Assembly (NCBI RefSeq): GCF_014252295.1
Contig: NZ_CP059215.1
Location: 389,681-453,680, forward strand
Source: Blattabacterium cuenoti
GTDB lineage: Bacteria > Bacteroidota > Bacteroidia > Flavobacteriales > Blattabacteriaceae
Length of the DNA: 64,000 nucleotides
Direction: 5' to 3'
How positions within the stretch are numbered: the stretch's first letter is position 1; every line of letters starts with the position of its first letter. The notes under the pieces are model-generated. The model was not told the origin of the DNA, did not search any database, and worked only from the letters and a program-made list of their open reading frames with translations. The translations under genes were made by a program, and so were the position numbers. Positions 1-64,000 of the stretch are shown piece after piece.

Positions 1-53
1 GTTCCTCTTGAATCTAAGATCTGTCTAGCATGAATACTTTTAATTTTACTCAT
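1..53 (-). CDS. eno: Enolase, N-terminal fragment cut by the window edge
   Basis: Reading the minus strand from an ATG at 53-51 gives MSKIKSIHARQILDSRG and runs off the left edge. The ARQILDSRG block is the conserved enolase N-terminus, so this is the start of the glycolytic enzyme converting 2-phosphoglycerate to phosphoenolpyruvate in the cytoplasm. Its first 8 bases overlap the end of rplQ in another frame, which suggests translational coupling at the tail of the ribosomal cluster. Only 17 full codons are visible. Identity rests on that block and is fairly secure; integrity of the rest cannot be judged. Confidence 0.85.
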   Translation of the reverse strand, partial: MSKIKSIHARQILDSRG

Positions 54-627
54 CATTCATTTTTTTTGTCTGTTTTTCTTCTACTACATCATTTATTTTT
101 TTTGTCTGTTTTTCTTCTACTACATCATTCATTTTTTTTGTCTGTTTTTCTTCTACTACATCATTTATTTTTTTTGTCTGTTTTTCTTCTACTACATCAT
201 TCATTTTTTTATCTGTTTTTCTTCTACTACGTCTAACAGATTTTATTACTTTTTTGGATGTATAAATTTCATTAAAGTCTACTAACTCCATAAAAGACAT
301 AATTGATTGGTCTCCAAGCTTAAATCCAATTTTTATAATTCTAGTGTACCCACCAGGACGAATTCTAACTTTATCAAAAATAGATTTAAATAATTCTGAA
401 ACCGCTTTTTTATCTCTCAAATAAGAAAAAACATTTCTTCTGGAATGAACTGTATCAATTTTAGATTTCGTAATAATAGGTTCAATATATTTTTTTAAGG
501 CTTTCGCTTTGGCTAAAGTAGTGAAAACTCTTTTTTCCTTAATTAAGGATGAAGCCATATTAGAGAGTATAGATTTACGATGTCCATATTTTCTTCCTAA
601 ATGATTATTTTTATTCCTATGATTCAT
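46..627 (-). CDS. rplQ: 50S ribosomal protein L17 with repetitive C-terminal tail
   Basis: L17 is a large-subunit protein near the peptide exit tunnel. Residues 1 to about 115 match the family (N-terminal MNHRNKNNHLGRKYGHRK, then the MASSLI segment). At 193 residues it is longer than most because of a tail of about 60 residues made of a 12-residue unit (VVEEKQTKKMND or VVEEKQTKKIND). The unit is encoded by a 36-base tandem repeat and alternates Met and Ile. The gene follows rpoA by 15 bases, as in other bacteria, and overlaps the eno start. The tail is highly charged and probably disordered (inference). Confidence 0.95.
   Translation of the reverse strand: MNHRNKNNHLGRKYGHRKSILSNMASSLIKEKRVFTTLAKAKALKKYIEPIITKSKIDTVHSRRNVFSYLRDKKAVSELFKSIFDKVRIRPGGYTRIIKIGFKLGDQSIMSFMELVDFNEIYTSKKVIKSVRRSRRKTDKKMNDVVEEKQTKKINDVVEEKQTKKMNDVVEEKQTKKINDVVEEKQTKKMNDE
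51..230 (-). repeat. 36-base coding tandem repeat, five copies, in rplQ
   Basis: The sequence catcat recurs at exactly 36-base intervals (51, 87, 123, 159, 195), marking five near-identical units. Units alternate in one base (cat versus tat, Met versus Ile in L17), so there is also a 72-base periodicity. The unit that comes first in coding order (near 195-230) has 7 A in its A-run where the others have 8. It is therefore read in a different frame (RRSRRKTDKK) from the later units (VVEEKQTKK). Confidence 0.95.
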
Positions 628-642
628 CTATTCTTCTTTTCT

Positions 643-1629
643 TTATTTAAAATCTGACATATCCATTCCAAAATATAATCCTTTTTCTTTCATTTTACTT
701 TCCAATTCATCTAAAGATTTTTTTCCAAAATTTCTCATTTTCAACATATTATTTCTGCTACAACTTACTAAATCTGCTATAGTTTCTATAGATGCATATT
801 TTAAACAATTTTTTGTACGAACAGATAAATCCATATCATTTAATTTAGATTTTAATAAAGTCCGCATACGTAAAAACTCTTCGTCATATTTTTTATCCTT
901 ATTAATTTTTTCTTGTTTCTCTTTTCCTATTTTTTCATAAGAAAAAATAGAGAAGTATTGTATTAATATTTTAGATGCTTCCATTAAAGCTGATTTTGGA
1001 CATATAGACCCATCAGTTTTAATTTCTATAGAGAGATTTTCAAAATCTGTCTTTTGCCCAACACGACAATTTTCTATTGTATATTTAACATTTCTGATAG
1101 GAGTATAAATAGAGTCTATAGGAATGGTTCCAATTAAATCATCATTATTTTTTTTATTTTCTTCTGCTGGAACATAACCTCTTCCTTCTTCAATTATAAA
1201 ATTGATTTCTAATGAAACAGATTCATCCTTGTTACAAATAACTAAGTCTTTATTCAAAATTTGAAATCCGGAAATAAATTTGTTTAAAATACCTCCTGTA
1301 ACTTTTTTTCCATGATTAATACATGCTTTTACTGTTTCTTTATGAGTTCCTGCAATTTTTCTTTTCAAACGAATTTTTTTAAAATTTAATACTATTTCAG
1401 TGACATCTTCAACTACACCCTCTATAGTTGAAAATTCATACTGAACTCCTTTAATCCTAATAAAAGTAACTGCAAAACCTTTTAATGATCCCAATAGAAC
1501 TCTTCTTAAAGAATTACCTAAAGTAATTCCATACCCAGGTTCTAGTGGTTTTAAATGAAAAACACCTTTACTCTCTGACAATTCAGATATTGCAATTCTA
1601 TCAGGTTTAACAAAATCTAAAATAGACAT
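643..1629 (-). CDS. rpoA: DNA-directed RNA polymerase subunit alpha
   Basis: Alpha dimerises to nucleate RNA polymerase assembly, and its C-terminal domain contacts promoter DNA and activators. The N-terminal domain (LKPLEPGYGITLGNSLRRVLL) and the C-terminal domain (about residues 255-328, with MRNFGKKSLDELESKMKE) are both present, so the protein is full length. The start chosen is the ATG giving MSILDFVKPDRI, the usual N-terminus in this phylum. An upstream ATG at 1653 would add eight residues and overlap rpsD. With the chosen start the gap to the rpsD stop is one base, consistent with coupling. Confidence 0.95.
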   Translation of the reverse strand: MSILDFVKPDRIAISELSESKGVFHLKPLEPGYGITLGNSLRRVLLGSLKGFAVTFIRIKGVQYEFSTIEGVVEDVTEIVLNFKKIRLKRKIAGTHKETVKACINHGKKVTGGILNKFISGFQILNKDLVICNKDESVSLEINFIIEEGRGYVPAEENKKNNDDLIGTIPIDSIYTPIRNVKYTIENCRVGQKTDFENLSIEIKTDGSICPKSALMEASKILIQYFSIFSYEKIGKEKQEKINKDKKYDEEFLRMRTLLKSKLNDMDLSVRTKNCLKYASIETIADLVSCSRNNMLKMRNFGKKSLDELESKMKEKGLYFGMDMSDFK

Positions 1630-1630
1630 A

Positions 1631-2239
1631 TTATTTTGAATATAATTCAACAATAAATTGCTCTTTAATATTTTCAGGGATTTGTTTCCTATTCGGCATT
1701 ACTCGAAATATACCAAACATATTTTTTTCATCTAAAATTAACCAATCAAGAATTGAGCTTGTTTTTTTTTGAATAGAATCTAATATAACTGGATGTTTTT
1801 TTGATTTTTCCTTTACTCCTATTTTATCTCCAGGTTTTAATCTAAAAGATGGAATATTAACTACATGATCATTTACAACAATATGTCTATGAGAAACTAT
1901 TTGACGAGCGGAAGATCTAGATGGAGCAAAATTTAGACGAAAAACTATGTTATCAAGACGACTTTCACAAGCTTGTAACAGAAGTTCTCCCGTAATTCCT
2001 TTTTTTCTAGAAGCTTCAAAAAACAATTTTTCAAACTGACCTTCTAATATTCCGTAAGTATATTTTGCTTTTTGTTTTTCTATTAATTGTATAAAATATT
2101 CAGATTTTTTTCCTCTACGACGATTATTTCCATGTTGTCCCGATGGATACTTTCTTCTATCAAAATATTTATCTTCTCCATAAAGAGATTCTCCAAACTT
2201 TCTAGAAATCTTAGTTTTGGGACCTATATATTTTGCCAT
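1631..2239 (-). CDS. rpsD: 30S ribosomal protein S4
   Basis: S4 binds 16S rRNA first in 30S assembly. The 202 residues start [17 protein letters not shown] and include the S4 RNA-binding domain (about residues 91-155, with [20 protein letters not shown] and the [12 protein letters not shown] segment). Length is normal for Bacteroidetes, and there is no N-terminal Cys zinc knuckle, as expected in this group. The gene lies between rpsK (30-base gap) and rpoA (one-base gap), the standard alpha-operon order. Confidence 0.96.
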
Positions 2240-2269
2240 AATTTTACTTTTGAATGAAAAAACATTAAA

Positions 2270-2656
2270 TTATACTCTTCTTCTTTTTGGAGGACGACAT
2301 CCATTATGTGGAAGAGGTGTTATATCCTTAATCATTGTGACTATAATACCAGAATTACTTAAAGCTCTTATAGCTGCATCTCTTCCTGATCCAGGTCCTT
2401 TTACTTTTACTTCTACTTTTTTAATTCCTGCATTTATAGCTTCTTTTGCTACATTTTCTGCTGCTATTTGAGCTGCATACGGTGTATTTTTTTTAGATCC
2501 TTTAAAATTCATTTTTCCAGCAGAAGACCATGCTATTACCTCTCCTTTTTTATTAGTTAGAGTTATAATAATATTATTAAAAGTAGATTGAATATGAGCT
2601 TCCCCTACAGAGTCAACAACTACTGATCTTTTTTTTCCTGATGATGATTTTGCCAT
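2270..2656 (-). CDS. rpsK: 30S ribosomal protein S11
   Basis: S11 forms part of the 30S platform near the mRNA exit. The 128-residue protein has the family core, with [15 protein letters not shown] near residue 21 and the C-terminal [15 protein letters not shown] signature, and is full length. A short Lys/Ser-rich N-terminus precedes the fold. It lies 15 bases after rpsM and 30 before rpsD, so it is almost certainly co-transcribed with them. Confidence 0.96.
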
Positions 2657-2671
2657 TTAAAGATTATTTTA

Positions 2672-3052
2672 TCATTTTGTAACTTTTTTCTTATTCGCTA
2701 CAGTTTTTTTTCTTCCTTTTCTTGTTCTACAGTTATTTTTAGTTTTTTGACCTCTTAATGGTAATCCTTTTCTATGTCTAGTTCCTATATAAGATCCTAT
2801 GTCCATTAATCGTTTTATATTAAACTGTATTTCAGATTTTAATTCCCCTTCTATCTTTACGTTATTAGATATGTATTTTCTAATTTTACTGATCTCTTCA
2901 TCAGACCAATTTTCAACTTTTTTATTTTCATTTATACCAACAGAACATAAAATCATTTTTGATAAATTTTTTCCTATTCCATATAAATAAGTAAGAGCTA
3001 TAACTCCTCTTTTAGATATAGGTATGTCTATTCCAGAAATTCTAACAGCCAT
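2672..3052 (-). CDS. rpsM: 30S ribosomal protein S13
   Basis: S13 sits in the head of the small subunit and bridges to L5 and the P-site tRNA. The 126 residues begin [20 protein letters not shown] and contain the helix-two-turn-helix region and the [20 protein letters not shown] signature near residues 92-112. The tail is Lys-rich as usual. The gene lies nine bases downstream of rpmJ in the order infA-rpmJ-rpsM-rpsK-rpsD-rpoA-rplQ. Confidence 0.96.
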
Positions 3053-3061
3053 ATTTTTGTA

Positions 3062-3178
3062 TTAACCCTGTTTTTGTTTAAATCTAGGATTTTTTTTATT
3101 AATAATCCGTAAACGTCCTTTTCTTCTAATAATTTTACAATTATCAGTCCTTTTTTTTAGAGAAGATCTTACTTTCAT
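3062..3178 (-). CDS. rpmJ: 50S ribosomal protein L36 (38 residues)
   Basis: This small gene encodes [14 protein letters not shown] followed by [16 protein letters not shown] and a PRFKQKQG end, which is ribosomal protein L36. Only one of the four zinc-binding Cys/His positions of the classical form remains (Cys14), so it is the zinc-free type common in Bacteroidetes. It sits between infA (43-base gap) and rpsM (nine-base gap), the expected position. The ATG is the only plausible start. Confidence 0.93.
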
Positions 3179-3221
3179 GATATATTTATGTATCTCATAT
3201 TTAAAATAATAATAATAGGTT

Positions 3222-3437
3222 CTAGTATCTATAAGTTATTCTACCTCTTTCTAAATCATAAGAAGACATTTCCAACCTCACCTTATCTCCTGGTAATATT
3301 TTAATATAATGCATTCTCATCTTTCCAGATATATGAGCTTTTACTATACATCCATTTTCTAATTCAACACGAAACATAGCATTAGGTGAAGATTCTATGA
3401 TTGTTCCATCAACTTCAATATGTTTTTGTTTAGCCAT
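3222..3437 (-). CDS. infA: Translation initiation factor IF-1
   Basis: IF-1 binds the 30S A-site during initiation. The 71-residue protein is one S1/OB-fold domain with family blocks [46 protein letters not shown] and a C-terminal ERGRITYRY, all at normal spacing. It lies between secY and rpmJ. In related Bacteroidetes map usually sits between secY and infA; here that gene is absent and only a 31-base gap remains. Confidence 0.96.
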
Positions 3438-3468
3438 AATATTATTGTTTTTTAATATACAAAAAAAA

Positions 3469-4845
3469 TTATAATCTAGTATTACGATTTTTCATCATCA
3501 TTAATCCATCATAATGATAATTTAATAGATGAATATTCACTTGTTGTGAAATATCTAAAATAACTCCTACAACAATTAATAATGAAGTTCCTCCATAAAA
3601 TAATGCAAAATTTTGAGTTATTCCTATACGAAAAACTATAGATGGGAAAATAGCTATTATAGATAACAAACAAGCTCCAGGTAATGTAATTTTAGATAGA
3701 ATATTATCTATATATTCAGCCGTTTCTTTTCCAGGTCTTACTTTCGGTATATGTCCTCCATTTCTTTTTAAATCATCAGCCATTTGATGGACTGGAATTG
3801 TAATAGCTGTATAAAAAAAAGTAAAAATTATTACCAGTATAGAAATTGTTAAATTATACCATAATCCATATATATCTTGAAAAAGATGCAAAAAATTTTT
3901 AATTTTTATATTTTTTATGTAATCAGAAAAAGTTAGAGGAAATAACATAATAGCTTGAGAAAATATAATAGGCATAACTCCAGCAGAAGTCATTTTCAAT
4001 GGAATATATTGATGTTTTTTTTGAATTAACTGACTTCCCAATTCTAAAGATCTATAATGAGAAACATATTGTACAGGTATTTTCCGAATAGCCTGAATAA
4101 CTATAACAGTAAATAAAATAACCAATAACCACAATAAAAATTCAAAAAACAAAATTATTAATCCTCCATTTCCAATTCCCAACTTACTAAAAATCTCCTT
4201 TACTATTGCATCTGGGAAACGTGCTATTATTCCAGACATAATTATTAATGACATCCCGTTTCCTATTCCTTTATCTGTAATCTTATCTCCTAACCACATA
4301 GTAAATAAAGTTCCGGAAGTTAAAATTATTATTCCTATAGAAAAAAACATACTTTTACCATAAAAAGTATCTATATCAATTAGATAAGTTTTTTCATTGG
4401 ATGAAAAAGGAATAAACTGTTGAGTTAAAGAAAGAAGATATACAGGTGCCTGTACTAAACAAATTCCTACCGTTAACCATCTTGTAATAAAATTAATTTT
4501 TTTTCTTCCATTTTCTCCATCTCTTTGCAATCTTTGTAAAGATGGAATAATGATACACATCAATTGAATAATAATAGAAGATGAGATATAAGGCATAATT
4601 CCTAAAGCTAAAATTGAAGCACGATTAAATGCTCCACCAGTAAAAGAAGATAAAATTTGCATTAATCCTTTAGATCCAGAATTAAATTTTTCCATAAAAT
4701 CACTAATCCCTAAGGGATTAATCCCTGGAATAGGAATATATGCTCCAAATCGGTAAGTCAATAATAAACTTATAGTTATTATTATTTTTTTTCTTAGTTC
4801 TTTAATATTCCAAATTTTTTGAAAAAATGTTAAAAAATTATTCAT
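3469..4845 (-). CDS. secY: Preprotein translocase subunit SecY
   Basis: SecY is the channel of the Sec translocon in the inner membrane. The 458-residue protein shows about ten hydrophobic segments with family landmarks: the first segment followed by [32 protein letters not shown] near the plug region, and [21 protein letters not shown] near the cytosolic loop before the last segments. Length is typical. It is 12 bases downstream of rplO, as in the spc operon. Its partner SecG is encoded at 44098; SecE is not in this window. Confidence 0.96.
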
Positions 4846-4857
4846 AATAATTTTTTA

Positions 4858-5328
4858 TCATATGGAAAATGCTTTTCCTCCTGATTTTTTTATAGATAAT
4901 AAAGCTTTTTTACTAAATTTAGATGCAAATATCTTCAATGGAGAAGATAACTCTCCTCTTCCTAAAATTTTTACTAAATTACTTTTCTTTATTAAATTAT
5001 TTTTTAATAAAATTTTCTTATTCACCACATCTCCAATTTTTCCTGTATTTACATATTTTTGAATTGTATCTATATTAATTAAAGAAAATTTACTACGTAG
5101 ATAGTGTCTTCTAAATCCAAATTTAGGGATTCTCCTTTGAAGAGGCATTTGACCTCCTTCAAAACCTATTTTTTTAGAAAATCCAGATCTGGATTTTGCT
5201 CCTTTATGTCCTCTTCCACAAGTTCCACCTTTTCCAGACCCTTGACCTCTCCCTAATCTTAATTTTCCTTTATTGGATCCGTTTTTTGGAAACAATTGAT
5301 TAGTATTGCTAATGTTTTTTTTATCCAT
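4858..5328 (-). CDS. rplO: 50S ribosomal protein L15
   Basis: L15 is a late-assembling large-subunit protein. The 156 residues have the Gly/Arg-rich N-terminal extension ([22 protein letters not shown] region, residues 26-47), then [17 protein letters not shown] and a globular C-terminal domain. The start overlaps the rpsE stop by eight bases, so no space remains for rpmD (L30), which normally separates these genes. Coupled translation with rpsE is likely. Confidence 0.95.
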
Positions 5329-5815
5329 TATACACTTTTTTTATAGAAATTCCTCTTTGCTTGGAAATAATATGAACATCTCTCATTTTACTTAACGCTT
5401 TAATAGTTGCCTTAATCACATTATGATGATTAGAAGATCCTTTAGATTTTGATAACACATTTCTTAACCCTGCTGCTTCAAGAACAGCTCTTAAAGGTCC
5501 TCCTGCTATAATTCCTGTTCCATCAGATGCAGGTTTAATAAGAACACGTGCTCCTCCATATTTAGCTTCTTGATCATGAGGAATAGTACCATTAAAAATA
5601 CAAACCTTACAAAGGTTTCTTTTAGCCTGTTCTCCTGCTTTATGAATTGCATCAGGAGCTTCTTTTGACTTTCCAAAACCATAACCTACAACTCCGTTCT
5701 CATTTCCTTTTATAACAATAGCACTAAAACTAAAATACCTTCTACCTTTAGTGACTTTGCATACTCTTGTTACTCCAACCAATTTTTCTTTTAATTCCAA
5801 TCCCGTAGATTTCAT
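5321..5815 (-). CDS. rpsE: 30S ribosomal protein S5
   Basis: S5 acts in decoding fidelity and mRNA unwinding at the 30S entry site. The 164 residues contain the double-stranded-RNA-binding-like domain ([19 protein letters not shown], about residues 12-30) and the C-terminal domain with [18 protein letters not shown] near residues 99-116. Length is slightly short but complete. It follows rplR by 24 bases and overlaps rplO by eight. Confidence 0.96.
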
Positions 5816-5839
5816 TTTATATTTTTTTATATTAAAAAA

Positions 5840-6163
5840 TTAAAACTCTAATCCAATTTCTCTAATTCCATCAGCTAAAGATTTAACTCTTCCGTGATAT
5901 AAATACCTTCCTTTATCAAAAATTAATTTTTTAATTTTCAATTTTTTTATTTTATTACCTATTAATTTTCCAACTTCATTAGATAATTCTGTTTTTGTTT
6001 TTTTGTAGTTATGAAATATTTTTTCTTTTGATGATGATGAAACCAAAGTTTTTCCAGAAACATCATCAATAATTTGAACATAAATGCCCCTATTACTTCT
6101 AAAAACAGAAATTCTAGGTCTATCTGATTTTCCAAAAATTTTTCTCAGTACTTTTTTTCTCAT
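5840..6163 (-). CDS. rplR: 50S ribosomal protein L18, short N-terminus
   Basis: L18 binds 5S rRNA in the central protuberance. The 107-residue protein begins MRKKVLRKIFGKSDRPRISV and continues with FRSNRGIYVQIIDDVSGKTL and a C-terminal YLYHGRVKSLADGIREIGLEF, all L18 features. Most homologs carry about ten more basic N-terminal residues. Here an in-frame TAA two codons before the ATG prevents a longer start, so the shortening is real in this sequence. It sits between rplF and rpsE. Confidence 0.94.
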   Translation of the reverse strand: MRKKVLRKIFGKSDRPRISVFRSNRGIYVQIIDDVSGKTLVSSSSKEKIFHNYKKTKTELSNEVGKLIGNKIKKLKIKKLIFDKGRYLYHGRVKSLADGIREIGLEF

Positions 6164-6183
6164 TTTTTATTAGATCAAAAAAA

Positions 6184-6729
6184 TTAAGCGGATTTTCCTG
6201 TTTTTCTACGAATATCTTCTCCTAAATATCTTATACCCTTTCCCTTATAAGGTTCTGGAGGTCTAAAAGATTTAATTTTTGCCGCTATTATTCCTAACAG
6301 TTGTTTATCTTTCGATTGTAAAACTAAAATAGTATTTTTTCCTTTTTCAGATTTCACTTCAACGTGAACTTCCTCTGGAATTTGTATCATAATATTATGA
6401 GAAAATCCTAAATTCAAATCCAAAATATTTTTATTACAAGATGCTCTATATCCAATTCCCACTAACTCCAACTTTTTCATAAATCCTATTGTAACTCCTA
6501 AGATCATGTTATTAATTAAAACACGATATAAACCATGTAATGATTTAGTCAATTTATTTTCCTTAATTCTAGTAATTATTAATTGATTATCTTGAAAATT
6601 AAATTTTAATTTTTTAGAAACTTCTCGATTTAAAGATCCCAAAGGTCCTTTTACTGATATTTTATTATCAGATATCATCATGTTAACATTTTCGGGAATC
6701 AGAATAGGTTTTTTTCCAATCCTAGACAT
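6184..6729 (-). CDS. rplF: 50S ribosomal protein L6
   Basis: L6 lies near the factor-binding site of the large subunit. The 181 residues contain the two repeated L6 folds. The N-terminus MSRIGKKPILIPENVNMMIS and the C-terminal signature PPEPYKGKGIRYLGEDIRRK mark both ends, so the gene is complete and of normal length. It lies 15 bases after rpsH and 20 before rplR. Confidence 0.96.
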   Translation of the reverse strand: MSRIGKKPILIPENVNMMISDNKISVKGPLGSLNREVSKKLKFNFQDNQLIITRIKENKLTKSLHGLYRVLINNMILGVTIGFMKKLELVGIGYRASCNKNILDLNLGFSHNIMIQIPEEVHVEVKSEKGKNTILVLQSKDKQLLGIIAAKIKSFRPPEPYKGKGIRYLGEDIRRKTGKSA

Positions 6730-6744
6730 TTTAAAAAAAATTTA

Positions 6745-7128
6745 TTAATATACGTAACATAATATTTCACCTCCTATTCCCTTTTTTCTTGCTTGTTTAT
6801 CTGTTATAACTCCGCTTGAAGTAGAAATTATAGCAATTCCTAATCCATTTAACACACGAGGAATATCTTTACATTTACAATATTTTCTAAGTCCTGGCTT
6901 ACTAATTCTGATTATTTTTTGAATAACAGATGTTTTTCCTTGATAGTACTTCAAAGCTATTTTAATAGTTTTTTTTTCTGTTACTTTTTTATAACCTAAA
7001 ATATATCCATTATTTAATAGAACATTAGAAATCTCTTCTTTTATTTTAGAATAAAAAACTTCTAAAAGTCTGTGTTTTGCTAAACTAGCATTTCTAATTC
7101 TTGTTAAAAAATCTGCAATTGTATCCAT
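6745..7128 (-). CDS. rpsH: 30S ribosomal protein S8
   Basis: S8 binds the central domain of 16S rRNA and is the usual translational repressor of the spc operon. The chosen start gives [20 protein letters not shown], matching the family N-terminus. An ATG five codons earlier (7143) abuts the rpsN stop directly and could be used by coupling, but adds KSII-type residues not usual in S8. The C-terminal signature [22 protein letters not shown] is intact. Confidence 0.95.
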
Positions 7129-7143
7129 AATTATTGATTTCAT

Positions 7144-7413
7144 TTACCAACTAGCTTTCTTAACACCAGGAATCAGTCCTTGAGATACTAAACTTCTAAA
7201 AACAATACGAGAAATACCAAATTGCCGCATATATCCTCTACATCTCCCAGTAATAGAACATCTATTTCTTAAACGAACAGGAGATGCATTTCTAGGTAAC
7301 TTTTGTAACAAATCATAATTTTTTGCTTTCTTTAACATCTTTCTTTTACTAGCATATTTCATTACTATTTTTTCTCTTTTTCTTTGCCTTGCCTTTACTG
7401 ATTCTTTAGCCAT
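7144..7413 (-). CDS. rpsN: 30S ribosomal protein S14
   Basis: S14 is in the 30S head. The 89-residue protein is the long, zinc-free form: it starts [20 protein letters not shown] and ends with the [19 protein letters not shown] segment and the PGVKKASW tail typical of S14. It lies three bases after rplE, and its stop directly abuts the upstream candidate ATG of rpsH. Confidence 0.96.
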
Positions 7414-7416
7414 TTT

Positions 7417-7965
7417 TTATTTTTTTTTAAAAGGAATTCCAAAAGAAGATAACAAATTTTTTGCTTCTATATCCTTTGTAGTGGAAGTTACAAATGTAAT
7501 ATTCATCCCCATATTTTTTTTAATTTTATCAATGTTTATTTCAGGATAAATTATTTGCTCTGATATTCCCATATTATAATTTCCATACCCATCAAAACTA
7601 CTGTTTTTAACACCATTAAAATCTCTTACTCTAGGTAAAGAAATAAAAATTAATCTTTCTAAAAATTCAAACATCTTTGTTCTCCGTAAAGTAACTTTAA
7701 TTCCTATAACCATTCCTTTTCTGAGTTTAAAACCAGACTCATCATGTTTAGAATAGCAAAAAACAGATTTTTGTCCTGTTATATTTGTTATTTCTTTCAT
7801 AGAAAAATCTATGATTTTTTTATCAAAAACAGATAATCCAATTCCTTGATGAATAACTATTTTTTTCAATTTAGGAACCTCCATTACAGTTCTATATCCA
7901 AATTTTTTTATTAAATCTGGGACTATTTCTTTCTTATATAACTTTTGTAAGTTAGATTGATACAT
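7417..7965 (-). CDS. rplE: 50S ribosomal protein L5
   Basis: L5 binds 5S rRNA and contacts the P-site tRNA and S13. The 182 residues carry VPKLKKIVIHQGIG near residue 30, the loop LRKGMVIGIKVTLRR near 80-95 and the C-terminal NMGMNITFVTSTTKDIEAKN signature, all at normal positions. The start codon shares one base with the end of rplX, a sign of tight coupling. Confidence 0.96.
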   Translation of the reverse strand: MYQSNLQKLYKKEIVPDLIKKFGYRTVMEVPKLKKIVIHQGIGLSVFDKKIIDFSMKEITNITGQKSVFCYSKHDESGFKLRKGMVIGIKVTLRRTKMFEFLERLIFISLPRVRDFNGVKNSSFDGYGNYNMGISEQIIYPEINIDKIKKNMGMNITFVTSTTKDIEAKNLLSSFGIPFKKK

Positions 7966-8207
7966 TACTTATTCAATTTTTTCAAATTGGATATATGAAC
8001 AGGTGCCTCTTTTTCTATGATACCTCCCTTAGGATTTTTAATATTTGCTTTTAAATGTTTTTTTACCATATTTAATCCACGAATGATTACTTTATTTTTT
8101 TTCGATAAAACTTTCAAAACAACACTCTCATTTCCTCTATAATTTCCTGATAAAACTAAAACTTTATCTTTTTTTTTTATTTTTTTCATCACTATAAATA
8201 TTTTCAT
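7965..8207 (-). CDS. rplX: 50S ribosomal protein L24
   Basis: L24 initiates large-subunit assembly. The KOW motif is visible as [21 protein letters not shown], followed by [29 protein letters not shown] in shortened family form. At about 80 residues it is shorter than the usual 100, as in many Bacteroidetes endosymbionts. The outer ATG overlaps the rplN stop as ATGA (coupling), while an inner ATG at 8189 gives the more family-like start [10 protein letters not shown]; either is possible. Confidence 0.93.
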
Positions 8208-8578
8208 AACACTTCTTGTGCTAAAGATATAATTTTCATATACTCTTTTTCTCGAAGTTCTCTTGCTACCGGCCCGAAAACTCTTGTTCCTATCATTTCT
8301 CCGGAGGTATTAATCAATACACAAGCATTATCATCAAAACTTATATAAGATCCATCTTTTCTTTTTCTTCTATTTTTTGTTCTAATAATTACAGCCTTAC
8401 ATACTTGACCTTTTTTAATGGAATTTCCTTTTCCTGGAGTAGCTATTTTTATAGTAACAATTATAGAATCTCCTAAAGATGCGTATCTTTTTTTAGTACC
8501 TCCTAACACTCTAATTACTAAAGCTTCTTTTGCCCCCGTATTATCTGATACTTTGCAAATGGATTCTTGTTGCAACAT
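8204..8578 (-). CDS. rplN: 50S ribosomal protein L14
   Basis: L14 forms an intersubunit bridge. The 124 residues begin [20 protein letters not shown] and contain [28 protein letters not shown] and a C-terminal [21 protein letters not shown], all family signatures. Length is normal. It lies six bases after rpsQ and overlaps rplX by four. Confidence 0.97.
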
Positions 8579-8584
8579 ATATCA

Positions 8585-8866
8585 TTATTTATTTAATATA
8601 GAAACTAAACGCCAACACTTATTCTTACTTACAGGACGTGTTTCCATAATACTAACTATATCTCCATTTTTAGAAATATTTTTTTCATCATGAACCATAT
8701 ACTTTTTTTTCTTCGTAATACTCTTCCCATAATATCTATGTTTTACTTTTTTAATTTCAGATATTATAATAGTTTTATCCATTTTATCACTTATAACTAT
8801 TCCTTGTTTCTGTTTTCTACTATTTCTACATTTTTTTATAGTGGATTGTTTATTTTTTCTTATCAT
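8585..8866 (-). CDS. rpsQ: 30S ribosomal protein S17
   Basis: S17 is an OB-fold protein that binds early to the 16S rRNA 5-prime domain. The core QGIVISDKMDKTIIISEIKK and GDIVSIMETRPVSKNKCWRL blocks are clear. The 93 residues include a basic N-terminal extension of about 20 residues that overlaps the rpmC end by 17 bases. A shorter protein starting later would lack a Met before the core, so the outer ATG is kept. Confidence 0.94.
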   Translation of the reverse strand: MIRKNKQSTIKKCRNSRKQKQGIVISDKMDKTIIISEIKKVKHRYYGKSITKKKKYMVHDEKNISKNGDIVSIMETRPVSKNKCWRLVSILNK

Positions 8867-9053
8867 TGATTATTTTTCTATTTAACTCCGTTTTCAATTG
8901 AGCGATTCTCTTCCTAAGAATTCTAATTAACAAAGGATTTTTTTGATTTTTTATGGAATGAGAAAATTTCATTTTTTGAAATGTATTTTTATCAACACTA
9001 ATTTTTTGAATCAAATCTTTAATAGATAAAGTTTTAATTTCTGAGTTTTTCAT
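8850..9053 (-). CDS. rpmC: 50S ribosomal protein L29
   Basis: L29 lies at the tunnel exit where it contacts targeting factors. The 67-residue two-helix protein starts [20 protein letters not shown] and has the [20 protein letters not shown] helix typical of the family. It overlaps rplP by four bases (ATG within the stop region) and rpsQ by 17, in the normal order rplP-rpmC-rpsQ. Confidence 0.95.
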
Positions 9054-9469
9054 ATTTTTATTTCATTAGAAAAAATAAATTTCATCTTTATAGGAAGTTT
9101 TTGAGCTGCCAATCTTAAAGCTTCTTTTGCTATATTCATCTCCACTCCGTCAATTTCAAATAAAATTCTTCCTGGTTTAACTACAGAAACCCAAAACTCA
9201 ACAGGACCTTTTCCTTTTCCCATACGTACTTCTTGAGGTTTCTTTGTTGCAGGTTTATCTGGAAATATATTAATCCAAAGTTTCCCTTCTCTTTTCATGT
9301 ATCTTGTAGCGGCTACTCGTGCTGCCTCTAATTGTTTCGATGTAATCCAAGATCTTTCTAAAGACTTTATTCCATATAAACCTCTAGTAAGAGAGTTTCC
9401 TCTATTAGAATTCCCACGAATTCTTCCTTTTTGTTTTTTTTTATATTTTGTCTTCTTTGGCTGTAACAT
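9050..9469 (-). CDS. rplP: 50S ribosomal protein L16
   Basis: L16 organises the A-site region of the large subunit. The 139 residues include [20 protein letters not shown], the [20 protein letters not shown] block near 42-61, and [20 protein letters not shown] near 83-102. The protein is full length. It lies six bases after rpsC and overlaps rpmC by four. Confidence 0.97.
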
Positions 9470-9475
9470 AAAATA

Positions 9476-10171
9476 CTATTTCTTTTTTCTGTGAACATTT
9501 TTATTCCCCTTTTGTTTTTTTTGTATTCCTAATAAAGGAGATAATTCCCTTTTTCCATAGATTTCTCCTTTCATGATCCATACTTTAATTCCTATACTAC
9601 CATAAACAGTATGAGCTACTGCCATATGATAATCTACATCAGCTCGAAAAGTTCCAAGAGAAATCCTTCCTTCTTTATAAGTTTCACATCTAGCCATTTC
9701 AGACCCATTAAGTCTTCCAGAAATTTGAATTCTTATTCCCTGGGCACTCATTCTCATAGCAGAAAGAATAAATAATTTAATCGCTTTTTTATACGAAATC
9801 CTATTTTCTAATTGTCTAACTAATCCTTTTGCTACTAGTGGAGCATCTAATTCTGGACGTTTAACCTCAGATATGTTGATTTGAACTTCTTTTTTAGTAA
9901 GTTTTTTTAATTCTTTTCTAACTGTATCTACTTCATCACCTCCTTTTCCTATTACAAGGGCTGGACGTGATGTACGAATGGTAATGGTTATAAATTTTAA
10001 AGTTCTTTCAATAAAAATACGAGAAACTATTCCTTTAGGAAACCTAGCTTCTATATATCTTCTTACTTTAAAATCTTCTTTTATTCTATCCTTATAATTG
10101 TTACACCAACTTGATTGCCATCCTGTAATAATACCAAGACGATTAACGATTGGATTTGTTTTTTGTCCCAT
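9476..10171 (-). CDS. rpsC: 30S ribosomal protein S3
   Basis: S3 lines the mRNA entry tunnel. The N-terminal [20 protein letters not shown], the KH domain with [19 protein letters not shown] (about residues 72-90) and the C-terminal domain [19 protein letters not shown] are all present in 231 residues, ending in a Lys-rich tail. It lies seven bases after rplV and six before rplP, the usual S10-operon order. Confidence 0.97.
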
Positions 10172-10178
10172 ATAAAAA

Positions 10179-10568
10179 TTACATTTTTTTTCTTTTTCCC
10201 AAAACAGCTATAATATTGCTAGATTTTTTTTTAATTTTATGCCCTCTTCCTTGAGGAACAGGACGTAACCTTTTCAAGGTTTTGCCTTGATTTACTCTAA
10301 TTTCCTTTATATATAAGGAAACTTTTTTTTCATTTTCATTTCTAAAATCAGAATGAGATTCGTTATATTTTCTTTTCCAATTATCCCACAATGAAAGAAG
10401 CAACTTTCTTAAAGAGAAAGATATTTTCTTTTTACTACTATATCTTAATAGATCCAAAGCTTCTTGGATTTCTTTATTTCGAATCAAATTTACTACCAAC
10501 CTCATTTTTCTTGGAGAGCTTCTAATTCCGTTTAGAGAAGCAGAAACTACATTACTTTCTTTTTTCAT
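10179..10568 (-). CDS. rplV: 50S ribosomal protein L22
   Basis: L22 extends a beta hairpin into the peptide exit tunnel. The 129 residues show the N-terminal [21 protein letters not shown] block and the hairpin-region signature [20 protein letters not shown] near residues 99-118. The middle region is rather Lys/Ser-rich but of normal length. It sits ten bases after rpsS and seven before rpsC. Confidence 0.95.
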
Positions 10569-10578
10569 GTTTATTGCA

Positions 10579-10863
10579 TCAACTCTTGATTTTCAATTTA
10601 TTTTTAGATCCTGAATGTCCTCTAAAAGTACGAGTAGGAGCAAATTCTCCCAATTTATGTCCAATCATATTTTCAGTTATATACACATTAATAAATTGTT
10701 TTCCATTATGGACAGAAAACGTTTGTCCTACAAAATCAGGTAAAATAGTAGATGGCCTAGACCAAGTTTTAATAATAATTTTTTTATCTAATTTTATATT
10801 ATTCAATACTTTTTTATATAATGTGTGAGATACATAAGGACCTTTTTTTAAAGATCTTCCCAT
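10579..10863 (-). CDS. rpsS: 30S ribosomal protein S19
   Basis: S19 is in the 30S head and pairs with S13. The 94 residues begin [18 protein letters not shown] and include [40 protein letters not shown] and [15 protein letters not shown], all diagnostic. It lies between rplB and rplV with ten-base gaps on each side. Confidence 0.97.
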
Positions 10864-10873
10864 AATTAAAAAT

Positions 10874-11698
10874 TTATTTTTTTCTTCTTTGCAAAATATA
10901 TTTATTAGAATATCGTTTTTTAGAACGAGTTCTGAATCCTTTGGAAGGTTTTCCCGTTCTACTTCTTGGTATTCCTCCAGAAGCTTTTCCTTCTCCTCCT
11001 CCCATTGGATGATCTACAGGATTCATTGCTACCCCCCTAGTCCTAGGTCTTTTTCCAAAATTTCTTTTCTTTCCTGCTTTTCCATACGTTTCCAATTGAT
11101 GATCAGCATTAGAAACAACTCCAATCGTAGCCATACATTTAATCATAATCATTCTCATTTCTCCAGAAGGCAATTTAATAGTAGCATACTTATCATCTTT
11201 TGCAGATAATTGAGCAAAAGAACCCGCACTTCTAGCTATTCTAGCTCCTTTTCCAGGAATAAGTTCTACACAAGATATGTTAGTTCCTAAAGGGATTTCA
11301 CTTAAAAAAGTAGAATTTCCTATATGAAAAGGTATATTTTTTCCAGAAACAACCTCTTGTCCTATTTTTAATCCATCTACCGCAACTATATATCTTTTTT
11401 CTCCATCTTTATAATAAAGTAATGCTATAAAAGAAGATCTATTAGGATCATATTCTATAGATTTTATGATAGCAGGAACTCCAAACTTTCTTCTTTTAAA
11501 ATCTATCTTTCTATATTTTCTTTTATGGCCACCTCCAGAATAACGTATAGTCATTTTTCCTGTATTATTTCTTCCACCAGACTTACATTTTCCTTTAACT
11601 AAAGTTTTTTCGGGGTGATGAACTGTAATATCATCAAAACAATTTACTATTCTAAAACGTTGACCAGGTGTAATTGGTTTTAATTTTTTAATTGACAT
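10874..11698 (-). CDS. rplB: 50S ribosomal protein L2
   Basis: L2 is needed for subunit association and peptidyl-transferase activity. The 274-residue protein has normal length, with the RNA-binding domain ([20 protein letters not shown], near 43-62) and the C-terminal signature [19 protein letters not shown] near residues 223-241, including the conserved His. It overlaps the rplW stop by one base. Confidence 0.97.
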
Positions 11699-11991
11699 TA
11701 AATTTCTTTTTTATTAAAAAAATCAATTTTCTGGTTCTTTTCAATGTGAATAATTGCTTTTTTCATTTTATTAGTTTTTCCGCAAAGAAATCCTTTTTTA
11801 GTATATTTAGACTTATCCTTTTTAGGATAAATCATGGTTTTAACATCTTTTGCAGAAAATCCAAAAATTTTCTTAAATTCTTTTTTTATTTGAATTTTAT
11901 TAGAATTCACGTTTACAGAAAAAATACAAGAACTAACTTTCTTTTTTTTTTTAGAATCTTTTTCTGTAAGAAAAGGTTTTATAAAAATCAT
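11698..11991 (-). CDS. rplW: 50S ribosomal protein L23
   Basis: L23 is the docking site at the tunnel exit for trigger factor and SRP. The 97 residues begin [19 protein letters not shown] and contain [20 protein letters not shown] and [19 protein letters not shown], a slightly diverged L23 fold. The DNA encoding Lys14-Lys17 is an unbroken run of 11 A on the coding strand (11942-11952), a strong slippage site, yet the frame is intact as written. It overlaps rplB by one base. Confidence 0.94.
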
Positions 11992-12005
11992 AAAACATAT
12001 AAAAT

Positions 12006-12635
12006 TTATATAGATAAAAATCTATGAACTTTTTTTATTGAATTTTCAAAAAAAATAATATATGGAAAATTCAACAATAGATAACAATTCAATTCATTTA
12101 CATTTATCAATTTTAAATTTTCTAAATTTCGTGATGATAAATATAAATTATTATTTTGTTTTCCAATAACCATCAATAATTTTTTATTATTCAACTGTAA
12201 AGATTCCAAAATTTTCAAAATTAACTTAGTTTTTGGAACATTTAATTCAATATCTTCAATAATCTTTATCCGATTACATAATAATTTCTGTTCAATAATA
12301 AATTTTTTTACACTATTTTTAGTATTTCTATTTAATTTAGGAAAATATTTTTTAGGTCTTGGTCCAAATACTCTTCCTCCTCCTCTAAAAATAGGATTTT
12401 TAATATTTCCTTTTCTAGATCCTCCAGTTCCTTTCTGTCTGTGCAATTTTTTAGTACTACCAGATAACTCTCCCCTTTCTTTAGATTTATGTGTACCTTG
12501 ACGTTGAGTAGATAAATATCTTTTTATTTCTAAATAAACAGGATGATTATAAGATTTTTTCAAAAAAATATTTTCATTAAACTCTACTTCCTTATTAGTA
12601 CAATTTCCTTTGATATCTAAAACTATTAATTTCAT
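12006..12635 (-). CDS. rplD: 50S ribosomal protein L4
   Basis: L4 reaches into the exit tunnel and, in many bacteria, represses the S10 operon. The 209 residues contain [40 protein letters not shown] and [18 protein letters not shown], the conserved extended loop (about residues 45-100). The C-terminal half is diverged and Asn/Leu-rich but keeps the expected length. It overlaps rplC by four bases. Confidence 0.96.
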
Positions 12636-13258
12636 TTTTTTTTACTAATTATTAAATATGACTTTTTATTTCCAGGAACAGATCCCTTCAAAATTATCAA
12701 ATTTTTATAATTATCTATCTTTAATATTTTTAAATTTTTAATAGTAATACTCATTTTTCCTGTTCTTCCTCCCATTTTTTTGCCTTTAAAAACACGTGAA
12801 GGGTCAGAACCTGCTCCTATAGATCCAGGAGCCCTTAAACGATTATGTTGTCCATGACTCTTTTCTCCAACTCCTGAAAAGTTATGTCTTTTAACAACCC
12901 CTTGAAATCCTTTCCCTTTAGAAATTCCTTTAACATTAACTAATTCTCCTTCTTGAAAAATATCTAAACTTATCTTAGATCCTATATTGAAATTAGATAC
13001 TGAATTTACCTTAAATTCTAATAATTTTTTTTTCGGAGACAATCCAGATTTTTTAAAATGACCCAATAAAGGTTTATTTGTTTTTTGATTTTTTTTTTCA
13101 TCAACACCAAGTTGAATTGAAGAATACCCATCATTCTTCATTGTTTTTATTTGAACAATATAACAAGGATTTACTTGTATAACAGTACAAGGGACATTTT
13201 TCTCATTATTCAAGAAAATACTCGTCATTCCGATATTTTTTCCTATTAATCCAAACAT
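12632..13258 (-). CDS. rplC: 50S ribosomal protein L3
   Basis: L3 starts 50S assembly. The 208 residues begin [20 protein letters not shown], with [39 protein letters not shown] and [20 protein letters not shown] at the family positions (about 112-175). Length is normal. It is three bases after rpsJ and overlaps rplD by four. Confidence 0.97.
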
Positions 13259-13261
13259 TTC

Positions 13262-13567
13262 TTATACTTTTATTTCCGCTTCAACTCCACTTGGCAACTC
13301 TAATTTCATTAATGCATCCACTGTTTTAGATGATGCATTATGAATTTGCAAAAGCCTTTTATGAGTAGGAAGAAAGAATTGCTCTCTTGATTTCTTATTT
13401 ACATGTGGAGAACGTAACACCGTGAATATTTTTTTTTCAGTAGGAAGAGGAACAGGTCCATTCAATACAACTCCAGTTGGTAAAACAGAATTTACAATTC
13501 TTTCAGCTGATTTATCCAATAAATTATAATCATAAGACTTTAATTTTATTTTTATATCATGACTCAT
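13262..13567 (-). CDS. rpsJ: 30S ribosomal protein S10
   Basis: S10 is a small-subunit head protein and also an antitermination partner of NusB (encoded at 49368). The 101 residues contain [60 protein letters not shown] and the C-terminal [13 protein letters not shown], all at normal spacing. It lies six bases after fusA, joining the str and S10 clusters. Confidence 0.97.
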
Positions 13568-13573
13568 AAATAC

Positions 13574-15679
13574 TTATTTTTTTGTTTTTTTATTACGATT
13601 TTCTATAATAATATTGTCTATTACATTAATAGGAGCAGCCTCATAATGAGAATACTCCATTACAGAAGTTCCCCTACCAGAAGAAAGAGTTCGTAAGACT
13701 GTGACATATCCGAACATTTCAGATAACGGAACTAAAGCCTGAATGATTTTTACATTATTTTTAGTATTCATATCTTGAACAATTCCTCTTCTCCGATTTA
13801 AATCTCCTATTACATCTCCCATATTTTCTTCCGGAACAATTACTTCTAATTTCATAATTGGTTCTAATAAAACAGGTTTAGCTTTTTTAGCAGCTTCCTT
13901 AAATCCCAATTTTCCCGCTATTTCAAAAGATAATTGATCAGAATCAACAGAATGATAAGATCCATCTAAAATAGTTACTTTAACGCTATCTATTTCATAT
14001 CCAGATAAAGGTCCATTTTTCATCATTTCTTTGCATCCCTTTTCTATAGAAGGAACGTACTCTTTAGGAATGTTACCTCCTTTTATTTTATTAATGAATA
14101 CCAATCCGGATTTTCCAATGTCTCCTGGTTCTAATCTAAACAATATATCTGCATATTTTCCTCTACCTCCTGTTTGTTTTTTATAAATTTCTCTATGTTC
14201 TACAGAATGAGTCAATGCTTCTTTATATTCAACTTGTGGTTTTCCTTGATTTACCTCTACTTTAAATTCTCTTTTCATACGATCTACAATTATTTCTAAA
14301 TGAAGTTCTCCCATACCAGAAATAATAGTTTGTCCTGTATATGGATCTGTTCTTACTTGAAAAGTTGGATCTTCTTCCATTAATTTATATAAAGCTAAAC
14401 TCATTTTATCAATATCTGATTTGAATTTAGGTTCAATAGCTAAACCAATAACTGGATCTGGAAATAGTATATTTTCTAATAAAATTGGATGTTTTTCATC
14501 ACATAGAGTATCACCTGTTTTGATATCTTTAAATCCAACTACAGCAGCTATATCTCCAGCTCCAATTTTTTCTACTGGATTTTGTTTATTTGCATGCATT
14601 TGATATATTCTAGAAATCCTTTCTTTATTTCTAGATCTTGCATTAAAACTATAAGAACCTGATTCTACTTTTCCAGAATAAACTCTAAAAAAAGCTAAAC
14701 GACCTACAAAAGGATCACTTGCTATTTTAAAAGCTAAAGCTGAAAAAGGTTCATTTTCATCTGGTTTTCTTATCTCTTTCTTTTTACTAATAGGATGAAT
14801 TCCTATTATATCTCCCACTTCTAGTGGAGAAGGTAAATACCTGCATATCGCATCCAGCATAGTCTGGACACCTTTATTCTTAAAAGAGGAACCACACAAA
14901 ATAGGAATAATTTTCATTTTTATTGTATTCTTTTGTAAAGAATGAATAATATCTTCTTCTGATATAGAATAATTATCATATAAAAATTTTTCCATTATCA
15001 CATCATCATGTTCAGATAAAGCTTCAATAAGCTTATTATGGTAATCACTAACTGAATTTTTCATATCATCTGGTATAGGATATTCTTCATATGTCATTCC
15101 ATAGTTCTTATCATTCCATTTTATAGCTTTATTTGCTATTAAATCAATTACTCCTACAAAATCATCTCCACTACCAATAGGTATTTGTAATGGAATAGAA
15201 TTAGCTCCTAAAATTTTTTTTATTTGATGACAAACATCAAAAAAATCAGCACCTTGCCTATCCATCTTATTAACAAAAGCTATTCTAGGTATTTCGTATT
15301 TATCTGCTTGTCTCCACACTGTCTCAGATTGCGGTTCTACACCATCAACTCCGCTAAATAAAACAACCATTCCGTCTAAAACCCTCATCGACCTTTCTAC
15401 TTCTACAGTAAAATCTACATGACCTGGAGTATCTATAATATTAATTTGATATTTTCTATTATTATACATCCACTCACAAAATGTAGCAGCAGAAGTTATA
15501 GTTATTCCACGTTCCTGTTCTTGTTTCATCCAATCCATAGTAGCAGCTCCATCATGAACTTCTCCTATTCTATGATTGATCCCCGTATAAAATAAAATTC
15601 TTTCTGTAGTAGTAGTTTTCCCTGCATCAATATGAGCTGCAATTCCTATATTTCTCGTATATTTTAAATTTCTTTCCAT
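13574..15679 (-). CDS. fusA: Translation elongation factor G
   Basis: EF-G is the GTPase that drives ribosomal translocation. The 701 residues include G1 ([18 protein letters not shown], near residue 12), switch [32 protein letters not shown] (G4), and domains II-V ending with [20 protein letters not shown]. All GTP-binding motifs are intact and length is normal. It lies 11 bases after rpsG. As in other Bacteroidetes, tuf is not in this cluster. Confidence 0.97.
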
Positions 15680-15690
15680 AAAAAAAATTA

Positions 15691-16167
15691 CTAAAATCTA
15701 AAATGTGAAAATGCTTTATTAGATTCAGCCATTTTGTGAATATTTTCTTTTCTTTTAACAGCTTCCCCTTGTTCACGAAAAGCGTCCCATATTTCATATG
15801 CTAATTTATTTGCCATAGTTTTTTCATTTCTAATAGATGAAGAGGATATCAACAATTTCATGGACTTTGTTATTTTACTATTAGGTGAAATAGGAACAGG
15901 AACCTGAATATTAGATCCACCCATACGACGACTTCTTACTTCTACATGAGGCATTGCGTTTTTCAATCCTTCTTTCCATATATCTAACGCAGATTTTTCC
16001 TCTTTTTCTTTTATTGCATCTATTTTATTCATAGCGTTATAAAATATTTTATACGCTATATTCTTTTTTCCATTTTTCATTAAATGATTAACAAAACGTG
16101 TAACAAAGGGATCATTGAATTTTGGATCTGGTAAATAAACCTTTTCTTTTTTTCTCACTTTTCTCAT
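15691..16167 (-). CDS. rpsG: 30S ribosomal protein S7
   Basis: S7 nucleates the 30S head near the E-site. The 158 residues include [40 protein letters not shown] (near 75-94) and a C-terminal [21 protein letters not shown] segment. Complete and of usual length. It lies four bases after rpsL and 11 before fusA, the normal str order. Confidence 0.97.
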
Positions 16168-16171
16168 CGAA

Positions 16172-16549
16172 TCAACTTTTTTTAACTATTTTTGCCCCAT
16201 ATTTACTTCTACTTTTTTTTCTTCCATTTACTCCAGCCGTATCACGAGCTCCTCTCACTATTTTATATTTTACACCCGGCAAATCTTTAACTCTACCTCC
16301 TTTAACTAATACGATAGAATGTTCTTGAAGATTATGTCCTTCTCCTGTTATATAACTAATAACCTCTCTTCCATTTGTAAAACGAACACGAGCTACTTTT
16401 CGCATAGCTGAATTTGGTTTTTTTGGAGTTGTAGTATAAACTCTAGTACAAACTCCTCTCCTTTGAGGACAAAATTCCAAAGCAATAGATTTCCTCTTTT
16501 TAGGAACAGAAGATCGACCTTTTCTAATTAATTGTTGTATAGTTGGCAT
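16172..16549 (-). CDS. rpsL: 30S ribosomal protein S12
   Basis: S12 is at the decoding centre. The 125 residues begin [20 protein letters not shown], followed by [20 protein letters not shown] (the loop that includes Lys43), [20 protein letters not shown] and the [20 protein letters not shown] segment (containing Lys88). No resistance-type change is evident at those Lys positions. A 68-base gap separates it from the upstream map gene. Confidence 0.97.
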
Positions 16550-16617
16550 GTTCTATATTTAATCTGCAAATTATGCTATTTAACGAAAAAAAACAACTAA
16601 ATTTCAACAAATTAACA

Positions 16618-17436
16618 CTAAAAATCAATTTTTTTATTTTGAAAGATATCCTCTTCAAATGATTTAATATTAAGTTCTTTATAAATATAACGAAAGGTAG
16701 AAAGCAAGCAAGGTGATCCATTTACAATAGCTACATTATGTTCATAATGTGATGACACCTTACCATCTAAAGTTGTTATAGTCCATCCATCCTCATGAAA
16801 TAAAATTTCAGATTTTCCTATATTTATCATAGGTTCTACGGAAATAACAAATCCATCTCTCAATCTAACTCCTTTCCTTTTTTTCCCAAAATTAGGAACA
16901 TGAGGTTCTTCATGCATTTGTTTTCCTATTCCATGTCCTACAAGATCTCTTACAACATTATATCCATTTTTTTCAACATAAGACTGAATAGAATAACCTA
17001 TATCTCCAACGCTATTTCCAGTTTTACATTTAGAAATTCCAATATATAAAGATTTTTTAGAACAATTTAAAAATTTTTTTATTTCTTTAGAAACTTTTCC
17101 AACCTCAAAAGTATAAGCATGTTCTCCGTAAAATCCATTCATATAAACTCCACAATCTATAGACAAAATATCTCCATTATGTAAACAAGACTTATTAGGA
17201 ATACCATGTACTACTTGATAATTTGGAGATACGCATAAAGTATTTGGAAATCCATATAAACCTAAAAAAGCTGGTTTTCCACCATGATCACGAATAAAAA
17301 TTTCTGCAAGTTTGTCTAAATAAAGAGTATTTATTCCAGGTTTAACCTCTTTAGCTAACATTCCTAATGTTTTAGAAGCTAAAAAAGCACTTTTTTTTAT
17401 TAAAATTATTTCTTCGATAGTTTTTAACTGGATCAA
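16618..17436 (-). CDS. map: Methionine aminopeptidase, type I
   Basis: Removes the initiator Met from new proteins in the cytoplasm. The 272-residue sequence has the pita-bread fold blocks: VHGIPN, LSIDCGVYMNGFYGEHAYTF (residues 91-110), RDLVGHGIGKQMHEEPHVPN, VISVEPMINIG and HYEHNVAIVNG. Expected metal ligands are Asp94, the position of Glu105, the His of GHGIGK, the Glu of VEPM and the Glu of YEHN. Glu105 replaces the Asp found in nearly all MetAPs I know. The gene lies upstream of rpsL rather than between secY and infA. Confidence 0.94.
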   Translation of the reverse strand: MIQLKTIEEIILIKKSAFLASKTLGMLAKEVKPGINTLYLDKLAEIFIRDHGGKPAFLGLYGFPNTLCVSPNYQVVHGIPNKSCLHNGDILSIDCGVYMNGFYGEHAYTFEVGKVSKEIKKFLNCSKKSLYIGISKCKTGNSVGDIGYSIQSYVEKNGYNVVRDLVGHGIGKQMHEEPHVPNFGKKRKGVRLRDGFVISVEPMINIGKSEILFHEDGWTITTLDGKVSSHYEHNVAIVNGSPCLLSTFRYIYKELNIKSFEEDIFQNKKIDF

Positions 17437-17453
17437 AACATAACTATTTTTTC

Positions 17454-18998
17454 CTATATTTTGTTATGATCAATGATCATAGATGATCCAGTCATAATAT
17501 TAGGAATAGGGATACCCATTAATTGAAGAATAGTAGGAGCAACATCTGATAAAGATCCTTTTTTCTTTAATAAAAAATTTTGTTTGTTTATTTTTTGATC
17601 TAAAATAATGAAAGGAACTAAAGATGTAGTATGTGTTGTATTTGGACTTCCATCTGGATTAATCATACAATCTGCATTTCCGTGATCCCCCACAATGATA
17701 ACTATGTATGAATTTTTTATTGCTTCTTCTACGCAAGATTTCGTATAAAAATCAACAAATTCACAAGCCTTTATTGTTTTGTCCATTTTTCCAGTATGAC
17801 CGACCATATCTGGATTTGCAAAATTTAAACAAATGAAATCTGAAATTTTTTTATTTAATTCAGGAATAATTTTTTTTACAATATTTTTCGCACTCATTTC
17901 TGGTTTCAAATCATAAGTAGACACTTTCGGAGAAGAACAAATAATTCTAGTTTCTTTATCAAAAGGAGTTTCTCTTCCTCCGGAGAAAAAAAAAGTAACA
18001 TGTGGGTATTTTTCTGTTTCAGCTATACGAATTTGTTTTCTCCCTTCTTTTTCCAAAATTTCACCCAATGTATTTATTAAATAATCCCTTTCAAAAAGAA
18101 CACTAACATTTTTATATTTAGGATTAAAACAAGTCATAGTTATATAATGAGATAAATTTATTTTTCTTAAATCTGAATAATCTAAAAAAGAATCATTATC
18201 ATTCAAGAATTCTGTTATTTGTCTAGATCGATCTGATCTAAAATTAAAACAAAAAACAACATCTCCATTCTCTATTTTTGCAACAGGAACACCTTTATCA
18301 TCAATAATTATTAAAGGAGATAAAAATTCATCTGTAATTCCATTTTTATAAAATTCTTCAATAGAAGAAAAAACATTTTTAGTATAAAAACCTTTTGAAT
18401 GAACCATTGCATTATACGCTTTATTAGTTCTTTCTAATCTTTGATCTCTATCCATTGAGTAATATCTTCCTGTAACAGTAGATAACTTTCCAACATATTT
18501 TTTGGTTTTTTTTAAAAGCTCTTTAATGTAGAAAATGCTCATTCTTGGAGACGAATCTCTACCATCTGTAAAAACATGTATAAAAACGTCGTTTATTTTT
18601 TTTTCATGTGCTATTTTAAGCAAATAGAAAAGATGATTCATGTGTGAATGAACACCTCCATCTGACAACAAACCAATAAAATGAATTCTTTTTTTACGTA
18701 TTTTATCAAAAATAGGATTAATTTTTTTCCTAAATAATCCATTTTCAATAGATCTATTTATTTTTTCTAAAGTTTGAACAACTTTCCGTCCAGATCCTAA
18801 ATTCATGTGTCCAACTTCAGAATTTCCCATTTGATTTTTAGGTAAACCAACATAAGCCCCTGAAGCTTCCAATTTGCTAAAAGGATAGTTATCACAACAA
18901 TAATCAATAAATGGAGTATAGGCTTGTTCTATAGCAGAACAATTAATAGAAGAAGATATCCCCCAACCATCTAAAATTATTAACATTAATTTTTTCAT
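17454..18998 (-). CDS. gpmI: 2,3-bisphosphoglycerate-independent phosphoglycerate mutase
   Basis: Interconverts 3- and 2-phosphoglycerate in glycolysis, feeding enolase. The 514 residues have the alkaline-phosphatase-like motifs LIILDGWGISSS near the start, GNSEVGHMNLGSGR with the catalytic Ser near residue 60, HVFTDGRDSSP, RYYSMDRDQRLERT, FNFRSDRSRQI, NFANPDMVGHTG and VGDHGNADCMINPDGSPNT. All metal-binding residues appear intact. It is inserted between tsf and map within the translation supercluster, 12 and 17 bases from them. Confidence 0.97.
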   Translation of the reverse strand: MKKLMLIILDGWGISSSINCSAIEQAYTPFIDYCCDNYPFSKLEASGAYVGLPKNQMGNSEVGHMNLGSGRKVVQTLEKINRSIENGLFRKKINPIFDKIRKKRIHFIGLLSDGGVHSHMNHLFYLLKIAHEKKINDVFIHVFTDGRDSSPRMSIFYIKELLKKTKKYVGKLSTVTGRYYSMDRDQRLERTNKAYNAMVHSKGFYTKNVFSSIEEFYKNGITDEFLSPLIIIDDKGVPVAKIENGDVVFCFNFRSDRSRQITEFLNDNDSFLDYSDLRKINLSHYITMTCFNPKYKNVSVLFERDYLINTLGEILEKEGRKQIRIAETEKYPHVTFFFSGGRETPFDKETRIICSSPKVSTYDLKPEMSAKNIVKKIIPELNKKISDFICLNFANPDMVGHTGKMDKTIKACEFVDFYTKSCVEEAIKNSYIVIIVGDHGNADCMINPDGSPNTTHTTSLVPFIILDQKINKQNFLLKKKGSLSDVAPTILQLMGIPIPNIMTGSSMIIDHNKI

Positions 18999-19010
18999 CT
19001 ACTGAATTTA

Positions 19011-19838
19011 TCAAATTACAATTCTTTTAAATAAATTAATTTTTAAATGCTTATTATTATCAAACTTATTTAAATATTCTTGAACATTTATATTATTATT
19101 TCTTACAAATTTTTGATTTAAAAGAGTATTATTGATAATAAACTTTTGAAGTTTACCTTCTATTATTTTCTGTTTCATTTCATCTGATTTGATTTCTTTT
19201 TTGATCTGACTTTTTATAACATCTATTTCCTTTTCTATTACAGAATTTGGTATTTCTTCTTTATTTATAGATATAGGATTCATCGCTGTGATATGCATTG
19301 CTATGTTTCTAGCAGCGTGCATATCAATATCAGAAGAAAACCCAACTATAGTTGCTATTTTATAGTTATTATGAGTATAATCTATTACAAATGGAGAATC
19401 TATTCTTTCAAAAAATTTTAATTCTATTTTTTCTCCTGAAACTCCCATTTCCTTGATAATTAAATCTTTTATTTTCATTTTTTCATTTTTATGAAAAAAA
19501 CTATCTAAAAAATCTTTTTTATTGTAAAAATTTAAAGATTTCTTTGATAACATTAATAAAAAATTTAAAAATTCTTGGCTTTTTGAAAGAAAATCAGTTT
19601 CACAAGTAAGACCTATAATAGTTCCTGTTGTATGGTTACAATTCACAGTAGAAATTACAGATCCTTCTTTTACTTGAAAAGTAGAACGATTTATTGCAAT
19701 TTTTTCTCCTTTTTTTCTTAACAGATGAATAGCTTCTTCTATATTTCCATTTGAACTTATCAAAGCTTCTTTACAATCCATAATTCCAATTCCTGTTAAC
19801 TTTCTAAGTTTATTAATTTGATACACAGAAACTTTCAT
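19011..19838 (-). CDS. tsf: Translation elongation factor Ts
   Basis: EF-Ts is the guanine-nucleotide exchange factor for EF-Tu. The N-terminal UBA-like domain has the signature INKLRKLTGIGIMDCKEALI (residues 8-27) and LLRKKGEKIA, followed by the TCETDFLSKSQEF block that contacts EF-Tu and the dimerisation domain with AARNIAMHITAMNP. The 275 residues are the usual Bacteroidetes length. It overlaps rpsB by four bases, the conserved rpsB-tsf pair. Confidence 0.96.
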   Translation of the reverse strand: MKVSVYQINKLRKLTGIGIMDCKEALISSNGNIEEAIHLLRKKGEKIAINRSTFQVKEGSVISTVNCNHTTGTIIGLTCETDFLSKSQEFLNFLLMLSKKSLNFYNKKDFLDSFFHKNEKMKIKDLIIKEMGVSGEKIELKFFERIDSPFVIDYTHNNYKIATIVGFSSDIDMHAARNIAMHITAMNPISINKEEIPNSVIEKEIDVIKSQIKKEIKSDEMKQKIIEGKLQKFIINNTLLNQKFVRNNNINVQEYLNKFDNNKHLKINLFKRIVI

Positions 19839-20560
19839 AATTTTTTATTTATAGAATTTTTATTTTCACGTTCACTTTGATTAATCATAATTCCATTATG
19901 AATAGCCTTTGTTACATATTTTAAAATAATATCTATAGATTTAGATGAATCATCATTAGAAGGAATGGGAAAATGAATCTCATTAGGATCTGTGTTTGTA
20001 TCTACCATAGCAAATATTGGTATTTTCAATATTTTAGCTTCCGTTAAAGCTATTTTTTCTTTATTTGGATCTACCAAAAAAATACCACCTGGTATATGAT
20101 TCATATTTGAAATACTCCCTAAATTTTTATGTAGTTTTTCATACAATCTATTAATTAATAATCTTTCTTTTTTTGACAAAGTATTAAAAGTTCCATTTTT
20201 CTTCATTTTCTCTATACTATTCATTTTTTTCACAGATTTTCTAATAGTTGCAAAATTTGTTAAAAAACCTCCAAGCCATCTTTCTGTTACACATGGCATA
20301 TTTATACTTTTTGCATAAAAAAAAACCTTTTCTTTAGCTTGATCTTTAGTTCCTACTAGCAATATTTTTTTTCCAATTGTTGCTATCTTTTTTAATTCAT
20401 TGCAAGCTTCTTCTAATTTTAAAATTGTTTTTGATAAATCTATAATATGAATTCCACCTTTTTTCATAAAAATAAAAGAACGCATATTAGGATTCCATTT
20501 ACGTGCAATATGTCCAAAATGAACTCCAGCCTTCAGTAATTCTTGAGTGTTAACTTTCAT
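19835..20560 (-). CDS. rpsB: 30S ribosomal protein S2
   Basis: S2 joins the 30S late, near the mRNA exit. The chosen ATG gives MKVNTQELLKAGVHFGHIAR, the standard S2 N-terminus, and leaves a 19-base gap to rpsI. An upstream in-frame ATG (20656) would add 32 Lys-rich residues inside rpsI and is unlikely. RKWNPNMRSFIFMKKGGIHI, VTERWLGGFLTNFATIRKSV and PIFAMVDTNTDPNEIHFPIP are diagnostic. The 241-residue length is normal. Confidence 0.96.
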   Translation of the reverse strand: MKVNTQELLKAGVHFGHIARKWNPNMRSFIFMKKGGIHIIDLSKTILKLEEACNELKKIATIGKKILLVGTKDQAKEKVFFYAKSINMPCVTERWLGGFLTNFATIRKSVKKMNSIEKMKKNGTFNTLSKKERLLINRLYEKLHKNLGSISNMNHIPGGIFLVDPNKEKIALTEAKILKIPIFAMVDTNTDPNEIHFPIPSNDDSSKSIDIILKYVTKAIHNGIMINQSERENKNSINKKL

Positions 20561-20579
20561 TTTATTTCTCAATTTTTTT

Positions 20580-20960
20580 CTATCTTTTTGAAAATTGATA
20601 TTTTTTTCTCGCTTTTTTCTGACCAAATTTTTTTCTTTCAACTTCTCTGGAATCACGAGTTAACAATCCTTCGGATTTCAATTTTTTTCTATTCTTCATA
20701 TCTAATTGACAAAGTGCACGAGAAATCGCAAGACGAATTGCTTCTGCTTGTCCATTAAAACCACCTCCTAGTACTTTTACTTTTACATCAAATTGATCCA
20801 ATTTATCAATAATCTTAATGGGATACAAAATTTTTTGATAAACGTATTTTGGAAAATATTGATCAATTTTCTTTTTATTAACAACAATTAATCCTTTTCC
20901 TGGTTTTAAATATATTCTAGCAAGAGATCTTTTTCTTCTTCCTATGGTATGATATATCAT
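20580..20960 (-). CDS. rpsI: 30S ribosomal protein S9
   Basis: S9 reaches the P-site with its C-terminal tail. The 126 residues begin TIGRRKRSLARIYLKPGKG after a short lead, with KVLGGGFNGQAEAIRLAISR in the centre and the C-terminal ERKKFGQKKARKKYQFSKR ending in the conserved Lys-Arg. It overlaps rplM by four bases, the universal rplM-rpsI pair. Confidence 0.97.
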   Translation of the reverse strand: MIYHTIGRRKRSLARIYLKPGKGLIVVNKKKIDQYFPKYVYQKILYPIKIIDKLDQFDVKVKVLGGGFNGQAEAIRLAISRALCQLDMKNRKKLKSEGLLTRDSREVERKKFGQKKARKKYQFSKR

Positions 20961-21400
20961 GATTTTAATAAAATAGGTTTTTGAGATTCATGTTTGTGTT
21001 GAGATTTATGATACACATGCAATTTTTTCAAAATTAAATGTCTTAAACGATTTTTAGGAAGCATTCCTTTTACTGCTTTGTGTATTAAAATCCTGGAATC
21101 TTTATCAAACAAATTTTTAACAGAAGTCGTTTTTTGTCCCCCTGGGTATCCAGTATAATGAATATACTCTTTATTATTCCACTTTTTTCCGGTAAGTCTA
21201 ATATTATTAGAATTAATCACAATTACATGATCTCCACAATCTATATGAGGAGAAAAAAAAGGCTTATGTTTTCCTCGTAAAATCAAAGCTATTTTAGAAG
21301 AAAATCTTCCAAGAATTTGATCAGTAGCATCCATTATTAACCATGACTTGACTATTAAATTTTTTTTGATTGAAACTGTTTTTAAACTTAATGAATCCAT
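20957..21400 (-). CDS. rplM: 50S ribosomal protein L13
   Basis: L13 is an early large-subunit assembly protein. The 147 residues contain KSWLIMDATDQILGRFSSKI, ALILRGKHKPFFSPHIDCGD, HVIVINSNNIRLTGKKWNNK and LPKNRLRHLILKKLHVY, all family landmarks. It is the first gene of the minus-strand supercluster. The 208-base region up to the divergent dnaK should hold its promoter, but I found no convincing TAnnTTTG element there on the minus strand. Confidence 0.97.
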   Translation of the reverse strand: MDSLSLKTVSIKKNLIVKSWLIMDATDQILGRFSSKIALILRGKHKPFFSPHIDCGDHVIVINSNNIRLTGKKWNNKEYIHYTGYPGGQKTTSVKNLFDKDSRILIHKAVKGMLPKNRLRHLILKKLHVYHKSQHKHESQKPILLKS

Positions 21401-21498
21401 TTTCTTTTTATTGTAACCTGTAATATAATAAGAAATTTTAAGAATATTTATACTAAATGACTTTTTGGCATAAAAAACTTTTTTTTCAAAAGCTTTTT

Positions 21499-21513
21499 AA
21501 TGTCATACATTAT
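21499..21513 (+). promoter_or_regulatory. Imperfect inverted repeat upstream of dnaK
   Basis: TAATG-TCATA-CATTA forms five-base arms around a five-base centre, about 49 bases upstream of the -24 element. It shares TGTCATA with the inverted repeat upstream of groES. It could be an activator-binding site; short AT-rich repeats are also common by chance. Confidence 0.3.
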
Positions 21514-21548
21514 ACTTGGTTATTTATAAAAAGTTTTATTTTCATTAA

Positions 21549-21564
21549 TGGCATAATGATTGGA
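21549..21564 (+). promoter_or_regulatory. Candidate sigma-54-like (-24/-12) promoter of dnaK
   Basis: TGGCAT, five bases, TTGGA lies 46 bases before the dnaK ATG (measured from the second base of the -12 dinucleotide). The consensus is TGGCAC, five bases, TTGCA. The -24 half and spacing fit, but the -12 GC is GG here, so it is imperfect. A predicted start near 21575 gives a 34-base leader, the same as for groES. A weak vegetative -7-like TATACTTG at 21511-21518 is an alternative. Confidence 0.45.
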
Positions 21565-21608
21565 GATCTATTATAAACAATTAACTAATGTGAAAAAACG
21601 AAACAAAA

Positions 21609-23528
21609 ATGAGTAAAATTATAGGAATAGATTTAGGAACAACAAATTCTTGTGTTGCTGTTATGGAAATAAATGATCCTGTTGTAATACCAAATTCGGA
21701 AGGAAAAAGAACTACTCCATCGATAATTGCTTTTGTAGAAGGAGGAGAAAGGAAGATAGGAGATCCGGCAAAAAGACAAGCGGTTACTAATCCACAAAAA
21801 ACTATTTTTTCCATTAAACGTTTTATGGGTAGAATGTATTCTGAAGTTGCAGAAGAATTAAAACATATTCCCTACAAAGTAATAAAAGGAGGAAATAATA
21901 CACCACGTGTTGATATAGAAAAAAGATTATACGCTCCTCAAGAAATATCGGCAATGATATTACAAAAAATGAAAAAAACAGCTGAAGATTATTTAGGAGA
22001 AGAAGTAAGCAGAGCCGTTATTACAGTTCCAGCCTACTTTAATGATGCACAAAGACAAGCTACCAAAGAATCTGGGGAAATAGCTGGCTTAAAAGTAGAA
22101 AGAATTATCAATGAACCTACAGCAGCAGCTTTAGCTTATGGATTAGATAAAAGTAATCAAAATAAAAAAATAGCTGTGTATGATTTAGGAGGAGGAACAT
22201 TTGATGTTTCTATTTTAGAATTAGGAGATGGTGTCTTTGAAGTTCTTTCTACAAATGGAGATACTCACCTAGGTGGTGATGATTTTGATCAAGTAATAAT
22301 TGATCATTTAGCAAATGAATTTCAATCTAAAGAAAGACTAGATCTAAGAAAGGATCCTATGGCCTTACAACGTTTAAAAGAAGCTTCTGAAAAAGCAAAA
22401 ATAGAATTATCTTCCTCTAATAGAACAGAAATTAACCTTCCATATATTACAGCAACAGAATCTGGACCTAAACATTTAGTTGTTACATTAACTCGTGCAA
22501 AATTTGAACAATTATCAGAAAAATTAATACAACGTTCTATTAATCCTTGTTCTAAAGCTTTGAATGATGCAAAATTAACAACTAAAGATATAGATGAAAT
22601 TATTTTAGTAGGAGGATCTACACGTATACCAAAAGTACAAGAAGAAGTAGAGAAATTTTTTAAAAAAAAGCCTTCTAAAGGAGTCAATCCAGATGAGGTA
22701 GTAGCTATAGGTGCCGCTATTCAAGGAGGAGTTTTAAGTGGAGATGTCCAAAATGTATTACTATTAGATGTCACTCCTTTATCCTTAGGTATTGAAACTT
22801 TGGGAGGAGTTTTTACAAAACTTATTGAGTCTAATACTACCATTCCTACTAAAAAATCTGAAACTTTTTCTACAGCAGCTGATAATCAATCAGCAGTAAC
22901 TATACGTGTAGGGCAAGGAGAAAGACCTATTTTTAATGATAATAAGGAAATTGGGAGATTTGATTTAGTAGATATACCACCAGCACCGAGAGGAATCCCT
23001 CAAATAGAAGTAACTTTTGATATAGATGCCAATGGAATATTGAATGTATCCGCAAAAGATAAAGGAACAGGAAAAGAACAATCTATACGAATTGAAACTT
23101 CTTCAGGATTAAATCAAGAAGAAATAGAAAGAATGAAAAAGGAAGCAGAAAACAATGCTCAAAAAGATGAAAAAATAAAAAAAGAAATAGAAAAATTAAA
23201 TTCTGCTGATAATCTAATTTTTCAATCTGAAAAACAATTGAAAGATTATGGAAATAAATTATCAGAAAATAATAAAAAGAATATAGAAACTTCTTTAGAA
23301 GAATTAAAAAAAGCTCATTCAGAGAAAAATTTTTCTTCTATCGATAATAGTATTAAAAAATTAAATGAAGCTTGGGCTAATGCGTCTCAAGAACTCTATC
23401 CAGGAAAAGAAAATGAAAAAACAGAAATAAATAAAAAAGAAAAAGAAAATGATAAAAAAAATGATAATGATAATAAAAATAAAGGGAATGAAAATGTACA
23501 AGATGTTGATTATGAAGAAGTAAAATAA
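21609..23528 (+). CDS. dnaK: Chaperone protein DnaK (Hsp70)
   Basis: ATP-dependent chaperone that folds and refolds cytoplasmic proteins. The ATPase domain shows [18 protein letters not shown] at the start, [34 protein letters not shown] and [19 protein letters not shown]. The substrate domain has [18 protein letters not shown]. The C-terminal lid ends in a Lys/Asn/Glu-rich stretch and [10 protein letters not shown]. At 639 residues it is full length. It stands alone with its own promoter region; grpE and dnaJ are not in this window. Endosymbionts typically express it very highly (general knowledge). Confidence 0.98.
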
Positions 23529-23552
23529 ATCGTTTAAAATAAAGGGAGTTGA

Positions 23553-24224
23553 TTATGATCGGATAATGGAAATTTCTGTTTCCCCTCCGGAAACTTTTTC
23601 TCCCTTCTTCACTAATATTAAAGAATTTAAAGGTAAAAAAATATCAATTCTAGATCCAAACTTGATAAATCCAAACTCTTCACCTTTTTTTATTACAGAA
23701 TTTTTCTTTGCATAAAGAATAATACGTCTAGCTAAAAATCCTGCTATTTGCCTAAATAATATTTTATTTTTATTATTTGTTTCAACAACAATAGTAGTGT
23801 GTTCGTTCTCTAACGATGACTTCTTTAACCAAGCTATAAAATATTTTCCTGTATGATACTTCGTATATATTACTTTACCAGAAACAGGATATCTATTTAC
23901 ATGAACATCAAAAGGAGACATAAAAATAGAAATACATATACACTTGTTTTTTAAAAATTCAGTTTCAAAAATATTTTGTATTTCAACAATTTTACCATCA
24001 GCTGGGGATACAATTATTTCTTTTTTTTTATCATAAAAATTTTCATCATAAAAAAATTTTTTTGGATTTCTAAAAAAAAAAATTAAAAAAACATAAAAGA
24101 CAACTAAAAAAATAGATAATAAAAAAAAAATTACACTAGAAAATATGAAGAAAAAAATAAATATTAATAATAATATTATCATCAAAGTATAAGATAATAA
24201 TGATGTTCCCTCTCTATGAATCAT
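23553..24224 (-). CDS. psd: Phosphatidylserine decarboxylase
   Basis: Converts phosphatidylserine to phosphatidylethanolamine at the inner membrane. The 223-residue form is the short family with N-terminal membrane segments (about residues 10-50), VSPADGKIVEI, ISIFMSPFDVHVNRYPVSGK (near 120) and FIKFGSRIDIFLP, where Gly-Ser is the self-cleavage site giving the pyruvoyl group. It is 12 bases downstream of cdsA, making a phospholipid pair, and converges on dnaK with only a 24-base gap. Confidence 0.95.
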   Translation of the reverse strand: MIHREGTSLLSYTLMIILLLIFIFFFIFSSVIFFLLSIFLVVFYVFLIFFFRNPKKFFYDENFYDKKKEIIVSPADGKIVEIQNIFETEFLKNKCICISIFMSPFDVHVNRYPVSGKVIYTKYHTGKYFIAWLKKSSLENEHTTIVVETNNKNKILFRQIAGFLARRIILYAKKNSVIKKGEEFGFIKFGSRIDIFLPLNSLILVKKGEKVSGGETEISIIRS

Positions 24225-24236
24225 GTTAATAGATTT

Positions 24237-25055
24237 TTAAAAAAGATAAATAACACTAATTACTATTACAGCTATAATTGGAATAACAAAAATAAAACTA
24301 TCCAATCTATCTAAAAATCCACCATGTCCAGGAAATAATATTCCAGAATCTTTGACATTATAAGATCTCTTAATAAGAGATTCAATAAGATCTCCAATAG
24401 TAGAAAAAATAGGAATCATAAAAGATAGAATAAACCAATATTTTTCTCCCCAAATTTTGTAGAAAAAAAAACCTATTATTAAACAAAATAATAAACCTCC
24501 AATAAAACCTTCTACTGATTTTTTAGGAGAAATAGATACAGCTATTTTTTTCTTTCCCCATTTTTTTCCAATCAAATAGGATAAAGTGTCATTTGTCCAT
24601 ATTAATATAAAAATACCTAAAATTATTTCTTTTCCATGATTTATGGAAGAATAAATATAAGAAGCTAAATAAAAAGGAATTATGATGTATACAAATCCAA
24701 AAGTTAAATGACTTATTTGTTTTATTTTTTCTCTATGAGAATGTTTTTTAGAAAACAATTGAATAATGAAAAAAGTTATAGAATAAAGAACGAAACATAC
24801 CATATACAGAATAAGTCCTTTGTTTATAAAAACGTCCATTAATACAGAAAATAAAAAAAACAAAGAAGCTATTTTAACTAAAAAAATATCAGTTTCTAAT
24901 ATTATTAAAAATTCAAATAAACAAAAAAAAGATAACATCATCATTACAATTCTGAATATCTTTTCTCCTTTTTCAATAGAAAAAATAATTAAAAAAACAT
25001 AAATAAAACCAGTAATAAATCTTATTAAAAAGTTTAAATCTTTCTTTTTTTTCAT
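24237..25055 (-). CDS. cdsA: Phosphatidate cytidylyltransferase
   Basis: Makes CDP-diacylglycerol from phosphatidic acid and CTP, the entry step of phospholipid synthesis upstream of Psd. The 272 residues are mostly hydrophobic with about seven to eight membrane segments. The C-terminal part has LIWTNDTLSYLIGKKWGKKK, ISPKKSVEGFIGGLL and the family signature SLIKRSYNVKDSGILFPGHGG followed by LDRLDS. CTP would come from PyrG nearby. It follows ftsH by 36 bases. Confidence 0.95.
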   Translation of the reverse strand: MKKKKDLNFLIRFITGFIYVFLIIFSIEKGEKIFRIVMMMLSFFCLFEFLIILETDIFLVKIASLFFLFSVLMDVFINKGLILYMVCFVLYSITFFIIQLFSKKHSHREKIKQISHLTFGFVYIIIPFYLASYIYSSINHGKEIILGIFILIWTNDTLSYLIGKKWGKKKIAVSISPKKSVEGFIGGLLFCLIIGFFFYKIWGEKYWFILSFMIPIFSTIGDLIESLIKRSYNVKDSGILFPGHGGFLDRLDSFIFVIPIIAVIVISVIYLF

Positions 25056-25091
25056 TTTCTTTCAATTTCAAATTGAAAAATGTGAAAATAA

Positions 25092-27044
25092 CTAAGAAAT
25101 ATTTCCTAACATATCTCCAATTTCATCAGGATAAGGTCTTTCTCCAAACATTTTTTTTAAATCTTCTCTAAAAAGAACTTCTTTTTCTAAGAGTTCATTA
25201 GCTAACATAGATAGCTTTTTTTCATTATTTTTCAATATATCCTTGGCTCTTTGATACTGTTCTTTTATAATTTTTGATATTTCTTCATCTATAATCTGAG
25301 CTGTTTTTTCACTATAAGGTTTAGAAAAGGAAAATTCATTTTGACCTGTAGAATCATAATAAGAAATATTTCCAATCCTCTCATTCAATCCAAATATTGC
25401 TACCATAGATTGTGCTTGTTTAGTTACTCTTTCTAAATCATTCAACGCTCCTGTAGAAACATTACTAAAAATAATTTCCTCTGCTGATCTTCCTGCTAGT
25501 AAAGCACAAATTTCATCCTTCATTTGTTCCGGAGTAGTTATCTGTCTTTCTTCTGGAAGATACCATGCAGATCCAAGAGATCTTCCTCTCGGAACTATAG
25601 TAACCTTTACTAAAGGAGAAGCATGTTCTAACAACCAACTTATTATAGCATGACCTGCTTCATGATAAGCAATTCTCTTTTTTTCATTTGGTTTAATAAT
25701 CTTATTTTTTTTTTCTAAACCTCCTATAATACGATCTATTGCATCTAAAAAATCTTGGTTCTCTATTTCAGATCTATCTTTTCTTGCTGCAATAAGAGCA
25801 GATTCATTACAAACATTTGCTATATCTGCTCCACTAAATCCTGGAGTTTGTCTAGATAAAAAATCTATGTCCACATTATTAGATAATACCAATTTTTGAA
25901 GATGAACTTTAAATATTTCTTTTCTTTCATTTAATTCAGGAGGATCTACTAATATAGTTCGATCAAAACGTCCAGGACGAAGTAATGCTTTATCCAAAAT
26001 ATCTGATCTATTTGTAGCTGCTAAAACAATTACATTTGTGTTAGTTCCAAATCCATCCATTTCTGTTAACAATTGATTCAAAGTATTTTCTCTTTCATCA
26101 TTTGATCCAGCTATACTACTTTTTCCTCTTGCTCTTCCTATTGCATCAATTTCATCAATAAATATTATGCATGGAGACTTTTCTTTAGCTTTTTCAAATA
26201 AATCTCTTACTCTAGAAGCTCCAACTCCCACAAACATTTCTACAAAATCTGAACCTGATAAAGAAAAAAATGGAACTTTAGCTTCTCCAGCAACAGCTTT
26301 TGCTAATAAAGTCTTTCCTGTTCCTGGAGCACCTATTAATAAAGCTCCTTTTGGTATTTTACCTCCAAGTTTAGTATATTTTTGAGGACTTTTTAAAAAT
26401 TCTACTATTTCTTGAACTTCTTCTTTTGCTCCTTCTAATCCAGCTACATCTTTAAATGTAATTTTTACATTATCATTTTCATCAAATAATCTAGCTCTAG
26501 ATTTTCCTATATTGAATATTTGACTTCCTGGACCTCCACTTGTAGAACCTATTCTTCTAAAAAGAAAAATCCAAAAAATGATTAACAACATAAAAAATAT
26601 ACCATAATCAAAGAAAAATTTAGTTATTGTATATTCTTGCTGATTTTTAAAATCGATAATAGTATTCAGATTATACTTTTTTTTATATTCTTCAAATTTT
26701 GTTTGGAAAAACTGTAAATCTCCAATTTCAAATTCATATCGTAAAGATTGTGCAATGAATTTTTTTTCATCATCATCTTTTTCTCTACTGAATGCAGGAT
26801 TTGTCGAATTTATTTCATTTAAATCTAAAAATTCTTTTTTTAAATAAACATGCACTATTTCTCTATGTTTAACTATAATTTTTTGAACTTCTCCTTTTGA
26901 CAAAATATCAAAAAAAGTATCCTGATCTATTTTTTTAGGACTTGAAAAAGAAGATTTAAAAAAAAATATTCCAAGAAATATAGCAAATATGACTGCATAT
27001 ACCCAAAAAAAATTATTCTTGCTTTTGGCTTTTTTATCTATCAT
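25092..27044 (-). CDS. ftsH: ATP-dependent zinc metalloprotease FtsH
   Basis: Membrane-bound AAA protease for quality control. The 650 residues have an N-terminal membrane segment (about 12-30), a periplasmic part, a second segment (about 143-163), the Walker A GAPGTGKT at 238-245, Walker [13 protein letters not shown], the second region of homology [12 protein letters not shown], and the zinc motif HEAGH with downstream [11 protein letters not shown]. All catalytic motifs are intact. It lies between rsfS and cdsA, a common Bacteroidetes order. Confidence 0.97.
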
Positions 27045-27098
27045 ATAGGTTTCCTCATTATTTATCTAATTTAAATCAAAACCAAATCTCAAATTTTA

Positions 27099-27419
27099 TT
27101 ATGAATTTTGATTCCAAAGATTCTCTATATTATAATATAATCTTGATTCTTTTTGAAAAATGTGTACGACAATAGAAATATAATCTACTAATATCCATTT
27201 TTTACTTTTCAATCCTTCTATATGCCAAGGTTTTTCTTGTAATTTCTGAAATATAGTATTTTCTATAGATTGAGAAATGGCATAAATTTGATTGTAAGAA
27301 TCTCCGTTACAAATAACAAAATAATCACAAATAAAATTTTTTCTATTTTTTAAATTTATAATGGAAATATCTTTTCCTTTAACCATTTGAATTCCTTCTA
27401 TGATTTTTTTTAATAACAA
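27099..27419 (-). CDS. rsfS: Ribosomal silencing factor RsfS
   Basis: RsfS binds L14 and blocks subunit joining during starvation. The 106 residues contain VKGKDISIINLKNRKNFICD, YFVICNGDSYNQIYAISQSI and PWHIEGLKSKKWILVDYISI, a diverged version of the family core. The usual aspartate of YVICSGSS-type motifs is preserved in CDYFVICNGDS. It is directly upstream of ftsH, the normal Bacteroidetes neighbour, and divergent from the biotin ligase gene. Confidence 0.9.
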   Translation of the reverse strand: MLLKKIIEGIQMVKGKDISIINLKNRKNFICDYFVICNGDSYNQIYAISQSIENTIFQKLQEKPWHIEGLKSKKWILVDYISIVVHIFQKESRLYYNIENLWNQNS

Positions 27420-27530
27420 AATAAATATTATTTAATATTAACTTTTTTTCAATTTTTTATCAAAAGACAAAAATAAGGTTTTCGTTTTAAAGAATTTAAA
27501 TTTTTCAATATAAAACATTTATCAAATCTT

Positions 27531-28279
27531 ATGAAAAAATATATTTGGCCTATACATTTAATTCTATTACAAAAAGTTAATTCTACAAACCAATATTCTA
27601 GAAGATATATTTATAAAAAAAAAATTGGATAGTTATTTGGTCAACAAATCAAATTCAAGGAATAGGAGTTGGAAAAAATTTATGGAATACAGAAAAAGAA
27701 AAAAATTTAACTTTTAGTATTATATTCAAACCAGTAATTTTTTTCCCCATTGAGAAAAAATATATAATTAATATTATTACGAGTAATGCAATTCATAAAA
27801 TTTTATCAAAAAAATATAAGAAAGAATTTTGGATTAAATGGCCTAATGATATTTTTTTATGTGGAAAAAAAATAGGAGGAATTTTAATAGAAAATAGTAT
27901 TTTTTTAAAAAAAATTCATACTTCTATTATTGGAGTTGGTTTAAATGTTTATCAAACAAAATTTGAAAAAGAATGGAATGCTTCTTCTTTAATAGAAATT
28001 TGTAATACAAATTTCGAACTAGATGACATTTTTTATAATATTATATATTTCATTCAAAAAGAATACTTACTTTTCATAAGTAAAGGAGAAAATTATATTA
28101 GAAAATATTACATTGACCATCTTTATTTAAAAGATAAAAATTCTATTTTTTATGTATACAAAACAAATAGTTACATTCAAGGTATAATACGGACAGTAAC
28201 AGATCAAGGTTATTTAATTGTTGAATTTAACAAAAAATTTTATTCTTTCCATCAAAAGGAAATAAAATTTATTAATTAA
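27531..28279 (+). pseudogene. birA: Biotin-protein ligase, frame broken at a 10-A run
   Basis: An ATG at 27531 opens MKKYIWPIHLILLQKVNSTN, including the STN motif of BirA, but the frame stops at a TAG (27630) just after a run of ten A at 27615-27624. In the next frame the enzyme continues without a break to 28279: WIVIWSTNQIQGIGVGKN, LTFSIIFKP, WIKWPNDIFLCGKKIGGILI, IIGVGLNVYQ and a C-terminal domain. One added A (11) would join the two parts, giving about 249 residues. The long downstream part contains no Met. Either the gene is decaying, polymerase slippage rescues it, or the run was miscounted. It would biotinylate acetyl-CoA carboxylase-type carrier proteins. Confidence 0.88.
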
Positions 28280-29992
28280 CTATTTCTTATTCTTAATACT
28301 TTTTTCTTGAATTTTTACAAGAATTTTATTTTCATCTAACATAAACTTCTTTATTAAAAATAAAAAACAAATATTAATAATATTAGAAGTAAAATAATAT
28401 AAAGATAAAGCAGAAGCGTAACTATTTATAAATAATAGCATAATAACAGGCATCAAATACAATATGAAATTTATATCTGGAATAGAATTTGAATTCTTTC
28501 CATTTTGAGAAATTTCTTTTTTATCATTATTACTTAATTTTGTATAAAACAATAATGCTAGTGAATATAATAAAGTAAGTAAACTTACATGATTTCCGTA
28601 AAAAGGAATAAAAAAAGGTAATTCAATAATTGAATCATATGATGTTAAATCTTCTACCCATAAAAAAGATTTTCCTCTTAAATTAATTATAGTAGGAAAA
28701 AATTTAAATAATGAATAAAAAATAGGAATTTGAAATAATGTAGAGATACATCCTGACATTGGACTTACTCCCGCTTTCCTATATAATTCCATCATTTTTC
28801 TTTGTTTTTGAAAAGAATTTTCATTATTTCTATATTCATTGTTTAATTTTTCTATTTCTGGCCGAATCAATTTCATGATAGCACTCAACTTATACTGCTT
28901 ATAAGTAATTGGAGATAATATCATTTTTACTACTATAGTCATTAAAATAATGATAACACCATAGTTCAAATTTGTTTTTTCCAAAAATTGAAAAATTACT
29001 AGAAAAAAATATTTATTAATCCATTTTAAAAAACCCCATCCGAATGGAATAATATTTTCAAATTCGTTTTTGTACTTTCTTAATAAATTAAAATCTAAAG
29101 GACCAAAATAAAAACGAAAAGAAAAATCAATTTCTTTATTTTCATCATTTTTTAGATAAGTTTTAAACTGAATTCTTTTCAAAAAATTTCCTAAAGAAAA
29201 ATTATCAGATCGAATAAAAACGTTTTTTAATATTTTTTCTGGTATAAATATACAAGCAAAAAATTGTTGTTTGTAAGCAATCCAATTTATATTAGATATA
29301 TTTTTTTCTTCTGTTTTTTTTTCAGATAAATATTTTACAGATGCAAAATCTTTATTAAGATTAGAATAATATGCTTGAGTGTAAGAATTTTCCCAATTTC
29401 TATCCTTTTCCAAGGATAAAATTTTTTGGTCCAAATTGATAGAAACTAATTTTTTATAAGGAAAAAAATTTGTTGTTTTTACAGAAAATCCAATATCATA
29501 TTGGTTTTTACTACCAATTTCATATATATAATCTAAAAATCCTTTTCCTAAAGGACTTTTTGCTCTCATTATAAGAATTTTAGTGCCTTTTTTTTTATTT
29601 TTAAAAAAAATAGGTTGAAAAAATAAATTTTCTGTATTAATATTCAATCCTTTTTTGTTTATAAAGGACATTCTATATAAAAGACTAGAATTTTTTACTA
29701 AAAAAAGATTTTTTGCATGATACGATAATGAAGTATCATACGCTTTATATTTTTTTAGAAGAACTTCATTTATTATTCCTCCTATATTAGATATTCTTAA
29801 TCTTAAAACATTATTTTCTAATAAAAAAAAATTATTTTTTTCTTTCCTAAAAAGAACGTCTTTTTTATAATTAAAAAATTCCTTATTTACTTTGTATTCT
29901 TTTTCTTTATTAAGAAATGTAAAAATAGTTAAAATTAACAATATAAGAAACAATCCTATTATAGAATTATAATCTAAATGTTTATTCTTCAT
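28280..29992 (-). CDS. yidC: Membrane protein insertase YidC
   Basis: Inserts and folds inner-membrane proteins, alone or with Sec. The 570 residues show an N-terminal membrane segment (about 10-25), a large periplasmic domain (about 50-310) and the C-terminal insertase core with GVIIILMTIVVKMILSPITY, RKAGVSPMSGCISTLFQIPI, the segment around LTSYDS, and a last helix pair. Slightly shorter than free-living relatives. Its stop abuts that of birA with no gap, and its start overlaps the pyrG end by four bases. Confidence 0.95.
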   Translation of the reverse strand: MKNKHLDYNSIIGLFLILLILTIFTFLNKEKEYKVNKEFFNYKKDVLFRKEKNNFFLLENNVLRLRISNIGGIINEVLLKKYKAYDTSLSYHAKNLFLVKNSSLLYRMSFINKKGLNINTENLFFQPIFFKNKKKGTKILIMRAKSPLGKGFLDYIYEIGSKNQYDIGFSVKTTNFFPYKKLVSINLDQKILSLEKDRNWENSYTQAYYSNLNKDFASVKYLSEKKTEEKNISNINWIAYKQQFFACIFIPEKILKNVFIRSDNFSLGNFLKRIQFKTYLKNDENKEIDFSFRFYFGPLDFNLLRKYKNEFENIIPFGWGFLKWINKYFFLVIFQFLEKTNLNYGVIIILMTIVVKMILSPITYKQYKLSAIMKLIRPEIEKLNNEYRNNENSFQKQRKMMELYRKAGVSPMSGCISTLFQIPIFYSLFKFFPTIINLRGKSFLWVEDLTSYDSIIELPFFIPFYGNHVSLLTLLYSLALLFYTKLSNNDKKEISQNGKNSNSIPDINFILYLMPVIMLLFINSYASALSLYYFTSNIINICFLFLIKKFMLDENKILVKIQEKSIKNKK

Positions 29993-31629
29993 ATATAAGA
30001 AGAATTCTGATAATTTAAATATCCATACCTTTTAGAAACTTGTATAAAGTTAATAAACAAAGGATGTGGATTTGTTACGGTGCTCTGATATTCTGGATGA
30101 TATTGTACACCTAGAAAAAATATATGATTTTCTAATTCCATTGCTTCTACTAAACCTGTATCTGGATTAATTCCAACAGGTTTCATTCCAGCATTAGAAA
30201 AATAATTTAAATAATTATTATTAAATTCATATCTATGACGATGTCTTTCAACAATATCTTTTTTACCTCCATAAATAGAAAATATTTTTGAACCTTCCAA
30301 AAGAGTACATTTCCAATTTCCTAAACGCATAGTTCCACCTTTTTGAGTCAGATTTTTTTGTTCTTCCATTAAGCATATTACTGGATGAGAAGTAGAAGGA
30401 TTTGTCTCGTAACTTTCTGCTTTTTTTAACCCAAGAACGTTTCTTGCAAACTCTATTACAGATATTTGCATTCCTAAACATATTCCAAGGAATGGAATTT
30501 TATTTTCTCTTGCATATTTTGTAGCAAGGATTTTCCCTTCTATACCTCTTTTTCCAAACCCTGGAGCAACTAAAATTCCTGAAATTCCTTCAAAATATTT
30601 TTTTATATTTTTTTCTTTTATCATTTCTGAATAAACCCATTTTATATTAACGTAAGTTTCATTTTCAGTACCTGCATGAATTAAGGCTTCACTAATCGAT
30701 TTATAAGAATCATGCAAAGAAACGTATTTTCCAACCAATGCTATTTTAATCTCATGTTTAGGATTTTTATATTTTTTGATAAAATGTTTCCATTTTTTTA
30801 GTTTTGGAGAAATAATAGTAGATAAATTTAAACGATTTAATACTTCTTTATCAAAATTTTGAAAATGCAATAAACAAGGAATTTCATATATAATCTTGGT
30901 ATCAATTGATTCTATAACATGTTTTGGTTTTACATTACAAAATAATGCAATCTTTTCTCTGATTTTTTTAGAAAGGCGCTTTTCTGTTCTACAAACAATA
31001 ATATCTGCTTGTATCCCATTTTCCATTAAATTTCGAACAGAATGTTGCGTTGGTTTAGTTTTTATTTCTCCAGTAACTGTTATATGAGGAAGCAATGTTA
31101 AATGAATTACTAATGTATTGAATTCACCCAATTCCCACTTTAATTGACGTACTGATTCAATATATGGAAGACTTTCTATATCTCCTACTGTTCCTCCTAT
31201 TTCTGTAATAATAATATCATATTTTTTTGATTTTCCAAATATTTTAATTCGTCTTTTTATTTCATTAGTAATATGAGGAATAACCTGTACAGTTTTTCCT
31301 AAATAATTTCCTTTTCTTTCATTATCTATAACTGTTTTATATATTAACCCAGATGTTACATTATTTTCTTTAGTGGTATTTTGATTTAAAAATCTTTCAT
31401 AATGTCCTAAATCTAAATCTGTTTCCGCTCCATCTTTAGTGACAAAACATTCTCCATGTTCATAAGGGTTTAAAGTTCCTGGATCTATATTAAAATAAGG
31501 ATCTAGTTTTAAAATTGAAACTTTATAACCTCTAGATTTCAATAACATTCCTAATGAAGCTGAAACAATTCCTTTTCCTAAAGAAGAAGTGACACCTCCT
31601 GTAACAAAAATATATTTTGTTCTCATCAT
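29989..31629 (-). CDS. pyrG: CTP synthase
   Basis: Makes CTP from UTP, ATP and glutamine. The synthase domain has TKYIFVTGGVTSSLGKGIVS at the N-terminus, then EHGECFVTKDGAETDLDLGH and GTVGDIESLPYIES. The glutaminase domain has GKYVSLHDSYKSISEAL, FLGICLGMQ with the catalytic Cys, and a HPEYQS triad end. The start giving MMRTKYIF (31629) fits the family; an ATG seven codons earlier adds a non-family lead. It overlaps yidC by four bases. Confidence 0.96.
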   Translation of the reverse strand: MMRTKYIFVTGGVTSSLGKGIVSASLGMLLKSRGYKVSILKLDPYFNIDPGTLNPYEHGECFVTKDGAETDLDLGHYERFLNQNTTKENNVTSGLIYKTVIDNERKGNYLGKTVQVIPHITNEIKRRIKIFGKSKKYDIIITEIGGTVGDIESLPYIESVRQLKWELGEFNTLVIHLTLLPHITVTGEIKTKPTQHSVRNLMENGIQADIIVCRTEKRLSKKIREKIALFCNVKPKHVIESIDTKIIYEIPCLLHFQNFDKEVLNRLNLSTIISPKLKKWKHFIKKYKNPKHEIKIALVGKYVSLHDSYKSISEALIHAGTENETYVNIKWVYSEMIKEKNIKKYFEGISGILVAPGFGKRGIEGKILATKYARENKIPFLGICLGMQISVIEFARNVLGLKKAESYETNPSTSHPVICLMEEQKNLTQKGGTMRLGNWKCTLLEGSKIFSIYGGKKDIVERHRHRYEFNNNYLNYFSNAGMKPVGINPDTGLVEAMELENHIFFLGVQYHPEYQSTVTNPHPLFINFIQVSKRYGYLNYQNSSYI

Positions 31630-31737
31630 AAAATGAAAATAAAATAACACGAATACATCAAGTCTATATATACTAAATAACTACTTTAATAAGTAAATTT
31701 CTAATTTAGAAAAAACGAAAATTTATGATTTTTTTTT

Positions 31738-31745
31738 TATATTTA
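31738..31745 (+). promoter_or_regulatory. Candidate Bacteroidetes-type -7 element for the SRP RNA
   Basis: TATATTTA differs by one base from the phylum consensus TAnnTTTG and ends about seven bases before the predicted RNA start. No clear TTTG element is seen at -33. The position is suggestive, but the surrounding sequence is very AT-rich. Confidence 0.35.
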
Positions 31746-31752
31746 CCAAACT

Positions 31753-31854
31753 TGGAGCAAGTTCTACACAATCAGCTCCCTATAAATCCTCCAGAGTGGG
31801 AACGCAGCAAAGGTAATTAGGTTGTAGCGATGTGATGTAGTATAGCTTGCTCCA
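31753..31854 (+). ncRNA. ffs: Signal recognition particle RNA (4.5S type)
   Basis: The ends TGGAGCAAG and CTTGCTCCA are perfectly complementary and close a long hairpin of about 102 bases. Its tip carries the domain IV signature: CCAGA, then GTG-GGAA-CGC (a three-pair stem with a GGAA tetraloop), then GCAGCAAAGG. This is the Ffh-binding site that targets membrane proteins to the Sec translocon. It sits alone before clpX; no protein-coding frame fits here. Confidence 0.88.
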
Positions 31855-31886
31855 TATTTTAAATGTAGAAGGTGGAATAATAATTT

Positions 31887-33128
31887 ATGGAAGATTTATT
31901 AATCTGTAATTTTTGTGGTAGAAAAAAAAATGAAATAACTTTTTTAATATCTGGAATTAGCGGACATATTTGCAATTTTTGTATAGAAAAAACTTATTCC
32001 ATAATTCATAGAAAATTTTTAGAAAAAAAAATTCAAAATAACTTTACAAAAAAACAAATAAATAAACCAAAAGAAATAAAATCTTTCTTAGACAAATATA
32101 TTATTGGACAAAATGATGCAAAAAAAATAGTTTCCGTTGCCGTATATAATCATTATAAAAGAATACTACAAAATTACTCAGATATCGTAGATAATAATAG
32201 TAAAGAAGAAAATCAAAAAAAGAAAAACGAATATATAGAGATAGAAAAATCTAACATATTATTAATTGGAAATACTGGAACAGGAAAAACTTTATTAGCG
32301 AAAAGTATATCAAAATTTTTAAAAGTTCCTTTTGCTATAGCAGATGCAACTACTTTAACAGAAGCAGGATACGTAGGAGAAGATGTAGAATCTATACTAA
32401 CTAGGCTTTTACAATCAGTAAATTACGATGTCAACTCTGCTGAAAAAGGAATCATATTTCTGGATGAAATAGATAAAATATCCAGAAAAAGTAATAGTCC
32501 TTCTATTACTAGGGATGTTTCTGGAGAAGGAGTACAACAAGCTTTGCTAAAAATATTAGAAGGATCAATAATTAATGTTCCTCCACAAGGAGGAAGAAAA
32601 CATCCAGATCAAAAAATGATACAAATGAATACTGAAAATATATTATTCATAGCTGGAGGAACATTCGATGGAATAGAAAAAATAATTTCCGATAGAATAA
32701 GAAAAATACCCATAGGTTTTATAAATAAAGAAAAAAAAGAAAAAAACAATAATTTTCTTTTAAAAAATATCATTTCTACAGACTTGAAAAAGTTCGGGTT
32801 AATTCCAGAAATTATAGGTAGATTTCCTATTATTACTTATCTAAATCCATTAGATAAAAATATGTTAAAAAAAATATTGTTAGAGCCAGAAAACGCTTTA
32901 ATTAAGCAATATCAAAAATTATTTGACATGGATAATATATCTATGAGTATAACAGATGAAGCATTAGATGTTATAATAAATAATACTTTCCAAATTGGAT
33001 TAGGAGCAAGAGGATTACGAACTATTTGTGAAAAAATTTTTATGGATTATATTTATAATATAGAAAATGTTCATTCTGTATTAAAAATAGATAAAGAAAC
33101 TGTTTTAAATAAACTTAATTACTCTTAA
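31887..33128 (+). CDS. clpX: ATP-dependent Clp protease ATP-binding subunit ClpX
   Basis: Unfolds substrates for ClpP. The 413 residues have the zinc-binding domain with Cys7, Cys10, Cys29 and Cys32, the Walker A in [16 protein letters not shown] near residue 126, the pore loop GYVGEDVE, Walker B GIIFLDEIDKIS, DVSGEGVQQALLKILEG, and sensor II GLGARGLRTI. All are intact. clpP is not in the window. Its stop abuts the obg stop with no gap. Confidence 0.97.
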   Translation: MEDLLICNFCGRKKNEITFLISGISGHICNFCIEKTYSIIHRKFLEKKIQNNFTKKQINKPKEIKSFLDKYIIGQNDAKKIVSVAVYNHYKRILQNYSDIVDNNSKEENQKKKNEYIEIEKSNILLIGNTGTGKTLLAKSISKFLKVPFAIADATTLTEAGYVGEDVESILTRLLQSVNYDVNSAEKGIIFLDEIDKISRKSNSPSITRDVSGEGVQQALLKILEGSIINVPPQGGRKHPDQKMIQMNTENILFIAGGTFDGIEKIISDRIRKIPIGFINKEKKEKNNNFLLKNIISTDLKKFGLIPEIIGRFPIITYLNPLDKNMLKKILLEPENALIKQYQKLFDMDNISMSITDEALDVIINNTFQIGLGARGLRTICEKIFMDYIYNIENVHSVLKIDKETVLNKLNYS

Positions 33129-34109
33129 TTAGACTAGAGCATATAATTTTTCTTTTAATTCCATTAATCCTTCTCCCGTAAAAGAAGAAATAAAAATAAG
33201 ATTTTCCTTAATCTTAAAAAAAGTTTTTCTTATTTTATCTTTTTCTTTATTACTAATTAAATCTGATTTAGAAATAACCAACAAACGTTTTTTATTTAAA
33301 AAATCCAAATTAAATTTACTTAGTTCTTTTAATAAAATTAAATATTTTTGCTTTTTATTTTTTGTATCTGCAGAAATCACAAATAATAAAACAGAATTTC
33401 TTTCTGCATGTCTAAGAAATCGATGTCCTAGTCCTTTTCCTTCGGATGCATTTTCTATAATACCAGGAATATCGGCTATCAAAAAAGAATTAAAATTCAT
33501 TTTTACTACTCCTAAATTCGGATATTTTGTTGTAAAAAAAAAATTACCTATTTTTGGTTTTGCTTTTGTAATAACAGAAAGAAGGGTGGATTTTCCAGTA
33601 TTAGGAAATCCTAATAATCCTACATCTGCTAAAATTTTCAATTCTAAAAAAATATAATAACCTTTTGTTTTTACTCCTTTTTGTGCGTGATAAGGTGATT
33701 GATTTACTGAGTTTTTAAAAAAAGCATTTCCTTTTCCTCCTTTTCCTCCTTTAAATAAAATTTTTTTTTCGTAATTTTTAACAATTTCTGTTATTATATT
33801 TTTATTTTCATCTTTAACAACAGTTCCTATAGGGACTTCTATTAAGAAATCTTTTCCATTAGACCCAGTAACGTTATTTTCTCTACCAGGATATCCTGAT
33901 TGTGCTATGCAATGTCTATTATATCTTAAATGAAAAAAAGTATGAATACTAGAATTTCCTTGAATAATAATATTTCCGCCTCTTCCTCCTGTTCCTCCAT
34001 CTGGACCACCTCTTGATATATATTTATCTCTGTAAAAATGAATACATCCAGATCCTCCGTCTCCACTTTTACAATAAATTTTTATAAAATCAATAAAACA
34101 ATTTTTCAT
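33129..34109 (-). CDS. obg: GTPase Obg
   Basis: Ribosome-associated GTPase needed for 50S maturation. The N-terminal glycine-rich Obg domain (about residues 1-158; DGGSGCIHFYRDKYISRGGP, DGGTGGRGGNIIIQGN) is followed by the G domain with LLGFPNTGKSTLLSVITKAK (P-loop), TKYPNLGVV, DIPGIIENASEGKGLGHRFL and SKSD. No C-terminal extension. Four bases downstream of adk, a common Bacteroidetes pair. Confidence 0.96.
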   Translation of the reverse strand: MKNCFIDFIKIYCKSGDGGSGCIHFYRDKYISRGGPDGGTGGRGGNIIIQGNSSIHTFFHLRYNRHCIAQSGYPGRENNVTGSNGKDFLIEVPIGTVVKDENKNIITEIVKNYEKKILFKGGKGGKGNAFFKNSVNQSPYHAQKGVKTKGYYIFLELKILADVGLLGFPNTGKSTLLSVITKAKPKIGNFFFTTKYPNLGVVKMNFNSFLIADIPGIIENASEGKGLGHRFLRHAERNSVLLFVISADTKNKKQKYLILLKELSKFNLDFLNKKRLLVISKSDLISNKEKDKIRKTFFKIKENLIFISSFTGEGLMELKEKLYALV

Positions 34110-34113
34110 AAAA

Positions 34114-34710
34114 CTAATTATTTTTTTTTTTCAAAAACTTTTTTATTTTTTTCTCTATAAAAAGAGAAATTGTTTCTACAGATAAAGAAGCATTTATTTT
34201 TATTATATTATTTATCCATTTAGGATTGTTATCCCATATTAAAGAAGTTTCTTTTTCATATTCTTTTATTCTTTTCTGAACTATAGCAATATTTATATCA
34301 TCATTTCTGCGACTTATTTTTCCTCTCCTTAATAATCTATTTATTATCAAATTTTTTTGAATAGAAAAATAGAAAATTATATCTATTGTTTCCGAAAAAA
34401 AATTTCCTAAAATCTTTTCTAAAGAAATAATTTGATTTTTTGTTCTAGGATATCCATCATAAATAATTCCTTTAGAATAAAAATGTTTTCGAATTTCTAT
34501 ATTTAACATATCTGTAGTAATTATATCCGGAACTAATATTCCTTTATTAATATAAGAACTAGCAAATTTTCCTAAATTTGTTTCTTTTTTTATATGATTC
34601 CTAAATATCATTCCAGTAGATAAGTGAATAAATCCAAATTTTTTTGAAATAATCTTAGCTTGAGTCCCTTTTCCACATCCTGGTGGTCCAAACAATATAA
34701 TATGTATCAT
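34114..34710 (-). CDS. adk: Adenylate kinase
   Basis: Interconverts AMP, ADP and ATP. The 198 residues start MIHIILFGPPGCGKGTQAKI (P-loop), with HLSTGMIFRNHIKKETNLGK, IIYDGYPRTKNQIISLE and RLLRRGKISRRNDDINIAI, the short-lid form. The residue after Ser in the lid motif is Arg rather than the more usual Gly. The last codons contain an 11-A run on the coding strand (34121-34131), so slippage would change only the extreme C-terminus. Confidence 0.95.
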   Translation of the reverse strand: MIHIILFGPPGCGKGTQAKIISKKFGFIHLSTGMIFRNHIKKETNLGKFASSYINKGILVPDIITTDMLNIEIRKHFYSKGIIYDGYPRTKNQIISLEKILGNFFSETIDIIFYFSIQKNLIINRLLRRGKISRRNDDINIAIVQKRIKEYEKETSLIWDNNPKWINNIIKINASLSVETISLFIEKKIKKFLKKKNN

Positions 34711-34864
34711 AAAAAAATAAAATTACGAATCTTATCTTGTGTAAAAAAAAAGATATGGAATGAACCAATTGCAAGATTAGTTCTTAATAAAAAGAAGATT
34801 TAACAAATTATGGAAAATATAAAAAAAATACAGAAGAAATATAAAATTGATGAATGAAAAAAGT

Positions 34865-36265
34865 TCACAAAGAATGAATAGACTTGTCATATGCTTTTGA
34901 AACAGATTCTAAAATAGATTCGCTTAACGAAGGATGAGGATGGATACTCCCTATAATTTCATAACTAGTTGCTTCCAATTTTCTTGCAACAACTACTTCT
35001 GATATTAAATCAGTAACATTATTTCCTATCATGTGACATCCTAACCATTCATCATATTCTTCATCAAAAATTACTTTTACAAAACCATCAGTATTTTCAT
35101 CAGAAATAGACCTTCCAAGAGAACTAAATGGAAATTTAGCTACTTTAATTCGAAATCCTTTTTCTTGAGATTCTTTCTCCGTATATCCAACTGAAGCTAT
35201 TTCAGGAAAAGAATATACGCATTTTGGAATATTATTATAATCTATTTTTTGACAATTTAATCCTTTTATGGTTTCAATACAATTTATCGCTTCATGTGAA
35301 GCCACATGAGCTAAAGAAGGTGTTTGAATTACATCTCCAATTGCATAATATCCATCTATGTTTGTACGATATTTATCATCTACATAAATAAATTCTTTTT
35401 CAACTTGGATACCTATCTCTTCTAATCCAATAGATTTAATGTTAGGAACAACACCAACACTACAAAGAATTATATCTGCTTTTAAAAAAATATTTCCTGT
35501 AGAGGAATTAATCTCTGCCATAACTTTCCCATTATTATCATAAGTTATTTTTTTTATAGAAGAAGATGTATAAGTTTTAATTCCTTTTTTTTCAAAGGAA
35601 AGTTTTAAATAATCGGATATTTCATCATCTCCACTTGGAAAAAGTTTTGTACAAATTTCTATAATGAAAACCTCTGATCCCATAGAATTATAAAAATAAG
35701 CAAATTCTAATCCAATAGATCCAGATCCTATAATGATTATTCTTTTTGGTAAAGAAGACAAACAAAGAGCTTCTTTATATGTTATAATTTTTTTTCCATC
35801 ATATTGAAATTTTTTTTCAATTTTAGGAATTGATCCAGTAGAAATAATTATATGTGATGCTGAATACTCACCTATATTTTTTTCGTTTTCAAATACTTCA
35901 ACTTTTTTTCCTTTTTTTAATATTGCATTTCCATAAATAACATGAATTCCATTTTTTTTCATTAAAAATGAAATTCCTTTTCTCATTTTTTCTACTGCAT
36001 TTCTACTTTTAGTAAGTATTTGAGGATAATTTATTTTTATTTGATCATTTTTTATTCCAAATAGTCCTCCATTTTTTTTTATGTCATGCAAAATTTTTGC
36101 ACTATTTAAAAGAGATTTTGTAGGAATACATCCTAAGTTTAAACAGATCCCTCCAAGAGATTCTTTTTCAATTAAAGCCGTTTTCATGCCGAGTTGTGAA
36201 GCACGAATAGAAGCTACATACCCTCCTGGTCCACTTCCTAAAATAATAACATCAAAATTCATCAT
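34865..36265 (-). CDS. lpdA: Dihydrolipoyl dehydrogenase
   Basis: E3 flavoprotein of pyruvate/2-oxoglutarate dehydrogenase and the glycine cleavage system (GcvT is encoded at 56000). The 466 residues have FAD motif GSGPGGYVASIRASQLG, the redox disulfide in GGICLNLGCIPTKS (about residues 38-51), NAD motif GSGSIGLEFAYFYNSMGSEV, YAIGDVIQTPSLAHVASHEA, and the C-terminal HPHPSLSES with the catalytic His. All intact. It is unlinked to E1/E2 genes here. Confidence 0.96.
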   Translation of the reverse strand: MMNFDVIILGSGPGGYVASIRASQLGMKTALIEKESLGGICLNLGCIPTKSLLNSAKILHDIKKNGGLFGIKNDQIKINYPQILTKSRNAVEKMRKGISFLMKKNGIHVIYGNAILKKGKKVEVFENEKNIGEYSASHIIISTGSIPKIEKKFQYDGKKIITYKEALCLSSLPKRIIIIGSGSIGLEFAYFYNSMGSEVFIIEICTKLFPSGDDEISDYLKLSFEKKGIKTYTSSSIKKITYDNNGKVMAEINSSTGNIFLKADIILCSVGVVPNIKSIGLEEIGIQVEKEFIYVDDKYRTNIDGYYAIGDVIQTPSLAHVASHEAINCIETIKGLNCQKIDYNNIPKCVYSFPEIASVGYTEKESQEKGFRIKVAKFPFSSLGRSISDENTDGFVKVIFDEEYDEWLGCHMIGNNVTDLISEVVVARKLEATSYEIIGSIHPHPSLSESILESVSKAYDKSIHSL

Positions 36266-36354
36266 AATTATAAATTTACAGATTTTTATGTTTTTTATGA
36301 TAACAAAAATTTTAGATAACTTTGTTAGAGTAATTATAAAATGATATATAAATT

Positions 36355-37017
36355 ATGAAGTTTTTTATAGATACAGCTAATTTAAAGGAAATTGAAGATG
36401 CAAGATCACTTGGTATATTAGATGGAGTCACAACTAATCCATCTTTAATTTCTAAAGAATCTGTTTCCAATAAAGAAGAAATTAAAGATCATTATATATC
36501 TATATGTAATCTTTTAAAAGATGAAGAAAATCTTAGTGCGGAAATTATTAGCAATAATTATGAAGAAATGATCCAAGAAGGAGAAAAACTCTCTATTCTT
36601 CATCCAAGAATTGTAGTAAAAGTACCTATGACTTATAACGGAATTAAAGCCATTAAATATTTCTCAAGTAAAAATATAAGAACTAATTGCACTCTTATTT
36701 TTTCTACAGGACAAGCTCTTGTCGCAGCAAAAGTTGGAGCTGATTATATATCACCTTTTATAGGTAGAATAGACGACGTATCTTACGATGGATTAAATTT
36801 GATAAAAGAAATAAAGAAAATATATGACAGCTATCATTTCAAAACAAAGATTCTAGGAGCATCTATACGTCATTCTTTACATATTATAGAGTGTTCAAAG
36901 ATTGGAATACATGCAATCACTTCTCCAATAAAAATTATACATTCTCTTATTTATCATCCATTAACAAATATAGGATTAGAAAAATTTTTAACAGATTATA
37001 AAAGAAAAATTAAATGA
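36355..37017 (+). CDS. tal: Transaldolase-like protein, short (fructose-6-phosphate aldolase type)
   Basis: The 220 residues begin MKFFIDTANLKEIEDARSLG and LDGVTTNPSLISKE, then VVKVPMTYNGIKAIKYFSSK with the Schiff-base Lys, CTLIFSTGQALVAAKVGADY and SPFIGRIDD. This is the short transaldolase/FSA subfamily. In the pentose-phosphate route it would exchange dihydroxyacetone units; sequence alone does not settle transaldolase versus aldolase activity. Divergent from lpdA; its stop lies two bases from the rpoZ stop. Confidence 0.9.
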   Translation: MKFFIDTANLKEIEDARSLGILDGVTTNPSLISKESVSNKEEIKDHYISICNLLKDEENLSAEIISNNYEEMIQEGEKLSILHPRIVVKVPMTYNGIKAIKYFSSKNIRTNCTLIFSTGQALVAAKVGADYISPFIGRIDDVSYDGLNLIKEIKKIYDSYHFKTKILGASIRHSLHIIECSKIGIHAITSPIKIIHSLIYHPLTNIGLEKFLTDYKRKIK

Positions 37018-37019
37018 TT

Positions 37020-37334
37020 TTAAACTCTTATTTTTATTTTTTCATTCAATAAATATTGAATAGAAATAGACGTGGATTTTGGAAGTTTTTCATAAAATTT
37101 TGAGAGTTCTATTTGTTCTTTATTTTCAAAAATTTCTTCCAAATTATTTTTAGTAAGAACATTAAATTCTTCTAACTTTTTATCTAAATCTTTTTTCAGA
37201 TCATTACTAATTACCTGGCTTATTTTTTCTAATATACATATGCTTTCATATATATTTTTTCCTGATTTTTCTTCCAATTTTATACGATCAATAGTTTCAG
37301 TATTAATTGGTACGTTATCAATCAAATGATTCAT
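37020..37334 (-). CDS. rpoZ: RNA polymerase omega subunit (Bacteroidetes RpoZ/Rpb6-like)
   Basis: The 104 residues fit the Bacteroidetes omega-like family: VPINTETIDRIKLEEKSGKN, IYESICILEKISQVISNDLK and LEEIFENKEQIELSKFYEKL near residues 64-83. Omega helps assemble beta-prime in RNA polymerase. It directly follows bamD with a four-base overlap, the conserved order in this phylum, which supports the call. coaBC, often next in line, is not here. Confidence 0.85.
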   Translation of the reverse strand: MNHLIDNVPINTETIDRIKLEEKSGKNIYESICILEKISQVISNDLKKDLDKKLEEFNVLTKNNLEEIFENKEQIELSKFYEKLPKSTSISIQYLLNEKIKIRV

Positions 37335-37876
37335 AATTTTTTTAGTTTTTTATACAACATTTTCAATTTTTTCGCATGGATATGATATGAAAAATGTTTC
37401 ATATATTCATTGTAGGATTTAAAAAAATCTTTTTTCCTAGAAAGGAAAAATTGAGATATACAAATTTTGTATAAAATTTTCTCTTTGAAACGACTTTCTG
37501 GAAAATATTGTATTAAATCTTGAAAAAACTTTAAGGAAGTTTTATATCTTCCCATCAAAAAATAAGAATCTGCTATACAATAGTTTTTTTTTTCTATTTT
37601 TTTCAATAAATCATGAAGCATACTATAAGCTTCTTTGACTTTTGAACTTTGAGGATATTTTTTGACAAATTGATTGAATTTATTAATTGCATTTCTAGCT
37701 TTTGCTGGATCTAAATCAAAATTTAAGGAAGAAAAATAATAGTTCTTTCCACTATTAAACAATAGATTTTCTTCTAACTCTTCTTCTTCTTTTAAAGAAA
37801 TATGTTCTTTTTCAGAAAGACAACTTGTAAGAAAAATCATGAGTATCACCGTTAAAAAAATGTTCTTGGTATTCAC
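37331..37876 (-). CDS. bamD: BamD-like outer-membrane assembly lipoprotein, shortened
   Basis: BamD partners BamA in outer-membrane beta-barrel assembly. The N-terminus MNTKNIFLTVILMIFLTSC is a lipoprotein signal with the lipid-accepting Cys at residue 19. TPR-like units follow: AINKFNQFVKKYPQSSKVKE, ADSYFLMGRYKTSLKFFQDL and IQYFPESRFKEKILYKICIS. At 181 residues it lacks roughly the last third of typical BamD (about 245-290). Position before rpoZ supports the call; a bare TPR lipoprotein cannot be fully excluded. Confidence 0.82.
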   Translation of the reverse strand: MNTKNIFLTVILMIFLTSCLSEKEHISLKEEEELEENLLFNSGKNYYFSSLNFDLDPAKARNAINKFNQFVKKYPQSSKVKEAYSMLHDLLKKIEKKNYCIADSYFLMGRYKTSLKFFQDLIQYFPESRFKEKILYKICISQFFLSRKKDFFKSYNEYMKHFSYHIHAKKLKMLYKKLKKL

Positions 37877-37878
37877 AG

Positions 37879-38376
37879 TTACTTTTTTTTATGAAAATTT
37901 TTTATGTCTTTATCAAATAAGTATAATCCCCCTTTATCTTCTTCGATTAATTCAATTTTATTTAAAATTGTTTTTATCAAAGTCTCTTCTTCTACTTGTT
38001 CTTCAACGTACCATTGCAAGAAATTATATGTAAAATAATCTTTTTCTTGTAAACATAACTCTACTAAAATATTTATTTCATTAGATATTTTTTTTTCATG
38101 TTCAAATAGTATTTGAAATAATTCTCTCAAAGATCCGTATGTTATTTTATTAATACAAATATTATCCAAAATAATGAAACCTCCTCTTTTACTAATATAT
38201 CTTATTAATTTTAACATATGTATTCTTTCTTCATTAGAATGATCATACAGAAATTCGCATATTCCTTCAAATCCTTTTCTTTCTGTCCAAGAAGCCATGG
38301 ACAAATATAATTGAGAGGATTCTGATTCCTTATTTAATTGTTTTGTTAATCCTGTTTGTATTTTGTTACTAAACAT
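37879..38376 (-). CDS. ftnA: Ferritin
   Basis: Iron-storage protein of the non-haem ferritin family, forming a 24-subunit shell. The 165 residues have four-helix blocks with ferroxidase residues Glu17, Glu50 and His53 (SNEERIHMLKLI), a later FEHEKKISNEINILVELCL helix and FLQWYVEEQVEEE containing the third-site Glu/Gln. Catalytic residues appear intact. It lies two bases upstream of bamD and nine downstream of dapA, an arrangement probably produced by genome compaction. Confidence 0.93.
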   Translation of the reverse strand: MFSNKIQTGLTKQLNKESESSQLYLSMASWTERKGFEGICEFLYDHSNEERIHMLKLIRYISKRGGFIILDNICINKITYGSLRELFQILFEHEKKISNEINILVELCLQEKDYFTYNFLQWYVEEQVEEETLIKTILNKIELIEEDKGGLYLFDKDIKNFHKKK

Positions 38377-38385
38377 ATCATAATT

Positions 38386-39267
38386 TCAGTTTATTCTTTT
38401 TAATAAATTTATCATTTTCTTTTTTAAAGAGGAAGAACCAATTATCAAAGGAAGTCTAACATATGGATGACATATATCTATTAGACTTAAAAAAGTTTTA
38501 ATCCCTGTAGGATTTCCTTCTTCATAAATTAAGTTTATCATTTTAAAAATTTTATAAAAAATTGAAAAGGCTTTTTCTGCTTGATTATTTCTAGCAAAAG
38601 AAACCATTTTAGAAATTTTATCAGGAAATCCTTGAGCAATCACAGAAATTACACTCTCACCACCTCCTAATATAACAGGTAAGGTGATAAAATCATCTCC
38701 GGATATTACACTGAAATTCTTTGGTTTTTTTTCAATAATCTTATAAGATTGTAAAACATTTCCAGAGGCTTCTTTTATTCCTATTATATTTTTACAATTT
38801 TTAGCTAAACGTAAAACAGTTTCTGGTATAACATTAGTTCCTGTTCTTTTAGGAACATTGTAAATAATAATTTTTGATTCAGTATAATTAGCTATAGATT
38901 TAAAATGTTCATATATTCCATCTTGTGATGGTCTATTATAATATGGAGAAACTGAAAGAATAGCATAAAAATTTGATAAATTTTCTATTCTATTCACCTG
39001 ATTGATAATCTCATTTGTGTTATTTCCTCCTATTCCTAATATTAAAGGAAGTTTTTTATAATTTGCACTTTGAATGCATTCTATTATATCTTTTTTTTCT
39101 TCTATTTTTAGAGTAGCTGTCTCAGCAGTTGTACCCAATGCCACTAAATAATCGACTTTATTATCTAAAACGTATTTTACTAGTTTTTCAAGTCCATTAA
39201 AGTCAATTTTTTCATCCTCTTTAAAAGGAGTAACTAACGCTACACCTGTTCCATATAATTTTTTCAT
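38386..39267 (-). CDS. dapA: 4-hydroxy-tetrahydrodipicolinate synthase
   Basis: Condenses pyruvate and aspartate semialdehyde, the first committed step to diaminopimelate and lysine, a nutrient such symbionts supply. The 293 residues include ALVTPFKEDEKIDFNGLEKL, LGTTAETATL, SVSPYYNRPSQDGIYEHFKS, Tyr136 in IIYNVPKRTG and the Schiff-base Lys165 in IGIKEASGN. Complete. It heads the dapA-ftn-bamD-rpoZ run. Confidence 0.96.
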   Translation of the reverse strand: MKKLYGTGVALVTPFKEDEKIDFNGLEKLVKYVLDNKVDYLVALGTTAETATLKIEEKKDIIECIQSANYKKLPLILGIGGNNTNEIINQVNRIENLSNFYAILSVSPYYNRPSQDGIYEHFKSIANYTESKIIIYNVPKRTGTNVIPETVLRLAKNCKNIIGIKEASGNVLQSYKIIEKKPKNFSVISGDDFITLPVILGGGESVISVIAQGFPDKISKMVSFARNNQAEKAFSIFYKIFKMINLIYEEGNPTGIKTFLSLIDICHPYVRLPLIIGSSSLKKKMINLLKRIN

Positions 39268-39390
39268 AGATTAGTTTGATATGTGATATTAAATATCATT
39301 AGTTATTTCATATTGAATATATCATCAATCGTTATTAAAAAAAACAAAAAAAACAGATGTAAGCGTGTGTACGTCATAGATAACTAATAT

Positions 39391-39663
39391 CTAATAATCT
39401 TTCTTTATTCTAGGTTTAGCTGCAGATACAATAATATTTCTTCCCATAAACTCTGTTCCATTTAATTTTTCTATAGCTTGTTTTGCTTTTTCTTCATCAG
39501 CCATTTCTATGAATCCAAATCCTTTACTTCTTTTATTCGATGTAGATTCGTCAAAAATTATCTTAGCATGAGTTACTTCTCCTATAGATTCAAAATATTC
39601 TTTTAATTCTTGTTCTGTCATATCATAAGATAAGTTACCTACGTATAATTTCGTATTGTCCAT
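39391..39663 (-). CDS. RNA-binding protein with one RRM domain
   Basis: The 90-residue protein starts MDNTKLYVGNLSYDMTEQEL (RNP2 KLYVGNL) and contains RSKGFGFIEM (RNP1), then KAKQAIEKLNGTEFMGRNII. It is a single RRM with a short basic tail, like the small glycine-poor RNA-binding proteins common in Bacteroidetes and cyanobacteria, often linked to RNA chaperoning in the cold. The chosen ATG leaves a natural RRM start; an earlier one (39690) adds nine residues. Target RNAs are unknown. Confidence 0.92.
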   Translation of the reverse strand: MDNTKLYVGNLSYDMTEQELKEYFESIGEVTHAKIIFDESTSNKRSKGFGFIEMADEEKAKQAIEKLNGTEFMGRNIIVSAAKPRIKKDY

Positions 39664-39777
39664 ATTAAAAATAAATTGTTTTAAAAGCAAATTTAGAGAA
39701 ATATTTTTTCTAAAAAATATGATTTATTTATTAAATATAGAAATTTTCCATTTTTTATATTAAATTAAAAATTTTTC

Positions 39778-40977
39778 ATGTTTATTTCTAAAGTAATGTT
39801 TTTAAAAAATAATTTTTCTATCATTTCATCATTATTAGATAATGATTTTTATAAATTTACTATGCAAAACGCTGTCATTAAATTGTTCCCATTTGCAAAA
39901 GCAAAATATGAGTTTATCAACAGGGGGAACCATTCTTTTCCAGAAAATTTTTCCAAAATACTCAAAGAATCCTTAAATAAAATGTCTCATTTAAAATTGT
40001 CGAAAGAAGAAAGAACTTATTTAGAAAAATACTGTCCCTATTTAGATTCTTCTTATCTAGATTTTTTAAATCAATATCAATATAATCCAAAAGAAGTAAA
40101 TATATATCAGAAAGGGAAAAATATAAAAATGGACATAGAGGGATTATGGAGCAGAACTATTTTATGGGAAGTTCCTTTAATGGCTATTATTTCTGAATTG
40201 TATTATAAACTAGCAGGAATAAAACGTATATCTGATAAGAAAATAGTTTTTTTAACTAAGAAAAAACTTAAGGAATATAAAAAACTAAAAGTTAAAATAG
40301 GAGAATATGGAACAAGAAGAAGATATTCTTACCAAGTTCATAAACTAGTGTTAAAAATATTAATAGATGAAGGAGCTCCTTTTTTTGTTGGTAGCAGCAA
40401 TGTACACCTATCTCATATTTTTTCAATTAAACCAATAGGAACTAAAGGACATGAATGGATTATGTTTCATGGATCAAAATATGGATTGAATACAGCAGAT
40501 CGAATAGCTATGGAAAATTGGTTAAATATTTATAAAGGAAATTTAGGAATAGCTTTATCTGATACATATACATCTTCAGTTTTTTTTAAAAATTTTAACG
40601 AAAAACTTTCCAATTCTTTTAAAGGTATTAGACATGACAGTGGGGATCCTATCCTTTTTGCTAAAGAAGCAATCAAACATTATCAAAAATTTAAAATAAA
40701 CCCTATCAAAAAAGAAATTATATTTTCTGATAATCTTAATCCATATAAAGTCTCTTATATTTCCTCTTTTTGTAAAGAAAAAATTAATCCTTTTTTCGGA
40801 ATAGGTACAAATTTCACTAATGATGTAGGAGTTCCTTCCATGAACATGGTTATAAAAATGGTTGAATCTTTTCCAAAAAAAAATTGGATTTCAGTAGTTA
40901 AATTATCCAATGTTAAAGAAAAATCAACTGGAAAAAAAAATATGATTTTCTTAGCAAGAAAAATTCTTCATTTATGA
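39778..40977 (+). CDS. pncB: Nicotinate phosphoribosyltransferase
   Basis: Makes nicotinate mononucleotide from nicotinate and PRPP, an NAD salvage step. The 399 residues contain LLDNDFYKFTMQNAVIKLFP, the central GEYGTRRRYSYQVHKLVLK with the catalytic-region His, GTKGHEWIMFHGSKYG, and the phosphate-binding IRHDSGDP and FGIGTNFTND blocks. Length is normal. The extra N-terminal residues before the DFYKFTM block may include a slightly later true start. Confidence 0.95.
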   Translation: MFISKVMFLKNNFSIISSLLDNDFYKFTMQNAVIKLFPFAKAKYEFINRGNHSFPENFSKILKESLNKMSHLKLSKEERTYLEKYCPYLDSSYLDFLNQYQYNPKEVNIYQKGKNIKMDIEGLWSRTILWEVPLMAIISELYYKLAGIKRISDKKIVFLTKKKLKEYKKLKVKIGEYGTRRRYSYQVHKLVLKILIDEGAPFFVGSSNVHLSHIFSIKPIGTKGHEWIMFHGSKYGLNTADRIAMENWLNIYKGNLGIALSDTYTSSVFFKNFNEKLSNSFKGIRHDSGDPILFAKEAIKHYQKFKINPIKKEIIFSDNLNPYKVSYISSFCKEKINPFFGIGTNFTNDVGVPSMNMVIKMVESFPKKNWISVVKLSNVKEKSTGKKNMIFLARKILHL

Positions 40978-41008
40978 CATTTTGTCATTTTTATATTTAA
41001 TAAATTAC

Positions 41009-42340
41009 ATGATAATGGAAAAAAATCAAAAAAAATTGAATAAAAGTTTTTATATAGAAAATTATGGATGTCAAATGAATATATCAGATAGTGAAATCGT
41101 TACATCTATTCTATTAGATAATAAATTCATACTGTCCGATAATTTAGAAAATGCAAATATAATATTACTTAATTCTTGTTCTGTTCGAGAAAAAGCAGAA
41201 TTAAGTATAAAAAAAAGATTAGAAGAATTAAAATTTCTTAAAAAGAAAAAAGAAACTATATTTGGTATTATAGGATGTTTATCAAAACAGTCTAGAGATT
41301 TTCTTTTACAAGAAAAAAAAATAAATTTTTTTGTAAATCCTAATTCTTACAAAGAATTACCTAATTTTATTCTATATGCTATATCTAATAAAAAATATTT
41401 TCCTTCAAAAAGTTTTCAAACAAAAGAAACATATACAGATATAAATCCATTTTATGGAAAAAAGAAAATCACAACTTTTTTAAGTATTACTAGAGGATGT
41501 AACAACATGTGTACATTTTGTATAGTTCCCTTTACAAGGGGAAGAGAAAAAAATACTGATCCATATTATATAATTGAAGAATGCAAAAGATTATATAAAA
41601 ATGGATATAAGGAAGTAACTCTTTTAGGACAAAATGTTGATTCCTATCTTTGGAAGAAGATCGATTTTTCTTATTTGTTAGATTTCTTAGCACAAGAAGT
41701 ACCTCTAATGAGAATAAGATTTTCTACATCTAATCCTCATGATATGTCAGATAAAGTGTTAAAAATAATTTCTAAACATTCAAATATTTGTAAACATATT
41801 CATCTACCAGTTCAATCTGGAAGTAATAAAATACTGAAACTAATGAACAGAAAATATACCAGAGAAGAATATCTTTCTTTGATTAAAAAAATTAGAAAGA
41901 TAATTCCTGAATGTTCTATATCACATGATATCATGACTGGATTTTGTAATGAAGATGAAGAAGATCATAAATATACTATTGATTTAATGAATAAAATTCA
42001 ATATAATTATGGTTATATGTTTTCCTATTCTCCTAGACCTGGTACTTATGCATACAGAAGATTAAAAGATAATGTTCCTCAACATGTAAAAAAGAACCGT
42101 TTAAGTGAAATTATAGAATTGCAAAAAAAACATTCGTTCTTTCGTATGAAAGAATATTTAGGAAAAGTACAAGAAGTTTTAATAGAAGGTGAATCTAAAA
42201 AAAATGATAAACATTGGTATGGAAGAAATACACAAAATTTAGTTGTAGTCTTTCCAAAAAAATTATCTAAAATAGGAGATATTGTATTTGTAAAAATTAT
42301 AGAAAACACCTCCGCTACTTTAATCGGAAAAATTTCTTAA
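41009..42340 (+). CDS. miaB: tRNA-2-methylthio-N6-dimethylallyladenosine synthase
   Basis: Radical-SAM methylthiotransferase acting on A37 of tRNAs after MiaA (encoded at 61330). N-terminal domain: YIENYGCQMNISDSEIV and LLNSCSVREKAE, with the Cys ligands for the second iron-sulfur cluster. The radical SAM motif TRGCNNMCTFCIVPFTRG has the CxxxCxxC cluster. A C-terminal TRAM domain follows (VEVLIEGESKK-like region). The ATG at 41009 or another at 41015 is more plausible than an upstream TTG at 40982. First gene of the miaB-regulator-lptE-secG-groESL set. Confidence 0.95.
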   Translation: MIMEKNQKKLNKSFYIENYGCQMNISDSEIVTSILLDNKFILSDNLENANIILLNSCSVREKAELSIKKRLEELKFLKKKKETIFGIIGCLSKQSRDFLLQEKKINFFVNPNSYKELPNFILYAISNKKYFPSKSFQTKETYTDINPFYGKKKITTFLSITRGCNNMCTFCIVPFTRGREKNTDPYYIIEECKRLYKNGYKEVTLLGQNVDSYLWKKIDFSYLLDFLAQEVPLMRIRFSTSNPHDMSDKVLKIISKHSNICKHIHLPVQSGSNKILKLMNRKYTREEYLSLIKKIRKIIPECSISHDIMTGFCNEDEEDHKYTIDLMNKIQYNYGYMFSYSPRPGTYAYRRLKDNVPQHVKKNRLSEIIELQKKHSFFRMKEYLGKVQEVLIEGESKKNDKHWYGRNTQNLVVVFPKKLSKIGDIVFVKIIENTSATLIGKIS

Positions 42341-42356
42341 AAAAAAGATGTAAAAA

Positions 42357-43619
42357 ATGGAATTTATCCAAAATATAAAACAAAAGTTTGGAATCGTTGG
42401 ATATGATTATGCATTACATCGAGCATTAGAAAAAGCAATTCAAGTAGCTCCTACGGATATTTCTGTATTAGTTCTTGGAGAAAGTGGAGTAGGAAAAGAA
42501 TTTATACCAAAAATTATTCATCAATTTTCTTCTAGAAAACATCATTCTTATATTGCTGTAAATTGTGGAGCTATTCCAGAAGGAACAATTGATAGTGAAC
42601 TATTTGGGCATGAAAAAGGCTCTTTTACAGGAGCTACAAGTATGAGGAAAGGTTATTTTGAAGGAGCTAATGGAGGAACCATATTTTTGGATGAAGTAGG
42701 AGAACTACCTTTAACAACACAAGTTCGTCTTCTTAGAGTATTGGAATCGGGAGAATTCATAAAAGTGGGTTCCTCTAAAATTCAAAAAACTAATATAAGA
42801 ATTGTTGCTGCAACCAATCTAAACATGATAGAATCTATACAGAAAGGAAAATTTAGAGAAGATTTATATTATAGACTTAATACAGTACAAATTAATGTAC
42901 CTTCTTTACGTTTTCGTAAAGATGATATTAAACTTTTATTCAAAAAATTTTCTAATGATTTTGCAGAAAAATATCATATGCCATCTATTACTCTTACTCA
43001 AGAATCTTTAAAATATCTAGAAAATTATTCTTGGCCGGGAAATATAAGACAGCTAAAAAATCTTACAGAGCAAATTTCTGTGGTAGAAAAAAATCGTGAA
43101 GTTTCTGTAGAAAAATTAAAAGAATATATTCCAGAAAATGTTCCTTCTATATCATGTTCTTATTCTAAGAATGAAACTTTTTTTCAAGGACTTTCTAGAG
43201 AAAGAGATTTTTTGTATAAAATTTTATTTGATATGAAGAAAAATTTAAATAATTTAAAAAATATTACTTTTCAATTAATTAAAAATCACGAAAACACGAG
43301 GTTTATAGAAAAAAATCAAGAACTCATGGAAAAAGTTTTTGGTAAAATGATTCATAATAATATAAATAATTCCATTTTTCAATTAGAAGAAACTCCTAAT
43401 CCATTATCATCATCTTCGGATGATTTAGATTACGAAGAAGTAGAGGATAATTCATCTAAATTATCAAATGATTTATCTTCTTTTTCTTTACAAAAAAAGG
43501 AAATAGAGTTTATTCAAAAAACTTTAAAAAAAAATAATGGAAAAAGAAGAAAAACAGCTAAAGAATTAGGAATTTCAGAAAGAACATTGTATAGAAAAAT
43601 TAAACAATATGGCTTATAA
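42357..43619 (+). CDS. Sigma-54-dependent enhancer-binding transcriptional regulator, no sensor domain
   Basis: The AAA+ core starts within about 15 residues of the N-terminus: Walker A LGESGVGKEF, ELFGHEKGSFTGATSMRKGY with the sigma-54-contacting GSFTGA loop, Walker B GGTIFLDEVGELPL, sensor I RIVAATN and an Arg-finger region. A linker of about 120 residues leads to a Fis-type helix-turn-helix (GKRRKTAKELGISERTLYRK). There is no receiver, PAS or GAF domain. It should activate RpoN promoters, perhaps constitutively. The same gene lies after miaB in free-living Bacteroidetes. rpoN itself is outside the window. Confidence 0.93.
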   Translation: MEFIQNIKQKFGIVGYDYALHRALEKAIQVAPTDISVLVLGESGVGKEFIPKIIHQFSSRKHHSYIAVNCGAIPEGTIDSELFGHEKGSFTGATSMRKGYFEGANGGTIFLDEVGELPLTTQVRLLRVLESGEFIKVGSSKIQKTNIRIVAATNLNMIESIQKGKFREDLYYRLNTVQINVPSLRFRKDDIKLLFKKFSNDFAEKYHMPSITLTQESLKYLENYSWPGNIRQLKNLTEQISVVEKNREVSVEKLKEYIPENVPSISCSYSKNETFFQGLSRERDFLYKILFDMKKNLNNLKNITFQLIKNHENTRFIEKNQELMEKVFGKMIHNNINNSIFQLEETPNPLSSSSDDLDYEEVEDNSSKLSNDLSSFSLQKKEIEFIQKTLKKNNGKRRKTAKELGISERTLYRKIKQYGL

Positions 43620-44094
43620 TAAAATATATTTTTTTTTAATTTTCATTTTTTTTGCAATAAATTCTTGTTATCATCCTTCTACATATCCATTTATTGATTC
43701 AAAGAAGAGAATAGAAATAGGAAAATTTTCGGAAAAAATAAAAATACCTAGAAGGTCCATTGCTTTTGATTTTAAAAAAAATATGGAGGAGTATATTCTG
43801 AATAAAAATCCATATTCTTTAGCAATAAGAAATGGAGATGTAATTTTAGAAGGAGAATTTTTGGAATGTATTATTATTCCAATAGGAGGTTCTCATTTGA
43901 AAAAAATTCAGATAAAAGCAAAAATATATTACAGAGATCGTTTTGATCCAGATCAAAGTTGGGAGAAACATTTTTTGATATCAGAAAAATTTTATCATAA
44001 AAAGGAACTTTTTTTAAAAAAATCTATTGATAGAATTATAGAAAAACTTACGATTCAAGTATATCATGAAATATTCAAAGAAAATAAGAATTAG
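43609..44094 (+). CDS. lptE: LptE-like lipoprotein
   Basis: The 161-residue protein begins with a lipoprotein signal ending INSC (Cys at residue 20) and continues as a small, diverged secreted domain with NGDVILEGEFLECIIIPIG, typical of Bacteroidetes LptE-family proteins that help LptD insert LPS at the outer membrane. Identification rests mainly on the signal, length and conserved place between the sigma-54 regulator (11-base overlap) and secG. Primary sequence similarity alone would be weak. Confidence 0.78.
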   Translation: MAYNKIYFFLIFIFFAINSCYHPSTYPFIDSKKRIEIGKFSEKIKIPRRSIAFDFKKNMEEYILNKNPYSLAIRNGDVILEGEFLECIIIPIGGSHLKKIQIKAKIYYRDRFDPDQSWEKHFLISEKFYHKKELFLKKSIDRIIEKLTIQVYHEIFKENKN

Positions 44095-44097
44095 TAA

Positions 44098-44343
44098 ATG
44101 AGGACTATTCCTATAATATTTGGATTTTTTATTATTGTAAAATGTCTTTTTCTTATATTAGTTATATTAATACAAACACCTAAAAAAGAAAATATTAATC
44201 AATCATTTATGGAAAAAAATTCCAGATTTTTTGGAATTAAGAGGACAAATACATTTCTAGAAAATTTGACTTGGTTTTTATCCGTTATCATATTCTTTTT
44301 AATTTTGTTATTTAATTTTTTTCTAAAATTGAATGTGTCATAA
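44098..44343 (+). CDS. secG: Preprotein translocase subunit SecG
   Basis: The 81 residues have two hydrophobic helices (about 8-26 and 57-77) separated by a short polar loop with QTPKKENINQSFMEKNS and a FFGIKRTNTFLENLTWFL segment, the SecG layout. SecG stimulates SecYE-mediated export. It is three bases after lptE and upstream of groES, the standard Bacteroidetes order. The loop is shorter than usual and lacks the Gly-rich stretch. Its stop lies inside the inverted repeat before groES. Confidence 0.88.
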   Translation: MRTIPIIFGFFIIVKCLFLILVILIQTPKKENINQSFMEKNSRFFGIKRTNTFLENLTWFLSVIIFFLILLFNFFLKLNVS

Positions 44344-44367
44344 TGACACTTAATATCACTTAAGTGA
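44335..44367 (+). promoter_or_regulatory. Two palindromes upstream of groES, candidate activator sites
   Basis: GTGTCA-TAA-TGACAC (44335-44349) is a perfect six-base inverted repeat with a three-base centre, overlapping the secG stop. TCACTTAAGTGA (44356-44367) is a perfect 12-base palindrome. ACACTTAA and TCACTTAA repeat in tandem 13 bases apart. They lie about 25-56 bases upstream of the -24 element, a workable place for an enhancer-binding protein. Function is inferred. Confidence 0.5.
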
Positions 44368-44390
44368 AAAAAGTTATATAATTTTTTATT

Positions 44391-44406
44391 TGGCATGTTT
44401 TTGGCT
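44391..44406 (+). promoter_or_regulatory. Candidate sigma-54 (-24/-12) promoter of groES-groEL
   Basis: TTGGCAT, then GTTTT, then TGGCT places the essential GG at 44392-44393 and GC at 44404-44405, the exact spacing of the sigma-54 consensus. The predicted start near 44417 leaves a 34-base leader to the groES ATG. No vegetative TAnnTTTG box is obvious in the same gap. This is the better of the two candidates in the window. Confidence 0.6.
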
Positions 44407-44450
44407 TTTTTACGTTTTAGTGTCGTAAAACTATAAAATTATTTAAAATT

Positions 44451-44729
44451 ATGATGGAAGTAAAGATTAAACCTTTAGCGGATCGTGTCCTCGTACAACC
44501 TGATCCCGCTGAAACAAAAACAGCTTCAGGAATAATAATTCCTGATACTGCAAAAGAAAAACCACAAAAAGGAATTATAATAGCAGTAGGAAAAGGTAAA
44601 AAAAATGAACCGATGATTCTAAAAGAAGGAGATAGGGTTTTATATGGAAAATATTCTGGAACAGAACTGAAATGGGAAGGAGAAGAATATCTTATTATGC
44701 GAGAATCTGACGTAATAGCTATCATATAA
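44451..44729 (+). CDS. groES: Co-chaperonin GroES
   Basis: Ten-kDa lid of the GroEL chaperonin. The 92 residues contain [20 protein letters not shown], the mobile loop [20 protein letters not shown] and [20 protein letters not shown]. Two ATGs lie in tandem (44451 and 44454); either could be used. It starts the groES-groEL operon, 28 bases before groEL. Confidence 0.97.
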
Positions 44730-44751
44730 TTTATTTGTTTAAAAAAATTAA

Positions 44752-46401
<1,650 letters not shown>

Positions 46402-46420
46402 AATGTAATAAAGAAAAAAA

Positions 46421-46450
46421 AATAGTGTCTAAAAAGACACTATTTTTTTT
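46421..46450. terminator. Bidirectional intrinsic terminator between groEL and kdsC
   Basis: AATAGTGTC, a six-base loop TAAAAA, then GACACTATT forms a nine-pair stem followed by a run of T; an A-run precedes it, so it works on both strands. It serves groEL on the plus strand and kdsC on the minus strand. It is the only clear terminator I found in the window. Confidence 0.85.
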
Positions 46451-46462
46451 GAAAGTTAGTTT

Positions 46463-46966
46463 TTAACTAAACCAATTATTTTGTACTTTTAAAGTTTTCT
46501 CAATAACATCTCTTACGCATCCTTTCCCTCCTTTTTTTGGAGAAATATATTTAGATATATTTTTAACTTCTTGAACGGCATCTATTGGAGAACAAGGTAA
46601 GGCAACAGATTCCATAATCTCAATATCCGGGAGATCATCTCCCATATAAAGAACTTTTTTTTTCGAAATATTTTGAATATCACAATATTCGTCTAAATAT
46701 TTCTTTTTATTATTAACTCCCTGATAAACATAACGAATATTTAAACCTCTTAAACGTCGAAATACCATTAAATCTGAACATCTTGTAATAATACATAAAT
46801 TATACCCCTTTTTTTTCGCCAATTGCATAGCAAAACCATCTTTAGCAAACATTTGACGAACCATATTTCCATCTGGAAATAAATTTAAAGTACAATTTGT
46901 TAATACTCCATCTACATCAAATATAAAAGTATTAATATCATTCATTATATCCATATAGTTTCTCAT
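46463..46966 (-). CDS. kdsC: 3-deoxy-D-manno-octulosonate 8-phosphate phosphatase (KdsC-type HAD)
   Basis: HAD-family phosphatase of about 167 residues. Motif I is FIFDVDGVLTN, motif II is in CIITRCS, and motif IV is MGDDLPDIE; SPKKGGKGCVRDVIEKTL near the end is typical of the KdsC tetramer family. It would release Kdo from Kdo-8-phosphate for LPS inner core. Other Kdo genes are not visible here. The exact first Met (residue 1, 5 or 8) is uncertain. Confidence 0.88.
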   Translation of the reverse strand: MRNYMDIMNDINTFIFDVDGVLTNCTLNLFPDGNMVRQMFAKDGFAMQLAKKKGYNLCIITRCSDLMVFRRLRGLNIRYVYQGVNNKKKYLDEYCDIQNISKKKVLYMGDDLPDIEIMESVALPCSPIDAVQEVKNISKYISPKKGGKGCVRDVIEKTLKVQNNWFS

Positions 46967-47061
46967 ATCTATTTTATCATCTACTTAGTAAATTTAATAC
47001 TAAAAAAAATTTCTGTTCGAATTAAACAAAATAAATATAAAAACTGTATAAATAACTATGT

Positions 47062-47460
47062 TTAAATATCCTCAAAGTTAATATTTGTAAAATCTTTTAC
47101 ATTCGACGTTTTTTTTGGAACATCTTTAATTTCTTGATTATGACTGTATGTTGTGTGATTTTTAAAATCTTTCTGATGACGTTCAGAAATAACTTCTCTT
47201 CCTTTCTCGTTAATAATAAATCGGATCATATCATCAAGTATACTTTGGAATTTAGAAAAGTCTTCTTTATACAAATATATTTTGTGTTTTTTATAAGTTA
47301 TTTCTCCTGTTTCAGAAAAATTTTTTTTACTTTCAGTAATTGTTAAATAATAATCACCAGCTCTAGTTTCTCTAGCATCGAAAAAATACGTACGACTGCC
47401 AGTTTTTAGTGTTTTTGAACAAATTTCATTTCTTTCTTTGATATTTTCTTTTTCGTCCAT
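47062..47460 (-). CDS. DUF3276 family protein (PUR-alpha-like)
   Basis: The 132 residues include KTGSRTYFFDARETRAGDYY, LTITESKK and FSKFQSILDDMIRFIINEKG, the features of the Bacteroidetes DUF3276/PUR-domain family, which resembles single-stranded nucleic-acid-binding Pur-alpha. The C-terminal 35 residues are polar and low in order. Function is not established. It lies upstream of the ABC transporter gene on the other side of a 90-base gap, the conserved flavobacterial neighbourhood. Confidence 0.82.
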   Translation of the reverse strand: MDEKENIKERNEICSKTLKTGSRTYFFDARETRAGDYYLTITESKKNFSETGEITYKKHKIYLYKEDFSKFQSILDDMIRFIINEKGREVISERHQKDFKNHTTYSHNQEIKDVPKKTSNVKDFTNINFEDI

Positions 47461-47550
47461 TTCAAAATGTATTATATATTATAATAAAATAAAGCAAATC
47501 TAAATAAAAAAAATATAGAATGATTATTCGAATCAAATTTTTTTAAAATT

Positions 47551-49269
47551 TTACAATAAAATATTATGATATTCTATTTTTGATATTTTTCCTTTTTTTA
47601 AAACAATAAATAAATCAAAATCAGATATATAAGAAGTATCATGAGTAATAATAATAATAGTACTGTTTCTCATTTCTTTCTTTAGATAATGAATAATTAA
47701 TTTTCTATTTTTCTGATCTATAGCAGAAAAGCTATCATCAAATATAAGAATTTTAGGATTTCTTATAATAGCTCTTGCTATACATATTCTTTGTTTTTGT
47801 CCTCCAGATAAAGTAATTCCTCTTTCTCCTATAATTGTATCATATCCATTTTTAAAATTTAAAATATCATTTTCAATCATAGCTTTTCTTGCAGCTTCAT
47901 ATACCTTATACGAAGAAACTTTTTCTATACTTCCTAAAGCTATATTATTATAAATTGAATCTGAAAAAAGAAAAGATTCTTGAGGAACATAACCTATATT
48001 TTTTCTAAAATCATATAAATTATGATTTCTTAAAGACAAATTATCTATTAATATATCTCCATCATTAGGATCATACAAACGAGAAATTAATCTTCCTACA
48101 GTTGTCTTTCCAGACCCTGTTTCTCCTGTTAAAATCAAAGTCTTTCCTCTCATAAGTGTAAAAGAAATATCACTAATTGCATCAATAACATTTTTTGTTT
48201 TATAATAAATGAAACTAACATTTTTAAATTGAACTTTTCCAAAAATTTTTGTTCTCACCAAATTATTATTAATGATTTCAGGTTCTTCATTTAAGAATTC
48301 ATTTATACGAATTTGTGATACCTTAGCTCTTTCAGCAATAGAAACAACCCACCCTAATATGATAAAAGGAAAAATTAATACATTAATGTATGTAAAAAAT
48401 TCAGCAATGGTTCCTATATCTTTTATTTCTCCTTCAAAATATTTCTTTCCTCCTAAAAAAATAATTAATAAATGACTTATTCCTATAAAGAATAGGATAA
48501 CAGAATATAAAATAGTATCTATTTTTGCTAATTCTATATTTTTTATTTGATATTCCCGTATAATTTTATTATGTTTTTTTTGAAAAAAAGACTCTGCAAC
48601 AAATGATTTGACAATATGAATACCAGAAAAAGTTTCTTGAATAAAAGAACAAACAATAGATTGGTAATTCTGAACTTCATGACTTTTCCTAGTAATGAAA
48701 ATACTTATATAATAAACAAGAATAAAAAGAATAGGAATAGGTAATATCACATAAAAAGTAAGAGATTTATTAATTCTTAACATTTGCACAAGAACCATGA
48801 AAAAAAGAATAATAAGATTAACAAAATACATTATACCAGGACCTATATATTGCCTTATAAAAGAAACATCTTCTGTTAATCTGTTCATTAAATCACCTGT
48901 TGAATTTTTTTTATAAAAAGACAAACTCAATTTTTGATAATGTAAAAAAATTTCATTCTTTATATCAAATTCTATCATCCTGGATGTTGTTATAATACAC
49001 TGCCTCATTTGATATTTAACAAATCCTCCAATAATTGGAACTATTAATATAATGCTTGCATAAACACAAATTTCTCTTTTCAAAGAAAGAGAATATGATG
49101 TGTTTGAAATACTGATAAAAAGATTGTTAATTGCATTAACAGATTTTCCTATATAAGGTATAGGAAGTAAAGTTAAAATATTTGATATGAAAATCAATAA
49201 AAAACCTATACATAAACGTAATTTGTATCTTTGACAATATTTTTTGCTAAAAGCAAACAAACCATTCAT
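47551..49269 (-). CDS. ABC transporter, fused permease and ATPase (MsbA/multidrug type)
   Basis: A half-transporter of about 572 residues. Six membrane helices occupy residues 1-310; the ATPase has Walker A LTGETGSGKTTVGRLISRL, Q-loop IGYVPQESF, signature TLSGGQKQR and Walker B ILIFDDSFSAID. It should dimerise and export a lipid or drug; substrate is not deducible. The start at ATG 49269 (MNGLFAFSKKY) is preferred over a GTG at 49278. Neighbours DUF3276 and nusB are conserved in Flavobacteria. Confidence 0.92.
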   Translation of the reverse strand: MNGLFAFSKKYCQRYKLRLCIGFLLIFISNILTLLPIPYIGKSVNAINNLFISISNTSYSLSLKREICVYASIILIVPIIGGFVKYQMRQCIITTSRMIEFDIKNEIFLHYQKLSLSFYKKNSTGDLMNRLTEDVSFIRQYIGPGIMYFVNLIILFFMVLVQMLRINKSLTFYVILPIPILFILVYYISIFITRKSHEVQNYQSIVCSFIQETFSGIHIVKSFVAESFFQKKHNKIIREYQIKNIELAKIDTILYSVILFFIGISHLLIIFLGGKKYFEGEIKDIGTIAEFFTYINVLIFPFIILGWVVSIAERAKVSQIRINEFLNEEPEIINNNLVRTKIFGKVQFKNVSFIYYKTKNVIDAISDISFTLMRGKTLILTGETGSGKTTVGRLISRLYDPNDGDILIDNLSLRNHNLYDFRKNIGYVPQESFLFSDSIYNNIALGSIEKVSSYKVYEAARKAMIENDILNFKNGYDTIIGERGITLSGGQKQRICIARAIIRNPKILIFDDSFSAIDQKNRKLIIHYLKKEMRNSTIIIITHDTSYISDFDLFIVLKKGKISKIEYHNILL

Positions 49270-49367
49270 ATGATACACAAAAATACAAACTTTTTAAGTT
49301 TAATTATTTATTTATATAATTGCAAAAAATATTGTTGTATATAAAAAATTAACATCATTGAACAAAA

Positions 49368-50306
49368 ATGTCAATAAGACGACACTTTAGAATAAGAAGT
49401 TTACAATTTTTATATGCTCAATACTTATCTAAAGTAGATTCAAACAAAGTTGAAGAAAATATGATTCAAAGTATTGAAGAATTGCATGACTTATATATTT
49501 CTCTTCTTTGTTTAATATTAAAAATTAGAGAAAACGCTATAAATGTAAAAAAAAATGTCTGTACTAAAATCAATATTGATCCTATACAAAAATTTGCATA
49601 TAACTCTGTTATAAAAATACTCTCTCACAACAAATATTTAATAGAAAAATATAGGTCTACAGAAAAAACTGGAATAATTTTTTGGGAAAAACAAGATAGA
49701 TACATTTTTCTTTTATTACAAGAGATGCAACAATCAATTTTATGTCACAAATATTTTTATAAACCTTGTAATTCTTTTGAAGAAGAAAAAAAATTTATAA
49801 TAAAATACTATAAAAACATTATTATTCCCAACAAAAAATTAATAACATACATAGAAGACTTATATATTAATGGAAAAGAAAATTTATATATAGCTCACAA
49901 CATGGTTTGCAAAACTTTACAACATATAAAACATTCAACTTCTCCAAACTTTAAATTATATAACATTTATAACAAAAATAATGAAAACAAAAAATTTATT
50001 ATTGATTTATATAGGAATACAATTTTTCACAAAAATGAATTTAACGATTTGATTAACAATACATCAAATAACTGGGATGTAAAAAGAATAGCAATCATAG
50101 ACTTAATTATATTACAAATGGCTATTTGTGAATTCTTATATTTTCCAAATATTCCTCCAAAAGCTACTATGAACGAATATATAGAAATTACAAAAATATT
50201 TTGTATGGAAAAAAGTAAAATTTTTATTAATGGGATTTTAGACCAAATATTCAAATTTTTACATAAAAAAAATAAAATATTTAAAGTAGGAAAAGGTCTT
50301 TTGTAA
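49368..50306 (+). CDS. nusB: Transcription antitermination factor NusB, long Bacteroidetes form
   Basis: NusB pairs with S10 in antitermination on rRNA transcripts. It begins MSIRRHFRIRSLQFLYAQYL, and the NusB helical domain is C-terminal, with NWDVKRIAIIDLIILQMAIC and PKATMNEYIEITKIFCMEKS. At 312 residues it has the long N-terminal half of Bacteroidetes NusB, versus about 140 in Proteobacteria. It starts the nusB-yajC-coaE-thx run. Confidence 0.93.
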   Translation: MSIRRHFRIRSLQFLYAQYLSKVDSNKVEENMIQSIEELHDLYISLLCLILKIRENAINVKKNVCTKINIDPIQKFAYNSVIKILSHNKYLIEKYRSTEKTGIIFWEKQDRYIFLLLQEMQQSILCHKYFYKPCNSFEEEKKFIIKYYKNIIIPNKKLITYIEDLYINGKENLYIAHNMVCKTLQHIKHSTSPNFKLYNIYNKNNENKKFIIDLYRNTIFHKNEFNDLINNTSNNWDVKRIAIIDLIILQMAICEFLYFPNIPPKATMNEYIEITKIFCMEKSKIFINGILDQIFKFLHKKNKIFKVGKGLL

Positions 50307-50375
50307 ATAACAGTGTAATGAAAATACTTTAATAATCTGTAATTTAAATTTAACTATCTTATTAATATTACTTGT

Positions 50376-50699
50376 ATGTTTTTTTTATTGCAACAAAATT
50401 CTATTGCAAATACCGTTTTGATGTTTGCATTGATTTTCATTATATTTTATTTTTTTATGATTCGTCCTCAAATACGAAAACAAAAAATTGAAAAAAAATT
50501 TCAGGATAATTTAAAAAAAGGAAATTATATAGTAACAAATGCAGGAATACATGGAAAAATCGTAGAAGTTGCAGATAATTTTTATATTTTAGAAATTATT
50601 ACAGGAAAAATAAAACTCGAAAAAAGTACAGTGTCCAAGGATTTAACACAATTACGTTATAATGAAAATATTCAAAATAAAAAAATTGAAAAAAAATGA
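50376..50699 (+). CDS. yajC: Preprotein translocase accessory subunit YajC
   Basis: A 107-residue membrane protein with one helix (about residues 12-31, VLMFALIFIIFYFFMIRPQ) followed by RKQKIEKKFQDNLKKGNYIV, TNAGIHGKIVEVADN and FYILEIITGKIKLEKSTVSK, the YajC pattern. It works with SecDF and YidC. It overlaps coaE by four bases (ATGA). Confidence 0.93.
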   Translation: MFFLLQQNSIANTVLMFALIFIIFYFFMIRPQIRKQKIEKKFQDNLKKGNYIVTNAGIHGKIVEVADNFYILEIITGKIKLEKSTVSKDLTQLRYNENIQNKKIEKK

Positions 50700-51334
50700 A
50701 ATTTTTATTGATAGGAGTAACAGGAAAAATGGGAGTTGGAAAAAGTTTATTTTCTTCTTTTTTAAAAAAAAAAGGAATTCCTGTTTACTCTTCAGATGAA
50801 AGAGGAAAAATATTAATGAATCAAACAGAAATTATAAAAAAAAACATTATTAAACATTTTGGAAATAATTCTTATAAAGAAAAAAAAATTAATAAAACTT
50901 ATTTATCTAACATTGTATTTCAAAATCCTAATGCACTAAAATTGCTATGTTCTATTGTACATCCTTGGATTTCCGTAGATTTTAAAAAATGGATTTTTTC
51001 TATACGGGGAAAATTTTTTTATCTTATTAAAGAATCTGCTCTCTTATTTGAGAGTAAAAGTTATAAAGAATGTGATCATGTTATTACAATAACTTCACCT
51101 GTAGAAGAAATGATTAGTAGAGTCATAAAAAGAGATAACTTAAATGAATATCAGATTGTAAATCGTCTAAAAAATCAAATGTCTAACAAAAAAAGAAAAG
51201 AAAAATCTTCTCTTTTTATTGAGAACAATTCATCTGTAAATTACTTGAAAAAAAAATCAGATGAAATTCACAATTTATTCATTGATCTATACAAAAATCA
51301 AGATATACAAAAAAAATATGGGAAAAGGAGATAA
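50696..51334 (+). CDS. coaE: Dephospho-CoA kinase
   Basis: Last step of coenzyme A synthesis. The 212 residues open with LIGVTGKMGVGKSLFSSFLK, the P-loop, then IPVYSSDERGKILM, IVHPWISVDFKKWI, KESALLFESKSYKECDHVIT and a final basic helix. Compared with relatives, motif positions are normal. The C-terminal region ends in an A-rich stretch that also holds the start of the S31/Thx gene in another frame. Confidence 0.94.
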   Translation: MKFLLIGVTGKMGVGKSLFSSFLKKKGIPVYSSDERGKILMNQTEIIKKNIIKHFGNNSYKEKKINKTYLSNIVFQNPNALKLLCSIVHPWISVDFKKWIFSIRGKFFYLIKESALLFESKSYKECDHVITITSPVEEMISRVIKRDNLNEYQIVNRLKNQMSNKKRKEKSSLFIENNSSVNYLKKKSDEIHNLFIDLYKNQDIQKKYGKRR

Positions 51335-51425
51335 AAAAACTAAGAAAGGAAAAATAAGAAAAAAAACTTATGGTAACATCCGTCCAAAACCAAGAAATGC
51401 AAAAAAAAAGAAAAAAAATAATTAA
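51318..51425 (+). CDS. 30S ribosomal protein Thx (35 residues)
   Basis: In a different frame from the coaE end, an ATG opens MGKGDKKTKKGKI, then RKKTYGNIRPKPRNAKK and a Lys/Asn tail. MGKGDKKTKKGKI plus a YGN-RP segment is the signature of the tiny S31e-like protein THX of Bacteroidetes and Thermus, which sits in the 30S head. It overlaps coaE by 17 bases and the YugP-like gene end by four. Easily missed because of its size. Confidence 0.88.
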   Translation: MGKGDKKTKKGKIRKKTYGNIRPKPRNAKKKKKNN

Positions 51426-52132
51426 AATTTTTCATTTTTTTTACCTACGCTTGTAAAAAGAGATAAAAAATATATTAATTGAGCTAAACTTCCTAAAGCA
51501 GAAATTATATAAGTCATTGCTGCCCACCTCAAAGATTCTTTCGCTTTATTGTACTCTTGATAGTTTACTACATTATTTTTTTTCATCCAATTTAAAGCTC
51601 TTTTGCTAGCATCGAACTCTATTGGTAAAGTTAGAAAATAAAAAATGACAATGAATAAAAATAATCCTATTCCTATTTTGAGGATAATAGAATTTTTTCC
51701 TCCTGAACTATAAAAAATAGTTAACCCATACATTATAGCAGCACTAGTAAAATTTGAACTGAAATTAAGAATTAGTATTAAATGATTCCGTAATTTCAAT
51801 AAATTATAACCTAATTTATGTTGTAAAGCATGACCACATTCATGAGCTGCTACTGCTACAGAAGCGGCATTTCTTCCATTATACACTGTTTCACTTAAAT
51901 TTATTGTTTTATTTAAAGGATTATAATGGTCTACCAAATTTTCTTTACCTTCTATTAAAAGTACATTTACGTCAAAAATTCCGTTTTCTTTTAACATTCT
52001 CTCTGCTACTTCTTTTCCACTCATACAAGAGTGTAAATGAAATTTAGAAAATGATCGAAATTTACTTTTTAAAATAAAATTAGCGATAACACTGACTAGA
52101 AAAGTTGATCCTACAATAAAATAGTAATTCAT
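51422..52132 (-). CDS. Zinc metallopeptidase, YugP family (membrane-bound)
   Basis: The 236 residues have an N-terminal membrane helix (2-20), SGKEVAERMLKENGIFDVNV, the HExxH-type zinc site AAHECGHALQHKLGYN near residue 97, then two to three more membrane helices (about 115-180 and 205-225). This matches the YugP/DUF family of membrane metallopeptidases; substrates are unknown. It converges on coaE/thx with a four-base overlap and no terminator. Confidence 0.9.
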   Translation of the reverse strand: MNYYFIVGSTFLVSVIANFILKSKFRSFSKFHLHSCMSGKEVAERMLKENGIFDVNVLLIEGKENLVDHYNPLNKTINLSETVYNGRNAASVAVAAHECGHALQHKLGYNLLKLRNHLILILNFSSNFTSAAIMYGLTIFYSSGGKNSIILKIGIGLFLFIVIFYFLTLPIEFDASKRALNWMKKNNVVNYQEYNKAKESLRWAAMTYIISALGSLAQLIYFLSLFTSVGKKNEKF

Positions 52133-52218
52133 AAGAACCTATTTTTAAAACAAAAATATTAATTTATTAATTAAAATGAAAATATATATAAATTAGCTTA
52201 CGTGTCAAATTTTTGATT

Positions 52219-53502
52219 ATGAATATTCCAACAATAAGTAATCTAAAAAGAGTTGTTATTATTGGAGCTGGATTTGCTGGGTTGCAAGTAGCAAAAAAAT
52301 TAAGAAGAGACAAATTTCAAGTTGTTCTTATAGATAAAAATAATTATCATACTTTTCAACCATTATTATATCAAGTTGCAACAGCTGGATTAGAACCAGA
52401 TTCTATAGCACATTCTATTAGAAATGTTATTAAAAAAACAAAAAACTTTTTTTTTAGACTAGCTAATGTTCATTATATCAATACAGAAAAACAAAAAATA
52501 TATACTAATGTAGGAGATTTGCATTATGATTATTTAATAATATCTACAGGATCTGTTACTAACTATTTTGGAAATAATAACATTGAATCTTTTTCATTGC
52601 CAATGAAATCAATTCCAGAAGCTCTAAATCTTAGAAGTGTTATTTTGCAAGATTTTGAATCTTCTTTGTTAATAAAAGATTCTAAAGAAAGAGAAAGACT
52701 TATGACTTTTGTGATTGTCGGTGGAGGTCCTACTGGTGTAGAATTAGCTGGAGCTTTAGCCGAAATGAAAAAATATATTCTTCCACATGACTACCCTGAT
52801 TTAGACATTCAATCTATGAACATTCATTTATTACAAGCTACTACAAGATTATTAGATGGAATGTCTGAAGAATCTGCAAAACAAGCTTATAAAAGTTTGA
52901 AAGAATTAGGAGTTACCATTTGGTTAAATTGTTTAGTCAAAGACTATGATGGAAAAATAGTTTTTATGGAAAAAGACAAAAAAATAGAATCTTCTAATGT
53001 TATATGGGCAGCCGGGGTAAAAGGAGCTATTATAAAAGGTTTTTTAAAAGAAGATATAATGGGACATAGAATTTTAGTAGATGATTATCTTAAAACAATA
53101 AGATATGAAAATATTTTTGCTATTGGAGATGTAGCTTATATGAAATCTTATCCTAACGGTCATCCTATGACAGCTCAACCTGCTATTCAACAAGGAAATT
53201 ATTTATCTGAAAATTTTAATCGTTGTTCATCATATCAAAAAAATCCTTTTATTTATAAAAATTTAGGTTCTATGGCTACCATTGGTAGAAACAAGGCTGT
53301 ATGTGATTTCCCTTATTTTAAATTAAAAGGTTTTTTAGCATGGATTATATGGATGTTTGTTCATTTAGTTAGTTTAGTTGGATTTAGAAATAGAGTAATA
53401 GCTTTAACAAATTGGATTATTCAATATTTTCATTATAATAAAAGTGTACGTTTAATCATAAGACCATATCATAGAAGAAAAAATCATTTAAAAAAAAGTT
53501 GA
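52219..53502 (+). CDS. ndh: Type II NADH dehydrogenase (NDH-2 like)
   Basis: Non-pumping flavoprotein that passes electrons from NADH to quinone. The 427 residues have the FAD motif VVIIGAGFAGLQVAKKLRRD, NYHTFQPLLYQVATAGLEPD, the NAD motif VIVGGGPTGVELAGALAEMK, IGDVAYMKSYPNGHPMTAQP and the C-terminal membrane-anchoring LKGFLAWIIWMFVHLVSLVG segment. Complete. The ATG at 52219 is preferred to a TTG six bases earlier. Neighbouring menaquinone genes would supply its acceptor. Confidence 0.93.
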   Translation: MNIPTISNLKRVVIIGAGFAGLQVAKKLRRDKFQVVLIDKNNYHTFQPLLYQVATAGLEPDSIAHSIRNVIKKTKNFFFRLANVHYINTEKQKIYTNVGDLHYDYLIISTGSVTNYFGNNNIESFSLPMKSIPEALNLRSVILQDFESSLLIKDSKERERLMTFVIVGGGPTGVELAGALAEMKKYILPHDYPDLDIQSMNIHLLQATTRLLDGMSEESAKQAYKSLKELGVTIWLNCLVKDYDGKIVFMEKDKKIESSNVIWAAGVKGAIIKGFLKEDIMGHRILVDDYLKTIRYENIFAIGDVAYMKSYPNGHPMTAQPAIQQGNYLSENFNRCSSYQKNPFIYKNLGSMATIGRNKAVCDFPYFKLKGFLAWIIWMFVHLVSLVGFRNRVIALTNWIIQYFHYNKSVRLIIRPYHRRKNHLKKS

Positions 53503-54515
53503 GAAAAAATATTTTGTACTTTTTTTTCTGTTTCTATATATTCTATATTTATATCACTATCTACAGTAATTCCACTACCAGCGTATAAAGTAATTTCTTT
53601 TTTTTTTTCTTGAATTCTTGCACATCTCAAATGAAGATATAACTCCATGTTTTTTTTATTTACAATACCAATATATCCTGTATAAAAACTCCTTTCATAT
53701 CCTTCATATTTTTGAATAAAATCTAAAGATTCTTTTTTGGGGTAACCACAAATAGAAGGAGTTGGATATAAGCGATCTAATATTTCATAATAATTAGGAT
53801 TTTCCAAAAAAGAAAAAGAAATATTAGTTTTTAAATGTCTTAAGGATCCCATTTTTATGGATTCTATCCTTCCTAAAAAAAGGGATCCTTTATAGGATTT
53901 TAATAAATGAACCATGTATTCTGTTACAATTTTATGTTCTTCCATCTCTTTCTTTGTCCATTTATTATTCCCCCAAATAGTTCCTGCTAAAGATACAGTT
54001 TGAAATTTTTTTTTACGAGATTTCATTAGTAATTCTGGGGAACATCCTATCCAAAATCCATGATGGATATCATACCATAAACTGATAAAAGCATTTGGAT
54101 AAGAAAAAATTAAATTTTGAAAAGTTTTTTTAAAATCAAAATTATGAAAAGAAATTTTTATAGATCTGGATAAAACTACTTTTTTAAAGTATCCTTTCTG
54201 AATTTTTTCTACTGATTTTTTTAGTAAATTTTTGTATTCTATAGAATGAATTAAGTTAGGACGATTATTAGTTTCTATAAAGCAATTTTTTTGTATAATA
54301 AATGCACAATAAATTTTTTTCGGAACTATTTTTATAGTATAATCACGATTAAAATCTTGAATTAAAAAAAAATTATCCTTATTAGAATCAGAGTTAGAAT
54401 CAGAATAAAGGAATATCTTATTTTCATAAGGCTTCCTAAAAATAACAAATTTATTTTTTTCCCAATAATTTTTTATGATTTTTTTGTACAAAGAAAAAAT
54501 ACTGATTTTTTTCAA
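53484..54515 (-). CDS. menF: Isochorismate synthase (menaquinone pathway)
   Basis: Converts chorismate (made by AroC, encoded at 60249) to isochorismate. The 343-residue chorismate-binding domain shows KVVLSRSIKI, WIGCSPELLMKSRKKKFQTV, SLAGTIWG, TEYMVHLLKS, HLKTNISF, LYPTPSICGYPKKESLDFIQ and YTGYIGIVNKKNMELYLHLR. Motifs are intact though Lys-rich. The coding strand holds an 11-A run (53598-53608) about two-thirds along the protein. It is four bases after the hotdog thioesterase gene and overlaps the ndh end by 19 bases. Confidence 0.9.
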   Translation of the reverse strand: MKKISIFSLYKKIIKNYWEKNKFVIFRKPYENKIFLYSDSNSDSNKDNFFLIQDFNRDYTIKIVPKKIYCAFIIQKNCFIETNNRPNLIHSIEYKNLLKKSVEKIQKGYFKKVVLSRSIKISFHNFDFKKTFQNLIFSYPNAFISLWYDIHHGFWIGCSPELLMKSRKKKFQTVSLAGTIWGNNKWTKKEMEEHKIVTEYMVHLLKSYKGSLFLGRIESIKMGSLRHLKTNISFSFLENPNYYEILDRLYPTPSICGYPKKESLDFIQKYEGYERSFYTGYIGIVNKKNMELYLHLRCARIQEKKKEITLYAGSGITVDSDINIEYIETEKKVQNIFSQLFFK

Positions 54516-54519
54516 AATA

Positions 54520-54957
54520 TTATTTTCTTTTTTTTTTAATTATAATATTGGTCATTTTACAAAAACTAATAATGTTGTTTTTTTCATTAAAAACTGTTAT
54601 TTGAATAACATGTAAAGTTTTTCCTTTATGAAAAATTTTAGCTTTAGCGAATAACATTCCTTTTTTAATAGATCGAACATGGTTTGCAGAAATTTCAATA
54701 TTAAAAACTTTTTCATTTTCTTGTTCTTTTATATTCATAAAAGATAAAGAACTTCCAACGCTTTCTGCAAAAGCTACTGTTGCTCCTCCATGTAAATAAC
54801 CGAAAGGTTGAAGAATTTTATAGCTTATTGGCATTTTTGCTATTAAAAAATCTATTTTTGGAGATAAAAAAATAAATTTAATAAACATTTCATTCATCAA
54901 TGTATCTTTTTTTAAACTATTCAATTTTTTTAATAATTTTTTAGTTTTTTCTTCCAT
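54520..54957 (-). CDS. menI: Hotdog-fold thioesterase, probably 1,4-dihydroxy-2-naphthoyl-CoA hydrolase
   Basis: A 145-residue PaaI-type hotdog protein with MPISYKILQPFGYLHGGATV, the active-site segment HGGATVAFAESVGSSLSF (about residues 60-77) and FNIEISANHVRSIKKGMLFA. Being immediately upstream of menF suggests the MenI step of menaquinone synthesis; the fold alone does not prove substrate. A 10-A run lies in the last codons (54528-54537). Confidence 0.78.
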   Translation of the reverse strand: MEEKTKKLLKKLNSLKKDTLMNEMFIKFIFLSPKIDFLIAKMPISYKILQPFGYLHGGATVAFAESVGSSLSFMNIKEQENEKVFNIEISANHVRSIKKGMLFAKAKIFHKGKTLHVIQITVFNEKNNIISFCKMTNIIIKKKRK

Positions 54958-55034
54958 AAATAAAGGTAATCATTCGATGAGTTTTTTAATTCATATTAAA
55001 AAAAACTTGTGAAACAATTAACGAACAGGAAAAA

Positions 55035-55571
55035 ATGAAAAATAAAATAGAAGATAATCATTTTACTCCTATACCTATAATAGGAGAAAAAAATAAAATT
55101 GTTGGATTTGAAAAAAAAGAAAAAATTCATTCAGAAGGTCTTTTCCATAGGGCTGTTTCTATATTCATTTTTAATAAAAAAAATGATTTAATGTTACAAA
55201 AAAGATCTTCAATAAAATACCATTCATCTTTACTTTGGTCTAATACATGTTGCAGTCATCCTAGAAAAAATGAATCAGTATTAATAGCGGCACATCGTTG
55301 TTTAATAGGAGAAATGGGATTTGATTGTTTTTTAGAACAAAAATTTTGTTTTACTTATTATGAAGTTCTTAACAATGGGTTAATAGAAAATGAATTAGAT
55401 CATGTTTTTGTAGGTTTTTATGAAAAATCTCCTGTTATAAATTATAAAGAAGTTGAAGATTGGAAATGGAGATCGTTAAATAAATTGGTGGAAGATATTC
55501 ATCTTTGTCCAAATTCTTATACAATTTGGTTGAAAATAATTCTTAAAAATTATATTAATAAATTAAATTAA
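55035..55571 (+). CDS. idi: Isopentenyl-diphosphate delta-isomerase, type I
   Basis: Nudix-fold enzyme interconverting IPP and DMAPP, isoprenoid precursors for menaquinone side chains and tRNA prenylation by MiaA. The 178 residues include GLFHRAVSIFIFNKKNDLML, KYHSSLLWSNTCCSHPRKNE with the catalytic Cys, the Nudix-like RCLIGEMGFDC and ELDHVFVGFY with metal-binding Glu. Intact. Divergent from menI across a 77-base gap. Confidence 0.93.
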   Translation: MKNKIEDNHFTPIPIIGEKNKIVGFEKKEKIHSEGLFHRAVSIFIFNKKNDLMLQKRSSIKYHSSLLWSNTCCSHPRKNESVLIAAHRCLIGEMGFDCFLEQKFCFTYYEVLNNGLIENELDHVFVGFYEKSPVINYKEVEDWKWRSLNKLVEDIHLCPNSYTIWLKIILKNYINKLN

Positions 55572-55599
55572 ACATTTTAATTTTTTAAAGTTAAAATTT

Positions 55600-56013
55600 A
55601 TGAAAGTAACCATAAGCAGAAAAGGTCATTTTAGCGCTGCTCATAGACTTTATAATGGGCATTGGAATTTTCAAAAAAATATAGAAGTATTCGGAAAATG
55701 TGCATATTATCATGGACATAACTATAAATATGTAGTTAGTATAACGGGTGAAGTTGATGTTAAAACAGGATTTGTGTTTAATTTGCAAAAATTAAAAGAT
55801 CTTCTTTTTGAAGAAATAGAAGAATTTTTTGATCATAAAAATATTAATTTAGACTTAAAGGAATTTACCTCTATAAATCCCACAGCAGAAAATATTGTTA
55901 TTTTTATGTGGAATAAGATAAATAAGAGTATATCTAAGATAACTTCTTATTCATGTTTAAAAATAATTTTATACGAAACGGAAAATAATTTTGTTGAATA
56001 TGACGGAAAATAA
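55600..56013 (+). CDS. queD: 6-pyruvoyl-tetrahydropterin synthase/QueD family enzyme
   Basis: The 137 residues have KGHFSAAHRLYNGHWN and KCAYYHGHNYKYVVSITGEV with the zinc His residues, FVFNLQKLKDL, FFDHKNINLDLKEFTSINPT and SCLKIILYETENN. It makes 6-carboxy-tetrahydropterin (queuosine route) or acts in pterin metabolism; without partners QueC/QueE in the window the pathway is unresolved. It overlaps gcvT by 14 bases. Confidence 0.9.
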   Translation: MKVTISRKGHFSAAHRLYNGHWNFQKNIEVFGKCAYYHGHNYKYVVSITGEVDVKTGFVFNLQKLKDLLFEEIEEFFDHKNINLDLKEFTSINPTAENIVIFMWNKINKSISKITSYSCLKIILYETENNFVEYDGK

Positions 56014-57109
56014 TTTAAAAAAAACAATTTTATATAAAAACCACCTAATTTTAGGTGCTAAAATGGTAGATTATTCTGGATTTTATATGCCTCTTCAATA
56101 CACTTCTTCTTTAAGAGAACATATTTCAGTAAGAAATAAAGCTGGTATTTTTGATGTAAGTCATATGGGAAAATTTATTTTAAATGGAAAAAATTCCATG
56201 AATCTTATTCAGTATTTAACTATAAACGATTTATCCAAAATAAATATAGGACAAGCTCAGTATAATTGCTTTATTAATGAAAATGGAGGTATTATAGATG
56301 ATTTAGTAATTTATAAAATTTCTGAAAAAAAACTATTGCTTATAGTTAATGCAGCTAATATTGAAAAAAATAAAAAATGGATAAATTATCATATTAAAAA
56401 AAATTGTTATTCTGATATCGAGTTTCTTGATTTTTCTCAAGAGTATTCTTTATTAGCAATTCAAGGTCCATATTCATTATCTTATATTCAAAAATTAACT
56501 AATGTTTCACTACATAAAATTCCTTTTTATCATTTTGAAATAGGTGATTTTGCAGGAATAAAAAAAGTATTTATCTCTTGTACAGGATATACAGGATCTA
56601 AGGGAGTTGAAATTTATGTTTCTAATAAACATGTAGAAAAAATATGGAATAAAATTATAGAAATAAATGAAATGATTCCATGTGGAATAGCAAGCAGAGA
56701 TTCATTAAGGTTAGAAATGGGATATCGTTTATATGGACAAGATCTTTGTGAAAAGATAACTCCTATAGAAGCTGGATTGTCTTGGATTACTAAATTTGAA
56801 AAAAAATTTATAGCAAAAGATATATTGCAAATACAAAAAATAAAAGGAAATCATAAGAAATTTATATCTTTTCTTGTGGAAGAAAAAGGAAAAATTCCAA
56901 GAACAGGGTATTCATTAACGGATAAATATAACAATGTTATTGGAAATGTTACTTCTGGTACTTTTTCTCCAATTTTAAAAAAAGGAATAGGATTAGGGTA
57001 TTTATGGGATAATCATCAAAAAATAAGTCCCTTATTTATTTCAATAAGAGGGAAAAGAATATCTATTAAAATAGTAAAATTGCCTTTTATCGAAGTCAAT
57101 AATAATTAA
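56000..57109 (+). CDS. gcvT: Aminomethyltransferase (glycine cleavage T protein)
   Basis: T protein transfers the aminomethyl carbon to tetrahydrofolate in the glycine cleavage system, with LpdA as the L protein. The 369 residues include HLILGAKMVDYSGFYMPLQY, AGIFDVSHMGKFILNGKN, QAQYNCFINENGGIIDDLVI, SCTGYTGSKGVEIYVSNKHV, RDSLRLEMGYRLYGQDLCEK and VTSGTFSPILKKGIGLGY. The ATG at 56000 (MTENNLKK) fits; TTG codons just before would overlap queD more. Confidence 0.93.
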   Translation: MTENNLKKTILYKNHLILGAKMVDYSGFYMPLQYTSSLREHISVRNKAGIFDVSHMGKFILNGKNSMNLIQYLTINDLSKINIGQAQYNCFINENGGIIDDLVIYKISEKKLLLIVNAANIEKNKKWINYHIKKNCYSDIEFLDFSQEYSLLAIQGPYSLSYIQKLTNVSLHKIPFYHFEIGDFAGIKKVFISCTGYTGSKGVEIYVSNKHVEKIWNKIIEINEMIPCGIASRDSLRLEMGYRLYGQDLCEKITPIEAGLSWITKFEKKFIAKDILQIQKIKGNHKKFISFLVEEKGKIPRTGYSLTDKYNNVIGNVTSGTFSPILKKGIGLGYLWDNHQKISPLFISIRGKRISIKIVKLPFIEVNNN

Positions 57110-57151
57110 TACATCTTAAATATTAGTTTTATCAAAGAAAAGGAGACATAT

Positions 57152-58480
57152 TTAAAACATATTAAAAAAAATCTTTTACTATCTGTTCCTATATTTTTTA
57201 CTCAATTAGGAGTGATATTTATAGGTCTTTCTGATAATATTATGATAGGTTTTTTGGGAAAAAACGCTTTAGCTTCAGTTTCATTGGCTAATTCTGTTTT
57301 TTTTATTATAGTTATTTTTGGATTGGGAATATCAACTGCCATTTCTTCTTTAACAGCATCCATAGATGCCAAACAAGAATATAAAAAAGGAGCTATCATT
57401 TTTTGTCATGGATTAATTATAAATCTTTTTTTATCCATATTTATGTATGGAATAACTTATGCATTTTCCTATATTTTTCCATATTTAGGACAACCTAAAG
57501 AAATATTGAATGAAACTATATCTTTTTTAAAGATAATAGCTATTTCTTTTATTCCATGGATGATATTTGAAGTTTTTAGAAAATTTTCGGAAGGATTATC
57601 TTTGGTAATACCAAGTCTTATAGTTACTTGGACTTCCGCTTTGATTAACATAATATTAAATTATATATTTCTTAATGGAATTTGTTCCTTTCCAAAATTA
57701 GGATCTATAGGTGTCGCTTATTCCACTCTTATTTCTCGGATTATTATGTTAATAGGAATTTTAATTTTATTATATAGATATAAAAAAATATCTTATTATT
57801 ACAACTGTCTTCGTTTTAAATATTTTTTTTTGAAAAAAAAATACTTAAAAGAAATCCTCAAAATAGGAATTCCTTCTGGATTACATATGTTATTTGAAAT
57901 GAGTGCTTTTTCTATTTCTTCTTTTATATCAGGAAGATGTGGAATTAAGGTTTTAGCAGCTCATCAAATAGTTATTAGTTTAGTTTCTTCTACTTTCTTG
58001 CTAAGTACAGGTCTTTCTGCAGCAGCTACAGTAAGGATAGGAAATCAATTTGCTTTAAAAAATTATTCTGAACTAAGAAAAGTGGGAACATCTATTCTTT
58101 TTATGGGGTTTATTTTCATGTTAATCTGTAGTACTTTATTTTTTTTCTTTCGAAAAAATATTCCTTACTTTTATATAAAAAACGATCATGAAGTTGTACT
58201 AATTGCAGAAAAAATGATTTTAATTGCCAGTTTTTTTCAATTATCTGATGGCTTACAAGGTATTATTCTTGGAGCTTTAAGAGGATTGCAAGATGTTCAT
58301 ATTCCCATGTGGATTAGTTTTTTTTCTTATTGCATTATTGCTTTACCTTCGGCTTGGTTATTTTCTATGAAAATAGGAGGACAAGGGATTTGGATAGGAT
58401 TAGGGTTAGGTCTTACTATATCAGCTATGTTACTTTTTATAAGGTATGAAATTATCACTAAAAATTTACAAAATAAATAA
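57152..58480 (+). CDS. MATE family efflux transporter, start codon unclear
   Basis: A 12-helix MATE exporter: SVPIFFTQLGVIFIGLSDNI near the N-terminus, SLTASIDAKQEYKKG, LGQPKEILNETISFLKIIAI, IPSGLHMLFEMSAFSISSFI, AAHQIVISLVSS and GLQGIILGALRGLQDVHIPM. The family core clearly extends upstream of the only canonical start (GTG at 57212), which would remove most of helix 1. A purine-rich AAGGAG ends six bases before an in-frame TTA at 57152, and ATT at 57161 is another option. No ATG lies in the open part of the frame. The cation/drug substrate is unknown. Confidence 0.82.
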   Translation, partial: LKHIKKNLLLSVPIFFTQLGVIFIGLSDNIMIGFLGKNALASVSLANSVFFIIVIFGLGISTAISSLTASIDAKQEYKKGAIIFCHGLIINLFLSIFMYGITYAFSYIFPYLGQPKEILNETISFLKIIAISFIPWMIFEVFRKFSEGLSLVIPSLIVTWTSALINIILNYIFLNGICSFPKLGSIGVAYSTLISRIIMLIGILILLYRYKKISYYYNCLRFKYFFLKKKYLKEILKIGIPSGLHMLFEMSAFSISSFISGRCGIKVLAAHQIVISLVSSTFLLSTGLSAAATVRIGNQFALKNYSELRKVGTSILFMGFIFMLICSTLFFFFRKNIPYFYIKNDHEVVLIAEKMILIASFFQLSDGLQGIILGALRGLQDVHIPMWISFFSYCIIALPSAWLFSMKIGGQGIWIGLGLGLTISAMLLFIRYEIITKNLQNK

Positions 58481-58520
58481 CTAATATTCAACTAACTAAT
58501 TACAGTTGATAATAATTATC

Positions 58521-58528
58521 TATATTTG
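58521..58528 (+). promoter_or_regulatory. Candidate Bacteroidetes -7 box (TATATTTG) before the helicase gene
   Basis: TATATTTG is an exact match to the phylum -7 consensus TAnnTTTG and would give a leader of about 50 bases. No well-spaced -33 TTTG is seen; a TTG at 58506-58508 is too close. Plausible but weak. Confidence 0.4.
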
Positions 58529-58584
58529 TTAGTATAAGTTAAGTAAACTATTCAAAATGCTGTTTTTAACCATTCTTTTTTTTT

Positions 58585-60246
58585 ATGAAAAAAACATTTA
58601 AAGAATACAATTTTTTTAACAGTAGTATCCTTAAAGCTTTGGAAAAAATTGGATTTCAATACCCTACTCCTATACAGGAAAAAATTATTCCATTATTATT
58701 ATCCTTAGGAGAAGAAGAAGAAAGAGATGTTATAGCATTATCTCAAACAGGAACTGGAAAAACTGCAGCTTTTGGATTGCCAATTATACAAAAAATAGAT
58801 TACAATATAACTAATCCTCAAGCTTTTGTTTTATGTCCCACTAGAGAGCTTTGTATACAGATTACTCGTGATCTATGTCGTTTTTCTAAGTTTTTATCAT
58901 CAATTAAAATTATTTCTCTATATGGTGGAGTAAATATAGATTCTCAAATTAAATTATTAAAAAATAAAACACATATTATAATAGGAACTCCTGGTAGAGT
59001 TATTGATTTGATAAAAAGAAAAGAATTGCATCTTGCAAAGATTAAATATTTAATTCTTGATGAAGCTGATGAAATGTTAAATATGGGGTTCAAAGAGGAA
59101 TTAGATTACATAATAAAAATGTTGCCAAAAAAGAGACAAAGTCTTCTTTTTTCAGCTACAATGTCTAAATATATGAACGTCATTGCACATACCTATTTAA
59201 CAGATCCTTTAGAAATAATTACAGGAAAAAAAAATATTGGAGCAGATGATGTAAAACATATATATTATATGGTTAATCATATAAGTAAAAAGTATTTAGC
59301 TCTCAAAAGAATTGTAGATATCAATCCTGGTATTTATGGAATTATATTTTGTAGTACAAAGAAAGAAACTAAAGAAATAGCTGAATATCTAATTAAAGAT
59401 GGTTATAATGCTGATGCTTTATACGGAGATCTTTCACAAACACAACGTGAATTAGTAATGAATAAATTCAGAAATAAAAATTTACAATTTTTAGTTGCAA
59501 CGGATGTTGCTGCTCGTGGAATAGATATTCATAATATAACTCACGTAATTAATTATAACCTTCCAAAAGAAAGCGATATTTATGTGCATAGAAGTGGTAG
59601 AACTGGAAGAGCCGGAAAATCAGGAATTTCCATATCTATAATACAAACTAAAGAAAGTAAAAATTTAAAAGAATTTGAAAGAAAAATAGGAAAAAATTTC
59701 GACCGTATTATGGTTCCTAGTGGAAAAGAAATATGTGAAAAGCAACTTTTCTATTTTATAGAAAAAGTAAAAAAGGTAGTTGTAGATGAAAAACTAATAA
59801 ATAATTTTCTTCCTGGAATACAAAAAAATTTAGAATTCTTTGATAAAGAGGAATTAATAAAACGTTTTTCTTGGATTGAGTTTAATCGATTTATAAATTA
59901 TTATAAAAATTCTAAGGATATAAATCCTATTCACAATAATAGGAATAATAATTTTAGGAATAATAATTTTAGGAAAAAAATTCTATCCAGGTCCAAAAAA
60001 TTCAAAAAAGAATCTTTTTCAAAATTATTTTTGAATAGAGGATTCAAAGATAATTTGACAAAAATGGGATTAATTAATTTGATTAATCAAGCTGTTAATG
60101 ATTCACGTATCCATATTGGACATATAGAAATTTTATCGAATTCTTCTTTGTTTGAAGTAGAAAAACGTTTTAGAAAAAAAATATTAATAGGTATGAGCAG
60201 AATAAATCACCTAGGAAGACCTATTAATATAGAAATTAAAAATTAA
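58585..60246 (+). CDS. deaD: DEAD-box ATP-dependent RNA helicase
   Basis: Unwinds RNA in ribosome assembly or decay. The 553 residues have Q motif [15 protein letters not shown], motif [34 protein letters not shown], motif [13 protein letters not shown], motif III LFSATM, motif [17 protein letters not shown] and motif [16 protein letters not shown] basic Asn/Arg-rich linker with an RNNNF repeat (about residues 450-475) leads to a DbpA-like RNA-binding domain. A small acidic insert (GEEEE) precedes motif I. All catalytic motifs are intact. Confidence 0.95.
59941..59970 (+). repeat. 15-base direct repeat in the helicase linker
   Basis: AGGAATAATAATTTT occurs twice back to back (59941-59955, 59956-59970), giving RNNNF twice in the protein linker, followed by a partial third copy (AGGAA). 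A small in-frame duplication. Confidence 0.9.
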
Positions 60247-60248
60247 AT

Positions 60249-61328
60249 ATGGCAGGAAATATTTTCGGTAATTTATTTAGAATAAGCACTTTTGGAGAAA
60301 GTCATGGAGTAGCGTTAGGAGGTGTTATTGATGGATGCCCTTCAGGATTAGAATTAAATTTAGAGGAAATTCAATATGAACTAAATCGAAGAAAACCGGG
60401 TCAATCATCTATAGTAACTCCAAGAAATGAACCAGATAAAGTAAATTTTTTATCTGGAATCTTTGAAAATAAAACAACAGGAACTCCTATTGGTTTTATT
60501 GTTTATAACAAAGATCAAAAATCTGATGATTATAAACATATTCAAGATATTTATCGTCCATCTCATTCAGATTTTACATACGAAAGTAAATATGGAATTA
60601 GAGATTATAGAGGAGGAGGTCGTTCTTCTGCAAGGGAAACGATATGTAGAGTTGTAGCTGGATCTATAGCGAAACAATTAATAAAAGATATAAAAATTAC
60701 ATCCTATGTTTCTTCTGTAGGAGAAATATCAGTTAAAAAATCTTATCAGGAATTAGATTTATCTAGAGAATCAATAGAAAAATATTCTATAAGATGCCCT
60801 GATTCATCTGTTGCTAAAGAAATGATATATAAAATTAATAAAATAAAAAGTAAAGGAGATACAATAGGGGGAACAATTACTTGTATAATAGAGAATGTAC
60901 CAAAAGGTATAGGAGAACCTGTTTTTAGTAAATTACATTCAGAATTAGGAAAAGCAATGCTTTCAATTAATGCAGTAAAAGGATTTGAATATGGAAGCGG
61001 ATTCAATGGAACTCAACTAACTGGATCTCAACATAATGATCTTTTTTATAATAAAAGTGGAAAAACTAAAACGAATTTATCCGGTGGAATACAAGGAGGA
61101 ATATCAAATGGAATGGATATTTATTTTAGAATAGCTTTCAAGCCTGTAGCTACAATAATGCAAAAACAAAAAACTCTAGATAAATATGGTAATTTTGTCC
61201 TTATGGAAGGAAAAGGTAGACATGATCCTTGTGTTTTACCACGCGCTATTCCTATTGTAGAATCAATGACTGCATTAGTTTTAGCTGATTATTGGATGTA
61301 TGCGAAATTATCTAAATTAAATAGATAA
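60249..61328 (+). CDS. aroC: Chorismate synthase
   Basis: Last step of the shikimate pathway, giving chorismate for aromatic amino acids, folate and menaquinone. The 359 residues include [100 protein letters not shown] and [20 protein letters not shown]. All FMN- and substrate-binding blocks are intact. Two bases after the helicase gene; miaA starts one base downstream. Confidence 0.97.
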
Positions 61329-61329
61329 G

Positions 61330-62295
61330 TTGAATAAGAAATCTATTATTTTTATATTAGGACCAACATGTGTAGGAAAAACTGAAATTTCCTTATTTTT
61401 AGCTAAAAAACTAGAAACCGAAATTTTATCTTGTGATTCTAGACAATTTTATAAAGAACTAAGAATAGGAACTTCTATGCCTACTTTAGAAGAACTTTCT
61501 AGTATCCCTCATCATTTTATAGGGCATTTAAGCATTCATCATGTTTATAATGCTAAATTATTTGAAATAGACTGTTTAAAAAAAATTAATAAATTATTTA
61601 AAAAAAAATCTATTTTAATTATAGTTGGGGGATCTGGTTTATATGAAAAAGCTATAACAGAAGGGTTATCAACCCTACCTAAAATAGATTCAAGCATTAG
61701 AAATAATTTGATTTTTCATTTTAAAAAAAATGGAATATCTTTTTTACATGAAGAATTTAAAAAAATTCAATTAAAAATAAAGGATAAAGAGAATAAATCT
61801 ATAATAGATATTTATAACCCTATTCGTTTAATCCGATATTTAGAAATAGTAAAATCTACAGGACATCATCCTTCATTTTTTTTTGAAAAAAAACCAAAAA
61901 AAAGAAATTTTTTTGTATTTAAAATAGGATTGATTATTCCTAGAAATGAAATCTATTATAGAATAAATAATAGAGTAGAAAATATGATGAAAAAAGGATT
62001 GTTAGATGAAGCAAAGGTATATTATTGTCATAGAAATTTAAATAGTTTACAAACTATAGGTTATAAAGAACTTTTTGAGCTTTTTTCCAGGTCCGAAGAA
62101 AAAATTTGTTTGAATGAAACTATAGAAAAAATAAAAATAAATACTAGGAGATATGCTAAAAGACAGTTAACCTGGTACAGAAAAGATCCTTCTATCATAT
62201 GGTTCAATCCAAAAGAAAAAAATAAGATTTTTGATTTTATTTTAAAAAAAATAGTGGGCAATACTGGATTTGAACCAGTGACCTCCTGCTTGTAA
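61330..62295 (+). CDS. miaA: tRNA dimethylallyltransferase, 3-prime end overlapping a tRNA gene
   Basis: Prenylates A37 of tRNAs, preparing the substrate for MiaB (encoded at 41009). A TTG start gives MNKKSIIFILGPTCVGKTEI (P-loop, with Cys where Ala is usual), LSCDSRQFYKELRIGTSMPT, LIIVGGSGLYEKAI and TIGYKELFELFS, then RYAKRQLTWYRKD. The last 13 codons (GNTGFEPVTSCL and stop) are antisense to the tRNA-Val gene; that peptide is a familiar read-through of tRNA antisense. The ancestral stop was probably lost. Confidence 0.93.
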   Translation: MNKKSIIFILGPTCVGKTEISLFLAKKLETEILSCDSRQFYKELRIGTSMPTLEELSSIPHHFIGHLSIHHVYNAKLFEIDCLKKINKLFKKKSILIIVGGSGLYEKAITEGLSTLPKIDSSIRNNLIFHFKKNGISFLHEEFKKIQLKIKDKENKSIIDIYNPIRLIRYLEIVKSTGHHPSFFFEKKPKKRNFFVFKIGLIIPRNEIYYRINNRVENMMKKGLLDEAKVYYCHRNLNSLQTIGYKELFELFSRSEEKICLNETIEKIKINTRRYAKRQLTWYRKDPSIIWFNPKEKNKIFDFILKKIVGNTGFEPVTSCL

Positions 62296-62330
62296 AACAG
62301 ATGCTCTAAACCAAACTGAGCTAATTGCCC
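62255..62330 (-). tRNA. tRNA-Val (anticodon TAC)
   Basis: On the minus strand the 76-base sequence begins GGGCAATTAGCTCAG and ends CCAGTATTGCCCA. It has a seven-base acceptor stem (GGGCAAT with ATTGCCC), D arm, an anticodon loop TTTACAA (anticodon TAC), a GGTTCAAATCC-type T arm and discriminator A. No CCA is encoded. It overlaps the miaA end by 41 bases on the opposite strand. Confidence 0.92.
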
Positions 62331-62371
62331 TTTCCTTCCATTCATTATATTGCAATATATCCATATCTTTT

Positions 62372-62379
62372 CAAATGTA
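62372..62379 (-). promoter_or_regulatory. Candidate -7 box for tRNA-Val
   Basis: On the minus strand TACATTTG matches TAnnTTTG exactly and lies about 42 bases upstream of the tRNA 5-prime end, giving a leader of roughly 35 bases to be processed. No good -33 box is seen. Confidence 0.35.
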
Positions 62380-62390
62380 AGAAAAAATTT

Positions 62391-63638
62391 TTATATTAAT
62401 ATTAATACTTCAGAAACAACAAAAGTGCTTCCACTAATTAAAATTAAATCATTTTTTGATGCTGTTCTTTTAGCAGAAAAAAAAGCATTTTTTACAGAAT
62501 GAAAAAAATTTATTTTCCTACGATCTTGAAATATTTGATAAACCAATATTTTCAAATCACAAATGGGAAATTTTCTTTCAATTTTAGGTTGGCAAAAATA
62601 ATAAAAAGATTGAATAGGAAAATATTTTAATAATTTTTCTACTTTTTTCTCTTTAACGAAACCTAAAACTAAATGCAATTTATTATAAGATTCTTTTTTC
62701 AGTTGATGATTAATCATACAAATACCCTCTTCATTATGAGCTATATCGCAAATAATTTTTGGATAATTTTTTTGTAAAATTTGCCAACGACCTTTCAAAT
62801 GTGTATTCTTTATTACATTTTGTAAACCTTTTTTTATAGATTGATTAGATATAACAATATTTTTTCTATCATGTAGAATATTTACAGTTGTTAATACAAT
62901 ATTTTTATTTAAATCTTGATAATCTGCTTCAAAAGGAATTTTGTATTTGAAATCTTCCTTTTTTTTTATAGAAAAATAAATAGGTGCATTTTTTTTCAAA
63001 GCTTCTTTAAGAAAAAGAATTTTTATATCCTTTGATATTTTTCTTCCTATTATTACTGATACGTTTTTTTTGATTATTCCTGCTTTTTCTGATGCAATTT
63101 TTAATTTACTATTTCCAAGTATTTCTGTATGATCTATGCTAACATTTGTTATTACAGATATTTCTGGAATAATAAGATTAGTAGAATCTAATCTTCCTCC
63201 CAATCCAACTTCAATAATTGCGATATTAACTTTTATTTCTTTAAAATATTGAAAAGCTAAAGCTGTATTCATTTCAAAAAATGAAATTTTTTCTTTTTCT
63301 ATAAATTGTTGATTTTTTTTAATGAAATCAACAATAAAATCTTTTTCTATTAAAATTCCATTACAGGTAATTCTCTCTCTGAAATCTATTAAATGAGGAG
63401 AAGTAAATAATCCAATTTTATATTTTTCTTCTTGTAGAATAGAAGATAACATATGAACTGTAGATCCTTTCCCATTTGTTCCACCCACATGAATACTTTT
63501 AAAATGATTTTGAGGATTCCCTAAATGAAAACAAAAATTTTCTATTCTTTTTAGACCTGGTTTATATGATTTCAATCCTGATGTTTGATAAATTGGAAGA
63601 CGTTCAAAAATCCATTGTACAGTTTCTAAATAATTCAA
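62391..63638 (-). CDS. folC: Folylpolyglutamate synthase / dihydrofolate synthase
   Basis: Adds glutamate to dihydropteroate and folates. A TTG at 63638 gives MNYLETVQWIFERLPIYQTS, matching Bacteroidetes FolC starts; an ATG 15 codons earlier adds KKIYFCCIIFNNWI, a less likely lead. Then come FKSIHVGGTNGKGSTVHMLS (P-loop), FTSPHLIDFRERI, EVGLGGRLDSTNLI, SIDHTEILG and the C-terminal LVLGFVKEKK and ISGSTFVVSEVLI. About 415 residues, complete. Upstream of tRNA-Val on the same strand. Confidence 0.93.
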   Translation of the reverse strand: MNYLETVQWIFERLPIYQTSGLKSYKPGLKRIENFCFHLGNPQNHFKSIHVGGTNGKGSTVHMLSSILQEEKYKIGLFTSPHLIDFRERITCNGILIEKDFIVDFIKKNQQFIEKEKISFFEMNTALAFQYFKEIKVNIAIIEVGLGGRLDSTNLIIPEISVITNVSIDHTEILGNSKLKIASEKAGIIKKNVSVIIGRKISKDIKILFLKEALKKNAPIYFSIKKKEDFKYKIPFEADYQDLNKNIVLTTVNILHDRKNIVISNQSIKKGLQNVIKNTHLKGRWQILQKNYPKIICDIAHNEEGICMINHQLKKESYNKLHLVLGFVKEKKVEKLLKYFPIQSFYYFCQPKIERKFPICDLKILVYQIFQDRRKINFFHSVKNAFFSAKRTASKNDLILISGSTFVVSEVLILI

Positions 63639-63731
63639 GATCCAATTATTAAAAATAATACAGCAAAAATATATTTTTTTCAAAAAATTAATTATATTCG
63701 CATTAGAATTGATTTCTAATTATTTTTTGTA

Positions 63732-64000
63732 ATAGAATCGCATCTACATTTTATTGAAAGAATTATAGAGGAAGATCTAAAAAATGGGTTTCCTGTTGAA
63801 AAAATAAAATTTCGTTTTCCTCCTGAACCAAATGGATATCTTCATATTGGACATATAAAAGCTGCATTACTTAATTTTGAGTTAGGGAAAAAGTACAGTG
63901 CTCCAGTTTATTTAAGATTTGATGATACTAATCCTATAGGAGAAAGTAGGAATTTTATAGAATCTATAAAAAAAGATATTCTTTTTTTAGGTTTTAAATG
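63732..64000 (+). CDS. glnS: Glutaminyl-tRNA synthetase, N-terminal part, cut by the window edge
   Basis: From an in-frame ATA at 63732 the sequence reads IESHLHFIERIIEEDLKNGF, then KIKFRFPPEPNGYLHIGHIK (the HIGH motif), KKYSAPVYLRFDDTNPIGES and IKKDILFLGFK, the GlnRS catalytic N-terminus. The frame is open to the edge, but there is no ATG, GTG or TTG between the preceding in-frame stop (TAA, about 63717) and the conserved region. The start is therefore noncanonical, or the 5-prime end is damaged. It is divergent from folC. Confidence 0.85.
   Translation, partial: MESHLHFIERIIEEDLKNGFPVEKIKFRFPPEPNGYLHIGHIKAALLNFELGKKYSAPVYLRFDDTNPIGESRNFIESIKKDILFLGFK

Follow-up and report, generated by a model that had tools for sequence, protein, structure and literature searches.

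The window analysed here is a 64,000-nucleotide stretch of a Blattabacterium cuenoti genome (hereafter G000; 624,952 bases in one contig), in which birA, the gene for biotin protein ligase, is interrupted at a poly(A) run. An ATG at position 27531 opens a reading frame of 33 codons (MKKYIWPIHLILLQKVNSTNQYSRRYIYKKKIG) that is ended by a TAG at 27630-27632, just beyond a run of exactly 10 A at 27615-27624 (A10), while the next frame is open from this run to a TAA at 28279 (218 codons). A preliminary sequence-only reading of the window had described this split, and all of its coordinates proved exact, as did its statement that the remainder of BirA is open to 28279 with the WPND, GGILI and GVGLN motifs in the next frame. 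Its proposal that one extra A would rejoin the two parts was also borne out, since the added base yields KKK-N-W, as in relatives that carry 11 A (A11). The features of the locus, in window coordinates, are:

27099-27419, minus strand: rsfS-like gene, divergent neighbour, unbroken control (named by sequence resemblance)
27531-27632, plus strand: 5' part of birA, from the ATG to the premature TAG, 33 amino acids, aligned with the intact birA of the sister genome G021
27582-27590, plus strand: STN biotin-site motif, on the 5' part
27615-27624, plus strand: A10 run, the proposed slippage site; also A10 in G017, G010 and G042, and A11, in frame, in G059, G055 and G004
27623-28279, plus strand: 3' part of birA, in the next frame, 218 amino acids to the TAA, with no in-frame ATG, GTG or TTG
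27630-27632, plus strand: premature TAG in the ATG frame
27659-27676, plus strand: GIGVGK, in the position of the GRGxxG biotinyl-AMP loop, with the Arg lost
27836-27850, plus strand: KWPND motif of biotin protein ligase, read directly and aligned to solved BirA chains
27875-27889, plus strand: GGILI motif, read directly and aligned to solved BirA chains
27932-27946, plus strand: GVGLN motif, read directly and aligned to solved BirA chains
28280-29992, minus strand: yidC-like gene, convergent with birA and directly adjacent to it, unbroken control (named by sequence resemblance)

Three more candidate splits, at window positions 3170, 10541 and 44734, were discarded as antisense or stop-to-stop open reading frames that do not correspond to genes. 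No relatives of the window sequence were found among viral contigs.

The 3' part of birA alone scored 100.4 bits against the NCBIfam birA_ligase profile TIGR00121, above the cut-off of 83.1, and 45.6 bits against Pfam PF03099; the intact birA of G021 reached 116.6 bits against TIGR00121. The first Arg of the GRGxxG loop is absent from G000, and an alignment count found it in only 2 of 49 Blattabacterium genomes (G014 and G053), a loss that affects split and intact birA alike. The BirA family name is based on the profile score, and catalysis is assumed from the selection described below. The AccB client is retained in G000, where VIEAMKLFN carries the EAMKL biotin site beside a biotin carboxylase gene, and biotinyl/lipoyl domains are present in all 49 genomes. 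As the biotin pathway is missing from both host and symbiont (PMC9603385), biotin must be supplied from elsewhere, and the need for its ligation remains.

The comparison set comprised these 49 Blattabacterium genomes, with one genome representing each species. birA is kept in every one of them, with its frame whole in 43 and split in six. The splits occupy seven places, all of them in runs of at least 10 A, and the gene is broken nowhere else. G000, G017, G010 and G042 are split by an A10 at the same codon, and G042 carries an additional, second frameshift at an A12. G057 is split at an A12 in a different place, and G007 at an A10 close to the 3' end, where the frame would be restored by the removal of one A or the addition of two, not by the addition of one. 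Over the 49 genes, 7 of the 23 runs of at least 10 A are out of frame, as are none of 21 A9 runs, none of 79 A8 runs and none of 8 runs of at least 10 T. The comparison of run length between relatives, suggested when the split was first noticed, gave A10 in G017, G010 and G042, and A11 in frame at the same site in G059, G055 and G004. Because three further genomes carry this A10 at the equivalent codon, with both sides conserved, the split is beyond chance.

As a control we used five neighbouring genes from the same 49 genomes, named by resemblance cdsA, ftsH, rsfS, yidC and pyrG. None of their 56 runs of at least 10 A, and none of their 17 runs of at least 10 T, splits a frame. The difference between birA (7 of 23 A runs) and its neighbours (0 of 56) was significant (Fisher P=8e-5), and remained so when only five independent birA events were counted (P=1e-3). 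Across eight syntenic 64-kb stretches, few other splits at A runs were seen, namely those of clpX in G042 and coaE in G057. A-run breaks exist outside birA, yet birA is enriched for them.

In trees built from five concatenated neighbour genes, G017, G010 and G042 formed a clade with 100% bootstrap, and the A10 common to the three is best read as inherited. In G021, the sister of G000, birA is unbroken and the site lacks a long run; for this reason the A10 of G000 is probably a second event, independent of the loss in the G017/G010/G042 clade. The larger clade around these genomes includes G059 and G055 but not G004. The simplest reading of these run lengths is that the ancestor had an A11 from which one A was lost twice, once in G000 and once before G017, G010 and G042 diverged; a single old loss followed by several reversions would be a less simple history.

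The part of birA that lies 3' of the run is under purifying selection in this clade, with dN/dS values of 0.242, 0.329 and 0.200 that are similar to those of intact birA pairs (0.19-0.38), and neutrality was rejected for it (P between 2e-5 and 1e-10). When evolution without selection was simulated at the observed dS, under an assumed mutation bias, about 12 stops were predicted over the clade and about 7 apiece for the G042 and G017 branches; none is observed. Accumulating stops in relatives, which the sequence-only reading had named, together with cDNA holding only 10 A, as evidence against rescue, are therefore missing from the G017/G010/G042 clade. Split birA displays neither the relaxed selection nor the further stops and indels of a pseudogene; the sole further indel in the clade is the second frameshift of G042, which likewise lies in an A run. 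On the terminal branch of G000, distance arithmetic with G017 or G059 as the outgroup gave a dS of about 0.26-0.32 and a dN/dS of about 0.20-0.29, by which measure birA is constrained during most of that branch. Judged from these rates, long-dead genes are excluded, and the break in G000 remains undated by them.

Neither piece of birA alone should be an enzyme, since STN precedes the run while KWPND and GGILI follow it. In addition, the G000 gene has no in-frame ATG, GTG or TTG 3' of the run, although G017 and G010 do have in-frame start codons there. With no start codon behind the run and the motifs divided between the pieces, two-piece expression in G000 is unlikely, and we set it aside.

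We consider it probable that G000 birA is a functional gene whose frame is rescued by transcriptional slippage at the A10. Of the possibilities raised by the sequence-only reading (rescue, recent breakage or sequencing error), rescue is favoured because the A10 is shared by three sister species under purifying selection and because every birA break lies in a long A run. An ancestral A11 would have lost one base to leave the A10 in the DNA, on which RNA polymerase would slip, adding one A (or four) to a fraction of the transcripts. These corrected transcripts would encode whole BirA, reading through the run as KKK-N-W, and could suffice for an enzyme in low demand, with AccB as its client, so that selection would maintain the protein sequence although the gene itself remains out of frame. 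Between STN and the next conserved strand, the run encodes a segment that is rich in Lys and in which the gain or loss of a residue may be tolerated; in the 49-genome alignment this segment does differ in length across the genus, so sloppy repair should be tolerated there. The slippage itself, with its direction and yield, is what we infer.

The anatomy of the gene is that of known slippage-rescued genes, one frameshift that lies within a poly(A) run, the gene being open elsewhere. This frameshift has been kept across species without decay in G017, G010 and G042, a state that G000 shares, probably through a separate origin. Corrected transcripts at poly(A) runs make up 12-50% in aphid and ant endosymbionts (PMC5009743), and 151 of 157 transcription insertions in Buchnera fall in homopolymer runs (PMC5574713). 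Several points count against rescue. The same genome-wide Buchnera survey observed no frame-restoring transcription error (PMC5574713). The double frameshift of G042 and the opposite shift of G007 would mean that rescue in those genomes is less efficient or different. The break in G000 is probably independent of that in the clade, so that the clade does not give its age. The G017 assembly is defective at long A runs, and the Arg has been lost from the biotinyl-AMP loop in most of the genus.

An identical protein would result if ribosomes, rather than RNA polymerase, slipped by -1 on A AAA AAA in the mRNA. The 0-frame sequence TAT AAA AAA AAA ATT contains this heptamer, from which a -1 slip leads to KKK-N-W, and the shift suits G000, G017, G010, G042 and G057. 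It fails to explain G007, which requires the opposite shift, and the 40-60 bases 3' of the run showed neither a stable stem-loop nor one common to the split genomes (z from -0.5 to +1.4). On that result we rejected programmed -1 frameshifting with a stem-loop; ribosomal slippage in general is unlikely. We find it quite unlikely that birA is instead a young pseudogene, A11 being a run that often loses a base, as would have happened lately in G000 and, separately, in the other split genomes. Such losses may come easily, given that three relatives have an A11 at the site, and both the intact gene of the sister G021 and the second frameshift of G042 fit a recent break. Three sister species would nevertheless need the same late and separate loss while G059, G055 and G004 were spared, no comparable loss is seen in the 56 long A runs of the neighbours, and the AccB client is still present. 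For G000 taken alone, a recent break is similarly improbable.

Long A runs mutate fast, and among relatives this run is either A10 or A11; genome copies within a bacteriocyte might therefore carry both lengths, with the A11 copies making the enzyme and the assembly reporting the majority. This is very unlikely, as four separate genomes have A10 as their consensus, whereas a mixture under selection should have reached A11 somewhere in the clade. Least probable of all is the sequencing or assembly error in the homopolymer that the sequence-only reading had raised: the G017 assembly does fail at long A runs in other genes (a gap of 117 A plus N, and an odd repeat in dnaN), which shows that assemblies of this kind are fallible there, but four assemblies concur on an A10 at one and the same codon, and the neighbours' long A and T runs, all of them in frame, make random homopolymer error unlikely.

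Transcriptional slippage at the A10, our preferred explanation, has precedents in Buchnera and Blochmannia, where poly(A) frameshifts are rescued in this way (Tamas et al. 2008; Wernegreen et al. 2010; as cited in PMC5009743, PMC3017870 and PMC3971599). As those cases are presented there, they share with birA an AT-rich insect endosymbiont, a one-base poly(A) indel with both sides open, and persistence across species without decay. They differ in phylum and gene, birA belonging here to a member of the Bacteroidota in which this one gene was frameshifted on about five separate occasions, and in that the birA case is known from DNA. Blochmannia vafer (dnaX, dnaG, pth and others; PMC3017870) presents the same anatomy, with one frameshift common to two species and others independent, in another lineage and other genes; slippage was inferred there too. 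Closer in lineage is the flavobacterial endosymbiont Walczuchella monophlebidarum, whose homopolymer-tract pseudogenes are possibly still working according to the authors (PMC3971599); the relevant passage of that report gives no per-gene phylogenetic or selection test of the kind given here. The interrupted tssM of Citrobacter rodentium is likewise described as rescued by transcriptional frameshifting, although this bacterium is not an endosymbiont and two length variants are made (PMC4256274). A literature search covering few subscription papers found no report of birA slippage in Blattabacterium. Slippage at birA would take poly(A) frame rescue beyond gammaproteobacterial symbionts to an endosymbiont of the Bacteroidota, and the 49-genome series shows one codon in three states (in frame, out of frame and interrupted), making the cost and yield of slippage comparable between sister species.

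A wider reading, which we offer as a tentative possibility, is that runs of at least 10 A form a standing heritable mode for low-demand essential genes, with the DNA out of frame, the RNA in frame and the slipping fraction setting the dose. On that reading birA would have entered the mode about five times, and clpX, coaE and dnaN would be in it in single genomes. Genes labelled as pseudogenes in Blattabacterium, namely dnaN, gltX and atpG (PMC6039017), may be working genes.

Further irregularities were noted in the other genomes. The clpX split in G042 lies at an A12 (L118 near 130) and the coaE split in G057 at an A10 (L127 near 3180), and dnaN, which encodes the sliding clamp, is split in G049 (L130:930) and G002 (L131:543) at A11 and A12 runs. 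In G017, a local repeat flanked by A11 and A13 runs puts dnaN out of frame (L129:549-660), which may be an assembly fault, and a miaA-like gene (L075 near 14041) runs into 117 A and then N, an assembly gap. A bamD-like gene of G042 (L118 near 5490-5580) is broken away from long runs and resembles a true pseudogene. Finally, metG is unbroken in 49 of 49 genomes, though it has been called a pseudogene in the P. fuliginosa symbiont.
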